DNA from: Hyphomonadaceae bacterium
Lineage (GTDB): Bacteria > Pseudomonadota > Alphaproteobacteria > Caulobacterales > Aquidulcibacteraceae
Direction: 5' to 3'
Assembly: GCA_019753105.1 (NCBI GenBank)
Contig: JAIELJ010000003.1
Location: 186,001 to 250,000 of the forward strand
DNA length: 64,000 nt
Position numbers and translations under genes: made by a program. This document shows, piece after piece, positions 1-64,000 of the stretch (position 1 is its first letter; every line of letters begins with the position of its first letter). The notes beneath the pieces were generated by a model. It saw only the letters and a program-made list of their open reading frames with translations, was not told the DNA's origin and searched no databases.

Positions 1-662
1 CCTGCAAGCACGCCGCCGATCAAGCCGGCGTATAAGCCCATCACGGCCGCCTCATCGGCGACGCGTCCTGCGGCTTGGCTTCGCGTTGCGCCGAGATCGC
101 ACATCACCGTCACCATTTCGCGCCGGCGCGCAGCAAGACCGCGCGCAGCAAGCGAGACGATGATCGCCATGATCAGCGCGAACGCGATCGAGCCCCAAAA
201 GGCGGCGTTGCGAACGCGCCCTGCCAGTCCGGCGCCCGCGCCTTCGTTCGGCGCTTCGATGACTTCGGCGGTCACGCCGCCTTGAGCGAGAGCGGCGACC
301 AGGTCGCCCGCAGTATCGACGTACGGGGCTGCGGGGGCCAACTCCACTTCGATGAGCCGGATTTCGGGCAGGTCTTCGGCGCGCACCTCGCCGCCAAGCA
401 AGGCGGCGGCGCGGCCAGCCGTCATGGGCGCCGCAGAGACGACCTGTTGAGCCTGCGAAAGCGCCAGTTCAGCGGCCGCAATGCCGGAAGCGCCCTCCGG
501 CGCGACCACCCGCACAATCGCGTAGTTTGAGCGAGCGGCCTCGTAATCCGCCGCCACCCGGTCGACGCCGCGCGCGGCCAGACCCGCAGCCACGGCGGCG
601 AAGGCGGCGAAAACGAGCGTCCAGAAGAGAGCGCGCTCCACGCCCGCAAAGGCGTTGATCAT
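1..662 (-). CDS. ftsX: Cell division protein FtsX (partial, C-terminal part beyond the window)
   Basis: The reading frame starts at an ATG at 660-662 that overlaps the FtsE stop (ATGA) and runs open to the left edge, about 220 codons. Seen: an N-terminal membrane segment at about residues 9-30, a periplasmic-looking region of about 120 residues, a second membrane segment at about 153-175 followed by basic residues, and the start of a third. This is the topology of FtsX, the permease-like partner of FtsE that couples the divisome to peptidoglycan hydrolases. The identification rests on topology and on the overlapping ftsE. The remaining membrane segments lie outside the window. Confidence 0.8.
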   Translation of the reverse strand, partial: MINAFAGVERALFWTLVFAAFAAVAAGLAARGVDRVAADYEAARSNYAIVRVVAPEGASGIAAAELALSQAQQVVSAAPMTAGRAAALLGGEVRAEDLPEIRLIEVELAPAAPYVDTAGDLVAALAQGGVTAEVIEAPNEGAGAGLAGRVRNAAFWGSIAFALIMAIIVSLAARGLAARRREMVTVMCDLGATRSQAAGRVADEAAVMGLYAGLIGGVLA

Positions 663-1396
663 TCGTAGGCCTCCGTCTCTTCGGAGGCTGTTTGTTTCAC
701 CAGCGAGAGCCGGCCGCGCTCCATGCGCCAGTGCGAGAGCGGGGCGCAATCGGCCAGCGACTCGTCCTGGCTCGCCACCACGACTCCAGCGCCAACCCGG
801 CGCATCTCAGCCAACAGCCGCACGATGCGGCGGCCATCGGCCGGCGACATGCCCGCGGTCGGGTCGTCAGCAAGAATGAGCGCGGGCTTGGAGGCGAGCG
901 CGCGCGCTATGGCAGCCCGATGCCGTTCCGCACCCGAAAGTTTTTCGATGGTGAGATCGGCAGCGTCAGTCAGGCCGACGAATTCCACAAGTTCTCGCAC
1001 ATCGTCGATGTAATCCCGAGGCTTCAGGCCCGCCAAACGGAGTGGCATCGCGATGTTGTCGAAGGCCGTCCAGTTCTCGATGAACGTTGGATTTTCAGCG
1101 ACATAGCCGATGCGCTTCTTCAAGTTCGCGCGGGTCCGCGCGGTCGCGCGCGCGATGTCATGGCCGAGAATTACACATCGTCCAGAACGGGGCTCGAGCG
1201 CTAGGCGTAGCAAGTGCGTGAACGTAGTCTTACCTGCAGCGGCGGGACCAGTAATAAGCGCGACCTCACCGGCGCGCGCTTCGAACTCGATCCCAAACAA
1301 TACAGTCGCGGTCTTATAACCCGCGTCCACGCCAGAAAGGCGGGCGAGCACACCTCGCTCTAGGAGGTCCTGTTCGGGGGTGGTCGCACGGGCCAT
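659..1396 (-). CDS. ftsE: FtsE-like cell division ABC ATPase with degenerate motifs
   Basis: A 245-residue ABC ATPase translationally coupled to ftsX; in bacteria FtsEX controls periplasmic cell-wall hydrolases at the septum. Seen: Walker A GPAAAGKTT at residues 50-58, signature LSGAE at 153-157, and Walker B ending in D177. Several usually invariant positions differ. The catalytic glutamate after Walker B is Asp178, the Q-loop position is Glu101, the H-loop histidine is Gln210, and the signature is SGA instead of SGG. An N-terminal extension of about 15 residues precedes the domain. The fold and partner are clear; how well it hydrolyses ATP is an open question. It is transcribed divergently from the zinc-ribbon gene. 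Confidence 0.85.
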   Translation of the reverse strand: MARATTPEQDLLERGVLARLSGVDAGYKTATVLFGIEFEARAGEVALITGPAAAGKTTFTHLLRLALEPRSGRCVILGHDIARATARTRANLKKRIGYVAENPTFIENWTAFDNIAMPLRLAGLKPRDYIDDVRELVEFVGLTDAADLTIEKLSGAERHRAAIARALASKPALILADDPTAGMSPADGRRIVRLLAEMRRVGAGVVVASQDESLADCAPLSHWRMERGRLSLVKQTASEETEAYE

Positions 1397-1460
1397 GACT
1401 GGACAAGCCGAATAGAATCAATGCACCGGATGGTACTGGGCTAATGGGCGTATCGTTAAC

Positions 1461-2366
1461 ATGATCCTGACCTGCACGTCTTGTTCGACAAGATACTACG
1501 CAGATGACGCAGCGGTCGGTCCGACGGGCCGTACTGTTCGCTGCGCCGCATGCGGGTTCTCCTGGTTTGCCGAACCGCAGCTTGAGCTGCGGACCCAAGC
1601 CGTTGCCGCCCCTGCGGAAACCCGCGCTGAAGCCGCTCCGGCACAAGAACCTCTGACACGTGAACGTGTCGAAAGATTGCGCCGCGCCGCCGAACAGCCG
1701 GGACCGGCGCCGTCTGCCGCGGCTAAATTCCGCGCCCAACAGGCCGAGCGCATGCGCCGTGAGCGCGCCCGCGCCGCCCTGGTCGTCTGGGGCGCCACCG
1801 GCGCTGCCCTGGCCGCCTCGGCGACTGGCATGGTCGCCTTCCGTCAGGACGTCGCCGAATTGTGGCCGCGCTCTGCCAGCGCGTTTGCCGCGCTCGGCTT
1901 GGACGTGAACGTCTATGGCCTCGAGTTCAACGACCTCGCCGTCGAGCGCGATTTCGATGGCGCGACGCCGATCCTTTTGGTCAGCGGCGAAGTCCGCAAC
2001 ATCGGCCGCGATGACAAGCTCGTCCCGCCGGTGCGCATCTCGCTGCGCGATACGGCCTCGGCGGAGATTTTCGAGATCGTGAACGTTGTCACCGATCAGC
2101 CGGTGGCGGCGGGCGCTTCGATCCCGTTCCAAATCCGCGTTGAGAATCCGCCGGCCGACGCTGTCGATCTCGAAGCGACGTTCGCGGCGTTCTCGGAAGC
2201 GCAATTTGCAGGCACCGCGCCGCGCGTGTCGCCGACGGCGCCTGCGCAAGAAGAGCCGCTCACACTGGACACGCCGGTTGGCGATGAGCTCATCCTCGAT
2301 GAGCCGATCACTTCAAGCGAAGCCGCGCCAGTTGAAGGTCTCGCGCTGCGCTTCAGCCAGAGCTAA
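1461..2366 (+). CDS. MJ0042-type zinc-ribbon, DUF3426-like membrane protein
   Basis: A 301-residue protein starting with a zinc ribbon: CTSC at residues 5-8 and CAAC near residue 28, the MJ0042 pattern. A basic, Ala-rich stretch follows, then one membrane segment at about residues 112-130 and a C-terminal globular domain with a conserved look (NDLAVERDFDG, then VSGEVRNIGRDD), as in DUF3426/FxLYD-like domains. Such proteins are commonly encoded beside ftsEX in alphaproteobacteria. The zinc ribbon would be cytoplasmic and the C-domain periplasmic. Its function is not known. A terminator hairpin follows it. Confidence 0.75.
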   Translation: MILTCTSCSTRYYADDAAVGPTGRTVRCAACGFSWFAEPQLELRTQAVAAPAETRAEAAPAQEPLTRERVERLRRAAEQPGPAPSAAAKFRAQQAERMRRERARAALVVWGATGAALAASATGMVAFRQDVAELWPRSASAFAALGLDVNVYGLEFNDLAVERDFDGATPILLVSGEVRNIGRDDKLVPPVRISLRDTASAEIFEIVNVVTDQPVAAGASIPFQIRVENPPADAVDLEATFAAFSEAQFAGTAPRVSPTAPAQEEPLTLDTPVGDELILDEPITSSEAAPVEGLALRFSQS

Positions 2367-2400
2367 GGCGCGAGCGGCACAGAGCCGTTCGAAAAGTCAA

Positions 2401-2440
2401 AGCCCTCCGCGTCGATGAGACGTCGGAGGGCTTTTGTTTT
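2401..2440. terminator. Bidirectional intrinsic terminator
   Basis: A 9-bp stem, AGCCCTCCG (2401-2409) with CGGAGGGCT (2424-2432), is followed by a T-rich run. It lies between two convergent genes, the zinc-ribbon gene (+) and the lipoprotein gene (-). Confidence 0.75.
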
Positions 2441-2444
2441 TCGG

Positions 2445-2969
2445 TTAGGCCCGTCGCGCGAAGTCCAGCAGCAGCGAACCGTTGGCGCCGTCCGGGATGC
2501 GGAGTTGCAGCGCATTGCCACTGGCGGTGAAATCCGGCGCGACAGTGCCGATGCGGCCGCACGTGTAGCTCAGGCTGGGTGAGGGCGTATCCGTGAAGGT
2601 CGCAGTCCAGCGATCAACTTCGCCACTGCCCGGCGCGCCGGCCCATTGAAAGACAACGCCGCCCGCCTGTTCGCTCACCTCAAGCGCTACAGCGCGTGCG
2701 TCTTGCCAACCCGTGGCCTGGCCGACGCGCACGGCGCGCGTGAGATCGTAGATGCCTGGCGTGATCGGCCCGCCCGGGAGATCGCTCGCGACTGCGGCAA
2801 CCGCTAGCGCTTCTTCAACGCGAACCATGCGCGCATTATCCGGCGTGATCGTATTGCAGGCTTGAACCTGCGGCCCGGGCGTGTCCGGCGCTTCCGCGTC
2901 TCGCTGCGCTGGCGGCGTACACGCGATCAGCAGAGCGGCGAGGGCGGCAGAGAAGAGCAAGCGGCGCAT
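2445..2969 (-). CDS. Putative lipoprotein of unknown function
   Basis: A 174-residue protein with an N-terminal export signal ending in a lipobox-like LIAC at about residues 14-17, followed by a Pro-rich linker (TPPAQRDAEAPDTPGP). The rest is a beta-rich domain with Cys38 and a second Cys near residue 137 that could pair. No family was recognised. It lies 67 bases downstream of the DUF4175 gene on the same strand and may be co-transcribed with it. Confidence 0.6.
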   Translation of the reverse strand: MRRLLFSAALAALLIACTPPAQRDAEAPDTPGPQVQACNTITPDNARMVRVEEALAVAAVASDLPGGPITPGIYDLTRAVRVGQATGWQDARAVALEVSEQAGGVVFQWAGAPGSGEVDRWTATFTDTPSPSLSYTCGRIGTVAPDFTASGNALQLRIPDGANGSLLLDFARRA

Positions 2970-3036
2970 GAAAAGCCTCCGTGGTTCCCGCAGGGCTGGA
3001 GTGTGAATCGTCCGGCGCGGCTGCGCAATGATTGTC

Positions 3037-5559
3037 TCAGCTATCGCCGAAGCGATCCATCAAGCGGCGCAGATATTCGCGCTCAGCTTCTGGGCGGTTG
3101 GGATCCTGCGCGCGCCGGCGGATTTCATCGTAGATTTCGCGCGCGCGCACAGGATCGGTTGTCGTCGGCACGGTTCCTTCGCTGTCGGAGCCGCCATTGA
3201 TCGAGCGGCCGAGCGGATCGCGGCCCGCTTCGCCAGCTTCGTTGCCCTGTTCGCCTTCGCGTTCACGATCGCGCATTTCGGCTGAGAGCGCTTCGGCGCC
3301 TTCGCGCAGATTTTCGAGCGCCGCATCCTGCGCTGCTTCGGCGGCGTCGAGATCGCCGCGGCGCAACGCATCCTCAGCGCGGCGCATGGCTTCGCCAGCG
3401 GCGTCGAGGTCTTCGCTGGGCGCTGCGCCCGCATCATCAGCCATACGCTGCGCTTCGGCTAAGCCCTGCCGGATCGCTGCTTGGCGGTCACCAAGTTGGC
3501 CGCCGCTCTGGCCGCCTTGCCCGCTTTGGCTTTGTTGTGTCTCGTCACGCAGCGCGCGCTGTTCGCCCATCGCTTCGCTGAGCTCGTCCATGCTTTGCTG
3601 GAGCGCCTGATCGCCCTCGCCACTGCCGCCTTCGCCGCCTTCAGCGAGATTGACCTGCATATTGGCGAGGATGCCGGCCAGCAGTTCGAGCAATTGCTGC
3701 GCTTCGGCATTGCGGCCTTCACGGGAGAGCCGCTCGACCTCGCGCAGCAGCTCTTCGATGTCCTGGCCGCTGATCTGCGCTTGCTCTTCGGTGTCTTCCA
3801 TATTGGCGCGTTCGCCATTGCGCAGCGCTTCGTTGACGAGCGCCTCCATGTAATTCTCGGTGGCGCGGCGGAGCGCTTCTAAAAGCTGATTGATGCGCTC
3901 TTGCGGTGCGCCCGCAGCCAATGCTTCGGCCAACTGCCGCTGGGCTTCGTCGAGCGCACGACGCGCATCGGCGGCTCCGCCATATTCCGCACGCAGCGCC
4001 GTGCGCCAGAGTGTATCGGCCGCCAAGTCCGTATCGCCAAGCTCATTGGCGACATCGAGTTCAGCCCTTGCCGTGCGGAAGCCGAGATAAACCGCAAGAT
4101 CGCGGAAGTAGCCGTCCTCGGGCATCATGGTCAGCGCATCGATCAGGCGCGCACCGTGGCGGATGCCTTCAGGAGCGCGCGCGAGGTTCGGGCGGCGATC
4201 GTAATTGCGCACTTCGATACGCTCGCCTTCAACAAGGAGACTTGGGTCCTCCATCGTTTCTTCGCGCATCGGCCTTGCGCGCTGATAGGCGCGCCGTTCG
4301 GCGAGGATGTGACGGCGAATTTCGATCGCCGCTTGCGCCAGCGGCTGTAGGAAAACGCGCTCCGGCAATGTCAGCCGCAGCGGATCGCTCACGCCCTCTT
4401 GGCCTAAAGCGTCGAACGCCACGACATAGGCCTCGACCTCCATCCCTGCATAAGGGTGTGCTGCAACATCGACCTCGACATCCTCCTCAGCTTCACGCGG
4501 ATCGCCCGCGGGAAACTCTAGCGGAGTGTCGACAGGATCAGCTTGCAACAGACCTTCAGGCGGATTGAGCGGCCGCACGCGCAAGGCGAGGCGGCGAACG
4601 CCGAAATCGTCGCTGACGCGATAGCTCAACGCCAAGTGCTCTTCCGGCAGCACATCAATAGGCGCGGAAAAGGCTGCGGATGGGCGCACGTCACGCGCTG
4701 GCGCAATGCGCCAAAAGGCGCGGGTGTGGAAGCGCACGATCTTGAGCTGTCCGGCGCCCGGCAATTCGAGCTCTGCTTGCCAAGCGCCGTCGGCAGCGCG
4801 CGCGAAGCGCACTTCGCGGCGGCCGCTCAAGCCCTCGAACACAAGAAGCGGCGCGCCAGCCGGTCCGGTAACACGCACCATTGCCGTTACTGACGGCGGC
4901 GTCTCGACGCGTTGGCCGATGACATCGCTCAGCGAAACCGGCGCGGCGTGCGTGTACTCAGCCGGTGTAAGCCAAGCCTCTACCGCGAGCTCCTGATCGC
5001 CGAGCAGCGGGCCGGGGTCGGGAAAGAACGCACGCGCCAAGCGATCCGGCGCCTGCGCGCCCGCATAGAGCACGCCCAACAGCAACGCGATCGCCAACAC
5101 AAATCGGAGCTTGAAGGGGTCGTAGTCATCGAGCCGCGCCCGCGCTGGGCCAACGCGCACACGTTGCGCGCGCTCCACGGCGCGCTCGCGCTCCCGTGCC
5201 CAGAGCGCCATCGAGAACGGATCGTACTTGGTCGGTTGATCGCGCAGCGCGTCGAAGGCGCCGGCGTCCATTTTTGAATCGGCCGCGAGCCGTGCACGCG
5301 CTTCCGCTTCTGTCGGTGCCCGCCATGCGAGGTAAGCGCGCCAACCAAGCCAGGCGAACACGCCCAGCGCGCCCAAGCTCGCCAAGCTCTGCGCCAACAT
5401 GGGCAGGGTTTCCAGCGCGCCCGCCAGCGCCAGCAGCGCCCAGACGCCCACAACGACAGCCAACGCAAAGCCCGCCCGCAACGCGCGTTCGCGCGCAATG
5501 CGGCTGCGGGCGCGAGCCGTCTCGCGCGCGAGCAGATCGAGGGCGTCCTGGTGCTTCAT
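3037..5559 (-). CDS. DUF4175 (TIGR02302-type) large membrane-anchored protein
   Basis: An 840-residue protein. Seen: two N-terminal membrane segments at about residues 27-75, a third at about 150-167, a long beta-rich periplasmic region to about residue 400, then a helical, Gln/Glu/Asp-rich C-terminal half with coiled-coil character (for example LLREVERLSREGRNAEAQQL) and a Gly/Gln-rich low-complexity stretch. This architecture and length fit the alphaproteobacterial DUF4175 family, which is often found downstream of lysA, as here. No biochemical role is established; an envelope role is plausible from topology and context only. Confidence 0.8.
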   Translation of the reverse strand: MKHQDALDLLARETARARSRIARERALRAGFALAVVVGVWALLALAGALETLPMLAQSLASLGALGVFAWLGWRAYLAWRAPTEAEARARLAADSKMDAGAFDALRDQPTKYDPFSMALWARERERAVERAQRVRVGPARARLDDYDPFKLRFVLAIALLLGVLYAGAQAPDRLARAFFPDPGPLLGDQELAVEAWLTPAEYTHAAPVSLSDVIGQRVETPPSVTAMVRVTGPAGAPLLVFEGLSGRREVRFARAADGAWQAELELPGAGQLKIVRFHTRAFWRIAPARDVRPSAAFSAPIDVLPEEHLALSYRVSDDFGVRRLALRVRPLNPPEGLLQADPVDTPLEFPAGDPREAEEDVEVDVAAHPYAGMEVEAYVVAFDALGQEGVSDPLRLTLPERVFLQPLAQAAIEIRRHILAERRAYQRARPMREETMEDPSLLVEGERIEVRNYDRRPNLARAPEGIRHGARLIDALTMMPEDGYFRDLAVYLGFRTARAELDVANELGDTDLAADTLWRTALRAEYGGAADARRALDEAQRQLAEALAAGAPQERINQLLEALRRATENYMEALVNEALRNGERANMEDTEEQAQISGQDIEELLREVERLSREGRNAEAQQLLELLAGILANMQVNLAEGGEGGSGEGDQALQQSMDELSEAMGEQRALRDETQQSQSGQGGQSGGQLGDRQAAIRQGLAEAQRMADDAGAAPSEDLDAAGEAMRRAEDALRRGDLDAAEAAQDAALENLREGAEALSAEMRDREREGEQGNEAGEAGRDPLGRSINGGSDSEGTVPTTTDPVRAREIYDEIRRRAQDPNRPEAEREYLRRLMDRFGDS

Positions 5560-5656
5560 TGACCTCCGCCGGGCCCCAGCAAAACGCGAGCCTAACCTTT
5601 TGGTTCAGGCCAAACCATGACGGTCGCCAGCGGCGGGCAGCTGTTCGTCGATAACC

Positions 5657-6235
5657 TTACTCGGCGCCCCAGGGCGCGGGCGGCGCCGGAACCGGGCGGG
5701 TCAGATCGAATTCGACACGGAAGTGCCGGTTCGGGCGGCGGAGCTCGTAAACATAAGTCCGCCCCGGATGGACCTCGACGGCCCAGACATTGGTCACCGA
5801 TTGCGGGATGTTGTTGGCGACAAAGAGATCGCGCGAGTGCTGGTCGGCGGGAAATTCCTGGCGCTCGGCTGTGCCTGCATTGGCGGTGTCGCCGCCATAT
5901 TGGGTCAGCGTGTCTTCCGATCCGTCCTCGTGGCGGTGATCGTGCTTAAGGCGCAGGCCATCGCCGGTGCGCGTGATCACCCAAGTCCGCGAGCGATCCT
6001 CGCCGACATGAAACGGCACGCGGATTTCATTGGCGCTGCACTCGCGCACTTGCATCACAAGGCGCTGGCCAGCGAATGCGGAGTCCGCTGCTTCAGTCGT
6101 CACGACACGGCCCTCGAAGCTCTGTCCGCACAGTGCGGTGAGATTGGCGAAGAACTGGTCTTGCGGCGTGCTTGGCGCCGGAGCCGAGGCGCAGGCGCTG
6201 AGCGCTAAGGCGGTTGCGGCGATTAGTGCTCTCAT
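5657..6235 (-). CDS. Putative lipoprotein of unknown function
   Basis: A 192-residue protein with a signal peptide and lipobox LSAC at about residues 12-15. The mature domain has CGQSFEGRVVT near the start, a central Arg/His-rich part (LRLKHDHRHEDGSED) and a C-terminal region ending RVEFDLTRPVP. Its ATG overlaps the lysA stop by one base (TGATG), so it is probably translated together with lysA. Related small lipoproteins occur in Caulobacterales and Hyphomonadales genomes, but no function is known to me. Confidence 0.65.
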   Translation of the reverse strand: MRALIAATALALSACASAPAPSTPQDQFFANLTALCGQSFEGRVVTTEAADSAFAGQRLVMQVRECSANEIRVPFHVGEDRSRTWVITRTGDGLRLKHDHRHEDGSEDTLTQYGGDTANAGTAERQEFPADQHSRDLFVANNIPQSVTNVWAVEVHPGRTYVYELRRPNRHFRVEFDLTRPVPAPPAPWGAE

Positions 6236-7494
6236 CAGGTTCCCCAGTCCGGAATGCTCTCCAGCTTAAGCTGATCTTCGAGCGTCCAGCGGCGGCGCAC
6301 AACGTCAAATCGTTCACCGCGCACGAGAACCTCGGGCACGAGATCGCGGGCGTTGTACGTAGAGGCCATCACCGCGCCGTAAGCGCCCGCCGTCATGAAG
6401 GCGACGAGATCGCCAGGCTTCAGCGATGCAAGCTCGCGATTGCGCGTGAACGTATCGCTGGTCTCGCAGATCGGGCCGACGACATCGTACGGCACGCGCG
6501 CATTGCTTGTGTCCGAGAGCGGCTTGATCTCGTGATAGGCTTCATAGATCGCCGGCCGGATGAGATCGTTCATCGCCGCATCGAGCACGACGATTTCCTT
6601 GTCCGGCCGCTCCTGCAAACGGATCACGCGCGAGAGCAGCACGCCTGCATTTGCAGCGATCAGGCGGCCAGGCTCAAACGCGAGCGCCACGTCGAAGCCA
6701 TCGAACACGCGCTTGGTCATGTCAGCGTAAGCTTGCGGCGAAGGCGGCGCCTGTTCGTTGAAATACGGCACGCCGAGGCCGCCGCCCAAATCCATGCGTT
6801 CGATCGAGAGGCCATCAGCGCGCAATTTCTCGCCCAGACCGCGCATGACTTTGAACGCGTCTTCGAGCGGCTTCAGATCCTTGATCTGGCTGCCGATGTG
6901 AACCGCGAGGCCTTTGGCCGAGAGATGTGGATCAGCGCTGGCGCGGGCGTAGAGCGCGAGCGCTTGTGCGTTCGAGACGCCGAACTTGGTGTCGCCCTTG
7001 CCGGTGGAAATTTTCTCGTGCCCGCCCGCGCCGACATCGGGGTTGACGCGAATGGCGATCGCGGGCGCTGCTTTCAGCGCAGCAGAGATACGCGAAAGCG
7101 TCTCCAGTTCAGCGATGCTCTCGACATTGATCTGGTGCACGCCCGTTTTCACAGCGAACGCCAGTTCAGCTTCAGTCTTGCCGACGCCGGAGAACACGAT
7201 CCGCTCGGCCGGCACGCCTGCGCGCAAAGCACGCTCGATCTCGCCCTGGCTCACCGTATCTGCGCCGGCGCCTTTTTTTGCGAGCGTGGAGAGCACAGCG
7301 ATGTTCGCGTTGGCCTTGACCGCGAACGCGACAAGCACATCGCGCGGCGTGAACGCGGCTTTGAACACGCCATAGTGACGCTCAAGCGTAGCGCTGGAAT
7401 AGACGTAAGCCGGCGTGCCGACGGCTTCGGCGATGTCCGCAAGGCGCACGCATTCGCAGAACAACGCGCCGTCGCGATACTCAAAATGGTTCAT
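6235..7494 (-). CDS. lysA: Diaminopimelate decarboxylase
   Basis: Catalyses the last step of lysine synthesis, decarboxylating meso-diaminopimelate with PLP. The start is set at the ATG at 7492-7494, which overlaps the lptM stop (TAATG) and gives the typical beginning MNHFEYRDG; a longer in-frame extension to 7572 lies inside lptM. At 419 residues the length is normal. Seen: PLP lysine Lys60 in VAFAVKANAN, HIGSQI, a glycine-rich phosphate-binding GGGLGVPY, EPGR, and the C-terminal GPICETSDTF motif that carries the catalytic Cys. It lies in the argH-lptM-lysA run, a common alphaproteobacterial arrangement. Confidence 0.96.
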   Translation of the reverse strand: MNHFEYRDGALFCECVRLADIAEAVGTPAYVYSSATLERHYGVFKAAFTPRDVLVAFAVKANANIAVLSTLAKKGAGADTVSQGEIERALRAGVPAERIVFSGVGKTEAELAFAVKTGVHQINVESIAELETLSRISAALKAAPAIAIRVNPDVGAGGHEKISTGKGDTKFGVSNAQALALYARASADPHLSAKGLAVHIGSQIKDLKPLEDAFKVMRGLGEKLRADGLSIERMDLGGGLGVPYFNEQAPPSPQAYADMTKRVFDGFDVALAFEPGRLIAANAGVLLSRVIRLQERPDKEIVVLDAAMNDLIRPAIYEAYHEIKPLSDTSNARVPYDVVGPICETSDTFTRNRELASLKPGDLVAFMTAGAYGAVMASTYNARDLVPEVLVRGERFDVVRRRWTLEDQLKLESIPDWGT

Positions 7495-7688
7495 TAGCCC
7501 GGACGAGCGCCCGACTGATATTGCGCGCAACGCGCATCTTGATCTTCGTTGTTCTCGGCTTGGCGCTGACATTCGCGACGGATCGCGTCGTCGCTGTTCC
7601 AGAGCGGATCGGGACGGTCGAGATCACCTTTGACGCCGCAGGCCGACAACATCGTCAGCGCCAGCAAACCCAGAATTACGCGGCTCAT
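7494..7688 (-). CDS. lptM: LptM-like small lipoprotein
   Basis: A 64-residue lipoprotein with signal peptide and lipobox LSAC at about residues 14-17, followed at once by GVKGDLDRP, the hallmark beginning of LptM (YifL) proteins, which assist maturation of the LptD LPS transporter. It overlaps argH upstream by four bases (ATGA) and lysA downstream by one base. The position between argH and lysA is also typical for this family. The C-terminal tail is polar and rich in Glu, Asp and Gln. Confidence 0.85.
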
Positions 7689-9091
7689 GCGAACATCTCC
7701 TTCCAGCGCTCGATTTGCTCGCGCACGCGCTGCGGGGCGGTCCCGCCATAGCTATCCCGGCTCTCGACCGATTTTTCAACCGTCAACAGCGCCCGCGCCG
7801 CCTCGGTAATGCGGGCGTCGACCGCCTGGTACTCGCCCAAGGGGAGCAAACCCAGTTCGGCGACGCCCATTTCCTCGGCCCGACGCACGATTTTGCCTGT
7901 GATCTCGTGCGCTTCGCGGAACGGTGTCTTGAGTTCGCGCACCAGCCAATCGGCCAGATCGGTGGCGGTGGAATAGCCGCGCGCGGCGGCGGCACGCATC
8001 GCCTCGCGGTTGAAGCGCATTGTCTCGATCATGCCGATCATGGCGGTGACGGAGAGCGAGAAGGCGTCGAACGCCGAGAACGTGAGCGCCTTATCCTCTT
8101 GCAGATCCTTCGCGTAAGCGAGCGGCAGCTTCTGCACGATGGCGTTGAGCGCCGCGAAATCGGCGCCGATGCGCGCCGCCTTCGCGCGGATCAGTTCCGC
8201 CGCGTCCGGATTGCGCTTCTGCGGCATGATCGACGAACCCGTCGACCACGCATCGGACAGCGAAGCGAACGCAAATTGCGGCGAGGTCCAAAGCACGATC
8301 TCTTCGGCGAGACGCGAAAGATGCGTCGCGGCGATTGCGAGGTTTGAAAGCGCGGCCAGCGCAAAGTCGCGCGAGCCGACGGCATCGAGCGAATTCGCAG
8401 CAGGCGCATGGAAGCCCAAAGCCTTCGCCGTCATTTCGCGATCGATGGGATAGCCCGTGCCGGCTAGCGCCGCTGAACCCAGCGGACATTCCCACGCCGC
8501 TTCCAATGCGCCACCGATGAGGCGCACGCGATCGCGTTCGAACATCGAGACGTAAGCGAGCAAATGGTGGCCCAACGTGATCGGCTGCGCTGTCTGCAAA
8601 TGCGTGAAGCCGGGCATGATCCACTCGGCGCCGCCTTCGGCACGCTTCACCAAAGTCTGCTGCAGCACGCGCAGACCATCCGCCGCCTCGCGCGACGCGC
8701 GCATCGTCCAGAGCTTGAAATCGGTCGCCACCTGATCGTTGCGCGAGCGGCCGGTGTGGAGGCGCTTGCCGGCCTCGCCGATGCGTTCCGTCAGCCGCGC
8801 TTCGATGTTTAAGTGGATGTCTTCCAGGTCCGCCGAGAACGGAAACGTCCCCTCGGCGATCTCTGCGGCAATCTGGTCTAATCCCGCTTGTATCGCGGCG
8901 TTGTCTTCGCTCGTAATAATGGCTTGCGCGGCGAGCATGTCGGCGTGCGCTTTCGAGCCTTCGATGTCCTCGCGCCACAAGCGCTTGTCCACGTCGATCG
9001 AAGCGTTGATCGCCTGCATCGCGTCGGCGGGTTGGGCCGCGAAACGGCCCCCCCACATTTTCTGGCCGCCGGGAGGAGTGGAAGTGGACAC
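7685..9091 (-). CDS. argH: Argininosuccinate lyase
   Basis: Splits argininosuccinate into arginine and fumarate, the last step of arginine synthesis. Seen: the family start KMWGGRF at residues 11-17, the substrate motif TGRSRNDQ at 113-120, and the fumarase/lyase signature [12 protein letters not shown] at 285-296 with the catalytic Ser. The length of 468 is normal. The start is GTG at 9091; an ATG at 9058 would drop 11 residues and is the alternative. The GTG start lies eight bases inside the divergent tlpA-like gene start, so the two translation starts overlap. Confidence 0.96.
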
Positions 9092-9701
9092 TAAGACGGG
9101 CTCCGCAGGTCAGAAGAATTGGGCCATGTGGGCGGCGATGGCGCTGCTCGCAGCCGGCGCCGGTGCGCTTCTCTACGTGCTTTTCGTCGCTTCTTCAAAG
9201 CCTGAGGAGAGCGCTGATGTGAGCCGTTTCGCCACCGGTGAAATGGCGCGCCTCGTCGCTATGGACGCGCCGCCGCCGCTGCCGACGCGCAGCTTACGCG
9301 ACGCCAGCAATGCCGAAACGACTCTCGCCGCCTACCAAGGCGAAGTGATCGTGCTGAACCTGTGGGCGACATGGTGCGCGCCGTGCGTGGAGGAAATGCC
9401 GACGCTGGGCGCCGTGCAGCGGCGCTTCGGTGATCGGTTACGTGTCGTAACCGTCAGCGTCGATGCGGAAGGCCAACGCGCGCGCGCTCAAGAGCAGCTC
9501 GCGGAACTGAGCGGCGGGTCGCTGCCGTTCCTGCTCGATATCACCCGCGGCATCCTTTTTGACGTTCAAGCACCCGGCATGCCGGTGACGATCATCTATG
9601 ACCGGGAAGGCCAGGAACTCGCACGCCTCGCCGGCGGCGCTGACTGGGATAGTCCCGAAGCGGTCGCGATGCTCGAAGCGGCGGTGGCGGGGACGCTGTG
9701 A
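9084..9701 (+). CDS. TlpA-like membrane-anchored thioredoxin
   Basis: A periplasmic thiol-disulfide oxidoreductase. From a GTG start at 9084, with GGGAGG seven bases upstream, it has 205 residues: an N-terminal membrane anchor at about 15-36, then a thioredoxin fold with WATWCAPC (Cys98 and Cys101) and a cis-Pro in GMPVTIIYD. It resembles TlpA/ResA/CcmG reductases of cytochrome c maturation, and cytochrome c genes occur elsewhere in the window. The long open frame upstream is an antisense shadow of argH. An ATG a few codons further in is an alternative start. It overlaps the following GNAT gene by four bases. Confidence 0.88.
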
Positions 9702-10219
9702 GCCTCGTCCCGACACTCGAAACCGAACGCCTGCGCATGCGCGCGCACACGATGGAGGATTTCGACAAAACCGCCGCGATGTGGGGCGATGAAGCGATTG
9801 GGCGCTTTATCAGCGGCAAGCCATCGACGCGTGAAGAGAGCTGGCGGCGGATGCAAAGCTTTCTCGGCCATTGGTGGTTGCTAGGTCACGGCTATTGGCT
9901 GATCGAAGAGAAAGCGACGGGCGCTTACGTCGGCGATGGCGGCTTTGGCTCGTTCAAGCGGGCCTTGGGCGACATTCCGTTCGACGCGCCTGAGCAAGGC
10001 TGGGCGCTCTCGCCCGCCGTTCAGGGCAAAGGCTACGCGACGGAGGCCGCGTCAGCGCAGATCGCCTGGGCCGAGAAGCATTTCGGCCGCACCGATTTCG
10101 TCTGCATGATCTCGCCGGAAAACACGCCCTCGCTGCGCGTCGCCGAAAAGCTCGGCTACCGCGAATTCACGCGCACGCTCTATCACGGCGCGCCGAGCAT
10201 CCTGTTTCGCCGCGCTTAG
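9698..10219 (+). CDS. GNAT N-acetyltransferase (RimJ/RimL type)
   Basis: A 173-residue GNAT protein beginning with GTG that overlaps the thioredoxin stop (GTGA), so the two are translationally coupled. Seen: LETERLRMRAHTMEDFD at the start, as in RimJ/RimL-type enzymes; WALSPAVQGKGYATEAA at about residues 99-115, the acetyl-CoA pyrophosphate-binding motif; and ENTPSLRVAEKLGYRE at about 145-160. These enzymes acetylate protein N termini, amino acids or small molecules; the substrate here cannot be told. Confidence 0.87.
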   Translation: MSLVPTLETERLRMRAHTMEDFDKTAAMWGDEAIGRFISGKPSTREESWRRMQSFLGHWWLLGHGYWLIEEKATGAYVGDGGFGSFKRALGDIPFDAPEQGWALSPAVQGKGYATEAASAQIAWAEKHFGRTDFVCMISPENTPSLRVAEKLGYREFTRTLYHGAPSILFRRA

Positions 10220-11025
10220 AAATACGGGTAAAGCGCCAAGCGGACGCGCGATGAGCCCGCCAGCACATCGCGATACGGCGTCGGTGTTTCAGGCGCGGCT
10301 GCTTGCGGCCAGAGGCCAACATAGCGCGTCATTTCTTGCGTCGCGGCGCGATAGGCGTCGGCGTCTGCGGCGCTGAGTTCGGCTTGCCCGGCTTGCAGCA
10401 CGCTTTGGGCCGCGAGTGCGGCGCCCATGCTGTGCTGATATTCGATCGTATCGACGAAATCGGCCTGGATGACGTGCTGATAAAGCCCGGTCGAAATGTC
10501 GAGCAAACGCGCAACGGTTTGCGCGTCATCAACCTCCGCCAAGGCGCCAGCGGCGCGGTCGATCTCCGCAACCGCTGCCTCGATATGTGCCGGCGCCCCA
10601 TCGGCGGCGGCGCGCACGATCGCAACATTGAGCGAGCCGAACTCGGCAGCGGCGACGTCGAACACTTCGAGCAGGCCTTGCTCGACGAGCACGCCCGCCT
10701 CGGCCTGCTGACCAGCCGCAGTGACCCGAGCGGCGGCGAGCACAAAGCCCTTCAGGTGCTGCAGGCGCAGCGCCGTGCGCTGGTCGCCGGAGAGGCCCGC
10801 ATAGGCGGTCGCAGCGCCGGCTTCGCCCGCTTCGCCGCCGGCCGGGGCGGCTGCCGTCGCCGGTGACGGAGCAGGCGCGCTCGCGCCGGCTTCTCCAGCT
10901 TCGCCGCCTTCACCGCCCTCGCCAGCTTCGCCGCCGCCAGCGCCGCCTTCACCACCGCAAGCAGTCACACTCAGAGCAGCGGCGACGCCTACCGCGCGCC
11001 AGTACTTGAATTTGATGCCGCTCAT
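10216..11025 (-). CDS. Gly/Glu/Ala-rich lipoprotein of unknown function
   Basis: The ATG at 11025 has GGAGGGGCG just upstream; the longer open frame overlaps the next gene and has no such site. The 269-residue product has a signal peptide and lipobox VTAC at about residue 20-23, then a low-complexity segment of GEGG/GEAG repeats (about residues 24-70). The helical C-terminal domain contains HLKGFVLAAA, EQGLLEVFD and a conserved-looking VDTIEYQHSMG with possible metal ligands. No family was recognised. It converges on the GNAT gene with a four-base overlap. Confidence 0.65.
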   Translation of the reverse strand: MSGIKFKYWRAVGVAAALSVTACGGEGGAGGGEAGEGGEGGEAGEAGASAPAPSPATAAAPAGGEAGEAGAATAYAGLSGDQRTALRLQHLKGFVLAAARVTAAGQQAEAGVLVEQGLLEVFDVAAAEFGSLNVAIVRAAADGAPAHIEAAVAEIDRAAGALAEVDDAQTVARLLDISTGLYQHVIQADFVDTIEYQHSMGAALAAQSVLQAGQAELSAADADAYRAATQEMTRYVGLWPQAAAPETPTPYRDVLAGSSRVRLALYPYF

Positions 11026-11125
11026 GGAACGCCCCTCCGGAATTTTCTGGGGCTGCTCTGCCTCAAGTGCGAATGGCTCGCAAGAAGCTTTTGCGCGCAC
11101 CCAGCCCCCGGATGCATAAGGAGGC

Positions 11126-11797
11126 ATGACCATCATTCTGCAGGGTGTGTTGGCGGCTGAGGACGTGGCGCGCGTGCGCGATGAACTGGCGCCGCTGACG
11201 TTCGTCGACGGCAAGCGCACAGCAGGCGCGGCTGCGCGCGGCGTGAAGAACAATCTGCAGGCTGACGGCGCCGATCCGAAAGTGCGGGCGCTGGAGAAGT
11301 TCGTCGTCGACGCGCTGCGCCGCCATCCTTTGTTTGAGATCGCGGCCCGGCCAGCGCGCCTGACGCGCTTGCTCTTCTCGCGCTACGAGCCGGGCATGAC
11401 GTATGGCGCCCATACTGACGATGCGCTGATGGGGGCGGGCGATGACAAGCTCCGCACCGATCTCGCTTTCACGCTCTTCCTCGAAGACCCCAGCGCCTAC
11501 GAAGGCGGCGCGCTGACCATCGAAAGCGCGCTGGGCGAGCAGGAGATCAAGTTGGAGGCGGGCGATGCGATCCTCTATCCGGCTGGCTCAATCCACTACG
11601 TCGCGCCAGTGACGAAAGGTGCGCGGCTAGCGGCTGTGGGCTGGCTTGAAAGCTATGTCGCAGACGCTGGTAAACGCGAGATTTTGTTCGATCTCTCCGT
11701 CGCGCGCCATCGACTAGGCGAAGGCGGCGCGCCGCGCGAGGAATTGCTGCGGCTGGATAAGAGTATTTCGAACTTGCTGCGGATGTGGGCGCGTTAG
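11126..11797 (+). CDS. Fe(II)/2-oxoglutarate-dependent PKHD-type hydroxylase
   Basis: A 223-residue dioxygenase of the PiuC/YbiX type. Seen: the facial triad HTD (His96 and Asp98) in YGAHTDDAL, His157 in YPAGSIHYVAPVT, and Arg167 in KGARLAAVGW for 2-oxoglutarate binding. The C-terminal helical region (RLDKSISNLLRMWAR) is typical of this family. PiuC homologues are often linked to siderophore or iron transport; no transporter lies nearby here. The substrate is unknown. AAGGAGG precedes the ATG. Confidence 0.9.
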   Translation: MTIILQGVLAAEDVARVRDELAPLTFVDGKRTAGAAARGVKNNLQADGADPKVRALEKFVVDALRRHPLFEIAARPARLTRLLFSRYEPGMTYGAHTDDALMGAGDDKLRTDLAFTLFLEDPSAYEGGALTIESALGEQEIKLEAGDAILYPAGSIHYVAPVTKGARLAAVGWLESYVADAGKREILFDLSVARHRLGEGGAPREELLRLDKSISNLLRMWAR

Positions 11798-12303
11798 CGA
11801 AACGGCTGCACATCAAAGCGATCGTCGGCCACCAGATCGCTAGCTTCGGGATCGCCGCGCTTGAGCGCCACCCACGCAAACACGATCCCCGACAGCAGCG
11901 ATACGGGCAAGGCGATGACCAACGCCAGCGGCGTCATCGCCATCGACATGGCGAAGGTGAAACCGTCGCCCGCGCCTTGGCGCTCATAATCGGCGACGAG
12001 CGCGAGCAACTCAATCAGCACGAATGGCGTGATCAGAGCCACGATCGCGCCGGCCGTCACCACATGCACCACAACAACGCGGCGCACGCGCGGCGGGCGG
12101 CCCAGCATCCAACTTGCGCCGAGCGTGACCAGCGCCAGCGCAAACACCGCAGCACCCATCACGCCGGCCAGCCGCTGCAGCGCGGGATCGGCGTAGAAAA
12201 GCGCCGCCGGCCCGCCGATGGTGAGCGCAAGCGCCAGCGGCGTCCAGATGAACGCCGGCTTGCGCCAGGTCAGCGGCGCGATGCGTTGGGGTATCGGGCC
12301 CAT
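11794..12303 (-). CDS. Four-helix membrane protein of unknown function
   Basis: About 169 residues from an ATG at 12303 (MGPIPQRIAPLTW). Four hydrophobic segments are visible, including FIWTPLALALTIGG, GVMGAAVFALALVTLG, VVTAGAIVALITPFVLIELLAL and MAMTPLALVIALPVSLLSG. An upstream in-frame ATG at 12396 would overlap the divergent methyltransferase start and looks less likely. No ribosome site decides between them. It overlaps the hydroxylase gene end by four bases in convergent orientation. Confidence 0.55.
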   Translation of the reverse strand: MGPIPQRIAPLTWRKPAFIWTPLALALTIGGPAALFYADPALQRLAGVMGAAVFALALVTLGASWMLGRPPRVRRVVVVHVVTAGAIVALITPFVLIELLALVADYERQGAGDGFTFAMSMAMTPLALVIALPVSLLSGIVFAWVALKRGDPEASDLVADDRFDVQPFR

Positions 12304-12394
12304 GGCGCGGATCGTAATGGCGTCAAACACGGCGTCACTGAGGCGCAACCAAGAAGGCGTGCGCTTTCCCCAGAAGCATGATTGAACGCGTGTC

Positions 12395-13003
12395 ATGGAC
12401 GCCCGGCAATACTCGCCCTCCACCGCACGCAACCGCGAGGCGATCCTGGCGGTGCTTCAGCGTGTGCTGCCGAAAGAGGGCCGAATCCTGGAACTGGCGG
12501 CGGGGACCGGCGAGCACGCCGTCTTCTTCGCGGCCGCTATGCCGGGGCTGCATTGGCAGCCAAGCGATCCTGATGAAGGCGCGCGTGCAAGCATTGCGGC
12601 TTGGACTGCAGCGGAGGCGTTAAGCAACGTCGCCGCGCCGCGCGATATCGATGTCTGCGCCGCTGATTGGAATGCGGGCGAAGGCTACGACGCTGTGCTC
12701 GCCATCAACATGATCCACATCTCGCCGTGGGAAGCGACGCTCGGCTTAATGGCCGGCGCAGCGCGTGTGCTGAAGCCGGGCGGCGCGCTTTTCACCTACG
12801 GCGCATACAGGCGCAACGGCGCCCACACTGCGCCGTCAAATGCAGAGTTCGAGCAATGGCTGCAATCGCGCGATCCGCGCTTTGGCGTGCGCGACATCGC
12901 TGATGTGGAAGCTGCCGCGAACGCGCGCGGTCTCACGCTCTGTGAAATCTTGGACATGCCAGCGAACAATTTCTCACTGGTTTTTCGCACGCCTGCTGCA
13001 TAG
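12395..13003 (+). CDS. DUF938 family SAM-dependent methyltransferase
   Basis: A 202-residue class I methyltransferase-like protein. Seen: motif I ILELAAGTGEHAVFFA at about residues 31-46, an acidic motif II region (WQPSDPD), motif IV-like DAVLAINMIHISPWEAT and LKPGGALFTYG. The start RQYSPSTARNREAILAVL and the IHISPW motif are characteristic of DUF938. The reaction and substrate are unknown. Confidence 0.85.
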   Translation: MDARQYSPSTARNREAILAVLQRVLPKEGRILELAAGTGEHAVFFAAAMPGLHWQPSDPDEGARASIAAWTAAEALSNVAAPRDIDVCAADWNAGEGYDAVLAINMIHISPWEATLGLMAGAARVLKPGGALFTYGAYRRNGAHTAPSNAEFEQWLQSRDPRFGVRDIADVEAAANARGLTLCEILDMPANNFSLVFRTPAA

Positions 13004-13163
13004 CTGACGCCCGTATCGGCATGCACTGTGTTCAAGATGCACGCTCTGCGCCGCAAGCCGCGCACCTCACAGCAGTTTAAGCCAAACGCCACATTCGCGC
13101 GGCGCATCGCGCCTATATGCGCCGCGCGGACACCTCCTCGTCCGCGCAACTGATGAGACACAC

Positions 13164-13274
13164 ATGCGAACTGCAATCACCGCGCTCGAATACTTTATCG
13201 GCGCGGCGCTTCTCCTGGGGCTCTTGGCCTATTCGATGGAGGGCGTCGCAGCGATGATCGAGATGATCTTGTGA
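13164..13274 (+). CDS. Small single-pass membrane peptide (36 residues)
   Basis: An ATG frame of 36 codons with one hydrophobic stretch (FIGAALLLGLLAYSMEG) flanked by short polar ends. It ends just upstream of a perfect 13-bp terminator stem, which supports a transcribed unit here. No family was recognised and no strong ribosome site is visible, so translation is uncertain. Confidence 0.35.
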   Translation: MRTAITALEYFIGAALLLGLLAYSMEGVAAMIEMIL

Positions 13275-13289
13275 TGCTGGCATGAGAAA

Positions 13290-13319
13290 GGGGCGCGGGA
13301 GAGTTATCTCCCGCGCCCC
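13290..13319. terminator. Strong bidirectional terminator hairpin
   Basis: A perfect 13-bp stem (13290-13302 with 13307-13319, GC-rich) closes a GTTA loop. It sits between the small membrane peptide gene (+) and hbd (-), where transcription converges. The flanking U-tracts are weak. Confidence 0.7.
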
Positions 13320-13345
13320 GATTGTGTTTGAAGATGGCAGCGTCT

Positions 13346-14236
13346 CTAGCGCGTCGGCGTCGGTGGATCGGTCCGGTAATCGTAGAAGCCGCGTTGCGTT
13401 TTGCGGCCAAGCCAGCCGGCTTCCACGTACTTCACCAGCAGCGGGCACGGTCGATACTTCGAATCCGCGAGGCCCTCATACAGCACCTGCATAATGGACA
13501 AGCACGTATCGAGACCGATGAAATCCGCAAGCTCGAGCGGGCCCATCGGGTGATTGGCGCCGAGCTTCATCGCCTTATCGATCGCGTCCACCGAGCCCAC
13601 GCCTTCGTACAGCGTGTAGATCGCCTCGTTGATCATCGGCACCAGCACGCGATTGACGATGAAGGCCGGGAAGTCTTCGGCGTTGGCGATGGTCTTGCTG
13701 AGGCTTTCGACGAACGCGACGGAGGTGTCGTAAGTCTCTTGGCTTGTCGCTAGCCCGCGGATCAGTTCCACCAACTTCATCACCGGCGCTGGGTTCATGA
13801 AGTGAATGCCGATGAACTTGTCAGGACGATCGGTAGTCGCGGCCAAGCGCGTGATCGAAATCGATGAGGTGTTCGACGCGAGGATCGCAGTTGGTTTCAG
13901 TGTTGAGCGCAGATCGGCGAAGACTTTTTTCTTCGCATCATCCTGCTCGACGATAGATTCGATAACCAGATCGCAGGGCGCAAAGTCGCCCACTTTTGGC
14001 GCGCCTTTGATGCGCTTTACGCCCGCGTCCATGTCAGCCTGGGTGATCACCTCACGGTGCACTTGGCGCGTCATGTTCTTTTTTATGGTTTCGAGCGCTG
14101 CATCGATGCGCGCAGCGTCCGCATCGCCCAACAGCACGTCATAGCCAGCGAGCGCGCACACATGCGCGATGCCATTGCCCATTTGCCCGGCGCCGATGAC
14201 GCCGACAGTCTTAATTGTAGTCATGTTGCCCGACAT
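13346..14236 (-). CDS. hbd: 3-hydroxybutyryl-CoA dehydrogenase
   Basis: An NAD(P)-dependent L-3-hydroxyacyl-CoA dehydrogenase for short-chain acyl-CoA oxidation. It has 296 residues, typical for the single-function family. Seen: dinucleotide motif GVIGAGQMGNGIAH at about residues 12-25, SNTSSISIT with the catalytic Ser, HFMNPAPVMKLVE with the catalytic His, and the C-terminal domain PMGPLELADFIGLDT. An ATG four codons further in (MTTIKTVG) is equally possible as start. It lies with etfA and etfB, which carry electrons from acyl-CoA dehydrogenases. Confidence 0.94.
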   Translation of the reverse strand: MSGNMTTIKTVGVIGAGQMGNGIAHVCALAGYDVLLGDADAARIDAALETIKKNMTRQVHREVITQADMDAGVKRIKGAPKVGDFAPCDLVIESIVEQDDAKKKVFADLRSTLKPTAILASNTSSISITRLAATTDRPDKFIGIHFMNPAPVMKLVELIRGLATSQETYDTSVAFVESLSKTIANAEDFPAFIVNRVLVPMINEAIYTLYEGVGSVDAIDKAMKLGANHPMGPLELADFIGLDTCLSIMQVLYEGLADSKYRPCPLLVKYVEAGWLGRKTQRGFYDYRTDPPTPTR

Positions 14237-14257
14237 AGGCGCTCACGCGCCTCTGAA

Positions 14258-14275
14258 ATGCAATAATTGTTGCAT
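14258..14275. promoter_or_regulatory. Palindrome upstream of hbd (possible operator)
   Basis: The inverted repeat ATGCAA-TAATTG-TTGCAT ends 22 bases upstream of the hbd start and is followed by further TGC-rich sequence. An A/T-rich palindrome in this GC-rich intergenic space suggests a repressor site for hbd. The regulator is unknown; TGC-rich sites are used by PhaR-type regulators, which is only an analogy. Confidence 0.4.
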
Positions 14276-14323
14276 CGCAGCATAGGCGCTGCCGAACGGC
14301 GCGCAAGGGGGAGGTGCGCTCCT

Positions 14324-15268
14324 TTAGACGCCCGCCTTCGTCAGTTCGTCCATCAGCTCCGGCACCAGCGTCTTGTAGTCGCCCACCAAGCCGTAATCGG
14401 CGACTTGGAAGATCGGCGCTTCCTCATCCTTGTTGATGGCGACGATGACCTTGCTGTCCTTCATCCCGGCCAAGTGCTGGATGGCGCCCGAGATGCCGAT
14501 GGCGACATAAAGTTCGGGCGCTACGACCTTGCCGGTCTGGCCGACTTGGTAATCGTTCGGCGCGTAGCCGGCATCGACCGCAGCGCGCGAAGCGCCGACA
14601 GCGGCGCCGAGCTTATCGGCCAGCGGATCGAGCACTTTGTGGAACTCTTCGCTCGAACCCAGCGCGCGGCCGCCCGAGACGACGCGCTTGGCTGCGGTCA
14701 GTTCAGGACGATCCGACTTCGCCATCTCTTCTGAGACGAACGCCGATTTGAACGGCCCGCCGGGTGCTGCAATCGTTTCCACCGAAGCGCTGCCGCCGCT
14801 GCCAGCGGCTTTGAACGCTGTCGGCTGCACGGTGAGCACCTTCTTCGCTTGGCCGTCCTGCACGGTGACGATCGCGTTGCCGGCATAGATGGGGCGCACG
14901 AACGTATCGGCGCTCTCAACACCGATGACGCCAGAGAGTTGGTTCACATCGAGCTTTGCAGCAACGCGCGGCGCTGCGTTCTTGCCCGTGGTGGAGGCCG
15001 GGAAGAGCACGGCGTCGTAGCCGCTCATCAGCGGCACGATCAAAGCTTCCAGCGGCTCGGCCATTTGTTTGGCGAGCGTTGCGCCATCGGCGTGCAGCAC
15101 CTTGCGCACGCCTTCGATCTTCGCCGCTTCAGCGGCGGCAGCGCCGGCGTTGGAGCCCGCGACCAGCACGTCCACATCGCCGCCCATCGCCTTCGCGGCG
15201 CTGACGACCTTGTTGGTTGCGTCTTTGATCGACGCGTTATCGTGCTCGGCAATAACCAGAACAGCCAT
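14324..15268 (-). CDS. etfA: Electron transfer flavoprotein alpha subunit
   Basis: The FAD-binding subunit that takes electrons from acyl-CoA and other dehydrogenases and passes them to ETF-ubiquinone oxidoreductase. It has 314 residues. Seen: an N-terminal Rossmann-like domain ([11 protein letters not shown]) and the C-terminal FAD domain with [51 protein letters not shown] and [20 protein letters not shown]. Its start overlaps the etfB stop by one base. Confidence 0.96.
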
Positions 15269-16032
15269 TAGAGCACTCCCGCTTCTTTGAGTTTGCCGAC
15301 CAGTTCAGCGGCGGACTTCACTTTGATGCCGCCCGAGCGCTTCGCGGGCTCGGCGGTTTTCAGAACTTTGATACGTGGGCTCGTGTCGACGCCGAAATCG
15401 GCCGGCGTCTTTACATCGATCGGCTTTTTCTTCGCCTTCATGATGTTCGGCAGCGAAGCGTAGCGCGGCTCGTTCAAGCGCAGATCGGTGGTGACGATCG
15501 CCGGCAGTTCGACATCGAGCGTTTGCAGGCCGCCATCGACTTCGCGCGTCACCGTCGCCTTGCCGGCGTGGAGCACGATCTTCGAGGCGAACGTGGCTTG
15601 CGGCCAATCGAGCAGGGCTGCGAGCATTTGGCCGGTGGCGTTGCTGTCATCGTCGATGGCTTGTTTGCCGAGGATGACGAGATCGGGCTTCTCGGCCTCG
15701 ATCACGGCTTTCAGGATCTTCGCGACCGCCAGCGGCTCAACGTCGCCGTCGGCCTTCACCAGGATGCCGCGGTCGGCGCCGATGGCGAGCGCGTTGCGCA
15801 ACGTCTCTTGCGCTTGTTCCGGGCCGATCGAGACGGCGACGACTTCGGTCGCTGCGTCCTTGGCGTGACCGCCGCCGCCTTCCTTCATGCGCACCGCTTC
15901 TTCGATCGCGATTTCGCAGAACGGATTGATCGACATTTTCAGGTTCGAGAGGTCGACGCCGGAGCCATCGGGCTTCACCCGGACCTTCAAATTGTAATCA
16001 AGCACCCGCTTGACCGGGACGAGGACCTTCAT
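15268..16032 (-). CDS. etfB: Electron transfer flavoprotein beta subunit
   Basis: A 254-residue partner of EtfA that binds AMP. Seen: [14 protein letters not shown] start, [20 protein letters not shown]-binding region [30 protein letters not shown], and the ETF-beta signature region with [31 protein letters not shown] (residues about 165-195). First gene of the etfBA pair, transcribed away from the serine hydrolase gene. Confidence 0.96.
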
Positions 16033-16189
16033 CGTTGAATTCCTTGAGACATTCAGGAGCAGGCCGCACGTGCAGCATGCGAGCGCCTAGTAACGGTGTA
16101 AGATTTGCCCCGTCAATGCGACTATCGGGACATCGCATCTATTCAATGGCCCGGCGGCATCCTGGGAACGCGGGTCTCGGAGGAACCAC

Positions 16190-17617
16190 ATGCTCATTTC
16201 ACGCCGCCCTTTGCTCTTGGGCGCCGCTGCGGCAGGCTTTGCCGCCAGCAACGCTTTCGCCCAATCAGCCGCTGACTTCATGGGCGAGTGGTTCGGCGTT
16301 CTGAATTTGGGCGCCCAGCAATTGCGCCTGCGCCTGGTGGTCGCCGAAGGGCCGACATCGACGCTCTACAGCATCGACCAAGGCAATAGCGCCATCCCGG
16401 TCGGTACGACCCGTATCGAGGGCGCCCAGCTTACGCTCGACATCCCGGTCATCCGCGCCAGCTTTCGCGGCCGGCTGAGCAGCGGGCGCATCGAGGGCAC
16501 GTTCACGCAGGGCGGTGCGCTGCCGCTGGTATTCCAACGTGGCGAAGTGGCGGCGGCCGCGACCGAGGTTTTGACTCAAGCGCGCCTCGCGGCGTTGCGC
16601 GCGCAGGTAGGTTCGCCCGGCATGGGCGCAGCCGCGCTTAATCGTGACGGGCGCAGTGTCGCCTTCGCCGATGGCCTCCGCGCAATCGGCCAGCCGCAAG
16701 CGGTCACGACGTCTGATAAATGGCACCTGGGCTCGATCACCAAATCGATGACGGCGACACTCGTCGCGCGCGCGGTCGAAGCGGGCGCTGTGTCGTGGAA
16801 CGACACGGTCGGCGGCGTGCTGGGTTCGGCCATTCCTGACCTGCGCGCCGAATATCGCGACGCCACGTTCCGGCATCTGCTCAGCCATCGCAGCGGCATG
16901 CAGGCGAATATCGAAATGGCCGATCTGCTGGCGTTTCCGCGCGAAAGCGCCGACTCCCGCGCTGATCGTATCCGCTACGCCCGTATCGGCTTGCTGCAGG
17001 CGCCTGTCGGCCCGCGCGAGCAGACGTTCACCTATTCCAACACCGGCTACATCGTCGCTGGCGCAATGCTCGAAGCGAAGATGGGCGCGCCATGGGAGAC
17101 GTTGATCCAGCAGCATGTGTTCACGCCGCTCGGCATGACGAGCGCAGGCCAAGGCGCGCCGGGAACGCCTGGCGCTTACGATCAGCCGGTTGGTCACACG
17201 CCTGGGCCAACGACGTCCAATGGCGGCGTCGTTACGATCCCCATGATTGCGCATCCCGTTGGCGGCAGTGATGTGACGGACAATCCCGCAGCACTTGGCC
17301 CGGCGGGGCGCGTCCATGCGACGTTTGAGGACGTGTTCAAATATCTCGCCGCGCACCGGGATCGGACGCCGTTCCTCAGCGCCGAAAGCTGGCAAATGCT
17401 TCACACAGCGCCGTTCGGCGGGCCGTACGCGATGGGCTGGCAGGTCGAGGGCGATCGCCTCTGGCACAATGGCTCGAACACGTTGTGGTATGCGGAAGTC
17501 CTCGTCGATCGTGGCCGCGGGATCGTGGCGGCTGCCGCCGTAAACGACGGGCGGGCAGGCGATGTGCGCCCAGTGGTCGGCAATGCGCTGGTTGGCGCGG
17601 CGCAGGCGGTGGCCTGA
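16190..17617 (+). CDS. Exported serine hydrolase (beta-lactamase/D-alanyl-D-alanine carboxypeptidase family)
   Basis: A 475-residue class C beta-lactamase-like protein. It opens with a Tat-like signal (SRRPLLLGAAAAG) cleaved after about residue 25. A beta-rich domain of about 100 residues (MGEWFGVLNLGAQQLRLRL) precedes the catalytic domain. Seen: SITK at 182-185 (nucleophile Ser182, Lys185) and YSN at 282-284. The final KTG-like motif is not standard; HNGSNTLWYAEV near the C-terminus may take its place. Such proteins are often esterases or peptidases rather than true beta-lactamases. It is monocistronic. Confidence 0.88.
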   Translation: MLISRRPLLLGAAAAGFAASNAFAQSAADFMGEWFGVLNLGAQQLRLRLVVAEGPTSTLYSIDQGNSAIPVGTTRIEGAQLTLDIPVIRASFRGRLSSGRIEGTFTQGGALPLVFQRGEVAAAATEVLTQARLAALRAQVGSPGMGAAALNRDGRSVAFADGLRAIGQPQAVTTSDKWHLGSITKSMTATLVARAVEAGAVSWNDTVGGVLGSAIPDLRAEYRDATFRHLLSHRSGMQANIEMADLLAFPRESADSRADRIRYARIGLLQAPVGPREQTFTYSNTGYIVAGAMLEAKMGAPWETLIQQHVFTPLGMTSAGQGAPGTPGAYDQPVGHTPGPTTSNGGVVTIPMIAHPVGGSDVTDNPAALGPAGRVHATFEDVFKYLAAHRDRTPFLSAESWQMLHTAPFGGPYAMGWQVEGDRLWHNGSNTLWYAEVLVDRGRGIVAAAAVNDGRAGDVRPVVGNALVGAAQAVA

Positions 17618-17685
17618 CGCCAAGGCAATGAGCGCTTCTAGCCCTTGTTTGCGCTTGCCCTTAAGGTGCGAGCAAGGGGGACGCT

Positions 17686-18600
17686 ATGCTACGCCGCCGT
17701 GTCAGGTCCGCACTGCTCATCGACTTTGACAATCTTGTCTCCAAATTCGGCGCGCCGTTCTGCGATCGCGTCGAGAACTGGCTGAACTGGCTTGAGGATG
17801 GCGGGTTCGATCCCGGCGGCCCCAAGCGCGAGTTCATGCTGAAGCGCGTGTATTGGTTCACCGATAACGACGTTAATCGCCCGTTCTTCGCCAAGCACGG
17901 CATCGATGTGAGCGTGACGCGCGCGGTGAAGAACAAGGAGAAGGCGAGCTCGGCCGACTTCGACATCACCATCGACGCAGTGGAAATGTCGTACAAGATC
18001 AAGAATCTGGATGAGCTGATCATTCTCTCATTCGATAGCGACTTCTTGACCGTCCTCAATCATCTGCAAGTGAAGGATATCGATGTCGTCGGCATGGCCT
18101 ATGGCCAGGATCGGCCTGCCAAGGCGTTTCGCCGTCTAGTCGATCGCGTCATCGAGAAGGAAGAGTTCGACATCGCCATGCGCTACGTCCGGCCCAAGCG
18201 CGGCCTGTTCGGCGGAGCGATTGAGCAGCCGCAAGAAGCCTTGCCGGATCGGCCGGCCCCGCGTGCGAGCGCTACGCCAAAGCCTGCGCCCGCGTCGCGT
18301 CAGCCACAGGCGCAACGCGCGCGCCCGAGCAAGCCGGTGTTCGATTTGAAGTCTGCCGCCGCTTTGGCCGCGGAGGCCGCCGCGTCGGCGCCGAGCGCTT
18401 ACATCAGCAAACGTTTTGTCTCGCGCGCCTTAGCGAAGGTCGAGGGTTTTGAGGTTCGTGGTCCCAATGCCTGGCTAGGCTGTGGATCGTACGAGGCGAT
18501 GATCGATCAGTTCGCCAAGATCAATCCGAAGCTCAGCGTCGGCCGCGTCGCCAGCGGCGCCCTTGCGCTTATCTACAAGGGCGCCAGCGAGGCCGCTTAG
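17686..18600 (+). CDS. NYN (PIN-like) domain protein with C-terminal LOTUS-like domain
   Basis: A 304-residue protein. The N-terminal NYN nuclease-like domain (residues about 7-170) shows the acidic residues of the family: LLIDFDNL at 10-17, SSADFDITIDAVEM near 90 and LSFDSDFLTVL near 120. A Pro/Ala-rich linker of about 50 residues follows, then a C-terminal domain of about 70 residues (SKRFVSRALAKVEGFEV) resembling OST-HTH/LOTUS RNA-binding domains. The expected role is RNA processing or RNA binding; the target is unknown. Its end overlaps the convergent YHS gene by four bases. Confidence 0.82.
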   Translation: MLRRRVRSALLIDFDNLVSKFGAPFCDRVENWLNWLEDGGFDPGGPKREFMLKRVYWFTDNDVNRPFFAKHGIDVSVTRAVKNKEKASSADFDITIDAVEMSYKIKNLDELIILSFDSDFLTVLNHLQVKDIDVVGMAYGQDRPAKAFRRLVDRVIEKEEFDIAMRYVRPKRGLFGGAIEQPQEALPDRPAPRASATPKPAPASRQPQAQRARPSKPVFDLKSAAALAAEAAASAPSAYISKRFVSRALAKVEGFEVRGPNAWLGCGSYEAMIDQFAKINPKLSVGRVASGALALIYKGASEAA

Positions 18601-19052
18601 CGGCTAAGCACACTCGGCCAATTGGCGTTGGCGTTGCGAATGTGGCCGGGGATGTCTTGCTCCCAGCGGCGCTGAATCTCATCGTTGTAGTTGAGATAGA
18701 GCCGGCCATCGACGATGCGCCAATTGGTCGGGTCAGCCGAGGCGGTGTAGCCCTGGCTCACAGCCCAGGCGCAATAGCCGCCATATTGCGGCAGGTAGCG
18801 CGCTGGCGCCGCGCGGAAGGCCTCGCGGTGCGCGGCTGAGGCGAAGCGATACTCGTAGCCCCGATAGGTCGTGCTGAATTGCTGTGAGCCACGCACGGGA
18901 CGACCGTCGGTAAAGTACGCCACTGGATCGTAGCCGCTGATGGCGACGCGCGAGAGGAACGAGGTGTAGACGGGCGCTTCATCGGCGTAAGCGGGCGCTG
19001 CTATGAAGAATGAACTGAAGGCGATGGCCAGGGCGGCGAGAAGTTTGCGCAT
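18597..19052 (-). CDS. Exported YHS-domain protein
   Basis: A 151-residue protein with a signal peptide ending AAPAYADE at about residue 24. The YHS-like domain is recognisable by VAISGYDPVAYFTDGRPVRG and GYEYRFASAAHREAFRA, followed by YGGYCAWAVSQG. YHS domains are associated with metal (copper) binding. It starts 12 bases after the DoxX-like gene, so the two form one operon behind a SigF-type promoter (19607-19632). Confidence 0.85.
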   Translation of the reverse strand: MRKLLAALAIAFSSFFIAAPAYADEAPVYTSFLSRVAISGYDPVAYFTDGRPVRGSQQFSTTYRGYEYRFASAAHREAFRAAPARYLPQYGGYCAWAVSQGYTASADPTNWRIVDGRLYLNYNDEIQRRWEQDIPGHIRNANANWPSVLSR

Positions 19053-19064
19053 GAGTTTTGGTCC

Positions 19065-19583
19065 TTAAGCGGCGACGCGCAGCTGCGCGGGCTTGATTTG
19101 AAATGATGTCGGCACGAATGCGCGTTGCAGATCACGCGCGAGGCCGATGAGGTCGTTGCGGCGGATGACGAAGAGCACGAGCGAGGTGACCCAGATGGTC
19201 ATCGCCGCCGCGAACAGCCCGCCGCCGTCATTGTTCGGATCGATGCCGAGCGGTGTGAACAAGTGAAAGCTCACCGCGCCGGTCATCACGGCGAAGCCGA
19301 TGAGGGCGCCCAGCGCATTCAAACGCGTCAGACCGGGGAGGAGACCGACGAGGAGAAGCGTGGAAGCAGCAAGCTCGGCGGAGCCAATGGCATATTGGCT
19401 GAAGAGGCCAGTGTGCGCGAACAGACCGGGCGCGCCGAGCGTCGCGGCCCATGAATCCAGGCGGCCAAAAATTTCCTGCGTGTTCGGGTGATCGGTGAAC
19501 TTGTAGCGCAGCGAGTCTAGGAAGACCGCGGCCGCAAATAGAGAAATGCCGATCGGCGCGTAGCGCTTAACTTTGTCGTTCAT
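19065..19583 (-). CDS. DoxX-like four-helix membrane protein
   Basis: A 172-residue protein with four hydrophobic segments (IGISLFAAAVFLDSLRYKF, YAIGSAELAASTLLLVGLLPG, LGALIGFAVMTGAVSFHLF, AAAMTIWVTSLVLFVI). This layout resembles DoxX/YkgB family proteins, often found with oxidative or metal stress genes. GAGGT lies seven bases upstream of the ATG. The SigF-type promoter places a transcription start about 15-20 bases upstream of the start codon. First gene of the doxX-YHS operon. Confidence 0.75.
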   Translation of the reverse strand: MNDKVKRYAPIGISLFAAAVFLDSLRYKFTDHPNTQEIFGRLDSWAATLGAPGLFAHTGLFSQYAIGSAELAASTLLLVGLLPGLTRLNALGALIGFAVMTGAVSFHLFTPLGIDPNNDGGGLFAAAMTIWVTSLVLFVIRRNDLIGLARDLQRAFVPTSFQIKPAQLRVAA

Positions 19584-19606
19584 GATTGACCTCGCTTGCC
19601 AATAAG

Positions 19607-19632
19607 GTCGCGCGAGGTGGGCAGCTGGTTAC
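19607..19632 (-). promoter_or_regulatory. SigF-type ECF promoter of the doxX-YHS operon
   Basis: On the minus strand GTAACC (19627-19632) is followed by 16 bases and CGAC (19607-19610). This agrees with the GTAACC-N16-CGAA type consensus known for the Caulobacter SigF regulon. The same element lies upstream of sigF in this window with the same spacing. Confidence 0.7.
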
Positions 19633-19633
19633 G

Positions 19634-20275
19634 TCACCAACGCAAAATCTTTGAGCCAAGTAGCGCGCCGAGCGCTGCGCAGACGCCGATGGCGACGGCG
19701 TACCAGGTGGCCACGAACGCCACTGAGTCCGTTGGGCAATACATCGCATACGCCATCGCAGCGATGCCGCCGGAGACCGCGCCGATGGCCGCACCCGTGA
19801 GCGTCAGCTGCGTTGGCGCGAAGGCGCGCATGAGCCAGGTGAACAACGCCGCGCAGGGTGCAGCCAGTATCGGGATCAGCACGACGCACCACGGAGCGGA
19901 GCCGCGCCCGCCCATCCACGCTTCCCAGCGGCGCTCGGGCATTTCGCCCATGAGCGCGATGATCGTCGCCACTGCGCAGATGCCCATGAACACCAGTATC
20001 GCGCCAATCCGCCAGCCGAGCGGCCGGCCTGGCTTCATCAGCTGCACCACCAGCGGCAGCATCACTGCCGCCGCGAATGCCGCGAACATCGCCTTCATCA
20101 TCACCGGCATGCGTGCGGCGCCAATGTCGGGGCGCACGCCTAGGCCGATCGCGACGAGCAGTGCCGCAATCCCAAGCCCCGCTACGATGGTGATCGCGAG
20201 TTTGCCGCCCCAGCGTGATTTTTCCGCCGGTTCGACGTTGCGTGCGAGCGCGTCAATGAGATGATCGGTCTTCAC
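19634..20275 (-). CDS. nrsF: NrsF-like anti-sigma factor (DUF1109)
   Basis: A 213-residue inner-membrane protein with six hydrophobic segments, the DUF1109/NrsF architecture. NrsF proteins hold the ECF factor SigF inactive and release it under heavy-metal or oxidative stress through two conserved cysteines. Here Cys130 (SAPWC) and Cys180 (AMYC) are 50 residues apart, the spacing I recall for the key cysteine pair of the Caulobacter protein. Its start overlaps the sigF stop by four bases. Confidence 0.85.
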   Translation of the reverse strand: MKTDHLIDALARNVEPAEKSRWGGKLAITIVAGLGIAALLVAIGLGVRPDIGAARMPVMMKAMFAAFAAAVMLPLVVQLMKPGRPLGWRIGAILVFMGICAVATIIALMGEMPERRWEAWMGGRGSAPWCVVLIPILAAPCAALFTWLMRAFAPTQLTLTGAAIGAVSGGIAAMAYAMYCPTDSVAFVATWYAVAIGVCAALGALLGSKILRW

Positions 20276-20814
20276 GTCGGCTGCTCCTGGCCCATGAGCT
20301 TCATCAGCGTCTTGAGGCCGCGATGGATGGATATCTTGATGTCGGATTCCGTGTAGCCAGTCTCAAGCGTTGCTTCGCGCACGCTCTTCTCTTCAAGCTT
20401 TACCAGTTGAATCGCGCGCCGCTGTTTTTCCGGCAGTTGGTCGAGCAACGTCGCTACATCGCGGCGTGCGTCGCTGGCTTCATAATCCGGATCGGCCTCG
20501 CCGATTTCGATGCCGTCGATATCGGCATGGGCGCGATGCTTGGCGCGGCGGAGGAAGTCGATCAGGCGATAGCGCGCGATCGCGTACATCCACGCGGTCA
20601 GCGGGTAGTTCGGGTCGTAGCTGTCGCGGCGCGTATGGAGCGCCACCAGCGTTTCCTGCACCAGGTCCTCCGCGTCCTCGCGGGCGCCGCGCAGCCGGTT
20701 ACGGAAATAGGCGCGCAACAGCGCCGCCGCTTCCGTGAGGAACGCGCGGTGCGCCGCCTCATCGCCGGCGAGCCCCCTGAGCACCAGGGCCTTAAGATGG
20801 GCTTCGTCGGCCAT
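20272..20814 (-). CDS. sigF: ECF RNA polymerase sigma factor SigF
   Basis: A sigma-70 region 2 and region 4 protein of 180 residues from the ATG at 20814 (MADEAHLKALVLRG). Seen: region 2 with DAEDLVQETLVALH and YDPNYPLTAWMYAIARYRLIDFLRR, and region 4 with LLDQLPEKQRRAIQLVKLEEKSV and SDIKISIHRGLKTLMKLM. A longer open frame to 20889 is rejected because it would run through the SigF-type promoter at 20833-20858. With nrsF it makes a sigma/anti-sigma pair, and the promoter indicates autoregulation. Confidence 0.92.
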   Translation of the reverse strand: MADEAHLKALVLRGLAGDEAAHRAFLTEAAALLRAYFRNRLRGAREDAEDLVQETLVALHTRRDSYDPNYPLTAWMYAIARYRLIDFLRRAKHRAHADIDGIEIGEADPDYEASDARRDVATLLDQLPEKQRRAIQLVKLEEKSVREATLETGYTESDIKISIHRGLKTLMKLMGQEQPT

Positions 20815-20832
20815 TCTCCCCTTAAAGCTGCT

Positions 20833-20858
20833 TACGTGCGGCAGGCGCTCACGGTTAC
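20833..20858 (-). promoter_or_regulatory. SigF-type autoregulatory promoter of sigF-nrsF
   Basis: Minus-strand GTAACC (20853-20858), 16 bases, then CGTA (20833-20836), ending 18 bases upstream of the sigF ATG. The -35 element overlaps the end of pheA. The spacing is identical to the doxX promoter and fits a sigma factor that transcribes its own operon. Confidence 0.7.
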
Positions 20859-21691
20859 GAGCGCCGGAACGGGTCAGCGGGATAAACACCCAATATCTTC
20901 AGCGATGTAGAGAAGAAGGCCAGCTCTTCCAGCGCCAGCCGGACCTTCGTCTCGCTCGGATGGCCTTCGATTTCGGCGAAGAACATGGCCGCCGCGAAGG
21001 CGCCGCCTTCGATGTAGCTTTCGAGCTTGGTCATGTTGACGCCGTTCGTCGCCATGCCGCCGAGCGATTTGTAGAGCGCTGCCGGCACGTTGCGGACGCG
21101 GAAGACGAAGCTTGTCATGCATGGGCCGGACTCGGGCGCTGCGTTCTGTTCTTCGCGCGAGAAGACGAGAAAGCGCGTCGTGTTATGCGGCGCGTCGGCG
21201 ATATCGGCTTTCAGGACTTTGAGACCGTAGATTTCGGCGGCAAGCGTTGAGGCGAGCGCGCCGATCTTGGCGTCGCCCAGCTCTGCGATTTCGCGCGCTG
21301 CGCCGGCGGTGTCGGCGGTCTTCACGGCTTGGACGCCAAGAGTCCGGAGTTCTTTGCGGCATTGGCCGAGCGCTTGCGGGTGCGAGCGCACGTGTGTGAG
21401 GCCCTCAAGCGTTGCGTTCTTCAAGCCGAGCAGCTGGTGCTTAATCGGCACGAAGCGTTCGCCGATAATGTAAAGCCCGCTATCAGGAATGAGATAGTGC
21501 ACATCGGCGACGCGGCCGGCGACCGAGTTTTCGATCGGGATCATCGCGTAGCGCGCTTGGCCCTCGCTGACAGCCGCGAACGCATCGTCGAAACTCGGGC
21601 ACGGCATAGGTTCGAGCGCAGGGTAGGCCTCGCGCGCCGCGATATGCGAGTTCGCGCCGGGTTCGCCTTGAAATGAGATACGGTCGGTCAT
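20855..21691 (-). CDS. pheA: Prephenate dehydratase
   Basis: Converts prephenate to phenylpyruvate in phenylalanine synthesis. A 278-residue monofunctional enzyme without a chorismate mutase domain. Seen: ISFQGEPGANSHIAA at the start, MIPIENSVAGRV, the catalytic-site motif HNTTRFLVF near residue 170, and a C-terminal ACT domain with the phenylalanine-sensing LESYIEGG. Its last bases overlap the -35 element of the sigF promoter. Confidence 0.95.
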   Translation of the reverse strand: MTDRISFQGEPGANSHIAAREAYPALEPMPCPSFDDAFAAVSEGQARYAMIPIENSVAGRVADVHYLIPDSGLYIIGERFVPIKHQLLGLKNATLEGLTHVRSHPQALGQCRKELRTLGVQAVKTADTAGAAREIAELGDAKIGALASTLAAEIYGLKVLKADIADAPHNTTRFLVFSREEQNAAPESGPCMTSFVFRVRNVPAALYKSLGGMATNGVNMTKLESYIEGGAFAAAMFFAEIEGHPSETKVRLALEELAFFSTSLKILGVYPADPFRRS

Positions 21692-21742
21692 AGGTGCGGA
21701 CGGTTAGCGTGTTTGACACGCGCGGGGTAGAGCCGACGCCTC

Positions 21743-22615
21743 ATGAGTATGGTGCAAACGGTCGAGAGCGCGATTTTGGCGCAGACGCGGCGCAGTTTGC
21801 GCACTTTGCTGGCCGTGCCGGCCGCGCGCGCGAAGGGCTTGGCGCGCGTCGAAGATATTGAGATCGCGGGGCCTGCCGGGCCGTTGCGTGCGCGGTTCTA
21901 CGAGGCCGAGGGCGCGGGCGAACAGCCGCTTCTGGTTTATTTTCACGGCGGCGGCTTTGTGTGCGGCGATATCGACACGCACGATTCAGTTTGCTCTTGG
22001 CTCGCGCAATCCTCGCAGGGACGCGTGCTGAGCGTTGGCTATCGGCTGGCGCCGGAAGCGCGGTTTCCGGCCCAGCTCGAAGACACGCGCGCGGCAGTCG
22101 CGTGGGCGTTCGACAATGCAGCGCGGCTTGGCGCAACGCCGGGCAAGCTTGCGCTCGGCGGTGACAGCGCCGGCGCTTATCTCGCTTCTACAATGGCGCT
22201 GGAAATCAATCGCGCGCAGCCTGGCGCGATTGTGCTGCAGGTGTTGCTCTATCCGCTCATCCACGTGCAGGACTCGCTTTGGGCTGACGAAGAATTGCGC
22301 AACTTCCGTTTCCTCGGACGCGTCGCATGCTTGTATATCGCGCGCAGCTTGGGCGCGGAGGCGCTGCCTTCTTTGCTCGACGTCGATGTAAGCGCTGCCC
22401 CGCCGACGATTGTGGCGGGCGGCGGCCCGATGGATCCGGTGCGCAATGACGTGAAGGCGTTCGTCGAGCACTTGCGCAAAGCCGGCGTGCGCGTGAGCGA
22501 GCGCAAATATCCGGTGCTGATGCATGGCGGACTGAACTTCACGGCGTACTCGAAGACCGCCACGAGCGCGCTGCAGGAGGTTGGGGCGCTGGTGCGAAGC
22601 GAGCTGGCGGGCTAG
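21743..22615 (+). CDS. Alpha/beta hydrolase (hormone-sensitive lipase family)
   Basis: A 290-residue esterase-type hydrolase. Seen: oxyanion motif HGGGF at residues 68-72, nucleophile motif GDSAG (Ser142), an Asp in GGPMDPVRNDV and a His in MHGGLNFTAYS. This is the family IV (HSL) pattern, active on short-chain esters. It is transcribed divergently from pheA and followed 28 bases later by a lipoprotein gene. Confidence 0.88.
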   Translation: MSMVQTVESAILAQTRRSLRTLLAVPAARAKGLARVEDIEIAGPAGPLRARFYEAEGAGEQPLLVYFHGGGFVCGDIDTHDSVCSWLAQSSQGRVLSVGYRLAPEARFPAQLEDTRAAVAWAFDNAARLGATPGKLALGGDSAGAYLASTMALEINRAQPGAIVLQVLLYPLIHVQDSLWADEELRNFRFLGRVACLYIARSLGAEALPSLLDVDVSAAPPTIVAGGGPMDPVRNDVKAFVEHLRKAGVRVSERKYPVLMHGGLNFTAYSKTATSALQEVGALVRSELAG

Positions 22616-22643
22616 GGTCGCTCCAAGTTCGGGGAGTTGATCC

Positions 22644-23189
22644 ATGCGTCTAGTTTTGCTCGCGGCTTTTGCCGCTCTCGCCGTTGCCTGCTCGCCGGCC
22701 GAGGAAGTGGATGTCATGTCCGAGGGTTGCGAAGCGCGCGGCGTTTCTCAGTGGACCGTGAACGATCAATTGTTCTCGATCGAGGCGACGACAGAGGGCC
22801 CAGATTGCGCGCGCGCAGTGGCTACACTCACGGTGCGCAACACGTCAGGCGAACCAATCTACACGCAGTCCCATATCACGAGCGACCTCATGACGTTGGC
22901 GCCGGCGGTCGATCCGGCGGCGATGAATACGGCACTGACCGAATGGGTGGCGCCGGAAACGACGATGAGCACGACTAGCAATTTGCCGGAACGGGCGGCG
23001 AATGCGGATAACCCGGGCGGCGAGTTTCCGTTCTATGTGGGTGAAGGCCACACGCGCGAAAGCTATGCCGCGATGCGCGCGGCGAACGATCCGATGTTCT
23101 GCTACGTTCAGGGCATGGAGAGCTTGTCGTGCATCATCTATGGCGATGGCGGCATCGAGCACATCGGGGTTCAGGCCTTCCCGGGCTGA
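22644..23189 (+). CDS. Putative lipoprotein of unknown function
   Basis: A 181-residue protein with signal peptide and lipobox AVAC at about residues 13-16. Four further cysteines (in EGCEARG, GPDCARA, MFCYVQG and SLSCIIYG) could form two disulfides. The fold appears beta-rich (ATLTVRNTSGEPIYTQSHI). No family was recognised. It may be co-transcribed with the esterase. Confidence 0.6.
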   Translation: MRLVLLAAFAALAVACSPAEEVDVMSEGCEARGVSQWTVNDQLFSIEATTEGPDCARAVATLTVRNTSGEPIYTQSHITSDLMTLAPAVDPAAMNTALTEWVAPETTMSTTSNLPERAANADNPGGEFPFYVGEGHTRESYAAMRAANDPMFCYVQGMESLSCIIYGDGGIEHIGVQAFPG

Positions 23190-23272
23190 GCGCAACACGT
23201 ATCGCTGGCGATTACTTGACTTTCCCCGCGTGAAGCTCGACCAAGCGCGCCCTCTTGCGCGCATGGTGGCCC

Positions 23273-24556
23273 ATGACCCTGTCGATCGGTCTCGATTTCG
23301 GCACGACGAACACTGTCGCGACGATGATCAACGCGCAGGGAGAAGCCGAGGCCGTGCATTTCACGCACGATGGCGCGGCGTTCGATGCCTTCCGTTCAGT
23401 GCTGTGCTTCTGGCGCGATGAAGACGTGGATCCGCCGCTCACGCACGCGGAGGCGGGGCCGTGGGCGATCGAGCGGTTCGTCGAACTGGGCGGCGATTGC
23501 CGGTTCATTCAATCGTTCAAGACGTTCGCGGCGAGCCCCTTATTCGCCGATACCTTGATCTATTCACGGCGGTTCAAATTCGAGGATTTGCTGGCGAGCT
23601 TTCTGCGCCAGGTGCGCAGCCATGCGGGCATGGAATTTCCGAAACGCGTCGTGATCGGGCGGCCGGTGAAGTTCGCTGGCGGCGCACCGGATGAAGAGCT
23701 GGCGCGCACGCGCTACGAGGCGGCGCTGCGAGCGGTTGGGTTCGAGGACATCCACTACGTCTACGAGCCTGTAGCGGCGGCGTACTTTTTTGCACAACGA
23801 TTGAAAGCGGACGCAACGATCCTCGTCGCGGATTTCGGCGGCGGGACGAGCGACTTTTCGGTCGTGCGCTTTTCGGTGACGCCGGATGGCCTCGATTACA
23901 AGCCGCTCGCGCATGCGGGCGTCGGCGTCGCGGGCGATGCGTTTGACTATCGCATTATCGATAACGTCGTAGCGCGCGCGTTTGGCAAGGGCTCGGAATA
24001 TACGAGCTGGGGCAAAGTGCTGCCGGTGCCGAATGGATATTTCTCGAAGTTCAGCCGCTGGAACGAACTTTCGATTATGCGGCATTCGAAAGACTATCGC
24101 GATCTGCAGCAGCTCGTGCGCGCCAGTCTGGATCCAGAGCGGATCGAGGCGTTTATCGCATTTCTCGATGCGGACGCGGGCTATGCGATGAACAAGGCTG
24201 TGTCTGCCGCCAAGGCGCAGCTTTCGGCGGCGGATGAGGGCGTGCTCTCGCTGCATGTCGCGGGCGTCGATATCGAGCGAAAAATCAAGCGCGCCGAGTT
24301 TGAGAAATGGATCGCGCCGGAACTGGAAGAGATCGGCGCCTGCGTTGATCGCGCGCTGGCCGGCGCTGGGTTGCAGGAGAAGGAGATTGATCGCGTGTTT
24401 TTGACAGGCGGCTCGTCTTTCGTGCCGGCGGTGCGCGCCCAGTTTGAAACTCGGTTCGGTGCGGAGAAAATCGAGACGGGCGATCAGCTGGTCTCGATCG
24501 CATATGGGCTGTCGCTGATCGCGCGCGAGCGGGATATTGGGCGCTGGGCGGTTTGA
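23273..24556 (+). CDS. Hsp70/DnaK-like family protein (YegD type)
   Basis: About 427 residues, actin-like ATPase fold only, without the DnaK substrate-binding domain. Seen: phosphate-1 IGLDFGTTNTVA at the start, YEPVAAAYFFAQRL, phosphate-2 LVADFGGGTSDFSVVRF, and adenosine motif VFLTGGSSFVPAVRAQFETRFG. This is the size and layout of YegD-like chaperone homologues, whose clients are unknown. The ATG at 23273 gives the family start MTLSIGLDFG; an ATG six codons upstream is possible. Confidence 0.88.
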   Translation: MTLSIGLDFGTTNTVATMINAQGEAEAVHFTHDGAAFDAFRSVLCFWRDEDVDPPLTHAEAGPWAIERFVELGGDCRFIQSFKTFAASPLFADTLIYSRRFKFEDLLASFLRQVRSHAGMEFPKRVVIGRPVKFAGGAPDEELARTRYEAALRAVGFEDIHYVYEPVAAAYFFAQRLKADATILVADFGGGTSDFSVVRFSVTPDGLDYKPLAHAGVGVAGDAFDYRIIDNVVARAFGKGSEYTSWGKVLPVPNGYFSKFSRWNELSIMRHSKDYRDLQQLVRASLDPERIEAFIAFLDADAGYAMNKAVSAAKAQLSAADEGVLSLHVAGVDIERKIKRAEFEKWIAPELEEIGACVDRALAGAGLQEKEIDRVFLTGGSSFVPAVRAQFETRFGAEKIETGDQLVSIAYGLSLIARERDIGRWAV

Positions 24557-24561
24557 CCGCA

Positions 24562-24593
24562 AACAAAAAGGGCGGCGTCTTGCGACGCCGCCC
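24562..24593 (-). terminator. Terminator of katG
   Basis: A perfect 10-bp stem (GGGCGGCGTC at 24570-24579 with GACGCCGCCC at 24584-24593) and a TTGC loop. On the minus strand it is followed by TTTTTGTTT, so it ends katG transcription. Confidence 0.8.
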
Positions 24594-24616
24594 GGAGAGT
24601 TACTGCGTAGTTCTGT

Positions 24617-26845
<2,229 letters not shown>

Positions 26846-26936
26846 AGCGGCCCAATCGGAAGTTCGCGTGTCATCTATAGAAGACGCCACTGGAACCCTG
26901 TGGATAACATTGATGAAACAATGATGACACAAGCGA

Positions 26937-26974
26937 AAGGCCGCAGAGGGGGAGCTACCTCTGCGGCCTTCCTT
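26937..26974. terminator. Terminator hairpin between katG promoter region and micro-ORFs
   Basis: A perfect 13-bp stem (26937-26949 with 26958-26970) closes an 8-base loop. It lies downstream of the minus-strand micro-ORFs; on that strand the stem is followed by a short T/C-rich run. Confidence 0.65.
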
Positions 26975-27016
26975 TGCAAGCCGCCCAGTTTGGGCGGGCA
27001 GTTCGGGCTTAGGGGG

Positions 27017-27109
27017 CTAAGCGACGATCTGGGCGGCTTAAGTCAGAACACTGAAAATCAGCGGCGAGAACACAGCGGCGGCGGCGATCAAGCCGTAAAG
27101 CGCGGTCAA
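27017..27109 (-). pseudogene. Decayed tandem copy of the 30-residue micro-ORF
   Basis: The minus strand reads TALYGLIAAAAVFSPLIF, then a TAA stop (27038-27040), then AAQIVA and TAG (27017-27019). This aligns along its length with the intact micro-ORF at 27145-27237, where the stop corresponds to a CAA (Gln) codon. The copy has no ATG (TTG at 27109 at best) and no ribosome site. A nonsense change in one copy of a tandem duplication is the simplest reading. Confidence 0.55.
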
Positions 27110-27144
27110 CAGCCGATCACGCGACAGCGCCAGAGTAGCGCCAA

Positions 27145-27237
27145 TCAAGCGACGATTTGCGCGGCTTGGTTCAACGTGGCGAATGCCATCGGTGCGAACA
27201 CAGCGCAGGCGGCGATCAGGGCGTAAAACTTGGTCAT
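27145..27237 (-). CDS. Hydrophobic 30-residue peptide
   Basis: A short frame beginning MTKFYALIAACAVF and ending NQAAQIVA, with AAGGAG ideally placed upstream of the ATG. It looks like an isolated signal or membrane peptide. It is followed by a decayed tandem copy and a terminator, and it is divergent from padR. The strong ribosome site and the duplicate argue that it is real; function unknown. Confidence 0.55.
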   Translation of the reverse strand: MTKFYALIAACAVFAPMAFATLNQAAQIVA

Positions 27238-27344
27238 GTGCGTTGCTCCTTCGTCTCGAAGCGGCGTCGCTCCGATGAGTTGAAGGTAGCGAAGGGTTAG
27301 CCTTGTCGCTGTGACGACGGTCACGCGCCGCATCGCGCCCCTTG

Positions 27345-27393
27345 CCTCTATTCGCACAATCCAATAGTATCTATAGGACAGTGCAAATAGAGG
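27345..27393. promoter_or_regulatory. Large inverted repeat over the padR promoter (putative operator)
   Basis: Arms CCTCTATTCGCAC (27345-27357) and GTGCAAATAGAGG (27381-27393) are complementary at 12 of 13 positions. A smaller palindrome, ATAG-TAT-CTAT (27365-27375), sits at the centre. The right arm contains the AGAGG ribosome site of padR, so binding would block its expression. It also lies between padR and the divergent micro-ORF. Confidence 0.6.
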
Positions 27394-27398
27394 CGTGT

Positions 27399-27962
27399 AT
27401 GTCGCTCGACCATATTCTTCTCGGCGCCCTCGAAGAACCGCGTTCGGGCTATGACTTGAAACAATGGTTCGACGAGGTGTTCGCGTTCTTCTGGAACGCC
27501 GACCAGAGCCAGATCTACCGCACCATAAACAAGCTCGCCGACCAGGGCCTCGTCAGCGGCAAGGCGGTGAGTTCAACGATAGGCCCGGACAAACGCGTTT
27601 ACCGCACCACCGCGAAGGGCCGTGCTGAACTCAAAAGGTGGCTACGCGAGGGACCGGTTTCGCCGTCGCAGCGCACGGCAATCTACGCACAGCTCATTTT
27701 CCTCTCCGATCTCAGCGACGCGGAAGCGGCGCAGTTTCTGCGCGCCATGAAGGCGCAGGCCGATGCGATGGTCGCTGCACTTTCGCAAGTGCCGGAGACA
27801 GAGCCGCAGAACGAAGAGGAGAGCCGCACGCGCTTCTTCAACAGCGCGTCGCTGGGCCTGGGGCTCGCGCGCGCAAAGGCGACGCAAGCCTACGTCGCCG
27901 CATTGGTCGAAGAGCACGCTGCTCTTGTTGGCAAGGAGGATCGCGATGGACATGCTGCATGA
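27399..27962 (+). CDS. PadR family transcriptional regulator
   Basis: A 187-residue PadR regulator from the ATG at 27399. Seen: N-terminal winged helix MSLDHILLGALEEPRSGYDLKQWFD and QSQIYRTINKLADQGLV, wing VYRTTAKGRAELKRWL, and a C-terminal helical dimerisation domain typical of the Vir-type PadR subgroup. It probably controls itself and the downstream membrane gene through the inverted repeat at 27345-27393. Its last 17 bases overlap the next gene. Confidence 0.88.
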   Translation: MSLDHILLGALEEPRSGYDLKQWFDEVFAFFWNADQSQIYRTINKLADQGLVSGKAVSSTIGPDKRVYRTTAKGRAELKRWLREGPVSPSQRTAIYAQLIFLSDLSDAEAAQFLRAMKAQADAMVAALSQVPETEPQNEEESRTRFFNSASLGLGLARAKATQAYVAALVEEHAALVGKEDRDGHAA

Positions 27963-28626
27963 AATCCTGCGTTGGACGCACATCGGGATCGGCGTGATTG
28001 CTTTTGCGTCGCTCTGGACGGCTGGCTTTTCGCGAAAAGGCAGTCGCGTGCATCGCACGGCGGGCGCGATCTATGTCTGGACGATGGTAATTGTGCTGAC
28101 GACGGCGGCGGGGCTGACACTCACCACAGCGTGGCGCGGACAATGGTTCGGCGCGGTGTTTTTGTTTTATCTTCTCGTCATTACCGGTACGGCGCTGTGG
28201 CTGGGGCGACGCGCGCTCGACTTCAAAGGCGATGCGCGCGGCTATACGCGCGGACCCTTTCTGTATCTGGGCGTGCTCAACATCGCAGCGGCCTGCGGGG
28301 CCGTCGCGATTGGCCTGATCGCAGAGCAATATTTCATCGCCGGTATATCGGTGATCGGCTTTCTCATCGGCTTCGGCGCCATCGGCCAATGGCGCAAGCC
28401 GCCCGAGCATCCGCGTTTTTGGCTGAAAGAGCACATCGGCGGCATGATCGGCGCCGGCATAGCGACGCACATCGCCTTCGCAAGCATCGGTTTGCGCCAA
28501 TTGTTTCCCGAGATGGACACAAGCGTCATCTCAATCTGGCCCTGGCTCGCGCCCGTGATCATCGGCTTTGTTGCAGCAGGCTTGGCGGAGAAGCGCTACG
28601 TCGACGGCGGCGCCCCGCTGCGTTGA
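27946..28626 (+). CDS. Multi-pass membrane protein (DUF2306-like)
   Basis: About 226 residues with seven hydrophobic segments. It opens MDMLHEILRWTHIGIGVIAF, contains HRTAGAIYVWTM and FWLKEHIGGMIGAGIATHIAF, with His residues in membrane segments as in DUF2306-type proteins. Its ATG has AAGGAGG just upstream and lies inside the end of padR, so it is coupled to the regulator. It may be the regulator's target. Function unknown. Confidence 0.7.
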   Translation: MDMLHEILRWTHIGIGVIAFASLWTAGFSRKGSRVHRTAGAIYVWTMVIVLTTAAGLTLTTAWRGQWFGAVFLFYLLVITGTALWLGRRALDFKGDARGYTRGPFLYLGVLNIAAACGAVAIGLIAEQYFIAGISVIGFLIGFGAIGQWRKPPEHPRFWLKEHIGGMIGAGIATHIAFASIGLRQLFPEMDTSVISIWPWLAPVIIGFVAAGLAEKRYVDGGAPLR

Positions 28627-28672
28627 GATGCTAGTAGGAGCCGCTGTGTTGCGCACTGTGACGGCGAGGGCG

Positions 28673-29416
28673 TTAGATCAAATAGCTGGCCAACAGCGCA
28701 ACGATGCTAACCCCCGTTGCAGTAAGGGCGGCGCCGACGCGGACGACGATGTTGTCCGACGGCTCCGAGAGGGCGCGCACGTGAAAGAAGGCCATCCACA
28801 TGGCCAGAAAGATCGCCACGGCCGGCTCGAAGACGCCGTTCTCTCCTCCGGGGCCGACGAGGGTCGAGAGGGGTTCGCCTGCGATGACCACACAGACCAC
28901 GCCAAACAGCGCATAAAGACCTGCTCGCACGGATGATTGGAGCGTGCGCCTCTGCAGTCGCCAAACGACGGCGGAGATGAAGAAAACCAAACCCAGGCAA
29001 ATCGCAGCAAAGAACAATGGCGCGATGAGAGCGGCAGCTCTCCAGAGTTGACCTTCTGTTGTGGCGGCAAACACGTTCTCGCCGAGTGCGATCATCGCGC
29101 CGTCTGCTTGTGAGAACGAGGCAAAGACCAGAATCGAAAGGAATCCGAAGGCGAACAGCGGGCCTGGCGCGAGGACCACGCCACGGTGGCCCTCATCCTG
29201 GATGTCATCTATCTGCGCCGTGAGCAGGTTTGGTCTAAACAGGATCGTAACGATGGTCGGTACGAGGAGGAGCGCCGCCATAGCGACCTGGGTCAACGTC
29301 CCATCAATCACCCCAAGTGTTCGCCGGCCTTGGCCAGTTTCATCCTCAAGCAATTCCGCTTCCCCGATTTGCCCGACGATCTGAGCGCACTGAAAACAGT
29401 ACGCCAGCGGTTTCAC
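28673..29416 (-). CDS. Zinc-ribbon membrane protein, N-terminus uncertain
   Basis: From a GTG at 29416 the product has 247 residues with five membrane segments after about residue 40. The start codon falls inside what looks like a zinc ribbon: CAAC just upstream (29420-29431, same frame) pairs with YCFQC at residues 6-10, giving CxxCG-N-CxxC as in DUF3667-like proteins. The frame stays open further upstream but has no clear start. Either translation begins upstream with a rare codon or the gene is 5'-truncated. Function unknown. Confidence 0.5.
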   Translation of the reverse strand: MKPLAYCFQCAQIVGQIGEAELLEDETGQGRRTLGVIDGTLTQVAMAALLLVPTIVTILFRPNLLTAQIDDIQDEGHRGVVLAPGPLFAFGFLSILVFASFSQADGAMIALGENVFAATTEGQLWRAAALIAPLFFAAICLGLVFFISAVVWRLQRRTLQSSVRAGLYALFGVVCVVIAGEPLSTLVGPGGENGVFEPAVAIFLAMWMAFFHVRALSEPSDNIVVRVGAALTATGVSIVALLASYLI

Positions 29417-29431
29417 TCCGCAAGCAGCGCA

Positions 29432-29880
29432 ATCGCGAACGCGCCCTCTGCGGCGCGCCGCTGCGGTGAGTTTTGAGCGCCGATCGTGTTGCGAACGACC
29501 GGATCGTGTAAAGCTTGGCGAGGGGACGCTGCTTACGCTGCCAGCGCATAGCGGACGTTCGAGCTGTAACGGGCATCAGGCAGGAATTCGCCGAACGTGG
29601 TCATCCGCTCAAAGATGGCTGAGACAGGAACGCGCCGGCAAGAGCTAGGCTCACAACAAATGATGGCGTTGGCACGCGCGAGCCTCTTGCCCGCCGCTCG
29701 CTCGCACTCGTTTGGATAAGATACACTGTTGCTCGACGCCGAATTAACTATGGCGTTGATCGCGTGATGTGCGAGCCGCATGGATGGATTGGTTCAGCCA
29801 CTGTATGTGTTGGTTTCTATACAAAAGCACTTGAGCGCCCCCACCTGAACATCTTAGATCCCACGTTTCGATCAAAATCG
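29432..29880. other. Intergenic region without a recognised gene
   Basis: About 450 bases between the zinc-ribbon gene and the PQQ-type dehydrogenase. Composition is visibly less GC-rich than the surroundings. A minus-strand frame (29533-29781) shows no recognisable protein. Promoters for both divergent genes are expected here, but none could be fixed. Confidence 0.5.
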
Positions 29881-31614
29881 ATGGCGCTTTCACGACGCTG
29901 GCGCCGGGCTAGACTCCCGCTCGCGCTTTTTCTGTGTGCCCTCCTATTGCTGGTGGGCGTCAGCGTCGGGATGTTCGTAGAGCGCCTCGACCTGCCGAAC
30001 CGCGCGAGCAGACACCTCCACAATCTCGCTCTCGAAGCGCGCAGCCAATTTGGCGACGACGCGCAGCACATCGAGTGGCGAATAGCCAGACTAAATCAGC
30101 TCAATATGCACTGGGCCGTCATTCGGGTTGGCGCTCGGTCCGCTGGCGGTGGCGGCATTGCCGAGGCTGACGGCCATGTGATCATCGCGTCTCAGTTAGG
30201 GAGGCTGAGTTACCTAAGTTCAGGCAACCAACTGGCGCCCATTGAAGCAACCGTGCCGATGAACTTGGAAGGTTTGCGAGAAAGCCAACTTATCCACGAT
30301 CCTCTTTTTTCCGTTAGTGAGTTTCGAACCTACGACTTGCTCACCCAACGCCTCGATGGGGAGCGTTGGCGCTTGTTCGCAAGCTTTGCTCGCTTTGCCG
30401 GTGAAAATTGCCTTCAATTCGTGGTGGCGCAAACCGAACTCGAAGTATCAAGTGATACACTACGTGTGACCTCTCCATGGCAGGATGTCTTCATCGCTCG
30501 GCCTGATTGCATCCCCTACAAGGACCGCTCGCTGCGTTTTGAGGGATCGGCCGCTGGCGGAAGAATGGTGCTGACCAGCGATCGAACAATGCTCATAGCG
30601 ATCGGCGACCACCAGTTTGACGGTTTCAACGATGCACGCCGCGCTTCGATCGATCCTGATTGGGATCTGGGCAAGATTGTCCAACTGGACTTAGTGACGG
30701 GCGATTCACGCATCTACGCGACCGGTTTACGCAACCCGCAGGGACTAACCCAACTCCGGGACGGGCGGATTGTAGAGACAGAACACGGTCCGCAGGGCGG
30801 CGATGAGATCAATGTCATCAGACGGGGCGCGAACTACGGTTGGCCAGACGCCACCTATGGCATGAGCTACGCCTATCCGCAGAGAAGCTGGCTAGGCGCA
30901 GCGGGGCCTCGTCCTCATGACGGCTATGATCGGCCCGCTATGGCATTCGTCCCCTCAATTGGCGTCAGCAACGTCGTGCAGCCGAGCCCTCGCGCTTTTC
31001 CGCCTTGGGACGACGACGATCTGCTCGTCGCCTCTTTACGAGCCAACACGCTTTTTCATGTTCGGCTGGAGGGTGATCGAGCCGTCTATGCGGAGCCGTT
31101 ACGGTTTCCACATCGTCGCCTCCGCGACATCGTCTCAATGACCGACGGACGCATCGTCATACTCACAGACCTCGGGGAACTCATCATATTGCAGGGTGGC
31201 GGCGACGGCCTTGATCCGGCGCCGTTTATTGTGAGGGGGCTTTCTGATCTCACTGCGCCATTTGCAGAGGAAGTCCCGGCGCGGGACGAACCGCCCGTCG
31301 AACGCGGCCGACGTCTCTTTGCGGCTATGTGTGTGCGTTGCCACAGCCTTGATGGTTCGCCCAGCGAGGGACCGGCGCTCAATGGTGTACTCGGCCGACG
31401 AATTGGTTCAGCGCCCGGCTACAGTTACTCAGCCGCTTTGAGCGGATCAGAGCAGTCGTGGACCCCATCGCGGCTCGAGAGGTTCATCATCGATCCGAAT
31501 GCCGAGTTTCCAGGGGCAGCGATGCCATCTGCGCTGGTGACGTGGGAAGACGCGCCGGCTTTGGTCGCTTATCTTCGAACGCAACGATCCACGGCCCATC
31601 GACGCCGACAATGA
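29881..31614 (+). CDS. Membrane-anchored PQQ-type sugar dehydrogenase fused to cytochrome c
   Basis: About 577 residues from the ATG at 29881. Seen: an N-terminal anchor (PLALFLCALLLLVGVSVGMF), a beta-propeller of the soluble glucose/sorbosone dehydrogenase family (LTSDRTMLIAIGDHQFDG, YATGLRNPQGL, ETEHGPQGGDEINVIRRGANYGWP), and a C-terminal class I cytochrome c with haem site CVRCH and a distal Met in AAMPSALVTW. The fusion would oxidise a sugar or alcohol with PQQ and pass electrons to its own haem. No pqq synthesis genes lie nearby. Codon use looks less GC-biased than the neighbours. Two in-frame starts exist further upstream. Confidence 0.85.
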   Translation: MALSRRWRRARLPLALFLCALLLLVGVSVGMFVERLDLPNRASRHLHNLALEARSQFGDDAQHIEWRIARLNQLNMHWAVIRVGARSAGGGGIAEADGHVIIASQLGRLSYLSSGNQLAPIEATVPMNLEGLRESQLIHDPLFSVSEFRTYDLLTQRLDGERWRLFASFARFAGENCLQFVVAQTELEVSSDTLRVTSPWQDVFIARPDCIPYKDRSLRFEGSAAGGRMVLTSDRTMLIAIGDHQFDGFNDARRASIDPDWDLGKIVQLDLVTGDSRIYATGLRNPQGLTQLRDGRIVETEHGPQGGDEINVIRRGANYGWPDATYGMSYAYPQRSWLGAAGPRPHDGYDRPAMAFVPSIGVSNVVQPSPRAFPPWDDDDLLVASLRANTLFHVRLEGDRAVYAEPLRFPHRRLRDIVSMTDGRIVILTDLGELIILQGGGDGLDPAPFIVRGLSDLTAPFAEEVPARDEPPVERGRRLFAAMCVRCHSLDGSPSEGPALNGVLGRRIGSAPGYSYSAALSGSEQSWTPSRLERFIIDPNAEFPGAAMPSALVTWEDAPALVAYLRTQRSTAHRRRQ

Positions 31615-32162
31615 GCACCGCGATTTTAATCAGCTGACCGGCAACTAAGGGCCAATCATGGCCGCCCGGACAAATTCTTACCAACGGCAGGTTCGAGTTT
31701 CGGCGACAACCAGAACTCACGCGTCTCCATCTAAGCGCCCGTCGTCGCGGGCGGGGAGGCGGCAGCGCGATCTATCCAACAGCAAAACGCCCTCCCGCGC
31801 TTTGTTTTCAAGCCTTCGTACGAAATCTATCCGACACCCCTGCGAGCAGCCGTATCATCAACCCGTCCGCATCATCGAAGGGGCGTTGGTCCAACCCAGC
31901 GTGAAGCGGAACGCGATGAGTGAGGTTAGGCGGCGGGGATTGAAACCGTCGCGGTCCGGGGATCGGAGTTGGTCTGGCCCGCTCACCGTTGGCGCACAGG
32001 GCCCGGAGTGAATAGCTCCTCATCTCTTGCGCTGATGTCAGCATCGCGGGGACGCTGAGCGAAACGCGCAGTATCTCTCATAGAATTTCGGCGCCTTAGT
32101 GCGTCAGCTCAGCGTCTCGCCCTTCGGCTCTTTCACGGAGCGCGAACATGCACGCGCTTGCC
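31615..32162. other. 548-base intergenic region without a supported gene
   Basis: A plus-strand frame of 117 codons (31658-32011) is Arg/Ser-rich and matches nothing I recognise. A short hairpin, GCCCG-N6-CGGGC near 31737, may end the dehydrogenase transcript. No RNA gene or mobile-element end was recognised. Confidence 0.5.
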
Positions 32163-32876
32163 TTATCGTTGCAGCACTTTCCGCGCTGCTTCGAGATCCG
32201 GCGGGCTGTCGACGCCTTTCGGAAAATCCTCGATCGCGTCGGCGCGGATCATCATGCCCATTTCGAGCGCGCGGAGTTGTTCGAGTTTCTCGCGCAACTC
32301 AAGCGGCGAGGGCGGCGCCGCAACGAAGCGCGCGAGCGCATCGCGTGTGTAGACATAGATGCCGACATGGCGCTCGATCGGTCCCTCGCCATGCGGGGCC
32401 GGGCTCCGTGTGAAATACAAGCAGCGCCCATCAGCGGCGCGAATGGCTTTCACGAGATTCGGATTGTTGCGTTCTTCGTCGTCGCTCGATGGCGAAACCA
32501 GGGTGGCGATGTCGGCGCCGTCGCGCAGGGCGGCGACTGCACGCGCGACATCCGCGGCGCGCATTGTCGGCATATCGCCCTGCAGATTGACGACGACATC
32601 GAAGCGGCCCCCGGGATCGAAAGCCTGGAGGGCTGCGTAAACCCGGTCGGAGCCGCTCGGGAGATCAGGATCGGTGAGGGTGACATTGGCGCCGGCCTTC
32701 AGGGCTGCCTCCGCCACCTCTTCCTCGGCGGCGGCGACGAGGACGGGCCCCGCATTGGCGGCGCGCGCGATCTCCACCATCCAGGCGATCATTGGCCGGC
32801 CGTGAATATCAGCCAGCGGTTTGTTGGGCAGGCGAGTGGAGGCCAAGCGGGCGGGGATGACGACAACCGAATTCAT
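32163..32876 (-). CDS. kdsB: 3-deoxy-manno-octulosonate cytidylyltransferase
   Basis: Activates Kdo with CTP for lipopolysaccharide core synthesis. The start at the ATG at 32876 gives the typical MNSVVVIPARLASTRLPNKPL; the longer frame upstream has no family similarity. Length is 237 residues. Seen: nucleotide-binding VIPARLASTRLP at 5-16, SGSDRVYAAL, the VVNLQGDMP motif (usually VQGDEP), and HVGIYVYTRDALARF. Transcribed divergently from cycM, a known alphaproteobacterial arrangement. Confidence 0.93.
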   Translation of the reverse strand: MNSVVVIPARLASTRLPNKPLADIHGRPMIAWMVEIARAANAGPVLVAAAEEEVAEAALKAGANVTLTDPDLPSGSDRVYAALQAFDPGGRFDVVVNLQGDMPTMRAADVARAVAALRDGADIATLVSPSSDDEERNNPNLVKAIRAADGRCLYFTRSPAPHGEGPIERHVGIYVYTRDALARFVAAPPSPLELREKLEQLRALEMGMMIRADAIEDFPKGVDSPPDLEAARKVLQR

Positions 32877-33007
32877 TGCGGACCTATCCCGTGCGGCGGT
32901 TCGACGCGCAAGCCGCCAGCGCGCGTCATGACGCATCGGGTCCGGCTTGGCGGGAGCCGCAACGCAGGCCATAAACCGCCGCGAAACTTGCTCCTTCAGG
33001 GCGGACC

Positions 33008-33616
33008 ATGAGCGATCTCCGAAATAACTCGATCATCGGCGCAGTGCTTGGCGCTGTGTTGGGCGTGATGGGCATTGGCGTACTCGCCGAAACCGTGATC
33101 CACCCAGACTATCCCGCAACGCCAGGCTGGGTCCCGGAAGTCGATCTGACCGCCAGTGCCGGCGGCGGCCCGGCTGAGCCTGTGGGCCCGCCAGACTTCG
33201 GCCGCCTGTTCGCTGATCCCGCAGTGCTGGCCGAAGCTGTCGCGCGCGGCGAGCGTGTGTTGGCGCAGTGCCGCTCGTGCCACACCTTTGACGCCGGCGG
33301 CGCCAATGGCATCGGCCCGAACCTGCATGACGTCTTCGGCCGCGCCGTCGGCAGCCATGGCGGCTACGAATACTCAGAAGCGATGGCCGGTCACGGCGGC
33401 GCTTGGGATTATCTCGCGCTCGATGCGTTCCTGACGTCGCCAGCATCGAACATCCGCGGCACCAAGATGGCCTTTGCTGGCCTGCGCAACGCGGAAGATC
33501 GCGTCGGCATGATCGCTTATCTGCGCTCGATTTCGCCGAACAACGTTCCGCTGCCGGCGCCTTTGCCGGAAGCCGCTCCGGCTGCGGCCGAAGCCGCGGC
33601 GCCCGCTACGCCGTAA
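33008..33616 (+). CDS. cycM: Membrane-anchored cytochrome c (CycM/c552 type)
   Basis: A 202-residue protein: uncleaved N-terminal anchor (IIGAVLGAVLGVMGIGVL), spacer, then a class I cytochrome c domain with haem site CRSCH (Cys88, Cys91, His92) and distal Met in GTKMAFAG. The C-terminus is a Pro/Ala tail. CycM proteins carry electrons between the bc1 complex and cytochrome oxidase. A bidirectional terminator follows. Confidence 0.9.
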   Translation: MSDLRNNSIIGAVLGAVLGVMGIGVLAETVIHPDYPATPGWVPEVDLTASAGGGPAEPVGPPDFGRLFADPAVLAEAVARGERVLAQCRSCHTFDAGGANGIGPNLHDVFGRAVGSHGGYEYSEAMAGHGGAWDYLALDAFLTSPASNIRGTKMAFAGLRNAEDRVGMIAYLRSISPNNVPLPAPLPEAAPAAAEAAAPATP

Positions 33617-33641
33617 GCTGCGCGGGTCAATCGGCAAACAA

Positions 33642-33669
33642 AAACGGCGTCTCTCGCGAGACGCCGTTT
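33642..33669. terminator. Bidirectional terminator between cycM and marR
   Basis: A perfect 12-bp stem (AAACGGCGTCTC at 33642-33653 with GAGACGCCGTTT at 33658-33669), loop TCGC, flanked by A- and T-rich sequence on both sides. It serves two convergent genes. Confidence 0.85.
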
Positions 33670-33693
33670 CTATTTCGCCGATAGTCTACAGCG

Positions 33694-34068
33694 TTACGAC
33701 ACCGCGGCCAGTTGCGGGCGCGCTTGAACCGGAGCTTCGTCGCCCAGGATCGTCGTGCCCAGCAGGTCGAGGAACGCGTCGCCCTTCTCGGTCGGCTCAA
33801 CGAACACGTTGCGGCCGTCCTTCGGGTCGCGGCGGCGCTGGACGAAGCCCAGGCGCGACAGGGTGTCGAGCGCGCGGGTGATCGCCGGCTTGCCGACATT
33901 GAGCGTCGCGGCCAGGCCGCGCACCGTGTGCGGCGCCGGTTGCAGGCGCACCGTCATCAGCACCGCCAATTGGCGGGCGGTTAGGTCCGGCGCGTCCGAA
34001 CGTACGGTGGTGACGGTAACCCGACGCCACAAATCCAAGGCTTCCACTTGTTCCCGAACGAGCTCCAT
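33694..34068 (-). CDS. MarR family transcriptional regulator
   Basis: A 124-residue winged-helix regulator. The start at 34068 is chosen for GGAGGGAG just upstream; the longer frame to 34212 is not supported. Seen: LTARQLAVLMTVRLQP, the recognition helix region TVRGLAATLNVGKPAITRALDTLSRLGFVQRR (residues about 47-78) and a wing DPKDGRNVFVEPTEKG. The usual N- and C-terminal dimerisation helices are short, so it is a compact member. Ligand and targets are unknown; the divergent ECF sigma gene is a candidate target. Confidence 0.85.
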   Translation of the reverse strand: MELVREQVEALDLWRRVTVTTVRSDAPDLTARQLAVLMTVRLQPAPHTVRGLAATLNVGKPAITRALDTLSRLGFVQRRRDPKDGRNVFVEPTEKGDAFLDLLGTTILGDEAPVQARPQLAAVS

Positions 34069-34300
34069 GCCGCTCCCTCCAGTTGAATCGCAAGTGAGAG
34101 GATTCGCCGATTTGGTGGTCCTTGCAAGCGCGAAACCACAAGATGTTGTGGGGAAGGCGAAATGATTAACCAAATCTTGACGGAACAACCCGAAACGATC
34201 CGGATGCGACAAGGCTTTGCGGGCGACTCAAAAATCGTCAGTCAGCGCCGAACCGAAACACCGCCGGCGGCGACTTAGAGGCTGGGAAGGGCGAGAACCG

Positions 34301-34846
34301 TTGCTGCGTCGCGGACTAGACCAAGCGCTCGACGATTATCTCGTCCTCCTGGCTCAGGACGGATCGCGCGACGCGTTCGCCCGGCTGGCCGCGCGTTGGA
34401 CGCCGAAATTGTTGGCGTTCGCATCGCGCAGCCTGAGTTCATCGGAGGCGGCGAAAGATGTGGTGCAGGAAACATGGGAGAGCGCAGCGCGCGGGCTCAA
34501 GCGGCTCGACGATCCTGCGCGCTTCCGCGCCTGGCTCTACGCCATCGCCGCGCGCAAATGCGCTGATGCCTTGCGCGGCAAGTATCGCGGCGCGCGCTTG
34601 GCCGAGAAAGCGCAAGCGATGGCCGATGAGCCGGCGGATTCAGAGCGCATCAGCAATGAGCGCCTCGATGTCGCCGCAGCGTTGAAACGTCTGCCCGCGG
34701 ACCAGCGCATCGCGATCAGCCTCTACTTCGGCGAAGAGATGAACGTCGCCGAAATCGCAGCGATCACCGGCGTTCCCGAAGGCACCGTGAAATCCCGTTT
34801 GTTCGCGGCGCGCAAAGCGCTGCGTGAAAGTCTTGGAGAAGAATGA
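34301..34846 (+). CDS. ECF RNA polymerase sigma factor
   Basis: A sigma-70 family protein of about 181 residues. Seen: region 2 (FARLAARWTPKLLAFASRSL, EAAKDVVQETWESAARGL, FRAWLYAIAARKCADALR) and region 4 (AALKRLPADQRIAISLYFGEEM, VAEIAAITGVPEGTVKSRLFAARKALRESL). The start is uncertain: a TTG at 34301 fits domain length; an in-frame ATG at 34217 would add 28 basic residues. It overlaps the next gene by four bases, which is probably its membrane partner. Confidence 0.88.
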   Translation: MLRRGLDQALDDYLVLLAQDGSRDAFARLAARWTPKLLAFASRSLSSSEAAKDVVQETWESAARGLKRLDDPARFRAWLYAIAARKCADALRGKYRGARLAEKAQAMADEPADSERISNERLDVAAALKRLPADQRIAISLYFGEEMNVAEIAAITGVPEGTVKSRLFAARKALRESLGEE

Positions 34847-35220
34847 TGACTAATCTTGATGATGCGATCCGCGGTGCGCTCTCGAAAGAAGACGCAGAAT
34901 TCCTGGCGCGCTTTGAGGAGCAGGGACCAGTCGATGAAGTGCTCGGGACGTTCAAAGGCTCGTGGGGTCTGATGAACATGTTCGCCGCGCTAATCACATT
35001 CGCGTCGTTCGGCTTCTTCGTTTACGCGATGCTCCAGATCATGGGCACAGACGATGTACGCATGACAGTCCTATGGACGGCTGGCGCGATCGTCAGTGCG
35101 TTGTTCGTCGCCATGCTGAAAATGTATTTCTGGATGGAGATGAACAAGAACGTCGTACTTCGCGAGGTGAAGCGGCTTGAGCTACAGGTCGCCCGTCTTG
35201 CCGCGCGCGAGCGCGCTTGA
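34843..35220 (+). CDS. DUF6768-like membrane protein, partner of the ECF sigma factor
   Basis: A 125-residue protein with a cytoplasmic-looking N-terminus (TNLDDAIRGALSKEDAEFLARF), two membrane segments (LMNMFAALITFASFGFFVYAML; VLWTAGAIVSALFVAMLKMYFW) and a basic C-terminal helix (LREVKRLELQVARL). The pattern matches small membrane proteins (DUF6768) encoded directly after ECF sigma factors in Caulobacterales. By context it may act as an anti-sigma factor; that is inference. Confidence 0.72.
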   Translation: MMTNLDDAIRGALSKEDAEFLARFEEQGPVDEVLGTFKGSWGLMNMFAALITFASFGFFVYAMLQIMGTDDVRMTVLWTAGAIVSALFVAMLKMYFWMEMNKNVVLREVKRLELQVARLAARERA

Positions 35221-35226
35221 CGCCGC

Positions 35227-36630
35227 CTACTTCGCCTTTGGCGCGGCATCCGCTGCGCCAAAGCGCGCCTTTATGACTTTCAGGCAAGCGCGCAGCGCCT
35301 GCGCTTCACCGCCCTGCGGACGCGACGGCTTCTCGCGCGGCGCCCAGGCGTAGACGTCAAAGTGCGCCCAGCTCGCAACGTTCACAAAGCGGCGCAGGAA
35401 AAGCGCGCCATAGATCGCGCCGGCGAAAGCGCCGTCGCCGGTGTTCTTCATGTCGGCGATGCTGGAATCCATATCGCCTTCGTACGCATCCCAGAGCGGC
35501 ATGCGCCAAATCGGATCCGCGGTTTCGATCGAAGCTTGCGCGAGTTCAGCGGCGAGTGCGTCGTCGCCGGTGAAGAAGGGCGGCAGATCGGGCCCAAGTG
35601 CGGTGCGCGCGGCGCCGGTCAGCGTAGCGAAGTCCAACAACAGCGCCGGCTCTTCCTCGCACGCACGCGTCAGAGCGTCAGCGAGGATCAAACGGCCTTC
35701 GGCGTCGGTGTTGTCGATCTCGACAGTGGGGCCTTTGCGACTGGCGATAACATCGCCAGGGCGGAAAGCGTCAGCGGAGATCGCGTTCTCGACGACGGCC
35801 AAATACACGTCGAGCTTCACCTTCAAGCCTGATTGCATCACGGCTTGCGCCAGCGCCAGCGCGTGCGCCGCGCCGCCCATGTCCTTCTTCATCAGCCGCA
35901 TGCCGGCCGATGGCTTGATGTCGAGCCCGCCCGTATCGAACGTCACGCCTTTGCCGACCAGCGCTAGGCGCGGTGCGCCTGCGTCGCCCCAGGAGAGATG
36001 GAGCAAGCGCGGCGCTTGCGCAGCGGCGCGACCAACAGCGTGAATGAGCGGATAGTTCTGTGCGATCAATTCGTCGCCGACGATGGCTTCAAACACTGCG
36101 CCGTTCTCACGCGCGACCTTCTCCGCCGCGGCGTGCAGCGCGTCGGGGCCCATGTCATTGGTAGGCGTGTTGACGAGATCGCGAACCAGCCACGCGGCGC
36201 TGACGATGCGCTGCGCCTCGGCCATGTCCGCGCCCTCGGGGGCCGCCAGACGCGGCGCGGGGCGCTTGCGCTTCTTGTAGCGTTCGAACGCATAGCTCCC
36301 GAGGCCCCAAGCGACCGCGACGAGCGTTGCCGAGAATTCGCGGGGCGCTGCGGCGATGCGGTAGTCTCCCGAGGGGAGGTTCTGCGCCAGCGAGCCCATC
36401 GCCATCGCGTTGGCTTTGTCGCCAACGCCGAACAGAACGCGCTCGATCGAGCCGTCAGTCGCCGGGACGAGCAGAATGCGGCCGGCTTGCGCCTTGAAAT
36501 CATGCGCGGCGGCCAAGCGCTTCAGCGCTTCCGGCCGGCTCTCCGACCATTGGCTCCATTCCGACGTCCGCAGCGCGTGAATCGGGATCGCTTGCGGGGC
36601 GGTGTCGGTCAGAAACGGGAGGTCAGCCAT
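35227..36630 (-). CDS. Leucyl aminopeptidase family (M17) protein
   Basis: A 467-residue M17 metallopeptidase. Seen: GKGVTFDTGGLDIKPSAGMRLMKKDMGGA with the metal-binding Lys and Asp residues (split here across about residues 227-255), and the family signature NTDAEGRLILADAL near residue 308. The N-terminal domain is poorly conserved, as usual. It removes N-terminal residues from peptides with two divalent metals, in the cytoplasm. Confidence 0.93.
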   Translation of the reverse strand: MADLPFLTDTAPQAIPIHALRTSEWSQWSESRPEALKRLAAAHDFKAQAGRILLVPATDGSIERVLFGVGDKANAMAMGSLAQNLPSGDYRIAAAPREFSATLVAVAWGLGSYAFERYKKRKRPAPRLAAPEGADMAEAQRIVSAAWLVRDLVNTPTNDMGPDALHAAAEKVARENGAVFEAIVGDELIAQNYPLIHAVGRAAAQAPRLLHLSWGDAGAPRLALVGKGVTFDTGGLDIKPSAGMRLMKKDMGGAAHALALAQAVMQSGLKVKLDVYLAVVENAISADAFRPGDVIASRKGPTVEIDNTDAEGRLILADALTRACEEEPALLLDFATLTGAARTALGPDLPPFFTGDDALAAELAQASIETADPIWRMPLWDAYEGDMDSSIADMKNTGDGAFAGAIYGALFLRRFVNVASWAHFDVYAWAPREKPSRPQGGEAQALRACLKVIKARFGAADAAPKAK

Positions 36631-36708
36631 ACGCGTCTATCTAGTCCTTCATTAGCGCTTTGTTGAGCACTCATCGCGCACCGTTAGGGCCTTATTAGGA
36701 TTCGCCCC

Positions 36709-37521
36709 ATGTCGATGCCAGCCCGTCTGCCCTTGGCGCTGCTTGCCGTCTCGGCCCTGTCCGCGTGTGCGTTGACCGACGGCGGCGCAACGCCCGCCTC
36801 GGCGGCGCTTGACGGCAGCGTGCAGCCCGACGCGCCGGCGCGCGGCGTCGATAGACAAGCACGCGAACGGATCGCCCGCGAAGACATGCTGACGCAAATG
36901 GCCTTCTGGGCCGGCGAATATCAGACGTTCCCGAATGATCTCGAAGCCGCGCAGCGTTTCTCCGAGGCGTTGCGACGTGGCGGGCGAACCGATCGCGCCG
37001 TGCAGATCGCGGCGGAAGCGCTGAACCGCTTTCCGGACGATCGCCCGTTGCTGATCACGTACGGATACGCGCAGATCGCTGCCGGCAACCCGCATCAGGC
37101 GCTGCGGCCGCTCGCGATCGTAGCACAAGCGGAGCCGGATAACTGGCGCGTACGCTCAGGGCTTGGCGCGGCGCTCGATCAGCTCGGGCGCTATGACGAA
37201 GCACGGCGCGCCTACACTGAGGCGCTGGCGATCGAGCCCGAGAATGCGCGTGTGCTGACCAATATGGGCGTCTCGCACATCATGTCAGGCGAGGCGGCGG
37301 AGGCAGAGCGCTTCTTGCGTCAAGCGTCGGCCATAGGCGGCGCTCCGCCCGAGGCGCGGCACAATTTGGCGATCGCGCTGGCGCTGCAAGGACGCTTCGA
37401 CGAAGCCGAGCAAATCGTACGTACCGATATGCCGCCGGCGATCGCTGCGCAAAACGTCGCGTATCTGCGGAGCCTGCTGCGTGACGAGCGCCGCTGGAGC
37501 GACCTGGATCGCTCGCGCTAG
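36709..37521 (+). CDS. tadD: TadD-like TPR lipoprotein
   Basis: A 270-residue lipoprotein with lipobox LSAC at about residues 17-20, then at least four TPR-like repeats (DRAVQIAAEALNRFPDD, HQALRPLAIVAQAEPDN, DEARRAYTEALAIEPEN, AEAERFLRQASAIGG). TadD assists secretin assembly in Tad pilus systems, and the Tad locus begins about 0.7 kb downstream on the opposite strand. An ATG two codons further in is equally possible. Confidence 0.82.
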   Translation: MSMPARLPLALLAVSALSACALTDGGATPASAALDGSVQPDAPARGVDRQARERIAREDMLTQMAFWAGEYQTFPNDLEAAQRFSEALRRGGRTDRAVQIAAEALNRFPDDRPLLITYGYAQIAAGNPHQALRPLAIVAQAEPDNWRVRSGLGAALDQLGRYDEARRAYTEALAIEPENARVLTNMGVSHIMSGEAAEAERFLRQASAIGGAPPEARHNLAIALALQGRFDEAEQIVRTDMPPAIAAQNVAYLRSLLRDERRWSDLDRSR

Positions 37522-38167
37522 GCGCTAGCCTGCGCCGCACGTTGTGCGATCCGATCGCGCAGGACGAAGGTGGCGATCAGTATGCTCAGCATGATCACGG
37601 CGGAGATGGTGGGCCGAGCGTATGCCCAGCCGAGGTCGATGAAGCGCGGGAGTAGGTTGTGCGCAGCGTGAAGCGCGCCCGCCGCGACAACGCCGAGCAT
37701 CCAGCCGCGCCAGCTTCCGCCAAGCGCAAGCGCGACGGCGACAGACAAACGCATAAAGCTGCGTGACTGAAGACGGCTGAAATGTTGAGTGCGGTTCCAA
37801 CTGCAGGCGGTACTTGCGCCAGGAACTCTGGTGTCCAGCTCATCATCAGCAACACGCGCTCGATAAGTCCGAACGCGGCGCCCACAAATGCGGCGATCGT
37901 CCACCAAGAGAGCCGGCTTGATGTGAGGCGGGCACTCAACGCACCCAGCGCCTTGGCGATCTCTTCGCTCAAAGCGGCCCAACAGAAATAGGCGATGGAA
38001 ACGATCTGGGCGGGCAAAGCAAACGTCTCCCGCGCCACGACCCAAAATCGCGGGTTGGTCGTAGACGACAGCACCGCATAAGCCAGCAAGCTCGCTGCAA
38101 TACCCAGCGCCGCAAAGCCCAAGCTCGCAATCCAGCTTAGGCCTTGCTTGTTGTCAGAAGGGCGCAA
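37518..38167 (-). pseudogene. Frameshifted PrsW-like membrane protease gene
   Basis: The first frame (from ATG 38167) carries EEIAKALGAL, then AFGLIERVLL, then SHAALCV, the E-E-x-x-K, F-x-x-x-E and H motifs of PrsW glutamic-type intramembrane proteases. It then leaves frame near 37740-37750, while the shifted frame carries on with VAVALALGG and HAAHNLL plus a final membrane segment to the stop at 37518. A one-base deletion in a TGTCTGTC repeat explains it. Restored, the protein would be about 216 residues with six or more membrane segments. Sequencing error is the alternative. Confidence 0.7.
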
Positions 38168-38267
38168 ACCCGTCTCCGCAGACCTATGTTTACAAGTTTA
38201 GGTTGCGGATTAAGTGCGGGGTCGCAAGTGACGAATAGTTAGGGAGGCGAGGGCCTGTACGCTTCGC

Positions 38268-39245
38268 CTATTGCGAGCCGAGGATCTCGTTCACTTGGAT
38301 CATCGCTGGGCCGATGATGACGGCGAACAGCACCGGCAAGAAGAACACGATCATCGGCACTGTCAGCTTTGGCGGCAGTGACGCGGCTTTCTTCTCTGCT
38401 TCGGAGAGGCGCAGATCGCGATTTTCCTTGGCCATAACGCGCAGCGCTTGGCCGACGGGCGTCCCGTATTTCTCGGCTTGCGTCAGCGCCATCGCGACAG
38501 CTTTGACGCCGGGGTGAGCTGTGCGGCGCGCAAGGTTTTCATACGCCATGCGCCGCTCAGGCAAGTAGGAGAGCTCAGCCGTGGTGAGCGCGAACTCTTC
38601 GGCGAGTTCAACCGAAGCCGGCGCGATTTCTTGGCCCACGCGCTGGAGCGCCATTTCGATCGACATGCCGGATTCCACGCAGATCAGCATCATGTCGAGG
38701 CTGTCGGGGAAGGCCTGCATGATCTTGGTGCGGCGGTTGTCGGCGAGATTCTTGAGGTAGAGGTTGGGCGCGTAGAAGCCGGCGGCGATGCCGCCGACGA
38801 CGGCGCCGAGCTTCATGTGTAGCTCCCAAGCGGAGCCGAACATCATCATGTAGATGAAAGCGGCAACGCCAAACGCGATCGGCAAGGCGGCGCGATAGAA
38901 ATAGAACATCGTCTGCGCCGCATGGCCGCGAAGGCCGGCGCGGATGAGTTTTTCGGAGAGCGTGTCGTCAGCCAGCGCCTTTTGCAGATTGAGCCGATCA
39001 ACGAGGCCCTTGGCGAAGGAATTGGCGTTCTTGTGTTGCAGTGAGCCTGTGCCCTTGGCTAGTTCGGCGCGCGAGCGCTTGCGTAGCTCTTCGCGCTTCT
39101 TAGCGACCTCCTTGAGGCGTGAGCCGAGCTTGTCTTCCGACATCGCAGGTGCGGCGAATGTCACGATGGTGGCGAAGCAGGCGAGCGCTCCAAGCGCGCC
39201 AGCGATCGTCAGCGGATCGATGAGGAAATCCACGAGGTTGTTCAT
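38268..39245 (-). CDS. tadC: Tad pilus assembly platform protein TadC
   Basis: A 325-residue type II secretion F-domain protein. Seen: an N-terminal membrane segment, a basic cytoplasmic part (KLGSRLKEVAKKREELRKRSRAEL), two central membrane segments, the T2SSF domain with FPDSLDMMLICVESGMSIEMALQRV, and a C-terminal membrane segment (LTVPMIVFFLPVLFAVIIGP). TadC and TadB form the inner-membrane platform driven by CpaF. It is the last gene of the cpa/tad operon here. Confidence 0.92.
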   Translation of the reverse strand: MNNLVDFLIDPLTIAGALGALACFATIVTFAAPAMSEDKLGSRLKEVAKKREELRKRSRAELAKGTGSLQHKNANSFAKGLVDRLNLQKALADDTLSEKLIRAGLRGHAAQTMFYFYRAALPIAFGVAAFIYMMMFGSAWELHMKLGAVVGGIAAGFYAPNLYLKNLADNRRTKIMQAFPDSLDMMLICVESGMSIEMALQRVGQEIAPASVELAEEFALTTAELSYLPERRMAYENLARRTAHPGVKAVAMALTQAEKYGTPVGQALRVMAKENRDLRLSEAEKKAASLPPKLTVPMIVFFLPVLFAVIIGPAMIQVNEILGSQ

Positions 39246-39255
39246 CGCGCTTCCC

Positions 39256-40236
39256 TCAGAACTTGAAGTTGACCATCTTGTGCATCACGAAGATGCCGAG
39301 AGACATCATGATGCCGCAACCCAGCAAGATCAGGTTGCCCACCGGGTGCGTGAACAAGACCATGATGTAGGCAGGGCGCGTGAAATAGACCAAAGTGGCG
39401 ACGATCACAGGCAACGAGCCGATGATCATGGCCGAGGCATTGGCTTCCGCCGAAAGCGCCTTCACCTTCTCGATCATCAGCTTGCGCGAGCGGAGCACGG
39501 CAGAAAGGTTGCCGAGCGATTCCGAGAGGTTGCCGCCGGTCTTCTGTTGAATGATGAGCACGATCGAGAAGAAGTTCACTTCCGGCAGCGGCATGTGATC
39601 GTACATGCGCTGCATGCCGATTTCGAGCGGCACGCCCATGGCTTGTGAATCGCAGAGCGCCTGGAACTCGCTCCGCAGCGGCTCGGGGCTTTCGGCGGCG
39701 ATAATGCGCAAGCATTGGTTCAGCGGCAGGCCAGACTTCACGCCGCGAACGATCACGTCGATGCCGTCAGCCAATTGGCTGCCGAATTTTTTCTGCCGCC
39801 CGGAGACAAGGAAGCCCAAGAACCAGCGCGGCAGGCCAAGGAAGCCGATGAAGAAGCCCATCGCTGCGCCAATTGGGCCCTGAATGATCAGGCCCGCCAG
39901 TGCAAGCACAACGCCGACGATCGATGCGTACACCCAAAACATCGTGGGCGAGAGCTTGATGCCTGCTTGAGCGATCTGGCCTTTCACCGAGAAGCGGCGC
40001 TTGCGCGCGTTCTTCTCGTTGTTCGACATTTCCTTGAGCGCTTCTTGCGTCGTTTGTTTGCGCTTCAGCGCGGCCATATCCTGCGCTTGCTTGCGGCGAT
40101 CGACTTTGGCCGCACCGGCCACAGCCTTGACGCGTTTCGTCGCTGTCGCCGGTTGCGGCGTGCCGGAGGCGAAAACAAAACCGACGCCACCAATGGCGAC
40201 GAAGGCGAGGGCGGCAACCAACAGAGCGGGATCCAT
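39256..40236 (-). CDS. tadB: Tad pilus assembly platform protein TadB
   Basis: A 326-residue partner of TadC. Seen: N-terminal membrane segment, basic region (RRKQAQDMAALKRKQTTQEAL), two central membrane segments, T2SSF domain with LADGIDVIVRGVKSGLPLNQCLRIIA, QKTGGNLSESLGNLSAVLRSR, and a C-terminal membrane segment. It overlaps the cpaF stop by one base and precedes tadC by 10 bases. Confidence 0.93.
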   Translation of the reverse strand: MDPALLVAALAFVAIGGVGFVFASGTPQPATATKRVKAVAGAAKVDRRKQAQDMAALKRKQTTQEALKEMSNNEKNARKRRFSVKGQIAQAGIKLSPTMFWVYASIVGVVLALAGLIIQGPIGAAMGFFIGFLGLPRWFLGFLVSGRQKKFGSQLADGIDVIVRGVKSGLPLNQCLRIIAAESPEPLRSEFQALCDSQAMGVPLEIGMQRMYDHMPLPEVNFFSIVLIIQQKTGGNLSESLGNLSAVLRSRKLMIEKVKALSAEANASAMIIGSLPVIVATLVYFTRPAYIMVLFTHPVGNLILLGCGIMMSLGIFVMHKMVNFKF

Positions 40237-41747
40237 TACGCTTGCTCCGCTTCGTCCAGCGCTTGGGCGAGTTCTTTTTCAAGGCCGAAATAGCGCGCGC
40301 GCTCCCAGAAGCGCGGGCGGCCGACGCCAGTGCCCTTGTGACGGCCGGTGATGCGGCCGTTCTGGTCTTCGCCCTGAATTTCGTAGACGAGCAGATCTTG
40401 CGTGATGATCGTATCGCCTTCGAGGCCGAGCACTTCGGTGATTTGGGTGATGCGGCGCGAACCATCGCGCAGACGCGCGGCCTGGATCACAACGTCGACG
40501 GCGGCGACGATGATTTCGCGGATCGTCTTCGGCGGCAGCGAGAAGCCGCCCATCGTGATCATCGATTCAAGACGGGAGAGAGCCTCGCGCGGCGTGTTGG
40601 CGTGCAGCGTGCCCATCGAACCGTCGTGGCCCGTGTTCATGGCTTGCAGCAAGTCGAACGACTCGCTGCCCCGGACTTCGCCGACGATGATCCGTTCCGG
40701 ACGCATCCGCAGGCAGTTCTTCACGAGGTCGCGCATCGTGACCTGGCCGGTGCCTTCAAGGTTCGGCGGACGCGTTTCGAGACGCACGACGTGCGGCTGT
40801 TGCAGTTGCAGTTCGGCCGCGTCTTCGCAAGTGATGACGCGCTCGGTCGGATCGATGAAGGCGGTCAGCGTGTTGAGCAGCGTCGTCTTGCCGGAGCCGG
40901 TACCGCCGGAGATCAGCACGTTACAGCGGCAGGCGCCGATGATTTGCAGGATTTTTGCGCCGGCAGGCGAGATCGAGCCAAACTCAACGAGATTGCTGAG
41001 CTTCAGCTTATCCTTTTTGAACTTCCGGATGGTGAGCGTCGGGCCATCGATCGCCAGCGGCGGCACGATGACGTTGACGCGCGAACCATCCGGCAAGCGC
41101 GCGTCGCAGATCGGGCTGCTTTCATCAACGCGGCGGCCGACTTGGCTGACGATGCGTTGGCAGATGTTCATCAGCTGGCCGTTGTCACGGAAGCGGATGC
41201 CAGTTTTAGAGATTTTGCCGCTGACTTCGATGAACACGGCATTGGCGCCGTTGACCATGATGTCGGCGATGTCGTCGCGTGCGAGCAGCGGCTCGAGCGG
41301 GCCATAGCCCAGAACGTCGTTACAGATATCGTCGAGCAGGGCTTCCTGCTCGGCGATCGACATGACGACGTTCTTGATCGAGATGATCTCGGCGACGATG
41401 TCGCGGATTTCATCGCGCGCGCTTTCGCTGTCCAGCTGCGCGAGTTGCGTCAGATCGATGGTTTCGATGAGCGCATTGAAGATCGTCGATTTGACGCGGT
41501 AATACGCTTCTGAGCGATATTCCGGCTGCTCGACGGGCTCCGCTGACGCTTGCATGCGCGGATTGGGAGCGTTGGCGGGGGGCGCAGCCGCGCGCGGCGG
41601 AGATGCCGCGGGAGCAGCAGGGCGAGGCGCGGGCGCAGGCGCGGGTTTTACACCGACGGCCGATTGCACGCGCGCCGCTGGTGGCGGCGCGGCATTGGGC
41701 GCAGCTGGCGCGATTGGCTGCCCATCAAGGCTGCGCTTGCCGAACAT
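40236..41747 (-). CDS. cpaF: Tad pilus assembly ATPase CpaF (TadA)
   Basis: A 503-residue secretion ATPase that powers pilus extension and probably retraction. The first 70 residues are a Pro/Ala-rich disordered tail. Seen: Walker A GGTGSGKT at 281-288, an Asp box (VITCEDAAELQLQQPHVVRLETR, split over about 300-325), Walker B-like PERIIVGEVRGSESFDLLQAMNTGHDGSMGTLHAN region with catalytic Glu and His box (about 345-380). The central hexamerisation helices are typical of CpaF. Confidence 0.96.
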   Translation of the reverse strand: MFGKRSLDGQPIAPAAPNAAPPPAARVQSAVGVKPAPAPAPRPAAPAASPPRAAAPPANAPNPRMQASAEPVEQPEYRSEAYYRVKSTIFNALIETIDLTQLAQLDSESARDEIRDIVAEIISIKNVVMSIAEQEALLDDICNDVLGYGPLEPLLARDDIADIMVNGANAVFIEVSGKISKTGIRFRDNGQLMNICQRIVSQVGRRVDESSPICDARLPDGSRVNVIVPPLAIDGPTLTIRKFKKDKLKLSNLVEFGSISPAGAKILQIIGACRCNVLISGGTGSGKTTLLNTLTAFIDPTERVITCEDAAELQLQQPHVVRLETRPPNLEGTGQVTMRDLVKNCLRMRPERIIVGEVRGSESFDLLQAMNTGHDGSMGTLHANTPREALSRLESMITMGGFSLPPKTIREIIVAAVDVVIQAARLRDGSRRITQITEVLGLEGDTIITQDLLVYEIQGEDQNGRITGRHKGTGVGRPRFWERARYFGLEKELAQALDEAEQA

Positions 41748-41755
41748 CTATGCCC

Positions 41756-43195
41756 CTATCGCTTCAAGAACGGAATCTTGTCGGCGAGGGACGCCTTCTT
41801 CGTCTCCACCGGCTTGCGGCCCGTCAGCGATGCGGAGAGTGCATCGAGCGCCAGCGCGGTCTTTGACTGCGCGGCCACTTCACCGATCATCTGACCATTA
41901 TTCGCGGCCATACCGAACAGTTGCGGGTCGAACGGAATACAAGCGACGGGCTCAGCGCCCAGCGCTTCTGCGAAATCCTTCAGCGGAATTTCCGGCCGCT
42001 TCGGCACGCCTACCATCGAAAGTACGACAGTCGGCGGCGCATCGTAGGGGCGCATCGCTTTGAGGAGATCGATAATGTTCTTGGTGTTGCGCAAGCTCGC
42101 CAGATCGGGGCCGGCGACGATGATGGCGTCATCGGCGGCGAGCAAGGTGTGCTTCACCCATGACGTCCAGACGTGCGGCAGATCGAGCACGACGAACGGG
42201 CTCGTGCGGCGCACGCGATCAATCACGATCTCATAGGATTGCGGATCGAGCTCGAACTCGCGCTCAAGCGTCGCCGGCGCGGTCAGCATTTGGAGACGCT
42301 GGGTTTGCTTGGTGGTGACGCGCTCCAAGAAGACGTCGTCAACGCGATCGGGCGCCATCAGTGCGTCGGCGATTGATTGCGGCGGGTCCTGGTTGAAGTC
42401 CAGAGCGGCAGTGCCGAACGAAAGATCGAGATCGAGCAAGGTTGCGCTCGATTCCTGACGCTCTGCGATCGACCAAGCGATGTTGTGCGCAATCGTGGAG
42501 GCGCCGATGCCGCCGCGCGCGCCGATAACGGCGATGACACGGCCGGCGAACGGCTTGTCTGGATTGACGTAGAGCCCACAGACCGTGCGGATCATGTCCA
42601 GCGGCTGCAGCGGCGGCACGATGTATTCGCTGACGCCCCGGCTCATCAGTTCGCGGAACAACGCGATATCGTTCACCGCGCCAATGATGACGACCTTGGT
42701 GCCTTCCTCGATCACCTGCGCGAGCCGATCGAGCGCGTGCAGCATCATCGGGCCCTGCAGCATCGTATCGAGGATGAGCAGGTTAGGGCTGGCTTGGCCC
42801 GCGAAGCGCGTAATGGCGGCTTCGATGCCGCCTTGTTCAACGGAAATCTCTGCGCGCGCCAACCGGCGATCGGCGCCGATGCCGGAGACCATGTCGGCGA
42901 TTTCGTGACGATCGCAGCAGGCATGGATCGTGATGCGCGGCACAGGTTGCTCGGTCGATCGCGTGTCCACCAGCGGCATCGCGGCCGCGGCGGCAGCCAT
43001 CGCAACGGGGGCGGCCAAACCGAACGGATCGTCGCCCTCAAGCGACGGTGTCGATTGGTTGGCTGGTGGCGGCGGTTCGCCGTCGAAGGGCGGCAAGTCA
43101 ACGCCTTCGAGATCGCCAAGACCGAAGGTTTCGTCCTCTTCGAGGACGAACTCATCTTCGTTGCCTAGGCTCCAAGCGGGATCGGGTTTGCTCAT
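41756..43195 (-). CDS. cpaE: Pilus localisation ATPase-like protein CpaE (TadZ)
   Basis: A 479-residue protein: acidic disordered N-terminus (to about 85), a receiver-like domain (about 88-205) and a MinD/ParA-like domain. The deviant Walker A region reads IGARGGIGAST (224-234). Both lysines of the classical KGGxGKT are missing (Arg227, Ala232). TadZ/CpaE proteins localise the pilus machine to the pole. It sits nine bases upstream of cpaF in the operon. Confidence 0.93.
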   Translation of the reverse strand: MSKPDPAWSLGNEDEFVLEEDETFGLGDLEGVDLPPFDGEPPPPANQSTPSLEGDDPFGLAAPVAMAAAAAAMPLVDTRSTEQPVPRITIHACCDRHEIADMVSGIGADRRLARAEISVEQGGIEAAITRFAGQASPNLLILDTMLQGPMMLHALDRLAQVIEEGTKVVIIGAVNDIALFRELMSRGVSEYIVPPLQPLDMIRTVCGLYVNPDKPFAGRVIAVIGARGGIGASTIAHNIAWSIAERQESSATLLDLDLSFGTAALDFNQDPPQSIADALMAPDRVDDVFLERVTTKQTQRLQMLTAPATLEREFELDPQSYEIVIDRVRRTSPFVVLDLPHVWTSWVKHTLLAADDAIIVAGPDLASLRNTKNIIDLLKAMRPYDAPPTVVLSMVGVPKRPEIPLKDFAEALGAEPVACIPFDPQLFGMAANNGQMIGEVAAQSKTALALDALSASLTGRKPVETKKASLADKIPFLKR

Positions 43196-43206
43196 CGCGT
43201 TTTGGC

Positions 43207-43905
43207 CTATTGGACCGCGTTACTGATTTGGATGCGTTCGTCGTTCGTGCGTTCCGAGTGGGTCGGTTCGCCCGCGCGGTAGGCGTCCATGACCGTGGTG
43301 CGGCGGCCGCTATCGCGCGGATCTTCGGCGCGCGGATGCAGCAGGTCGGCCGGATCTTCGATCATCGCTGCGAGGTTTGCCTGCGTGGCGCAGCCGAAGC
43401 TTTCCCAGGGCTGGTTGTTGCTTTGGTGAGCGAGGTCCTGCTCCCACAACGGCGTGCATTCGGGCGCCTGCGCCTCGTAGCGCGAGAAGCTCAGAATGAT
43501 CGGCGCATTCGGCGTGGAGGAGGCGTCATAGGTCGAGCCCGCAACGGCCGCGTACGAGACGCCGGCTTCAACGAGCGCGTTACGAGTTTCGTTGGCGAGC
43601 AAGGAAGCCGCGTCAGAGTCGGGTGCGCCCGATGGCGTGCTCAGCACCAGTGCGCCGTGGCCGTAGCGCAGATAGCCCGAAGCAAACGTACGCAATTGTT
43701 GGCGGGCGCCGGGCGATAGCGCGCCGGCCGTGACAGGCACTTCGAAGCGCTCTGCGGTCTGAGTGACCTCAATGCGGTGATAGTCAGCCGTTGTCGGCGT
43801 CGGCGCCATGTGGGCAGGCGGCGCTGGCACGCTGGCGCAAGCGCCAAGTGCGCTCAAACCAAAAGCAAGAATGGGCAGGCGGGCTTTCATGGTGTTGCGC
43901 CTCAC
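43207..43905 (-). CDS. cpaD: Tad pilus lipoprotein CpaD
   Basis: A 232-residue lipoprotein with signal and lipobox LGAC at about residues 20-23. Seen: the CpaD pattern with DYHRIEVTQTAERFEVPV, LRTFASGYLRYGHGALVLSTPSG, ILSFSRYEAQAPECTPLWEQD and GCATQANLAAMIEDPADLLHPR. Cys residues in ECTPLW and FGCAT probably pair. CpaD is an outer-membrane or periplasmic partner of the secretin. Its start overlaps the cpaC stop by four bases. Confidence 0.92.
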   Translation of the reverse strand: MRRNTMKARLPILAFGLSALGACASVPAPPAHMAPTPTTADYHRIEVTQTAERFEVPVTAGALSPGARQQLRTFASGYLRYGHGALVLSTPSGAPDSDAASLLANETRNALVEAGVSYAAVAGSTYDASSTPNAPIILSFSRYEAQAPECTPLWEQDLAHQSNNQPWESFGCATQANLAAMIEDPADLLHPRAEDPRDSGRRTTVMDAYRAGEPTHSERTNDERIQISNAVQ

Positions 43906-45548
43906 TCGATCACGTGGCCGTGCGGCCCTTGCAGGCCTTGGTTGTTTGGTTCGCCCGACTCTGCATTCGAGGGGCGGTAGAGAGAGTTGAGCCGTCCGGT
44001 GAGCAGGCTCTCGCCCTCGCTCGGATTGCGGAAGCCGTCGCCTGGCGTACGCAAGCGATCCGGGCTCGTCGGCCGCACGAGGTACGGCGTGACGATGATC
44101 ACCAGTTCGGTTTCGTTGTTGATGAAGTCGCGCGAGCGGAAGAGCGAGCCGATCACCGGCGTGTTCATGACGCCCGGAATGCCTTCCAGCGCGTGACGCG
44201 TGCGCTCTTGGATGAGGCCTGCCAGCACGATCGAGCTGCCCGACGACATTTCGAGCGTCGTCTCGGCGCGGCGTACCTGCAGTGCGGGGATGTTGATGCC
44301 GCGAATGACGGTGGTGGTGCCGTCGTCATTGCGGATCGGCGTATCGCCCGTAGAGATCGCGCCTTCCGACGTGAGCTCCGACACTTCGGTGGCGACTTTG
44401 AGCGAGATGCGGCCGCCCGACAGCACAACTGGTGTGAAAGCGAGGCCTACGCCGAACGGCTTGAACTCGACAGAGATCTGGCCGTCGTCGCTATTGACTG
44501 GAACCGGGAATTCGCCGCCCGCGAGAAAGCGCGCGTTTTCGCCCGAGATGGCGGTGAGGTTCGGCTCCGCCAGCACACGCAACAGGCCGGCGCGCTCGAA
44601 CGCTTCGATCGTAGCATCAGTACGTTGCGATTGTTCGATGCGGGCAGGGCCCCAGGTGTCAGGATCACCGCCAGTGCCGGGCTGGAAGCCGCCGACGCCG
44701 GCGTCGCCGGGCGTGATGCTCGGATCGACGGCGTTGCCCGGATAGGCATAGCTGTTCGGACGCAGAATGTTTTCCGCAACGCCGCCAGTAGCTGCCAGAC
44801 CGCCAAGAATTTGGCCATTGATCGAAAAGCCGTTGCGCGTCGCGACATCGAGGAAGTTGTCCTCGCCGACGAGCTGATTGATCATCTCGTCATAGTTGGC
44901 GTTGATGCCGAGCTGGCGCACGAGCGTGCGGCTCATTTCCACGACGCGCACACGCAGCAGAACCTGCTCGCTGCCTTGCACCTGGATCAGGTTGACGACG
45001 CGATCTTCGTTCGTGCCCGAACCACCGCCGCCGGCAGTGGCGAGAAACTGTAGCGCAAGCTGGCGCGCGCGATCGGCTTCAGCCGCGCTGCGCGACGTGC
45101 CGGAGAGAATGATCGAGCCGTTGAGCGCCTCAGCCGTGATCTGCGCATCGGGCGAATGGCGCGCAAGAATATCGTTCAGCGGCTCAACGTCCGGCTCAAC
45201 GCGAATTTCGACGTTGGCGATCTGACGGCCTTGGGCGTCGAAGAAGAAGATGTTGGTCTGACCGAGCTGACGGCCGATCACGTAGGCGCGGCGCGCCGTA
45301 CGCACGGTGGCGTCAGCGATTGCCGGGTTCGAAATCAGAATGTCGCGCGCGTCCGCCGGCAGATCAATGATCGCCGATTTACCGAAGGGCAGGACGAGCG
45401 ACGCAGATTGTGCGCCGCCGCCATTGGTGATGCGCACGCTTGGCGCGCTCGCCGGCTCAACTTGCGCAACCGCATAAGTCGGCGCGAAGGCGATAGCGGT
45501 AGAAAGCGCTGTCGCGAGCGAAAGACGAAGAGATTTACCAGCCTTCAT
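43902..45548 (-). CDS. cpaC: Tad pilus secretin CpaC (RcpA)
   Basis: A 548-residue outer-membrane secretin. Seen: signal peptide (about 29 residues), pilus N-terminal domain with RDILISNPAIADATVRTARRAYVIGRQ (split over about 65-93), a BON-like domain (ITAEALNGSIILSGTSRSAAEAD), and the secretin domain from about residue 250 with VPVNSDDGQISVEFKPFGVGL and IQERTRHALEGIPGVMNTPVIGSLF in sections. It forms the pilus exit pore. Overlaps cpaB by four bases. Confidence 0.95.
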   Translation of the reverse strand: MKAGKSLRLSLATALSTAIAFAPTYAVAQVEPASAPSVRITNGGGAQSASLVLPFGKSAIIDLPADARDILISNPAIADATVRTARRAYVIGRQLGQTNIFFFDAQGRQIANVEIRVEPDVEPLNDILARHSPDAQITAEALNGSIILSGTSRSAAEADRARQLALQFLATAGGGGSGTNEDRVVNLIQVQGSEQVLLRVRVVEMSRTLVRQLGINANYDEMINQLVGEDNFLDVATRNGFSINGQILGGLAATGGVAENILRPNSYAYPGNAVDPSITPGDAGVGGFQPGTGGDPDTWGPARIEQSQRTDATIEAFERAGLLRVLAEPNLTAISGENARFLAGGEFPVPVNSDDGQISVEFKPFGVGLAFTPVVLSGGRISLKVATEVSELTSEGAISTGDTPIRNDDGTTTVIRGINIPALQVRRAETTLEMSSGSSIVLAGLIQERTRHALEGIPGVMNTPVIGSLFRSRDFINNETELVIIVTPYLVRPTSPDRLRTPGDGFRNPSEGESLLTGRLNSLYRPSNAESGEPNNQGLQGPHGHVIE

Positions 45549-46378
45549 CGGCTGCCCCCACTAACTGTGCCGAATGCATGCACACGCACAGAACCTGAAC
45601 CTTGTCCGGGGCGGCGGCCATTTCTGGTCTGCATGCCCACGGTGTCGACTTGAACGCCGCGCAGAGCGAGGCTGATCGTGCCCATCTGATCGGCTTGAGC
45701 GAGAATGCGCGCGTCTTCTTGGCTGAGCTCGAGGACGGCGACGCCGGCTTGAATGACTTGCGGCGCTTCGCCGGCGGCTTGCGTCTGCGTCGTCTCGCCG
45801 AGCGCAAGGATGCGGATGTCTTCAAGAATGACGTTGCTCAAGATCTGCTCGCCGCCCGCTTCGCGGTTCTCGACCGAATAGGTGGCGATGACATCGACGC
45901 GATCGTTCGGTTGAACGAAGCCGCCAACGGCGGTGGTGTTCTCAATTTCGATGGAGACGGCGCGGAAGCCGGGCTGCAGCTGCGCGGCCATGAAGCCGCG
46001 ACCATCCGGTTGCACGACCGAGCCAATGGTGAGCGGCTCACCCTGGGCGAACGCGCGACGCGTTACGGCGCCGACAAAATCCGCCTGCGCCGATGGTTGA
46101 TTCGAGAGCCGAATGAAACTTGGCGCAATTGAATCGTCGGGGAAGAGGACAACAGCAAGGTCGCTCGGCTGTAGCGCAGCACCCTGCGGCACGTCACGCG
46201 CGAGCACGAGCACTTGCTCGCCAGCAATGGCGGCAGCGTCCGCTTCGGCGGGCGCATCATTGCGCGCGCCGAGGCCACGAATAAGAAAAAGCGCGCCGAT
46301 CGCCGCAATCGCAGCGATGACAAGAACGATCAGCTGACGCGCTGACATGCGATTACTCCCCGCGCGTTTAAGTCTCAA
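45545..46378 (-). CDS. cpaB: Flp pilus assembly protein CpaB (RcpC)
   Basis: A 277-residue protein with an N-terminal membrane segment (LIVLVIAAIAAIGALFLIRGL), a SAF domain (VLVLARDVPQGAALQPSDLAVVLFP) and the RcpC/CpaB domain (GFMAAQLQPGFRAVSIEIENTTAVGGFVQPNDRVDV region). The Gly/Ser-rich C-terminus is flexible. The SAF domain may bind peptidoglycan and stabilise the secretin. A start at MSARQLIVL (46345) is the alternative. A CtrA-like site lies just upstream. Confidence 0.93.
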   Translation of the reverse strand: MRLKRAGSNRMSARQLIVLVIAAIAAIGALFLIRGLGARNDAPAEADAAAIAGEQVLVLARDVPQGAALQPSDLAVVLFPDDSIAPSFIRLSNQPSAQADFVGAVTRRAFAQGEPLTIGSVVQPDGRGFMAAQLQPGFRAVSIEIENTTAVGGFVQPNDRVDVIATYSVENREAGGEQILSNVILEDIRILALGETTQTQAAGEAPQVIQAGVAVLELSQEDARILAQADQMGTISLALRGVQVDTVGMQTRNGRRPGQGSGSVRVHAFGTVSGGSR

Positions 46379-46407
46379 ACCCCAGCCGTGAACAGACCAC
46401 GGTGCGG

Positions 46408-46422
46408 CTAAGGCATGGTTAA
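46408..46422. promoter_or_regulatory. CtrA-like box upstream of cpaB
   Basis: On the minus strand TTAACCATGCCTTAG: TTAA, seven bases, TTAG, with the TTAACCAT half-site common in CtrA targets. It overlaps the cpaA stop codon and lies about 30 bases upstream of cpaB. One base departs from TTAA-N7-TTAA. CtrA control of pilus genes is known in Caulobacter; here it is inference. Confidence 0.45.
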
Positions 46423-46914
46423 CGAGATTGACAGGTGTGGAATCGACGGCAGAGCCATCAATCCGCCGAACATGATCGCGACGCCGTAAGGAATGCCGCT
46501 CTTGCCGGTGAGCAGGCGATTTACGAATGCCGGATTGGTCTCAGTTTGTGGAACCCATTGGCGCGCGGCCAACAGAACGAGCGCCATGACGCCACCCGCT
46601 GCTGCGGTCCAGAAGATAAACGGTGCGAACGCGGCAAAGCCGGTCCAGATCGAAGCCGCAGCCAAGAGCTTCGCGTCGCCGCCGCCGATGATATTGGCGG
46701 CGAAGAGAAAGAAGCCGATCGCAAGGACGCCGGCGCCAAAGAGAACGTGCAGGCCGAGCTCCTGCGCCGTCGCTCCGGTTAGGATCGCAGTGGGCAGGAA
46801 AAGCGCCGCCAAGGCGATCGAAACCCAATTGGGAATGATCAAGCGCGCGACGTCAGAGGTTGCTGCGTAGATCAGCAGGCCCGCAAACGCACTCGCCGCC
46901 AAGAGTTCAATCAT
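46408..46914 (-). CDS. cpaA: Prepilin peptidase CpaA
   Basis: A 168-residue A24-type membrane peptidase that cleaves and matures Flp prepilin. Seen: the two catalytic Asp positions, in TSDVARLIIPNW (about residue 21) and GGGDAKLLAAA (about residue 80), with about six membrane segments. It lacks the methylase domain, as usual in Tad systems. It lies between flp and cpaB, separated from flp by two hairpins. Confidence 0.92.
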   Translation of the reverse strand: MIELLAASAFAGLLIYAATSDVARLIIPNWVSIALAALFLPTAILTGATAQELGLHVLFGAGVLAIGFFLFAANIIGGGDAKLLAAASIWTGFAAFAPFIFWTAAAGGVMALVLLAARQWVPQTETNPAFVNRLLTGKSGIPYGVAIMFGGLMALPSIPHLSISLTMP

Positions 46915-46984
46915 GCTCTTAAGGTGTCGGTGTTCCGCGCTAAGAAAGATTAAAGATGGCGCGCGTTGCTGGGCAGAAACAAAG

Positions 46985-47012
46985 AAAAACGCCGCCCCGA
47001 GGGGCGGCGTTT
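46985..47012 (-). terminator. Terminator after flp
   Basis: AAACGCCGCCCC (46987-46998) pairs with GGGGCGGCGTTT (47001-47012), followed on the minus strand by TTCTTTGTTTCTG. It would end most flp transcripts before cpaA. Confidence 0.7.
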
Positions 47013-47041
47013 GGAGGAGGGGAAACCTTAAGGACGCTAAA

Positions 47042-47066
47042 GACGCGCGGCCGAGGGCCGCGCGTC
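47042..47066 (-). terminator. GC-rich hairpin directly after flp
   Basis: An 11-bp perfect stem (GACGCGCGGCC at 47042-47052 with GGCCGCGCGTC at 47056-47066) and a GAG loop, 13 bases after the flp stop. No T-run follows, so it may stabilise the flp message 3' end rather than terminate. Confidence 0.55.
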
Positions 47067-47078
47067 CAAAGCTCGAAC

Positions 47079-47243
47079 TTAGTTCGCGCCCGAGAGGTCG
47101 GTCGCGACTTGGTTGAACACCTCTTGGAGGCTGCCACCGACCGCGCCAACGGCGGCGATAATGGCGACGCCGATCAGAGCGGCGATCAGGCCGTATTCGA
47201 TTGCAGTGGCGCCGTCTTCATTCTTCAGGAAACGCTTCAACAT
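47079..47243 (-). CDS. flp: Flp/PilA major pilin
   Basis: A 54-residue class IVb prepilin from the ATG at 47243. Seen: a short basic leader (MLKRFLKNEDGATAIEYG), cleavage expected after the Gly of EDG, the invariant Glu and Tyr of the Flp motif (AIEYGLIAALIGVAIIAAVG), and a short Gly/polar tail. First gene of the pilus locus. The longer frame to 47297 is an upstream extension. Confidence 0.93.
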   Translation of the reverse strand: MLKRFLKNEDGATAIEYGLIAALIGVAIIAAVGAVGGSLQEVFNQVATDLSGAN

Positions 47244-47501
47244 ATTCAATGCTCCGTTTTGTCGAGTGCTTTTCACCGGCCCGAGGGAGCGTCGCACCCG
47301 ACACCCATCCCAGACGCAGGAGTGACCATACGGGGCAATGATTAAAACGACGCCCCATAAGGAAGGTGTAGATAGTGTTAACTGCGTTGATGAAAGTTGC
47401 GCGCTGTCTGCGTTGTCATTCTTAGTGTGTGCGCGCGCATCTTAGCGAACCCGAAACCATTGCGGCGTAGCTCCTATAGTAAGAATAGAAGGATTTCGCC
47501 G

Positions 47502-47939
47502 ATGCGCCTTTCGCGTTTCGTCGTGGCTGCTGTGGCTGCTGCTTCCATGTTTGTCGCCGCGGGCGCTGCGCACGCGCGCGATATTCGCGTTGCGCTCGAT
47601 CAGGCGTTTCCGATCCGGCTGTCGGAGCCTGCCGAGGGCGTCGCTATCGGCAATCCGCAAATCGCCGGCGTCTCGGTGCAGAATGATCGCTTCCTGTTTG
47701 TCACTGGCCGCTCGTATGGCTCGACCAACCTGGTTGTGGTCGGCGAGAACGGCCGCGTGCTCTATTCCGGCCGCATCGTCGTGACGCCGGACGAGACCGA
47801 CGTTGTCATGGTCACGCGCGGCAACGACACGGCGCGCCTTGAATGCACGCCGCTCTGCCGCCCGCGTCCCGATATTGGCGACGGCGAGTCTTCGCAGCAG
47901 GTGCAGCAGCAGATCGCTGGCCGCGGCGGCGTGCGTTAA
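47502..47939 (+). CDS. Exported protein with pilus secretin N-terminal domain
   Basis: About 145 residues: signal peptide to AHA (about residue 25), then the domain found at the start of CpaC-type secretins (VALDQAFPIRLSEPAEGVAIGNPQIAGVSVQNDRF in sections, TGRSYGSTNLVVVGENGRVLYSGRIVV). A final Cys pair (LECTPLC) and a Gln-rich tail follow. No secretin channel domain is present. Divergent from flp and upstream of tadE-like genes; probably an accessory of the pilus channel. Confidence 0.82.
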   Translation: MRLSRFVVAAVAAASMFVAAGAAHARDIRVALDQAFPIRLSEPAEGVAIGNPQIAGVSVQNDRFLFVTGRSYGSTNLVVVGENGRVLYSGRIVVTPDETDVVMVTRGNDTARLECTPLCRPRPDIGDGESSQQVQQQIAGRGGVR

Positions 47940-48009
47940 TCGCCGTTTACTGTCTCTTTTGACGGAATATCAGCCCTTCGGCGCCTAAGGTGGGCGTTCC
48001 GGAGAGAAT

Positions 48010-48561
48010 ATGTCTGCGCGTTTTTCATTGTTGCTGAGAAAGCTGCGCCGCTTTCCGCGCGCGCGCCGCGGGTCGGCTGCAATCGAGTTCGGCCTCGTTG
48101 CGGTGCCGTTCTTTCTGCTGATCTTCGGTCTTGCCGAGATTTCGATGATTGGTTTCGCGCAAACGACGCTTGATGGCGCCGTCAACAACACCGCGCGCAC
48201 GATCCGTACGGGTCAAGCGCAGATGAGCGGTACGAGCGCGGGGCAGATTAAGGAGCAGATCTGCAATCGTATGCTGCGGATCCTGGCGGTCGATTGCGAT
48301 ACCAACCTCTATATCGACGTTCGAAACTTCAATTCGTTCATCGACGCCAACAACGCCGCCAACAATCCGATCAATAATGGCGAGTTCAACGATACCGGCT
48401 TTGGCTATCAGCCGGGTGCGCCGTCCAGCATTGTCGTGGTGCGCGCGTATTATCGCTGGCATGTGATGACGCCGATGTTCGAACCCTTCTTCCAGAATAT
48501 CAGCAGCGGCGAACGCATCATTGTTTCGACCATGATGTTCCGCAACGAGCCCTATCAATGA
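48010..48561 (+). CDS. TadE-like minor pilin/assembly protein
   Basis: A 183-residue TadE-family protein. Seen: basic N-terminus, RRGSAAIEFGLVAVPFFLLIFGLAEI with the TadE Glu motif (residues about 19-45) and one membrane segment, then a periplasmic domain with a Cys pair (QICNRMLRILAVDCD). TadE and related pseudopilins are processed by the prepilin peptidase. Overlaps the next gene by four bases. Confidence 0.88.
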   Translation: MSARFSLLLRKLRRFPRARRGSAAIEFGLVAVPFFLLIFGLAEISMIGFAQTTLDGAVNNTARTIRTGQAQMSGTSAGQIKEQICNRMLRILAVDCDTNLYIDVRNFNSFIDANNAANNPINNGEFNDTGFGYQPGAPSSIVVVRAYYRWHVMTPMFEPFFQNISSGERIIVSTMMFRNEPYQ

Positions 48562-49094
48562 CCTTTCGCCAAATGCTCCGCCGCTTCGGCGCGTCCGAGA
48601 AGGGCATCGCCGCCGTCGAATTCGCGATCCTCGCGCCGATGATGATCTTTCTGCTGTTCGGCTCGGTCGAGCTGGTTGAAGTTCTGAACACAAATAAGCG
48701 CGCTCAGAATGCCGCTGCGTCTCTGGCCGACGTTGTTGCGCGCGACACGGAAGTCTCCACCGCGGAGATCAACAGCTTGTGGTCAGCGATCGATGTGCTG
48801 ATGTTCCCCGACGAGGGCGCGACCATGGAGATGCGCGTCACCAGCATCCGCATCGTCGATGCAGCCACCGCGCGCGTCGTCTGGAGCGAAGGGCGCGGGA
48901 TGACCCCGCGCACGGCGAACTCTGTCGTCACATTGCCGGCGCAGATGATGCAGCCAGGCACGAGCGTGATCATGGCGGAGTCGAGCTATCCGTATGCATC
49001 GCCTCTCGGCTTTGTCATCGACGGGACCATGGATTTGGAGCACGTCGCCTATCGGCGCTCACGTCTGGTCGATCCGATTCCGCGCGTCGGCTGA
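48558..49094 (+). CDS. TadE/TadG-family pilus assembly protein
   Basis: A 178-residue protein with the motif GIAAVEFAILAPMMIFLLFGSVELVE in two parts (about residues 13-38), one membrane segment and a periplasmic domain (AASLADVVARDTEVSTAEI, GTSVIMAESSYPYASPLGFV). It is the second member of the TadE-type pair. The next gene, amn, starts after a start-codon hairpin. Confidence 0.87.
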   Translation: MTFRQMLRRFGASEKGIAAVEFAILAPMMIFLLFGSVELVEVLNTNKRAQNAAASLADVVARDTEVSTAEINSLWSAIDVLMFPDEGATMEMRVTSIRIVDAATARVVWSEGRGMTPRTANSVVTLPAQMMQPGTSVIMAESSYPYASPLGFVIDGTMDLEHVAYRRSRLVDPIPRVG

Positions 49095-49119
49095 AGCGCC
49101 GCTCTTGACGGCGCACGCG

Positions 49120-49140
49120 ATCGCGGGACACTCCCGCGAT
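49120..49140 (+). promoter_or_regulatory. Hairpin enclosing the amn start codon
   Basis: ATCGCGGGA (49120-49128), loop CAC, TCCCGCGAT (49132-49140): a perfect 9-bp GC-rich stem whose 3' arm includes the first two bases of the amn ATG (49139-49141). No Shine-Dalgarno sequence is visible nearby. The hairpin could limit translation, or be the end of the tadE unit. Confidence 0.5.
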
Positions 49141-50584
49141 GGAAGATCCTAAAACACCTGTTGAAGCCGTCGACCGGCTTGAATTCCTGCACAAACGCGC
49201 CGTCGATGGGCTGATCGAATCGATCAAGCGCTTCGCCGAAACCGGCACGCCGCCGACGATCGAGGAGCGCGCGCTCTTTCGTTATCCCGAGCTGCGCGTC
49301 ACATATCTGCCAAATTCGCCAGCGCCGCGGCTGGCGCGCGCGTTCGGGCAGCTGACGTGGCCGGGCGAGTACGCCGTCTCGATCACGCAGCCGCACTATT
49401 TTCGTGATTATCTGATCGAGCAGCTCACGTACCTCGTCGATGATTATGGCGCAGAGCTGAGCGTACGCGTGAGCAACGCTGAAATTCCGTACTCGTTCGT
49501 GCTCGATGCCGCTGGCGCGAAAGCGTTCGACACGGTGCCGGCTGAGGAACTGGCGCGCTACTATCCGAACCCGCGGCTCACTTCGGTTGGCGACGCGGTC
49601 GTGGATGGATTGCGCATCGAGCAACTCGATGGCTCGCGGCCGCTGGCGCTCTTCGACGCGCCCCGAACCGATTACTCGCTGAAGCGCATCGAGCACTATA
49701 CCGGCGCGCCGTGGCAGGACGTGCAGCCGTGGATCCTTTTCACGAACTACCAGCGTTACGTCGAAGAATTCGTGCGTTGGGCGGCGGAGGGCGTGAAAAA
49801 CGGGCCGAAAGGCTGGGCGCTTTCGTGCCCCGGCCGGTTGCGCATTGAAGCGGGCGATCAGGATGCCGAGGCAAAGGCGCTCGATGCGCCGTGGCGCAAG
49901 TACCAGATGCCCGCGTATCATCTCACAACGCCCGATCGCGACGGCGTGACGCTGGTGAACATTGGCGTCGGACCTTCGAACGCCAAGACAATCACTGACC
50001 ACCTCGCGGTCTTGCGCCCGCATTGTTGGCTGATGATCGGCCATTGCGGCGGCTTGCGCCACACGCAGCGCATCGGCGATTACGTGCTCGCGCACGCTTA
50101 TCTACGACGCGACCACATTCTCGATGATCGCGTGCCGCTCGAGGTGCCGATCCCGGCGATCGCGGAAGTGCAGATCGCGCTGCAGCAAGCCGCGACTGCC
50201 GTTGCAGGCGGCGACAAGGAGGATCTGCGCCGCCGTCTGCGCACCGGCACGGTCGTCTCGTACGCGGACCGCAACTGGGAGCTCAATTACAATCAGGAGC
50301 GCCAGCTCTTGTCGCAATCACGCGCGATCGCTGTCGATATGGAAAGCGCGTGCGTGGCGACGCAAGGTTTCCGCATGCGCGTGCCGTACGGCGTGTTGCT
50401 GTGCATCTCGGATAAGCCGGCGCACGGCGAGATCAAATTGCCAGGCGTCTCGGATCGCTTCTACGACAGCGCCATCGGCGCACATCTGCGCATCGGTTTG
50501 GAGACAGTGGCGCTGCTGAAGCAAAACCGCGACCGGCTACATTCGCGCAAGCTGCGCGCCTTCGATGAGCCGCCGTTCCGATGA
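49139..50584 (+). CDS. amn: AMP nucleosidase
   Basis: Splits AMP into adenine and ribose 5-phosphate, a purine salvage and energy-charge enzyme. Its 481 residues match Amn: N-terminal Amn-specific domain (residues about 1-180, with YTGAPWQDVQPWILFTNYQRY in part) and a C-terminal nucleoside phosphorylase fold with TLVNIGVGPSNAKTITDHLA, WLMIGHCGGLRHTQRIGDYVLAHAY in sections, and VDMESACVATQGFRMRVPYG. Overlaps the RidA gene by four bases. Confidence 0.94.
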   Translation: MEDPKTPVEAVDRLEFLHKRAVDGLIESIKRFAETGTPPTIEERALFRYPELRVTYLPNSPAPRLARAFGQLTWPGEYAVSITQPHYFRDYLIEQLTYLVDDYGAELSVRVSNAEIPYSFVLDAAGAKAFDTVPAEELARYYPNPRLTSVGDAVVDGLRIEQLDGSRPLALFDAPRTDYSLKRIEHYTGAPWQDVQPWILFTNYQRYVEEFVRWAAEGVKNGPKGWALSCPGRLRIEAGDQDAEAKALDAPWRKYQMPAYHLTTPDRDGVTLVNIGVGPSNAKTITDHLAVLRPHCWLMIGHCGGLRHTQRIGDYVLAHAYLRRDHILDDRVPLEVPIPAIAEVQIALQQAATAVAGGDKEDLRRRLRTGTVVSYADRNWELNYNQERQLLSQSRAIAVDMESACVATQGFRMRVPYGVLLCISDKPAHGEIKLPGVSDRFYDSAIGAHLRIGLETVALLKQNRDRLHSRKLRAFDEPPFR

Positions 50585-50958
50585 GCAGACAGATCATTTC
50601 TTCCGGCTCGCCGTTTGAGCGTGAGATCGGATTTTCGCGCGCGGTGCGCGTCGGCGACATCATAGAAATCGCGGGCACTGCCCCGATTGGTGCGAACGCC
50701 CCGGGCGATTGCTACCGGCAGACCAAACGCTGCCTCGAGATCATGGCTGCGGCGCTGGTTGATGCTGGCGGGGGCCTGGATCACGTCGTGCGCACGCGTG
50801 TGATGCTGACCGACATGGCGATGTGGAAAGAGGCGGCCCGGGCGCATGGGGAAGTCTTCGCCGACGTGCGCCCGGCTTGCACGTTCGTAGAGGTCAGCCG
50901 CTTCATCGACCCTGAATGGCTGGTTGAGATTGAAGCGACGGCGATCATGAGCGGCTAG
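50581..50958 (+). CDS. RidA family deaminase
   Basis: A 125-residue RidA/YjgF-type protein. Seen: FSRAVRVGDIIEIAGTAPIG, QTKRCLEIMAAALVDAGGGLDHVVRTRVMLTDM (two sections of the family core with the Arg that binds the carboxylate) and RPACTFVEVSRFIDPEWLVEIEATA. RidA hydrolyses reactive enamines or imines from PLP enzymes. Translationally coupled to amn. Its stop overlaps the end of a broken hydrolase gene on the other strand. Confidence 0.92.
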   Translation: MSRQIISSGSPFEREIGFSRAVRVGDIIEIAGTAPIGANAPGDCYRQTKRCLEIMAAALVDAGGGLDHVVRTRVMLTDMAMWKEAARAHGEVFADVRPACTFVEVSRFIDPEWLVEIEATAIMSG

Positions 50959-51696
50959 GTGCGCAGGAAGGATACGATCGCCTCGCCAAGCTCTGTGTTC
51001 ACGGCGCTCAAATGATTGCCTCTGATGCGCAGGGCCCTCGCGTTCGGGAAAAAACTTCGCCAAACCTTCAGCACTGCCATTGTCGTGATCGTCCACGCCG
51101 CTGACGCAGAGTATGGGCGTGTCGATCGCCGCGAGCGGCGTTTGCTCGGTTTGGATCTGCGAGCGCAGCACGTTGAGCGCGACCTGCGGGTCCATTTGCG
51201 CGCGCGCGATCAGCGCTTGCACGACCTTGGCGGCTTGCGGGAACGCGCCAGCCTCGCCCTTGTTGATCGCATCCTCGAAGAACGCGACGCGCGCGGTTGA
51301 GCCGATGACGCCGCTATCGCCCATGCCGCCCAGCACGCAACGCCGCGGCCGTGAGCCACGCAGCAGCAAGCGGACGGCGGTGCGTGCGCCCAGCGAATAG
51401 CCGACGAGATCGTAATCGCTGAGGCCAAGGTTGGCGATGAAGTCTTCGGCGTCCTGCGCCAAAATATCCGGCGGATAGAGGCCTGGATCGAGTGGCGCAT
51501 CCGAGCCGCCGTGGCCGCGGAAGTCGATCATGATTGCTTGGAAGCCGGCGCCGACGATCTACGCCGTGATGCCGGGCTCAATGAAATTGAAGCGCGCGTT
51601 GGCGAGAAAGCCATGCAGCATGACCACAGGCCGCCCATCGCCCTCGACGCGATAAGAGAGCTTGATGCCGTCGGCGGTGGTAAAGCTTTCGCGCAT
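50955..51696 (-). pseudogene. Alpha/beta hydrolase gene with in-frame stop and frameshift
   Basis: From ATG 51696 the frame reads a typical hydrolase start (FTTADGIKLSYRVEGDG, VVMLHGFLANARFNF), then hits TAG at 51559-51561. The same frame continues with IMIDFRGHGGSDAP, the nucleophile motif VGYSLGARTA and ILCVSGVDDHDNG. Near 51049-51054 a run of six A (T on the coding strand) shifts the frame; five would restore ALRIRGNHLSAVN with the catalytic His and the stop at 50955. Two separate lesions argue for a true pseudogene. Confidence 0.8.
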
Positions 51697-51788
51697 TGTG
51701 TCGCCCTTTGGCGCGACTTTGGCGCGGCAGTGCTGGTGCTGCAATCGCCGCTTTGACGCCGCGCGCCTGATCGGCCATCACGTCGCCC

Positions 51789-52571
51789 ATGAGTTTCGAC
51801 CGACTTGTTCCATTCGACCGCGTCCTCAACTTCCGCGATTTCGGCGGCTGGGAGACCGAAGACGGCGCCAAGGTGACGCGCGGGAAGCTTTTCCGCTCGG
51901 CGTCCTTCCATGACGCCTCCGATCAGGACATCGCCAAGCTTGATGCGATGAGCTTGAGCTTCCTCGTCGATCTCCGCCGTCCGGAAGAGCGCCGTCACGA
52001 GCCGACGCGCTGGGAGAGTGCGACGTGCCGTGTGATCTACAATGATGAGGGCGCGGGCGGCCACGCACTGCCGCCGCATCTGCAAGCACTCATGCAAAGC
52101 GATCTGACGCCGCAATCGACCTTCGACTACATGGTGAGCCTCTATCGCGAGATCCCGTTCGATCCGCGTTTGGTCAGCCTTTATCGCGACTGGTTCAGCG
52201 CGCTCGGCGATGGCGGCGCCGGCGTTGTTCATTGCGCAGCCGGCAAGGATCGCACTGGCATTGCCTGCGCGCTCACTTTGTTTGCGCTCGGCGTGCCGAA
52301 GGAGGCGGTGTTCGCGGATTACGAGTTCACCAACCAAGCCGTCGATCTGGAAAAGCGCATGCCGCGCATACAAGAGCGTATGGAAGCACGGCTAGGCCGG
52401 AAGCTGCAGTCAGAGGCGCTGCGGCCGATGCTTGGTGTTCACGTCGATTATTTGCGCGCATCGCTTGAGGTGATCGAAGCGAAGCACGGTACTGTGTTTG
52501 AATACATGGAGCGTGAACTGGGCGTTGGCGCGCCAGAGCGTGCAGCGCTCCGCGAAAATCTGATCGCTTAG
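51789..52571 (+). CDS. Tyrosine-protein phosphatase
   Basis: A 260-residue dual-specificity-like phosphatase of the bacterial lipid/tyrosine phosphatase family. Seen: NFRDFGGWETEDGAKVTRGKLFRSASF at the start (in two sections), DLRRPEER, and the P-loop VHCAAGKDRTG with Cys149 and Arg155. The AGKDR form is common in bacterial PTPs acting on phosphotyrosine or phosphoinositides. Transcribed divergently from the broken hydrolase. Confidence 0.92.
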   Translation: MSFDRLVPFDRVLNFRDFGGWETEDGAKVTRGKLFRSASFHDASDQDIAKLDAMSLSFLVDLRRPEERRHEPTRWESATCRVIYNDEGAGGHALPPHLQALMQSDLTPQSTFDYMVSLYREIPFDPRLVSLYRDWFSALGDGGAGVVHCAAGKDRTGIACALTLFALGVPKEAVFADYEFTNQAVDLEKRMPRIQERMEARLGRKLQSEALRPMLGVHVDYLRASLEVIEAKHGTVFEYMERELGVGAPERAALRENLIA

Positions 52572-52578
52572 GCGGCGC

Positions 52579-53061
52579 TCACGCACGCGGCGAGAGAGAG
52601 ACGTTTGGTGCGCGTAAGGCGTCCAGGCGCCCCGCGAGCGTGTCGCCGATCATGATCGAAAGAGCGGGCATGCGCGTTGCGGCGATCGCAGCGGCATCGT
52701 CGCGCGATCGCCACTGGCGACGTTCGATGATTAGATCGCTCACTGGAATGAAGATCGATGGATAAGACAGCCCCGGAAGCGGCGGCATCGAGATGGCCAA
52801 TCCATCGGGAAAGATTCGAGCGATCATCCAGAAGCTCTGTAACTTCGGATCGTCATCCCCCTCATAGAGTTCGATCAACTCGAACAGGTGCAACGTAAGC
52901 GGCGTCGCCAACACGCGGCCTTCCGGCATCGGATACGCCAACGCGAGCGCCCGCCAATGGCCGCCGGAAAGCTTGTACGCGTGCGACAGCAGCGCGTTCA
53001 GTACGATGTAGCCGACAGCGATCGGAAACAGACTGAGGAGCAGGTCCAGCAACCACTCCAC
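52579..53061 (-). CDS. Membrane-anchored protein of unknown function
   Basis: A 160-residue protein with one N-terminal membrane segment (LLDLLLSLFPIAVGYIVLNALL) and a soluble domain (PLPGLSYPSIFIPVSDLIIERRQW). No family was recognised. It starts three bases after the nrdB stop on the same strand, so it is probably co-transcribed with nrdB. Confidence 0.6.
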   Translation of the reverse strand: MEWLLDLLLSLFPIAVGYIVLNALLSHAYKLSGGHWRALALAYPMPEGRVLATPLTLHLFELIELYEGDDDPKLQSFWMIARIFPDGLAISMPPLPGLSYPSIFIPVSDLIIERRQWRSRDDAAAIAATRMPALSIMIGDTLAGRLDALRAPNVSLSPRA

Positions 53062-53064
53062 GGC

Positions 53065-54099
53065 TTAGTTCGCCGCGGTCTTCCGCTTTTCCATCATCTG
53101 ATCGAAGTTCGCCCACACACCTTCGCCGCCGTGCCATTCGCCCTTGGTCGCCGCCTTCGAGTATTCGGTGGCGCGCGCTTCGAAGAAGTTGGCGTGTTCG
53201 ACGCCGTTCAGGATCGCGGTCAGCCACGGGATCGGGTGCTCGGTGACGCCGTAGATCTTTTCCAGGCCAAGCTGACCCAAGCGCCAATCGGCGATGTAAC
53301 GGATGTATTGCTTGATATCGTCCGCCGTCATGCCCTGCACGGGGCCCATCTCGAAGGCGAGATCGATGAAGCGATCTTCGATGCCGACGACGGTGCGGCA
53401 GCACTCGACGATGTCGGCCTTCACTTCGTCGGTGAGGGCGCCGGTCTCCTTTGCGTACGCATGGAAGAGCTTGATCATGCCTTCGCAGTGCAAGCTCTCG
53501 TCGCGCACTGACCACGTCACGATTTGGCCCATGCCCTTCATCTTGTTGAAGCGCGGGAAGTTCATCAGCATCGCAAACGACGCAAAGAGCTGCAGGCCTT
53601 CAGTGAAGGCGCCGAACATCGCGACCGTGCGCAAGATGTCGGCGTCAGTCTCGACGCCGAAGCGTTGCATGTAGTCGTGCTTCTCGCGCAGCGCCTGGTA
53701 GTCCATGAACGCCGCGAACTCTGTTTCCGGCATGCCGATGGTTTCGAGCAGAAGCGCGTAGGCGGCGATGTGGACCGTCTCGATGTTCGAGAACGACGCG
53801 AGCATCATCTTGATCTCGGTCGGCTTAAACACGCGCGCGTAGCGCTCCATGTAATTGTCGTTCACCTCGACGTCGGCCTGGGTGAAGAAGCGGAAGATCT
53901 GCGTGAGCAGATTCTTCTCTTGCTCGGTGAGCTTGGAGGCCCAGTCCTTCACGTCCTCGCCGAGCGGGACTTCTTCCGGGACCCAGTGAACCTGCTGCTG
54001 GCGACGCCAGAATTCGTACGCCCACGGATAACGGAACGGCTTGTATCCAATCGAAGGAGTGCGAAGGCCCGTCAGTTTGCCTTCGTTATTGCCAGCCAT
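53065..54099 (-). CDS. nrdB: Class Ia ribonucleotide reductase beta subunit
   Basis: The small subunit that holds the diiron-tyrosyl radical for deoxyribonucleotide synthesis. About 344 residues from ATG 54099, chosen for GGGAG eight bases upstream. Seen: FFTQADVEVNDNYMERY, FSNIETVHIAAYALLLETIGM with Glu and His ligands, FASFAMLMNFPRFNKMKGMGQIVTWSVRDESLHCEGMIKLFH (sections of the second ligand helix). The nrdA gene is not in the window. Two palindromes 31 bp apart upstream resemble paired NrdR boxes. Confidence 0.95.
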   Translation of the reverse strand: MAGNNEGKLTGLRTPSIGYKPFRYPWAYEFWRRQQQVHWVPEEVPLGEDVKDWASKLTEQEKNLLTQIFRFFTQADVEVNDNYMERYARVFKPTEIKMMLASFSNIETVHIAAYALLLETIGMPETEFAAFMDYQALREKHDYMQRFGVETDADILRTVAMFGAFTEGLQLFASFAMLMNFPRFNKMKGMGQIVTWSVRDESLHCEGMIKLFHAYAKETGALTDEVKADIVECCRTVVGIEDRFIDLAFEMGPVQGMTADDIKQYIRYIADWRLGQLGLEKIYGVTEHPIPWLTAILNGVEHANFFEARATEYSKAATKGEWHGGEGVWANFDQMMEKRKTAAN

Positions 54100-54131
54100 C
54101 CGCATTACTCCCAATTCGAAGCCGAAACACA

Positions 54132-54175
54132 CCCTAGATATAGGGATTGGCGGCGCACGAGGCCACCATATGTGG
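54132..54175. promoter_or_regulatory. Candidate NrdR box pair upstream of nrdB
   Basis: CCCTA-GATA-TAGGG (54132-54145) and CCACCATATGTGG (54163-54175) are A/T-centred palindromes whose centres lie 31 bp apart, three helical turns. Paired boxes at this spacing are typical for NrdR, the repressor of ribonucleotide reductase genes. The sequences match the NrdR consensus only partly. Confidence 0.45.
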
Positions 54176-54302
54176 CGTATTGGGCGCGAGTCGTCTTTAG
54201 GAAAAGTTACCAGCGCCCAGCCGATGGAGAATGAAGCGATTCAGCCGGTACGCGAGCAGGCAAGAGGCGATGCGCTGTGGAGAAAGCGCGGCGATGGTGG
54301 AG

Positions 54303-54446
54303 TTATGGCTTGGCTGTGTTGACGATGATGTCGATCGCCAGATAGCCCGCGATCCCGACGCTCAGGCCCAGCAGGGCCGTCAGCACCGCCGTTTGGGCGC
54401 TACGCATCAAGCGCTTTCTGTTGAGTTGCTGGCGCAGCGTGGTCAT
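54303..54446 (-). CDS. Small single-pass membrane protein (47 residues)
   Basis: A 47-codon frame with a basic N-terminus (MTTLRQQLNRKRLMRSAQ) and one membrane segment (VLTALLGLSVGIAGYLAIDI), giving an N-in topology by the positive-inside rule. It fills the gap between the secreted paralogue at 54476 and nrdB. No family was recognised; codon choice and composition look like real coding sequence. Confidence 0.5.
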   Translation of the reverse strand: MTTLRQQLNRKRLMRSAQTAVLTALLGLSVGIAGYLAIDIIVNTAKP

Positions 54447-54475
54447 GCGCCGGTCAATGCAAGGTTATTGCCGCC

Positions 54476-55153
54476 TTAACGGCGCATCGTCACCGTGACG
54501 CCAGTGAAGCTGGTGTCTTGGCTGAAGTGACGGCCGCCGACGCGGGTCGATTCTTCGCGCTCGACATAAGCCAAAGAGGCTTGGACGCCGTTGCGCTCGT
54601 AAGTGACGCCGGCCGACATATCGCCGATCTCGACCTGTTCTTGCAGCTGGAGCGAGGAGCCTTCACCGCCGAAATCGCTACGCACGCCTGGTTGCCAGGT
54701 GAGCGCTTCATCATCGGAAGCGACGAAAGCATAAACGGCGGAGCCGCCATTTTGAGTGCGGTTGTTCTCGCTATCGACGAGCCCGCGGCCGACGCGGACT
54801 TCCGAGCCAGAGCCACGGCGCGAGATATCGCCGTTGCCATCGGCGCCGAGCGAGGCGCGCTGAGAAATGGAGATATCGAGCGGTGAATCACCGCCGCCGG
54901 CGGCCACTTCCAACTCGAGACGGCGAGGGGTGTCGCCACCCGCGCCTGGCGTGGTGATCGGGGCAAAACGTGGGTTCGTGTCGCGGACAGAGACGTCCAT
55001 GGCTGGCGCAGAAGCGCCAGCCAGACGCGCCGCAGGATCTTCAAAGTTAATGGGAACAGGCGGACCTTCTTGAGCGAAAGCCACCCCCGCGATGCCTGCA
55101 GCAAGCGCAACGCCCGCTGCAAGAGCTCCCCGCATTGATCTAAAGCCACCCAT
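54476..55153 (-). CDS. Secreted beta-rich protein, tandem paralogue 1
   Basis: About 225 residues from ATG 55153 (GAGG five bases upstream), with a signal peptide ending VAFAQE. The C-terminal half, from DISISQRASLG to the end, is closely parallel to the protein encoded at 55274: SEVRVGRGL, FVASDDEALTWQPGVRSDFG, VEIGDMSAGVTYERNG, SLAYVEREES and TVTMRR. Alternating polar and apolar residues suggest beta strands, perhaps a small outer-membrane barrel. Function unknown. Confidence 0.7.
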   Translation of the reverse strand: MGGFRSMRGALAAGVALAAGIAGVAFAQEGPPVPINFEDPAARLAGASAPAMDVSVRDTNPRFAPITTPGAGGDTPRRLELEVAAGGGDSPLDISISQRASLGADGNGDISRRGSGSEVRVGRGLVDSENNRTQNGGSAVYAFVASDDEALTWQPGVRSDFGGEGSSLQLQEQVEIGDMSAGVTYERNGVQASLAYVEREESTRVGGRHFSQDTSFTGVTVTMRR

Positions 55154-55273
55154 CACAGCCTCGTGGAGATACATTCGAAGCGGCAATGCATAATGGCTGC
55201 CACAGGTTCCTCGGGCTGTTAAGTCTTTTGAGACTGTCATAGTCCGCTTTCCCCGGATTGCGGCCTTTTCCCC

Positions 55274-55963
55274 TCAGTGCCTCATGGTTACCGTGAGGCC
55301 AACGAAGCGTTCGTCCTGATTGTAGGTGCGGCCGCCGTTTCGAGCGCTGATCTCACGTTCAACATAGGCGAGAGAAGTCTGCCAGCCGTTCGCCTCATAG
55401 GTGACGCCCGCCTGCATGTCGCCGATCTCAACGCGGTCTTGCAGGGCAAAGCCCGAGCTTGCCACGCCAAGTTCATTGCGAATGCCCGGGTGCCAAACCA
55501 GCGCTTCGTCTTCCGAGGCCGCGAAGAGGTACCAGCGCGAGCCAGGCGAAGGCGCGTCATCCCGCATGCTGCGCAGGCCATGGCCAAGGCGAACTTCCGA
55601 GGCGCGGGATTCGCGCTCGACATCGCCCTGTTCGTTGAACCCGACGCCGCCGCGCTGTGCGAACGACACGTCAACGCCGTTGCCGGCGTCGGCAATAACC
55701 GAAACTTCGTAGTCTCGATTGCTGTTGCGACCGCGTTCGCGGACTGGGTCCGGCGTAAAGGCCGCGAAGCGCGCCTCCCGGCCTGGACTCAAGCTGAGTT
55801 CGAAGCGATCAGTAAAGGCCTGCGTAGGATCGGCGAAATTCGCGCCGTCCACGCCGACGAAAGTAGAGCTGCTGGGCGCGCCTGCATCTTCGGCAGTAGC
55901 AATGCTCGCAGCGAGCGTAACAAACCCGACCAAACCAACGACCACGAGCTTACGTAAGAGCAT
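55274..55963 (-). CDS. Secreted beta-rich protein, tandem paralogue 2
   Basis: A 229-residue protein with a signal peptide ending ATAED at about residue 25. Its second half mirrors the downstream paralogue: VSFAQRGGVG, SEVRLGHGL, FAASEDEALVWHPGIRNELG, VEIGDMQAGVTYEANG, SLAYVEREIS and LTVTMRH. The N-terminal halves differ, so the repeat unit is the C-terminal domain. The pair arose by tandem duplication. The gap of about 120 bases suggests separate starts within one region. Confidence 0.7.
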   Translation of the reverse strand: MLLRKLVVVGLVGFVTLAASIATAEDAGAPSSSTFVGVDGANFADPTQAFTDRFELSLSPGREARFAAFTPDPVRERGRNSNRDYEVSVIADAGNGVDVSFAQRGGVGFNEQGDVERESRASEVRLGHGLRSMRDDAPSPGSRWYLFAASEDEALVWHPGIRNELGVASSGFALQDRVEIGDMQAGVTYEANGWQTSLAYVEREISARNGGRTYNQDERFVGLTVTMRH

Positions 55964-56102
55964 CGCGATCTCCTCCCAAACACATGAAGAGTGTGTTCGG
56001 TATGGTTACTCAAGTCCTAAGATTCGCGTGGTTTTTCTGCAGTCGATCTACACTGAGCGTGTGCAGCATACGCGCGCGGCGCTTGCAGAATAAGGGTTTT
56101 CG

Positions 56103-56639
56103 TCACGCTTTCGGCGGCGGCAGCGTGCGCTGCATGATGACGACATCAAGCACTCGTCCGTGCTTTTCGCCGACGTTCTCCAGCTTGCCGACGACGTTGA
56201 AGCCCAGTTTTTTGTGCAAACCGATCGAGCCGGCGTTGTAGCTATCGCCGATGAACGCGAGCACTTCGCGAACGCCGTCGCTACGCAGGCTTGTTAGGAG
56301 TTCGCTCATTAGCAGCGCGCCCGCGCCTTGGCGCTGCGTCGTTGGCCCCACATAGACAGAGGATTCGAAAGTCTTGGAATAGGCGGCGCGGTCGCGATAC
56401 TGGACCGCGTAAGCAAAACCCAAGACGCGGCTCAAATCACTGAGCGGGGAGGCCACCAAAAACGGCCAGCCCTTGTCGACGATTCTGCTCCAGCGCTCGG
56501 TCATTTCTTCGAGCGAAGGCGGTTCGATCTCGAACGTGCCCGCGCCCGACAAGACGTGATGGGCATAAATGAGCTGCACATATTCCAGGTCCTGCTGGAA
56601 GCAGGGGCGGATGATCATTGGGGGGCGTTCGGCGGCCAT
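56103..56639 (-). CDS. GNAT acetyltransferase (phosphinothricin acetyltransferase-like)
   Basis: About 178 residues from ATG 56639; ATG 56618 (MIIRPCFQ) is the alternative. Seen: IIRPCFQQDLEYVQLIYAHHV, GTFEIEPPSLEEMTERW, FAYAVQYRDRAAYSKTFESSVYVG, the acetyl-CoA motif QRQGAGALLMSELL, and NAGSIGLHKKLGF. This matches Pat/Bar-type enzymes, which acetylate amino-acid-like compounds. A long open extension upstream is antisense to the CHAP gene and is rejected. Confidence 0.88.
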   Translation of the reverse strand: MAAERPPMIIRPCFQQDLEYVQLIYAHHVLSGAGTFEIEPPSLEEMTERWSRIVDKGWPFLVASPLSDLSRVLGFAYAVQYRDRAAYSKTFESSVYVGPTTQRQGAGALLMSELLTSLRSDGVREVLAFIGDSYNAGSIGLHKKLGFNVVGKLENVGEKHGRVLDVVIMQRTLPPPKA

Positions 56640-56750
56640 ATGGCTCGGTGGCCCCGTTTTTGACCGCCGGTCAAGCCTGCGGCGGCTGGTCTCGTGGCCG
56701 ATGGGCGCATTCACCGGATACCAACGGGTACGGTTTATACTGCCTCCGAA

Positions 56751-57332
56751 ATGTCGATTCTCCGGATGAATGGGCCAGCCCAGGCCCTTGTGCTTGGGCT
56801 GATGCTGGCGGTTTTGACCGCCTGCGCCACCGCACCAGCGCCCATATCGGGCGGCCTGCGGGGCCGTGCGCCGACGGCGTCGGAGCCGCTGCCGCGCTGG
56901 AGTGGCGGCGAAGAGCCTAGAATCGTGGATGCGCGGGCGCGTCTGCAGTGCGTGCCGTTTGCCCGTCGTGAATCGGGCGTCGAGATCTTTGGCGACGCCA
57001 ATACCTGGTGGGCGCAAGCCGCCGGCCGCTATCCGCGTTCGGGCCGCCCGGCGCCTGGGTCGGTTCTGGTCATGCGCGGCTACAACAATCCGGGCCGCGG
57101 CCATGTCGCTGTGGTGACGAGGGTGGATTCCAACCGTCTCATCCGCGTCGATCATGCCAACTGGCTGAACAATGGCGAGATCAGCGTCGACGTGCCGATC
57201 CTCGACGTCTCGCCGAACAATGATTGGTCGGAAATTCGGGTTTGGCATATCCCCGGCGGGCACTGGGGCGGGCGGATCTATACCGCCCATGGCTTCATTC
57301 ACCCGTTCAGCCTTACAGCATCGCTGAGCTAA
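56751..57332 (+). CDS. CHAP-domain lipoprotein (amidase-like), paralogue 1
   Basis: About 193 residues: signal with lipobox LTAC near residue 24, short linker, then a CHAP domain. Seen: LQCVPFARRESG with the catalytic Cys, ANTWWAQAAGRYP, PGSVLVMRGY, GHVAVVTRVDSNRLIRVDHANW with the catalytic His, and a WSEIRVWH motif. CHAP enzymes cut peptidoglycan peptides. Closely similar to the next gene in the core, but lipid-anchored. An ATG five codons further in is possible. Confidence 0.87.
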   Translation: MSILRMNGPAQALVLGLMLAVLTACATAPAPISGGLRGRAPTASEPLPRWSGGEEPRIVDARARLQCVPFARRESGVEIFGDANTWWAQAAGRYPRSGRPAPGSVLVMRGYNNPGRGHVAVVTRVDSNRLIRVDHANWLNNGEISVDVPILDVSPNNDWSEIRVWHIPGGHWGGRIYTAHGFIHPFSLTASLS

Positions 57333-57547
57333 AGTTCCCAGCGTTAAGACTTGTGGCGTAGTCCTCGAAGACTAGCGTTAACTAGTGTTACTCGAAGACC
57401 AGCAACATCTTGTGACTTACGATTCTCTTTACCATAGAGAACCCGCACCTTTCCTGAAGTTCAGCTGGCGAATTAAGTGTTCTTTTACTCCGCTGGCGGC
57501 TTTGTGTGTCCCAGTTTGGGGCAATAAGCTCGCCTGGGCATCAGGGC

Positions 57548-58222
57548 ATGGTCGATTCCCGCGCGCTCCTCCTCGCCGTTGCTGCGGCTGCAGGCCTTTC
57601 GGGTCTGCCGTCGGAAGCAGAGGCGCTGACGCCATTGTCGATGGATCTTGCCGTCGACCCGTCAGTCACCGAGGGGCCTTCAGAACACGCCACTATGGCG
57701 CCCGCCGATTTCGAGCGGTTGCCGGATGAGGCGTACGAGCCGACGGCTCGTGTGACGAACTGGCGTTCGCGCTTGCAGTGCGTGCCGTTTGCGCGCCGCG
57801 AGTCTGGCGTCGAAATTTATGGCAACGCCAATACGTGGTGGCAGCAGGCACGCGACCGCTACGAAACCTCCGCTGATCCTGATGAAGGCTCAGTCATGGT
57901 TCTGCGTGGCTACAACACGAACACACGCGGCCACGTTGCTGTCGTGCGCGAAGTCGTGTCCGAGCGCTTGATCATCGTCGATCACTCGAATTGGCTGAAC
58001 ACTGGCGAGATTACGCGCGACGTGCCGATCCGCGATGTGTCGCCGGCTGGCGACTGGAGCCAGGTTCAGGTTTGGAATGTGCCCGGTCGTCATTGGGGCG
58101 GGCGCACCTACCAAGTGCAGGGCTTCATTCAGAACATCCTGACGGAAGCTGAGCAAGCGCGCCAAGCTGAGGCCGCGGCGCGCGCGCAGGTGGCGTCGGG
58201 CGAACCGGTAGCCATCGGCTAA
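57548..58222 (+). CDS. Secreted CHAP-domain protein (amidase-like), paralogue 2
   Basis: About 224 residues with a cleavable signal peptide (LLLAVAAAAGLSGLPSEAEA), no lipobox. CHAP core: LQCVPFARRESGVEIYGNA, EGSVMVLRGYNTNTRGHVAVV, VDHSNWLNTGE, WNVPGRHWGG. A C-terminal Ala-rich helix (LTEAEQARQAEAAARAQVA) is absent from paralogue 1. It differs from its neighbour in targeting: probably soluble or periplasmic instead of membrane-bound. The pair is a tandem duplication with about 215 bases between. Confidence 0.86.
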   Translation: MVDSRALLLAVAAAAGLSGLPSEAEALTPLSMDLAVDPSVTEGPSEHATMAPADFERLPDEAYEPTARVTNWRSRLQCVPFARRESGVEIYGNANTWWQQARDRYETSADPDEGSVMVLRGYNTNTRGHVAVVREVVSERLIIVDHSNWLNTGEITRDVPIRDVSPAGDWSQVQVWNVPGRHWGGRTYQVQGFIQNILTEAEQARQAEAAARAQVASGEPVAIG

Positions 58223-58474
58223 TCAGCCGCCGCTCGGCTCATCGCCGCCGTTCGTGTGCGGCCGGTGCGCGCCATTGGTCACGCCATATTCCTTTGAAGG
58301 CTTGGCGCCATTTGTTGGCGCATAGCCTTCTGCGGCCAGGCCGCGCTTCAAGAGCTCACGCACCGCTGCGGCGCGGCTCGGCATCCGGTGGCCGAAGCGC
58401 CAATCGTCGAGTGCTGCGAGCTCTTCCTCAGTCAACATGATTTGTAGGCGTTCGCCCCGAGTAAGGTCGTTCAT
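58223..58474 (-). CDS. Ribbon-helix-helix domain protein
   Basis: An 83-residue protein. The N-terminal part (RGERLQIMLTEEELAALDDWR, RMPSRAAAVRELLKRGL) has the RHH pattern: a strand, then two helices. The C-terminal 35 residues are polar and Gly/Asn/Pro-rich, so disordered. Convergent with the CHAP gene, no spacing. An inverted repeat upstream may be its own operator. Confidence 0.75.
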   Translation of the reverse strand: MNDLTRGERLQIMLTEEELAALDDWRFGHRMPSRAAAVRELLKRGLAAEGYAPTNGAKPSKEYGVTNGAHRPHTNGGDEPSGG

Positions 58475-58521
58475 GTCACTTTCCGTTCGTTCAAGTTCCG
58501 AGGGAGAAAGTGAGTAAGAGG

Positions 58522-58543
58522 CGCATAAGTTCCACTTTATGCG
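58522..58543. promoter_or_regulatory. Inverted repeat upstream of the RHH gene
   Basis: CGCATAA (58522-58528), 8-base spacer, TTATGCG (58537-58543), 48-69 bases upstream of the RHH start and inside a marked A/T-rich stretch that probably holds its promoter. A candidate autoregulatory operator. Confidence 0.45.
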
Positions 58544-58755
58544 GTATCCATATAATCATCATAATAATCAGAGGGCCGTGATTGGCATTCGTTCTCACAA
58601 TTTGAGTTGTTGTAAGTATTTATTTGAATGCACAGCGAATCTATCGTGGAATTGTTGCGGAGATTGTCTAATGTGAGTGCGGTGAATGCTTGCCGGAGCG
58701 GCCGCGGACTGTGGTCTCACAAGCATCCCGACGCGTCGAAGGGCGCGAACTCAAA
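58544..58755. other. A/T-rich intergenic stretch
   Basis: This stretch contains runs such as ATATAATCATCATAATAATC and TATTTATTTGAATG, unusual for this GC-rich window. It probably holds promoters for the RHH gene and for the genes to the right. No RNA gene was recognised. Confidence 0.4.
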
Positions 58756-58923
58756 ATGACCGAACAACCGATCTCAACGCGGCTCAGGTTTTCCACTTGG
58801 CTTCGGACGCTGCTTTCAGGAGCGCCTTCAAAGCCGAAGGCCACCAGCCGCCAAAGCCAAAAGCTGCCACGCATGGCCGATATGCTGGCCAATATCGGCC
58901 GCGAGTCCGGCCCGGAGCGCTGA
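58756..58923 (+). CDS. Small basic protein (55 residues), uncertain
   Basis: A frame beginning MTEQPISTRLRFSTWLRTLL, basic and Ser/Pro-rich, ending MLANIGRESGPER. It lies 80 bases upstream of the ion channel gene on the same strand. No family or clear ribosome site; it could be a chance frame. Confidence 0.3.
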   Translation: MTEQPISTRLRFSTWLRTLLSGAPSKPKATSRQSQKLPRMADMLANIGRESGPER

Positions 58924-59004
58924 CAGGGGTTTTCCGCGCTGTGACTCTCGCGATAGGTTCGCACCGCTGGGAGCGGGGGCTCTCCGGCGAGGGGATCGAC
59001 GATC

Positions 59005-59931
59005 ATGGCGAATGGCGCGGCGGCAGCCGCGGGCGCTGGCGCGCCTGCACAGAAGAAACTGAAGCTGAAGCGTAAGCAGCAGGGCGGCATCCCTCTCTTT
59101 CGCTGGCTCACCCAGAACGTCTTCTGGGAGCTCTTCATCATCGCCTGCATCATCGCGAACGCGGTGATCCTCGGCTACGATGCTCATCATGGCGGAGAGA
59201 GCCCCTACAGCGCGCAGATCGAGCAGTGGAATATGTACTTCCTGTACATCTTCACCGCCGAGCTGATTTTGGAATTCTTGGCGCAAGGCCCGAAACGCTA
59301 TTTCAGCCGTGGCTGGAACTGGTTCGACATGTTCGTCGTCGCCATCAGCTATTTCTCGGTTTCATCGCTGTCGGCGCTGCGTACGCTGCGCGTCATCCGC
59401 ATTTTCCGTCTTATCAGCGCCGTGCCGCAAATGCGCCGCGTCGTCGAGGCGTTGTTCGGCGCGCTGCCTGGCATCATGGCGTCGTTCGCTATCTTGGCTG
59501 TGGTCTTCTACATCGCAGCAGTGATGGGCACGACGCTCTTCCATAACGATCCTGGCTTCCGAGACCTCGGCGCCAGCGCGCTTTCGCTCTTTCAGCTCTC
59601 GCAGTTTGACGGTTGGGGCGAGACGGTCACGCGTCTGCAAGCGCAAAATCCGTATGCGTGGGTGTTCATCCTCGGCTTCACACTCGTTGCGGTCTTTGCC
59701 GTCTTGAACCTCTTCATCGGCGTTATCGTCGAAGCGGTGCAGGCCGCGCCGCAAGAAGAAATCAAGGAAGAACTCGACGAACTCGAGCAGGACGTTGAAG
59801 GCATCGCCGAAGCACAAGAAGACGCCGCTGACGTGCAACGGCGTGTGCTTGAGGAACTACGTGCATTACGTGCTGAGGTCGCGGCGCTGCGCGGCGCTAG
59901 TCCGCCGACGCCACCATCACCGGTGGGCTGA
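59005..59931 (+). CDS. Voltage-gated-type ion channel (NaChBac-like)
   Basis: A 308-residue six-segment channel. S1 about 41-58, S2 78-95, S3 105-118, S4 with Arg126, Arg129, Arg132 and Arg135 at every third position, S5 154-177, pore loop 190-207 and S6 219-245. The pore reads SLFQLSQFDGWGE where bacterial sodium channels have FQxxTLESW: Asp202 replaces the filter Glu and Gly203 the Ser. A C-terminal coiled coil (about 250-295) would hold the tetramer. The ion carried is unknown. The gene end overlaps the convergent fasciclin gene by 35 bases. Confidence 0.88.
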   Translation: MANGAAAAAGAGAPAQKKLKLKRKQQGGIPLFRWLTQNVFWELFIIACIIANAVILGYDAHHGGESPYSAQIEQWNMYFLYIFTAELILEFLAQGPKRYFSRGWNWFDMFVVAISYFSVSSLSALRTLRVIRIFRLISAVPQMRRVVEALFGALPGIMASFAILAVVFYIAAVMGTTLFHNDPGFRDLGASALSLFQLSQFDGWGETVTRLQAQNPYAWVFILGFTLVAVFAVLNLFIGVIVEAVQAAPQEEIKEELDELEQDVEGIAEAQEDAADVQRRVLEELRALRAEVAALRGASPPTPPSPVG

Positions 59932-60460
59932 GCACGCTGTTGATGCCTTGGATCACGCCGTTGCTGGCGTTGATGTCGGGCATGACGACGAGCTGATCGT
60001 ACACGCGCAAACCGTCACGGCCGTCGATCGTGAGGGTATAGCCGTTTGAAGCTTCCTCGCGCGTGACGCCGCCGGCGGTGCTTTCGCTCGTCACGCGCTC
60101 ATCGACGACGTGATAGGCGAGCAACGCCAATAGCTCGTCGCGGTTTTCCGGGGCGAAGAGCCGCGTGCGCTCGCGTTCGCTCATCGAGCGGAATGCTTCG
60201 TCAGTGGGGGCAAAGATCGTGAACGGGCCTTCGCCGCGTAGCGTTTCGGCGTAGCCGGTTTGCTCGACAGCATCGAGAAAGTAGCTGAACTGCCCGGTCG
60301 CCGCGGCAACGTCGATGACATCGCCTTGCGGATCGGGCGTGTTCGTTTCGGTGTCCGAGATCGCGACAACGAAGCGTCCGTCCGTTTGGGCGAATGCGGC
60401 GGGCGTGGCCGTGACAGCGAGCGCCAGCACCAACGCGCGTGTGAAAGAAACTCTGTTCAT
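59897..60460 (-). CDS. Secreted fasciclin-domain protein
   Basis: About 187 residues from ATG 60460, with a signal peptide ending AAFAQ. One fasciclin (FAS1) domain: FSYFLDAVEQTGYAETLRGEGPFTIFAPTDEAF in sections, LLALLAYHVVDERV and the final YTLTIDGRDGLRVYDQLVVMPDINASNGVIQGINSVL region. FAS1 domains mediate adhesion or surface interaction. It converges on the channel gene with overlapping ends. Confidence 0.9.
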   Translation of the reverse strand: MNRVSFTRALVLALAVTATPAAFAQTDGRFVVAISDTETNTPDPQGDVIDVAAATGQFSYFLDAVEQTGYAETLRGEGPFTIFAPTDEAFRSMSERERTRLFAPENRDELLALLAYHVVDERVTSESTAGGVTREEASNGYTLTIDGRDGLRVYDQLVVMPDINASNGVIQGINSVLSPPVMVASAD

Positions 60461-60542
60461 GCGCGGTGAACGCCGAGAATGCCGCGACGGTTTCACACGC
60501 GTGTCACTGGCGCCCGCGCTTACCATCGGCGACAATGCGCGC

Positions 60543-61235
60543 ATGTCCGTCTGGTCCCGCATCGTTGAATTGGCCGCGCGCGCTTTCGATCCGGAGGCCG
60601 ACCCGCCCGAATTTGGTGAAGAATGCGCCCCGCGGCCGAATGACGTCGGGTTCACCGCCGCCGTGATCGGGCTGGCGGCGAAAATGGCTAAAGCGGACGG
60701 CGTCACGACCGAGAGCGAACTGGCTGCCGCCGCTCAAGTCTTCCGCCCGCCGCCCGGCGAGGAGGAGCACTTCCGCCGCGCCTTCATGCTGGCGAACCAG
60801 ACGGTCCTAGGATTTCAGTCCTACGCCAAGCAGATCGGCCGCAAGTATCGCGCGCGGCCCTGCTTGCTGGAGGACGTGCTCGATGGCCTTTTTCACATCG
60901 CGGTCGCCGATGGCGCGCTGACGCAAAGCGAATTGGACTATCTCGCTGACGTGGCTGCGCATTTCGGCTTCTCGGAGATGGAGTTCCGCCGCATCAAGGC
61001 CACCAATCTAGGCCCCGACGCTGACGATCCCTATGCCGTGCTGGGCCTGCTGCCGGGCGCGAGCATGGAAGAGGTGCGCCAGGCGTGGCGGCGTGTGGCG
61101 GCTGAAAACCACCCTGACCGCATGCTCCAGCGCGGCGCGCCGCCGGAATTTGTGGAAATCGCGCGGGACAAAACCGCCGCGATCAACGCCGCCTACGCGA
61201 AAATCCGCGAGGAACTGAGCGTTCCGGCGAAGTAA
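60543..61235 (+). CDS. TerB-DnaJ domain protein (DjlA-like)
   Basis: A 230-residue soluble protein. The N-terminal TerB-like helical domain (about 35-150: VIGLAAKMAKADGVTTESEL, GLFHIAVADGALTQSELDYL) is followed by a C-terminal J domain with DPYAVLGLLPGASMEEVRQAW and the HPD motif in ENHPDRM. Unlike DjlA of enterobacteria it has no membrane anchor. It should stimulate an Hsp70; an Hsp70-like protein occurs at 23273 but there is no proof of a link. Start MSVWSRIVEL fits the domain. Confidence 0.88.
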   Translation: MSVWSRIVELAARAFDPEADPPEFGEECAPRPNDVGFTAAVIGLAAKMAKADGVTTESELAAAAQVFRPPPGEEEHFRRAFMLANQTVLGFQSYAKQIGRKYRARPCLLEDVLDGLFHIAVADGALTQSELDYLADVAAHFGFSEMEFRRIKATNLGPDADDPYAVLGLLPGASMEEVRQAWRRVAAENHPDRMLQRGAPPEFVEIARDKTAAINAAYAKIREELSVPAK

Positions 61236-61319
61236 CCAATCCACACGCGCGCCCTAAGCGCGCCGCATTGATCCCGGAGCGTAGCTCTCCATATTGAACC
61301 GCGAAGGAGTGCGCCGACG

Positions 61320-61589
61320 ATGACCGCTAACGCCGCCGATTGGGGTTCCAACGCGCTGAGCGCATTTCTGCGCGCGGCCGGCCTTGTCGTTTTGGTGATT
61401 GGTGCAGCACTCGCGTTTATTTTCGCGTTTGCCGCGGCGATGGTGGTTGGCCTGATGATCGCCGGCGCCGCCGTTGCGATGCGCTTGCGCCCGCGCCGCA
61501 AGGCCAAGCCGAGCGCCGATGGCGTGCTCGAAGCGCGGCAGACGCCGGATGGCTGGGTCGTGGAGACCTCCGCGCACCGCAAGGCTTAA
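61320..61589 (+). CDS. Small membrane protein of unknown function
   Basis: An 89-residue protein with one long or two short membrane segments (AAGLVVLVIGAALAFIFAF; AAMVVGLMIAGAAVAM), a basic stretch (RLRPRRKAKPS) and a short C-terminal strand region (VLEARQTPDGWVVETS). AAGGAG lies upstream. Located between the TerB-DnaJ gene and the amidase gene, possibly in one transcript. Confidence 0.6.
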   Translation: MTANAADWGSNALSAFLRAAGLVVLVIGAALAFIFAFAAAMVVGLMIAGAAVAMRLRPRRKAKPSADGVLEARQTPDGWVVETSAHRKA

Positions 61590-61622
61590 CGACAGCGCTG
61601 AGAGTCGCTCTATAAGAGCCGC

Positions 61623-62396
61623 GTGACCGAAGCTTACATCAAACGCCCATCGCCCAATTTCGACGCGCGCACGCGGCCCATTGATCTGATCGTGCTGCAT
61701 TACACTGGCATGCAGGACGCAGCCATCGCGTTAGCGCGTCTCACCGATCCGCAGCCGCTTGCGGGCAATTATCCGGGGCCTTGGCAAAGCGAAGACGTGC
61801 TGCCCGATAGCCCGCTTTCGCGCGTGTCGGCGCATTATGTCGTCGATGAAGCCGGTCAGATTTACGCGCTCGTGCCGGAGGAGCATCGCGCTTGGCACGC
61901 CGGCGTCGGCAGCTGGGAGGGCGAGGGCGATCTCAACGCGCGTGCGATCGGCGTCGAGATCGTCAATGGCGGGCATGATTTTGGCCTGCCGGATTTCACC
62001 GACGCGCAGATCGCGGCTGTTGTCCAATTGCTCAAGGACATTTTTTCGCGTTGGCCCGAATTGAACGCAAAACGCGTCGTCGGCCATTCCGATATCGCGC
62101 CGGAACGCAAAGCCGATCCTGGCGAGAAATTCCCGTGGGCCAAGCTTGCCGACGCAGGCGTTTCGGTTTGGCCGCGCGAACTGCCGTCAGAACTCGATAA
62201 TGACGATGTCGCCTCCGACGTTCAGACCCAGCTCGCTTCGATCGGCTACGACGTGAAGCAAACAGGCTCGATGGATAATTCCACCCGCGCCGCATTGGTG
62301 GCGTTCCAACGCCGCTTCCGGCCAAGCGATATCAGCGGCGCGGCTGACGAGGAGACGCGCCGTCTCCTCGTCGCTGTAGCGCGCGCGCTGAGTTAG
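61623..62396 (+). CDS. N-acetylmuramoyl-L-alanine amidase (AmpD type) with peptidoglycan-binding domain
   Basis: A 257-residue amidase_2 protein from a GTG start. Seen: zinc site His26 in IVLHYTGM, SAHYVVDEAGQIYALVPEEHRAWHAGVGSW (in two sections), AIGVEIVNGG and GHSDIAPERKADPGEKFPW with the second His and Asp. A C-terminal PG_binding_1 domain follows (VQTQLASIGYDVKQTGSMDNSTRAALVAFQRRF region). No signal peptide is seen, so it may act on recycled muropeptides in the cytoplasm. Convergent with the next gene by four bases. Confidence 0.93.
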   Translation: MTEAYIKRPSPNFDARTRPIDLIVLHYTGMQDAAIALARLTDPQPLAGNYPGPWQSEDVLPDSPLSRVSAHYVVDEAGQIYALVPEEHRAWHAGVGSWEGEGDLNARAIGVEIVNGGHDFGLPDFTDAQIAAVVQLLKDIFSRWPELNAKRVVGHSDIAPERKADPGEKFPWAKLADAGVSVWPRELPSELDNDDVASDVQTQLASIGYDVKQTGSMDNSTRAALVAFQRRFRPSDISGAADEETRRLLVAVARALS

Positions 62397-63670
62397 TTCA
62401 TCGGCTGAAGCTCACGGCCGCCTTCGCCTCCCTGTTGGCGAGGTTGCGTTTGTTGTTGCGGTTCGCGCTGTTGTTGGCTTCGATCCTGATCCCGATCCTG
62501 TCCCGGTTGAGCGGGATAAGGATAGGGTAGCCAGCGCATATCCGCGCTTTGCCAAGCAGGATCCACCTGGCCGAGTAAACGTCGAATAGAGTTGACGTCG
62601 TCCGGCGTTAGGCTTCCCGATTGCGCGGCAATTCGCTGTGCGGCGCCGATCAGAACGCGTTGAGCATCGTCGCGCGCTCGGAGTTCAGCTTCGATCAGAC
62701 GGAGGCAGTAATCTACGAATTGCCTCGGCGCTGGCTCGCGCGGGGGAACAGCCTCACCAGCTTCTCGGAGCGCGCGATCCAGGTCTATCCGCTCTTGCGC
62801 TTCGACGTCGTGGTAGCGCACGGCGTCCAAGCAGATCTCGCTTGAATAGTCGGTGCTCATGGCGGCGAGCGTGATGGCTTCGACCGTCTGCGCAATTGCT
62901 ATCGCCGAAGGATCGCCGCGTTCGTGCAACGGGCGCGTGCCGTTCTCAGGTGATGCTGCGCCCTCACTGCCCTCGTCTTGAGCAGCCGCGTTGTCGTCTC
63001 CGTCCGCCTTGGGCTGCGCGCGTGGTGCTAGCGCCTTGCCCGTTTCACCTGGCGTGCTCGTCGTGGTCGTGGTGGTGGTCGTCGTGTCGTTTGCAGTGTC
63101 GCCGCCACCATTGCTCGACTGACGCTGATGGTCGGGCGCGGTCGGTGTCGTGCTCGTTATACGAGGTTGGTCGGCGGCAACCGCGCCGGTCAATTGTTCA
63201 ACGGCCAGAATTGCGACCATGCGCGACTGAAAGCGCCGCATCATGATGCCGTACTCTAGCGCATCCATGCCGCCAGCTGCATACGCTTCGCACATCCTGT
63301 ACATCGCATCGCGCATGAGCTGAATGCTCTGTGTTCGCAAGGCGATGCTTGCAGCGGATTCCATGGCTGCAGCGTCAATGCGGCCACTAGCGCCTTGAGG
63401 ATTGTCGAGTTGAAGTCCGCCGCGCGCCGCTGCTGCGGTCAGCGCGTCAGGTGATGGCATTGCACAAACGATGTGTTCGGTGGCGCGCGTATGAACCCGT
63501 CCGTCGTTTGGCTGCGGAATCTGCAGCACGACAAATTGCTCGGCGTCGAGCACAAGTGATCGCCCGTCGCTGAGCTGAGGCGTTCGATAGACGGACGTAA
63601 AGTTTCCAAGCGTACAGCCGCTCGCGAGCAGGCACGGTGCGATCAGTAAGGTCAGCAATATGGCGCGCAT
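62393..63670 (-). CDS. Large lipoprotein with Thr repeat and Gln-rich tail
   Basis: A 425-residue lipoprotein with lipobox ASGC at about residues 16-19. Seen: a mixed domain (LVLDAEQFVVLQIPQPNDGR), helical central parts, a low-complexity linker with a run of nine Thr codons, a second helical domain (ICLDAVRYHDVEAQERID) and a C-terminal Gln/Arg/Gly-rich tail. The Thr run and Gln tail look like slippage-prone repeats. No family was recognised. Confidence 0.65.
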   Translation of the reverse strand: MRAILLTLLIAPCLLASGCTLGNFTSVYRTPQLSDGRSLVLDAEQFVVLQIPQPNDGRVHTRATEHIVCAMPSPDALTAAAARGGLQLDNPQGASGRIDAAAMESAASIALRTQSIQLMRDAMYRMCEAYAAGGMDALEYGIMMRRFQSRMVAILAVEQLTGAVAADQPRITSTTPTAPDHQRQSSNGGGDTANDTTTTTTTTTSTPGETGKALAPRAQPKADGDDNAAAQDEGSEGAASPENGTRPLHERGDPSAIAIAQTVEAITLAAMSTDYSSEICLDAVRYHDVEAQERIDLDRALREAGEAVPPREPAPRQFVDYCLRLIEAELRARDDAQRVLIGAAQRIAAQSGSLTPDDVNSIRRLLGQVDPAWQSADMRWLPYPYPAQPGQDRDQDRSQQQREPQQQTQPRQQGGEGGRELQPMN

Positions 63671-63819
63671 GATGGGCCCCCTAGATTTTCCACCCTGTGG
63701 AGAACCTTAACCACTTCGCAGACGAAATAAACTTTAAGTTGTGAGAAATATGTAGCGGCGATTATCGCGCGCGCGCCTCAGCGGACTAGTTGTTCGTCGG
63801 CGCTCTCGTTATATCCACC

Positions 63820-64000
63820 ATGCCAGTCGGCTGGACGGCCGCGGGCGCAAACTGGAAACGGTGCGTTCGAGGAAAGTCCGGGCTCCACGCGGATACGGCG
63901 GCGGGTAACGCCCGCCGAGAGAAGTCTTAGGGATAGCGCCACAGAGAACAAACCGCCGATGGCTCGCGCAAGTGAGCACAGGCAAGGCTGAAACGGTGGG
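63820..64000 (+). ncRNA. rnpB: RNase P RNA, class A (5' part; continues beyond the window)
   Basis: The catalytic RNA of RNase P, which trims tRNA 5' ends. Seen: the universally conserved P4 5' region GAGGAAAGTCCGGGCTCC at about 63871-63888, the GGTAACGCC element near 63904, and GCCACAGAGAACAAACCGCC near 63938-63957. The 5' end is estimated at about 63820; a TATAT at 63810-63814 could be the -10. The 3' part with the second half of P4 lies outside. Confidence 0.93.

Follow-up and report, generated by a model that had tools for sequence, protein, structure and literature searches.

A natural QFDGW selectivity filter in a protein of the bacterial sodium-channel kind and in its close relatives

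The 64,000-nucleotide stretch of DNA analysed here (the window) contains a gene for a single-domain voltage-gated cation channel whose selectivity filter reads QFDGW in place of the TLESW of the canonical Na+-selective bacterial sodium channels (BacNavs). To judge by its letters, the protein does not found a new kind of channel but is a natural variant within the bacterial sodium-channel kind. We propose, at a probability of about 0.55 and by analogy with characterized channels, that it forms a homotetrameric, depolarization-activated member of the BacNav superfamily that would have lost discrimination for Na+ and would pass Ca2+ together with monovalent cations.

The reading frame begins with ATG, encodes 308 residues and has no internal stop (table 1). 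Pfam assigns residues 40–248 to a single six-transmembrane Ion_trans domain (PF00520, E 5.4e-46), the arrangement typical of the BacNav superfamily, and the folds of NavAb and NavMs agree. An earlier reading made from the sequence only had described a complete six-segment channel of the NaChBac/NavAb type with four S4 arginines; the intact frame, the Pfam domain and the arginines R126, R129, R132 and R135 bear this out. Aligned with NavAb (the letters of PDB 5vb2), 86 of 255 aligned residues are identical (34%); we take native NavAb numbering to be the printed 5vb2 index minus 18, anchored on E177 and R99. A search of PDB sequences matched 150 distinct entries. Among the best 60 of these the single-domain bacterial channels lie at E 2e-42 to 6e-39, and the top ranks are held by human four-domain channels because several of their repeats sum. 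A search of NCBIfam with the protein returned chance matches alone. The host genome (99.98% complete) carries two further Ion_trans genes, whose filters, TTVGYGD and TTTGYGD, mark them as K+ channel-like, so that the window channel is the only Nav/Cav-type channel of its host. A general notion about BacNavs is that the cations they would admit on depolarization serve pH, motility or signalling.

Table 1. Positions in the window of the channel gene, its structural elements and its conserved neighbours.
Feature	Position	Strand	Basis or remark
Channel gene, single-domain voltage-gated cation channel	59005..59931	+	308 aa, stop included
Voltage-sensor domain S1–S4, aa 39–138	59119..59418	+	NavAb alignment; helices of predicted model
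Counter-charges N52, D59, N76, E86, D108	within aa 39–138	+	NavAb alignment
S4 helix, aa 122–138, with R126, R129, R132, R135	59368..59418	+	NavAb alignment, model
S5 helix, aa 154–178	59464..59538	+	model
P1 pore helix, aa 188–199; Q197 equivalent to NavAb Gln172	59566..59601	+	alignment, model
Selectivity filter QFDGWGE, aa 200–206	59602..59622	+	alignment, homologue census
P2 helix, aa 204–214	59614..59646	+	model
S6 helix, aa 218–247, conserved N235	59656..59745	+	NavAb alignment, model
C-terminal helix, aa 250–296	59752..59892	+	model, low confidence at aa 250–268 and 296–300
CHAP-domain protein, conserved neighbour	57506..58222	+	Pfam, neighbourhood comparison
Second CHAP-domain gene, related, adjacent	56694–57332		conserved near channel in genus
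Fasciclin-domain protein, conserved neighbour	59897..60706	-	convergent; 3' end overlaps that of the channel
TerB-DnaJ protein, conserved neighbour	60315..61235	+	Pfam, neighbourhood comparison

How ordinary is the voltage sensor? In the alignment NavAb R99, R102, R105 and R108 fall on R126, R129, R132 and R135, and the counter-charges N25, E32, N49, E59 and D80 on N52, D59, N76, E86 and D108, with Asp for Glu32; the four arginines are thus accompanied by S2/S3 counter-charges as in other BacNavs. Altered gating, which the sequence-only reading had also considered possible, finds no footing in so standard a sensor. The filter tryptophan (W179, here W204) and the S6 asparagine (N211, here N235) are likewise kept. 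An AlphaFold model built from seven sequences (mean pLDDT 69, pTM 0.41) is relied on for fold and helix ends only; its pLDDT is 85–90 across residues 161–230 and falls to 58 in S4. An earlier model from three sequences (mean pLDDT 52) was set aside. The top Foldseek matches are CavAb, NavMs and NavAb, the best being 5klb (CavAb) at E 3e-12. The model overlays pore-only bacterial structures at 1.3–1.8 Å over 88–95 residues, whole chains at 4 to 14 Å and two pore entries that include the neck at about 10 Å. The C-terminal helix presumably contributes to the four-helix coiled coil of a tetramer, as in known BacNavs.

If the sensor is standard, what of the pore? NavAb FQVM-TLES-W-SM aligns with FQLS-QFDG-W-GE (residues 196–206), which entails V173L, M174S, T175Q, L176F, E177D, S178G, S180G and M181E. 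The earlier account of an altered filter was right in the exchanges of Glu for Asp and Ser for Gly and in holding that the altered residues are ones known to set Na/Ca preference; it overlooked Thr to Gln, Leu to Phe, the acid at Met181 and, in the relatives, an exchange between the equivalents of Gln172 and Gln175. Just after the filter the channel is one residue shorter than NavAb. The aligner sets this gap before the Glu, an exact place that is arbitrary. A gap after the Trp fits either side of the acid, to which we assign position 7, that of Met181, after the CavMr numbering in the accessible part of PMC7041947. In the model P1 ends at Ser199 and P2 begins at Trp204, and the Gln-Phe-Asp-Gly loop between them is the counterpart of the Thr-Leu-Glu-Ser of NavAb. 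A shifted register, with a residue deleted before the Thr and a Phe inserted so that ‘T-L’ and ‘S/T-Q’ are kept, was considered, and plain substitution is preferred. The spacing between the conserved LF[QA] and Trp is the same in the clade as in canonical channels, the aligner opens no gap there, and the helix ends of the model, which leans on the same alignment, make the shift somewhat less probable.

Across the 26 distinct sequences of the clade F196, L198, Q200, D202, G203, W204 and G205 are identical, F201 is kept in 25, and the residue that precedes the filter is Ser or Thr in 25 (Ala in L022); this near-total invariance compares with 45% invariant positions in the core overall. Apart from that for Trp, the filter codons differ synonymously between relatives. 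The recurrence of the filter in many distinct homologues, together with these synonymous differences, argues against chance or sequencing error. The gene is under purifying selection, with dN/dS of about 0.11 for the pair L004/L005 and 0.18 for the window channel and L004.

How common is such a filter? The census comprises 201 distinct sequences from 226 matching loci, duplicates merged and four loci on viral contigs included; Alphaproteobacteria are over-represented, since sampling centred on the genome of the window. The filters are TLESW (86), TLEGW (27), QFDGW (25), TMDGW (13), TLDGW (10), TFEDW (10) and smaller classes, among them a single QYDGW. Asp-Gly at positions 3 and 4 occurs in 54 of the 201, 26 in the clade of the window and 28 outside it; 26 of the latter have Thr at position 1 and two Ile. 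Thr1 is kept in 164 and absent from 37. The Thr1-less rows are 26 with Gln and four with Leu in the clade, and elsewhere four with Ile or Val (L197, L202, L218, L219) and three odd ones (L135, L136, L138). An Asp-Gly filter as such is therefore ordinary in the census, and the Gln1 form is confined there to the clade. That Thr1 loss was unique to one clade had been suggested by 139 distinct rows, the aberrant L135, L136 and L138 apart, and was overturned by sixty further loci that included L197 and L202 (IMDGW) and L218 and L219 (IYDDY, VYDDY). Where Thr1 is lost and position 3 is acidic, the acid is Asp in every one of the 35 rows, a pairing that rests on about three origins, so few that a sign test cannot reach significance.

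Several other filters came to light beside these. In family f109 (L197, L202) the filter Thr was lost separately, outside the clade of the window, to give IMDGWA. In L218 and L219, from class-level genomes of family f9, the Thr is gone and so is the usual Trp (MIYDDYG and MVYDDYG). Within the same order, the neighbouring family f2 (L094–L099, L105, L108 and others) has TMDGW filters, mostly TMDGWRFE; the literature searched yielded no characterized channel with a TMDGW filter. A search of genome contigs with the single protein gave 47 stretches matching a pattern, two of which coded for relatives, and a plasmid search gave 39 records, each below 60% identity. Viral contigs gave no match to the single protein and four distant channels to a profile. 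Contigs filed as viral carry BacNav-like channels with TFEDWTD (L166, L167; the latter at 2926–3759 of a 97 kb IMG/VR contig) or TFDNWSE (L168), possible cases of voltage-gated channels carried by a virus or prophage.

From what did the QFDGW filter arise? The main tree was built from NavAb and 86 of the 139 distinct rows, 87 in all, with filter columns excluded, the root at the midpoint and a bootstrap that was not fully settled (0.983). The sequence-only reading had proposed collecting homologues and building a tree against NaChBac and prokaryotic Ca channels; this stands as far as the 201 homologues and the placing of the FDGW clade against NavAb, in a tree without CavMr, NavPp and NsvBa. 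The window gene falls among NavAb-like alphaproteobacterial channels. Outermost first, the branches are L032 (TLDGWGD), L085 (LFDDWGN), L031 (LFDNWGD), L030 (LFDDWGN) and L029 (LFDDWGA), followed by L028, L027 and L002 (QFDGWG[DE]) and then the rows of the genus, with fork supports, in order, of 97/93, 100/96, 100/89, 100/93, 96/89, 94/41, 100/99, 100/96 and 100/99. The weak fork (94/41) joins L028 to the remaining QFDGW rows, so the case for Gln having arisen once depends on this fork. We conclude from the ordered sequences that the filter was evidently replaced stepwise, from TLDGWG through LFD[D/N]WG to QFDGWG. Filters like that of NavPp (TFEDWT, TLEDWT or TFESW) are borne by five rows that lie behind a long branch beside the TLESW row L073, and the window gene lies apart from them. 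The main tree needs one change for the loss of Thr1 and eight for Asp-Gly. A quicker tree of 197 rows, built with long-branch warnings, needs three for Thr1 loss, 11 for Asp3, nine for Asp-Gly, one for Gln1 and two for Ala172.

How widespread is the gene? Every one of the 24 genus genomes with a completeness of 85% or more has a match (in G049 in two fragments), and the genus as a whole has a strong match in 25 of 30; the other five are 57–83% complete, one of them with a weak match only. At family level a match is found in 46 of 60 genomes. QF/QYDGWG[DE] is found in 23 of the 24 genus genomes whose filter could be read (G049 is not among them), and the remaining genome, G053, has LFDDWGN. In 21 neighbourhoods, one genome counted twice, a homologue of the nearer CHAP gene lies nearby in 18, of TerB-DnaJ in 18, of an amidase in 17 and of fasciclin in 14, counts that denote presence nearby rather than strict adjacency; at two loci both CHAP queries matched one gene. 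The LFDDW channel of G053 sits between the same CHAP and fasciclin/TerB-DnaJ genes (locus L124), so the orthologous locus there carries a different filter state. None of the CHAP, TerB-DnaJ, amidase and fasciclin genes stands beside the channels L031 and L032 (loci L160, L161). Both strands are represented among the neighbours, which offer no hint of function.

What became of Gln172, which lies in P1 three residues before the filter Thr? Of the 23 distinct QF/QYDGW sequences of the genus, 22 have Ala in its place, and all 22 carry Gln at 175; among the 201 homologues Ala172 is never seen without Gln175. Gln stands at both places in four rows (L002, L003, which is the window channel, L027 and L028). 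The window channel is nested among Ala172 rows, and with two changes of Ala172 on the 197-row tree its Gln172 may be a reversal. The Arg185 equivalent, in a register uncertain by one with a gap nearby, is present in L032 and L085 and absent from L031, L030, L029, L028 and the rows beyond. In the accessible part of PMC12919392, NavAb Q172N gave no current (five cells per mutant, one transfection). One possible course, which we put forward tentatively, is that Thr gave way to Leu and then to Gln, Arg185 was lost, and Gln172 was then dropped by the majority of species, its job having moved one helical turn to Gln175, to leave a Ca2+-permeable filter stabilized in a different way. As the gain of Gln175 and the loss of Gln172 are essentially one evolutionary event, a causal link between them is something that we infer. 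The same Ala172, set beside Q172N and the loss of Thr1, could instead betray a degenerate, non-conducting pore in a protein that serves only as voltage sensor or scaffold. We regard this as very improbable, given the invariance of the filter region against that of the core, the low dN/dS and the Gln172 equivalent retained by the window protein itself.

What would such a filter pass? A changed ion preference is plausible by comparison with published channels, cited here from the accessible parts of each source. NsvBa has a TLDSWGSG filter, in which an Asp ring is combined with Gly at position 6, and does not discriminate among Na+, K+ and Ca2+; its D186E mutation alone confers Na+ selectivity, and NaChBac E192D:A195G acquires the non-selectivity of NsvBa (PMC4225499). 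NavAb M181A mutants are termed non-selective, with ‘~10-fold Ca2+ selectivity’, and Asp is found at the Met181 position in CavMr and in artificial Cavs (PMC12919392). For CavMr and NavPp-D4G the main determinant of Ca2+ is glycine at position 4 (PMC7041947), and CatSper2/3/4, which are Ca2+-selective, join a Gly at this ‘beacon’ to an Asp ring (PMC10120453). In the channel proposed here Asp202 from each of the four subunits, its side chain shorter than that of the customary Glu, would help to make a high-field-strength ring, and Gly203, with no side chain above that ring, would widen the mouth. Glu206 (Asp in most relatives) would place an acid, as CavMr and CavAb also do, at the position that in NavAb sorts monovalent from divalent ions, and Gln200, in the place of the filter Thr at the end of P1, may supply some of the hydrogen bonds with which Gln172 supports the filter. 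The tetramer, the opening by voltage, the ion preference and this role of Gln200 are what we infer.

Could it instead be a highly Ca2+-selective native Cav, like CavMr or CatSper, with its Asp ring, Gly4 and acid at position 7? The pattern XXDGWXE/D does resemble CatSper3 TVDGWTD, CatSper4 TQDGWVD and CavMr TLEGWVD (PMC7041947), and channels with a Gly ‘beacon’ are grouped with the Ca2+-selective ones (PMC10120453). We nevertheless think this unlikely. For Ca2+ selectivity CavMr needs Val6 besides Gly4, its Asp7 being dispensable (PMC7041947), and position 6 here is Gly; NsvBa has the Asp ring with Gly6 and is non-selective; and in the tree the gene groups with NavAb-like channels, at a distance from the rows with AnclNav-like filters. 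NavAb S178G (TLEGW) gains permeability to Li+ and none to Ca2+ (PMC12919392), which leaves Ca2+ selectivity in this channel unproven. The S178G result, the Gly at position 6, the dispensable Asp7 of CavMr, the absence of the CavMr L6 loop and the tree position also count against mere Ca2+ permeability.

That S178G result and the NavAb-like ancestry would suit a channel that remains mainly one for Na+ (or Na+/Li+), its letters changed and its monovalent selectivity retained. This we consider improbable in view of NaChBac E192D:A195G and NsvBa D186E, of the replacement of Met181 and of the filter retained in 23 of 24 genus genomes, from which it follows that the change is held by selection, whichever ion is favoured. 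With seven differences between the clade and NavAb within 174–181, single-site results from NavAb may not carry over; among these, L176Q and L176G bring divalent block and L176F none (PMC10349818), and the carbonyls of Thr175 and Leu176 line two ion sites (PMC3320569). On balance we favour a weakly selective, Ca2+-permeable channel, rank a strict calcium channel next and place a sodium channel after both.

Why should this filter matter? In its accessible parts, published work on bacterial filters draws on a small number of TLESW channels, mutated artificially, and on a handful of natural variants (NsvBa, CavMr, NavPp). The literature searched, largely outside subscription journals, contained no description of a QFDGW-type filter, and nothing useful on host taxa with channels or on the conserved filter threonine. 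Here the relatives themselves step from one filter to the next, with at least one intermediate (G053) at the chromosomal locus of the end state, so that one can measure directly in what order changes were tolerated and how each affects Na+/Ca2+ preference. The series bears on how a CatSper-like DGW filter can originate independently, and on the question why Gln172 is needed in NavAb when most channels of the genus dispense with it. If the Gln has indeed been relocated, it is a filter architecture that we found described for no characterized Nav, Cav or CatSper channel.

With NavAb, NavMs and NaChBac the channel shares the single six-transmembrane domain, the four S4 arginines and their counter-charges, the P1–filter–P2 layout and, in the model, a long C-terminal helix of low pLDDT; it differs in QFDGWGE for TLESWSM, the equivalents of Thr175, Leu176, Glu177, Ser178, Met181 and Arg185 all being changed. 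Like CavMr (Meiothermus ruber, AnclNav; TLEGWVD) it has Gly as the fourth filter residue and an acid as the seventh (PMC7041947), but Asp rather than Glu at position 3, no Thr1 and Gly rather than Val at position 6. The disulphide-bearing L6 loop of CavMr (PMC10120453) is absent, the sole Cys being C48 in S1. As to NavPp (Plesiocystis pacifica, AnclNav), the comparison is with rows bearing NavPp-like filters, from which the window gene stands apart. NsvBa (Bacillus alcalophilus) likewise has Asp at the high-field-strength site (Asp202 here) and Gly after the Trp (Gly205), whereas the window channel has Gly rather than Ser at position 4, no Thr1 and no second Gly of the GxG motif. With CatSper, the Ca2+ channel of animal sperm, it shares the DGW core of the CatSper3 and CatSper4 filters (PMC7041947) and a likeness of fold (7eeb_C, Z 14.6, rmsd 7.8 Å over 258 residues), yet identity is 17% and CatSper3 and CatSper4 retain the filter Thr. 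CatSper is a heterotetramer of CatSper1–4, whereas the host has one such gene in its near-complete genome.
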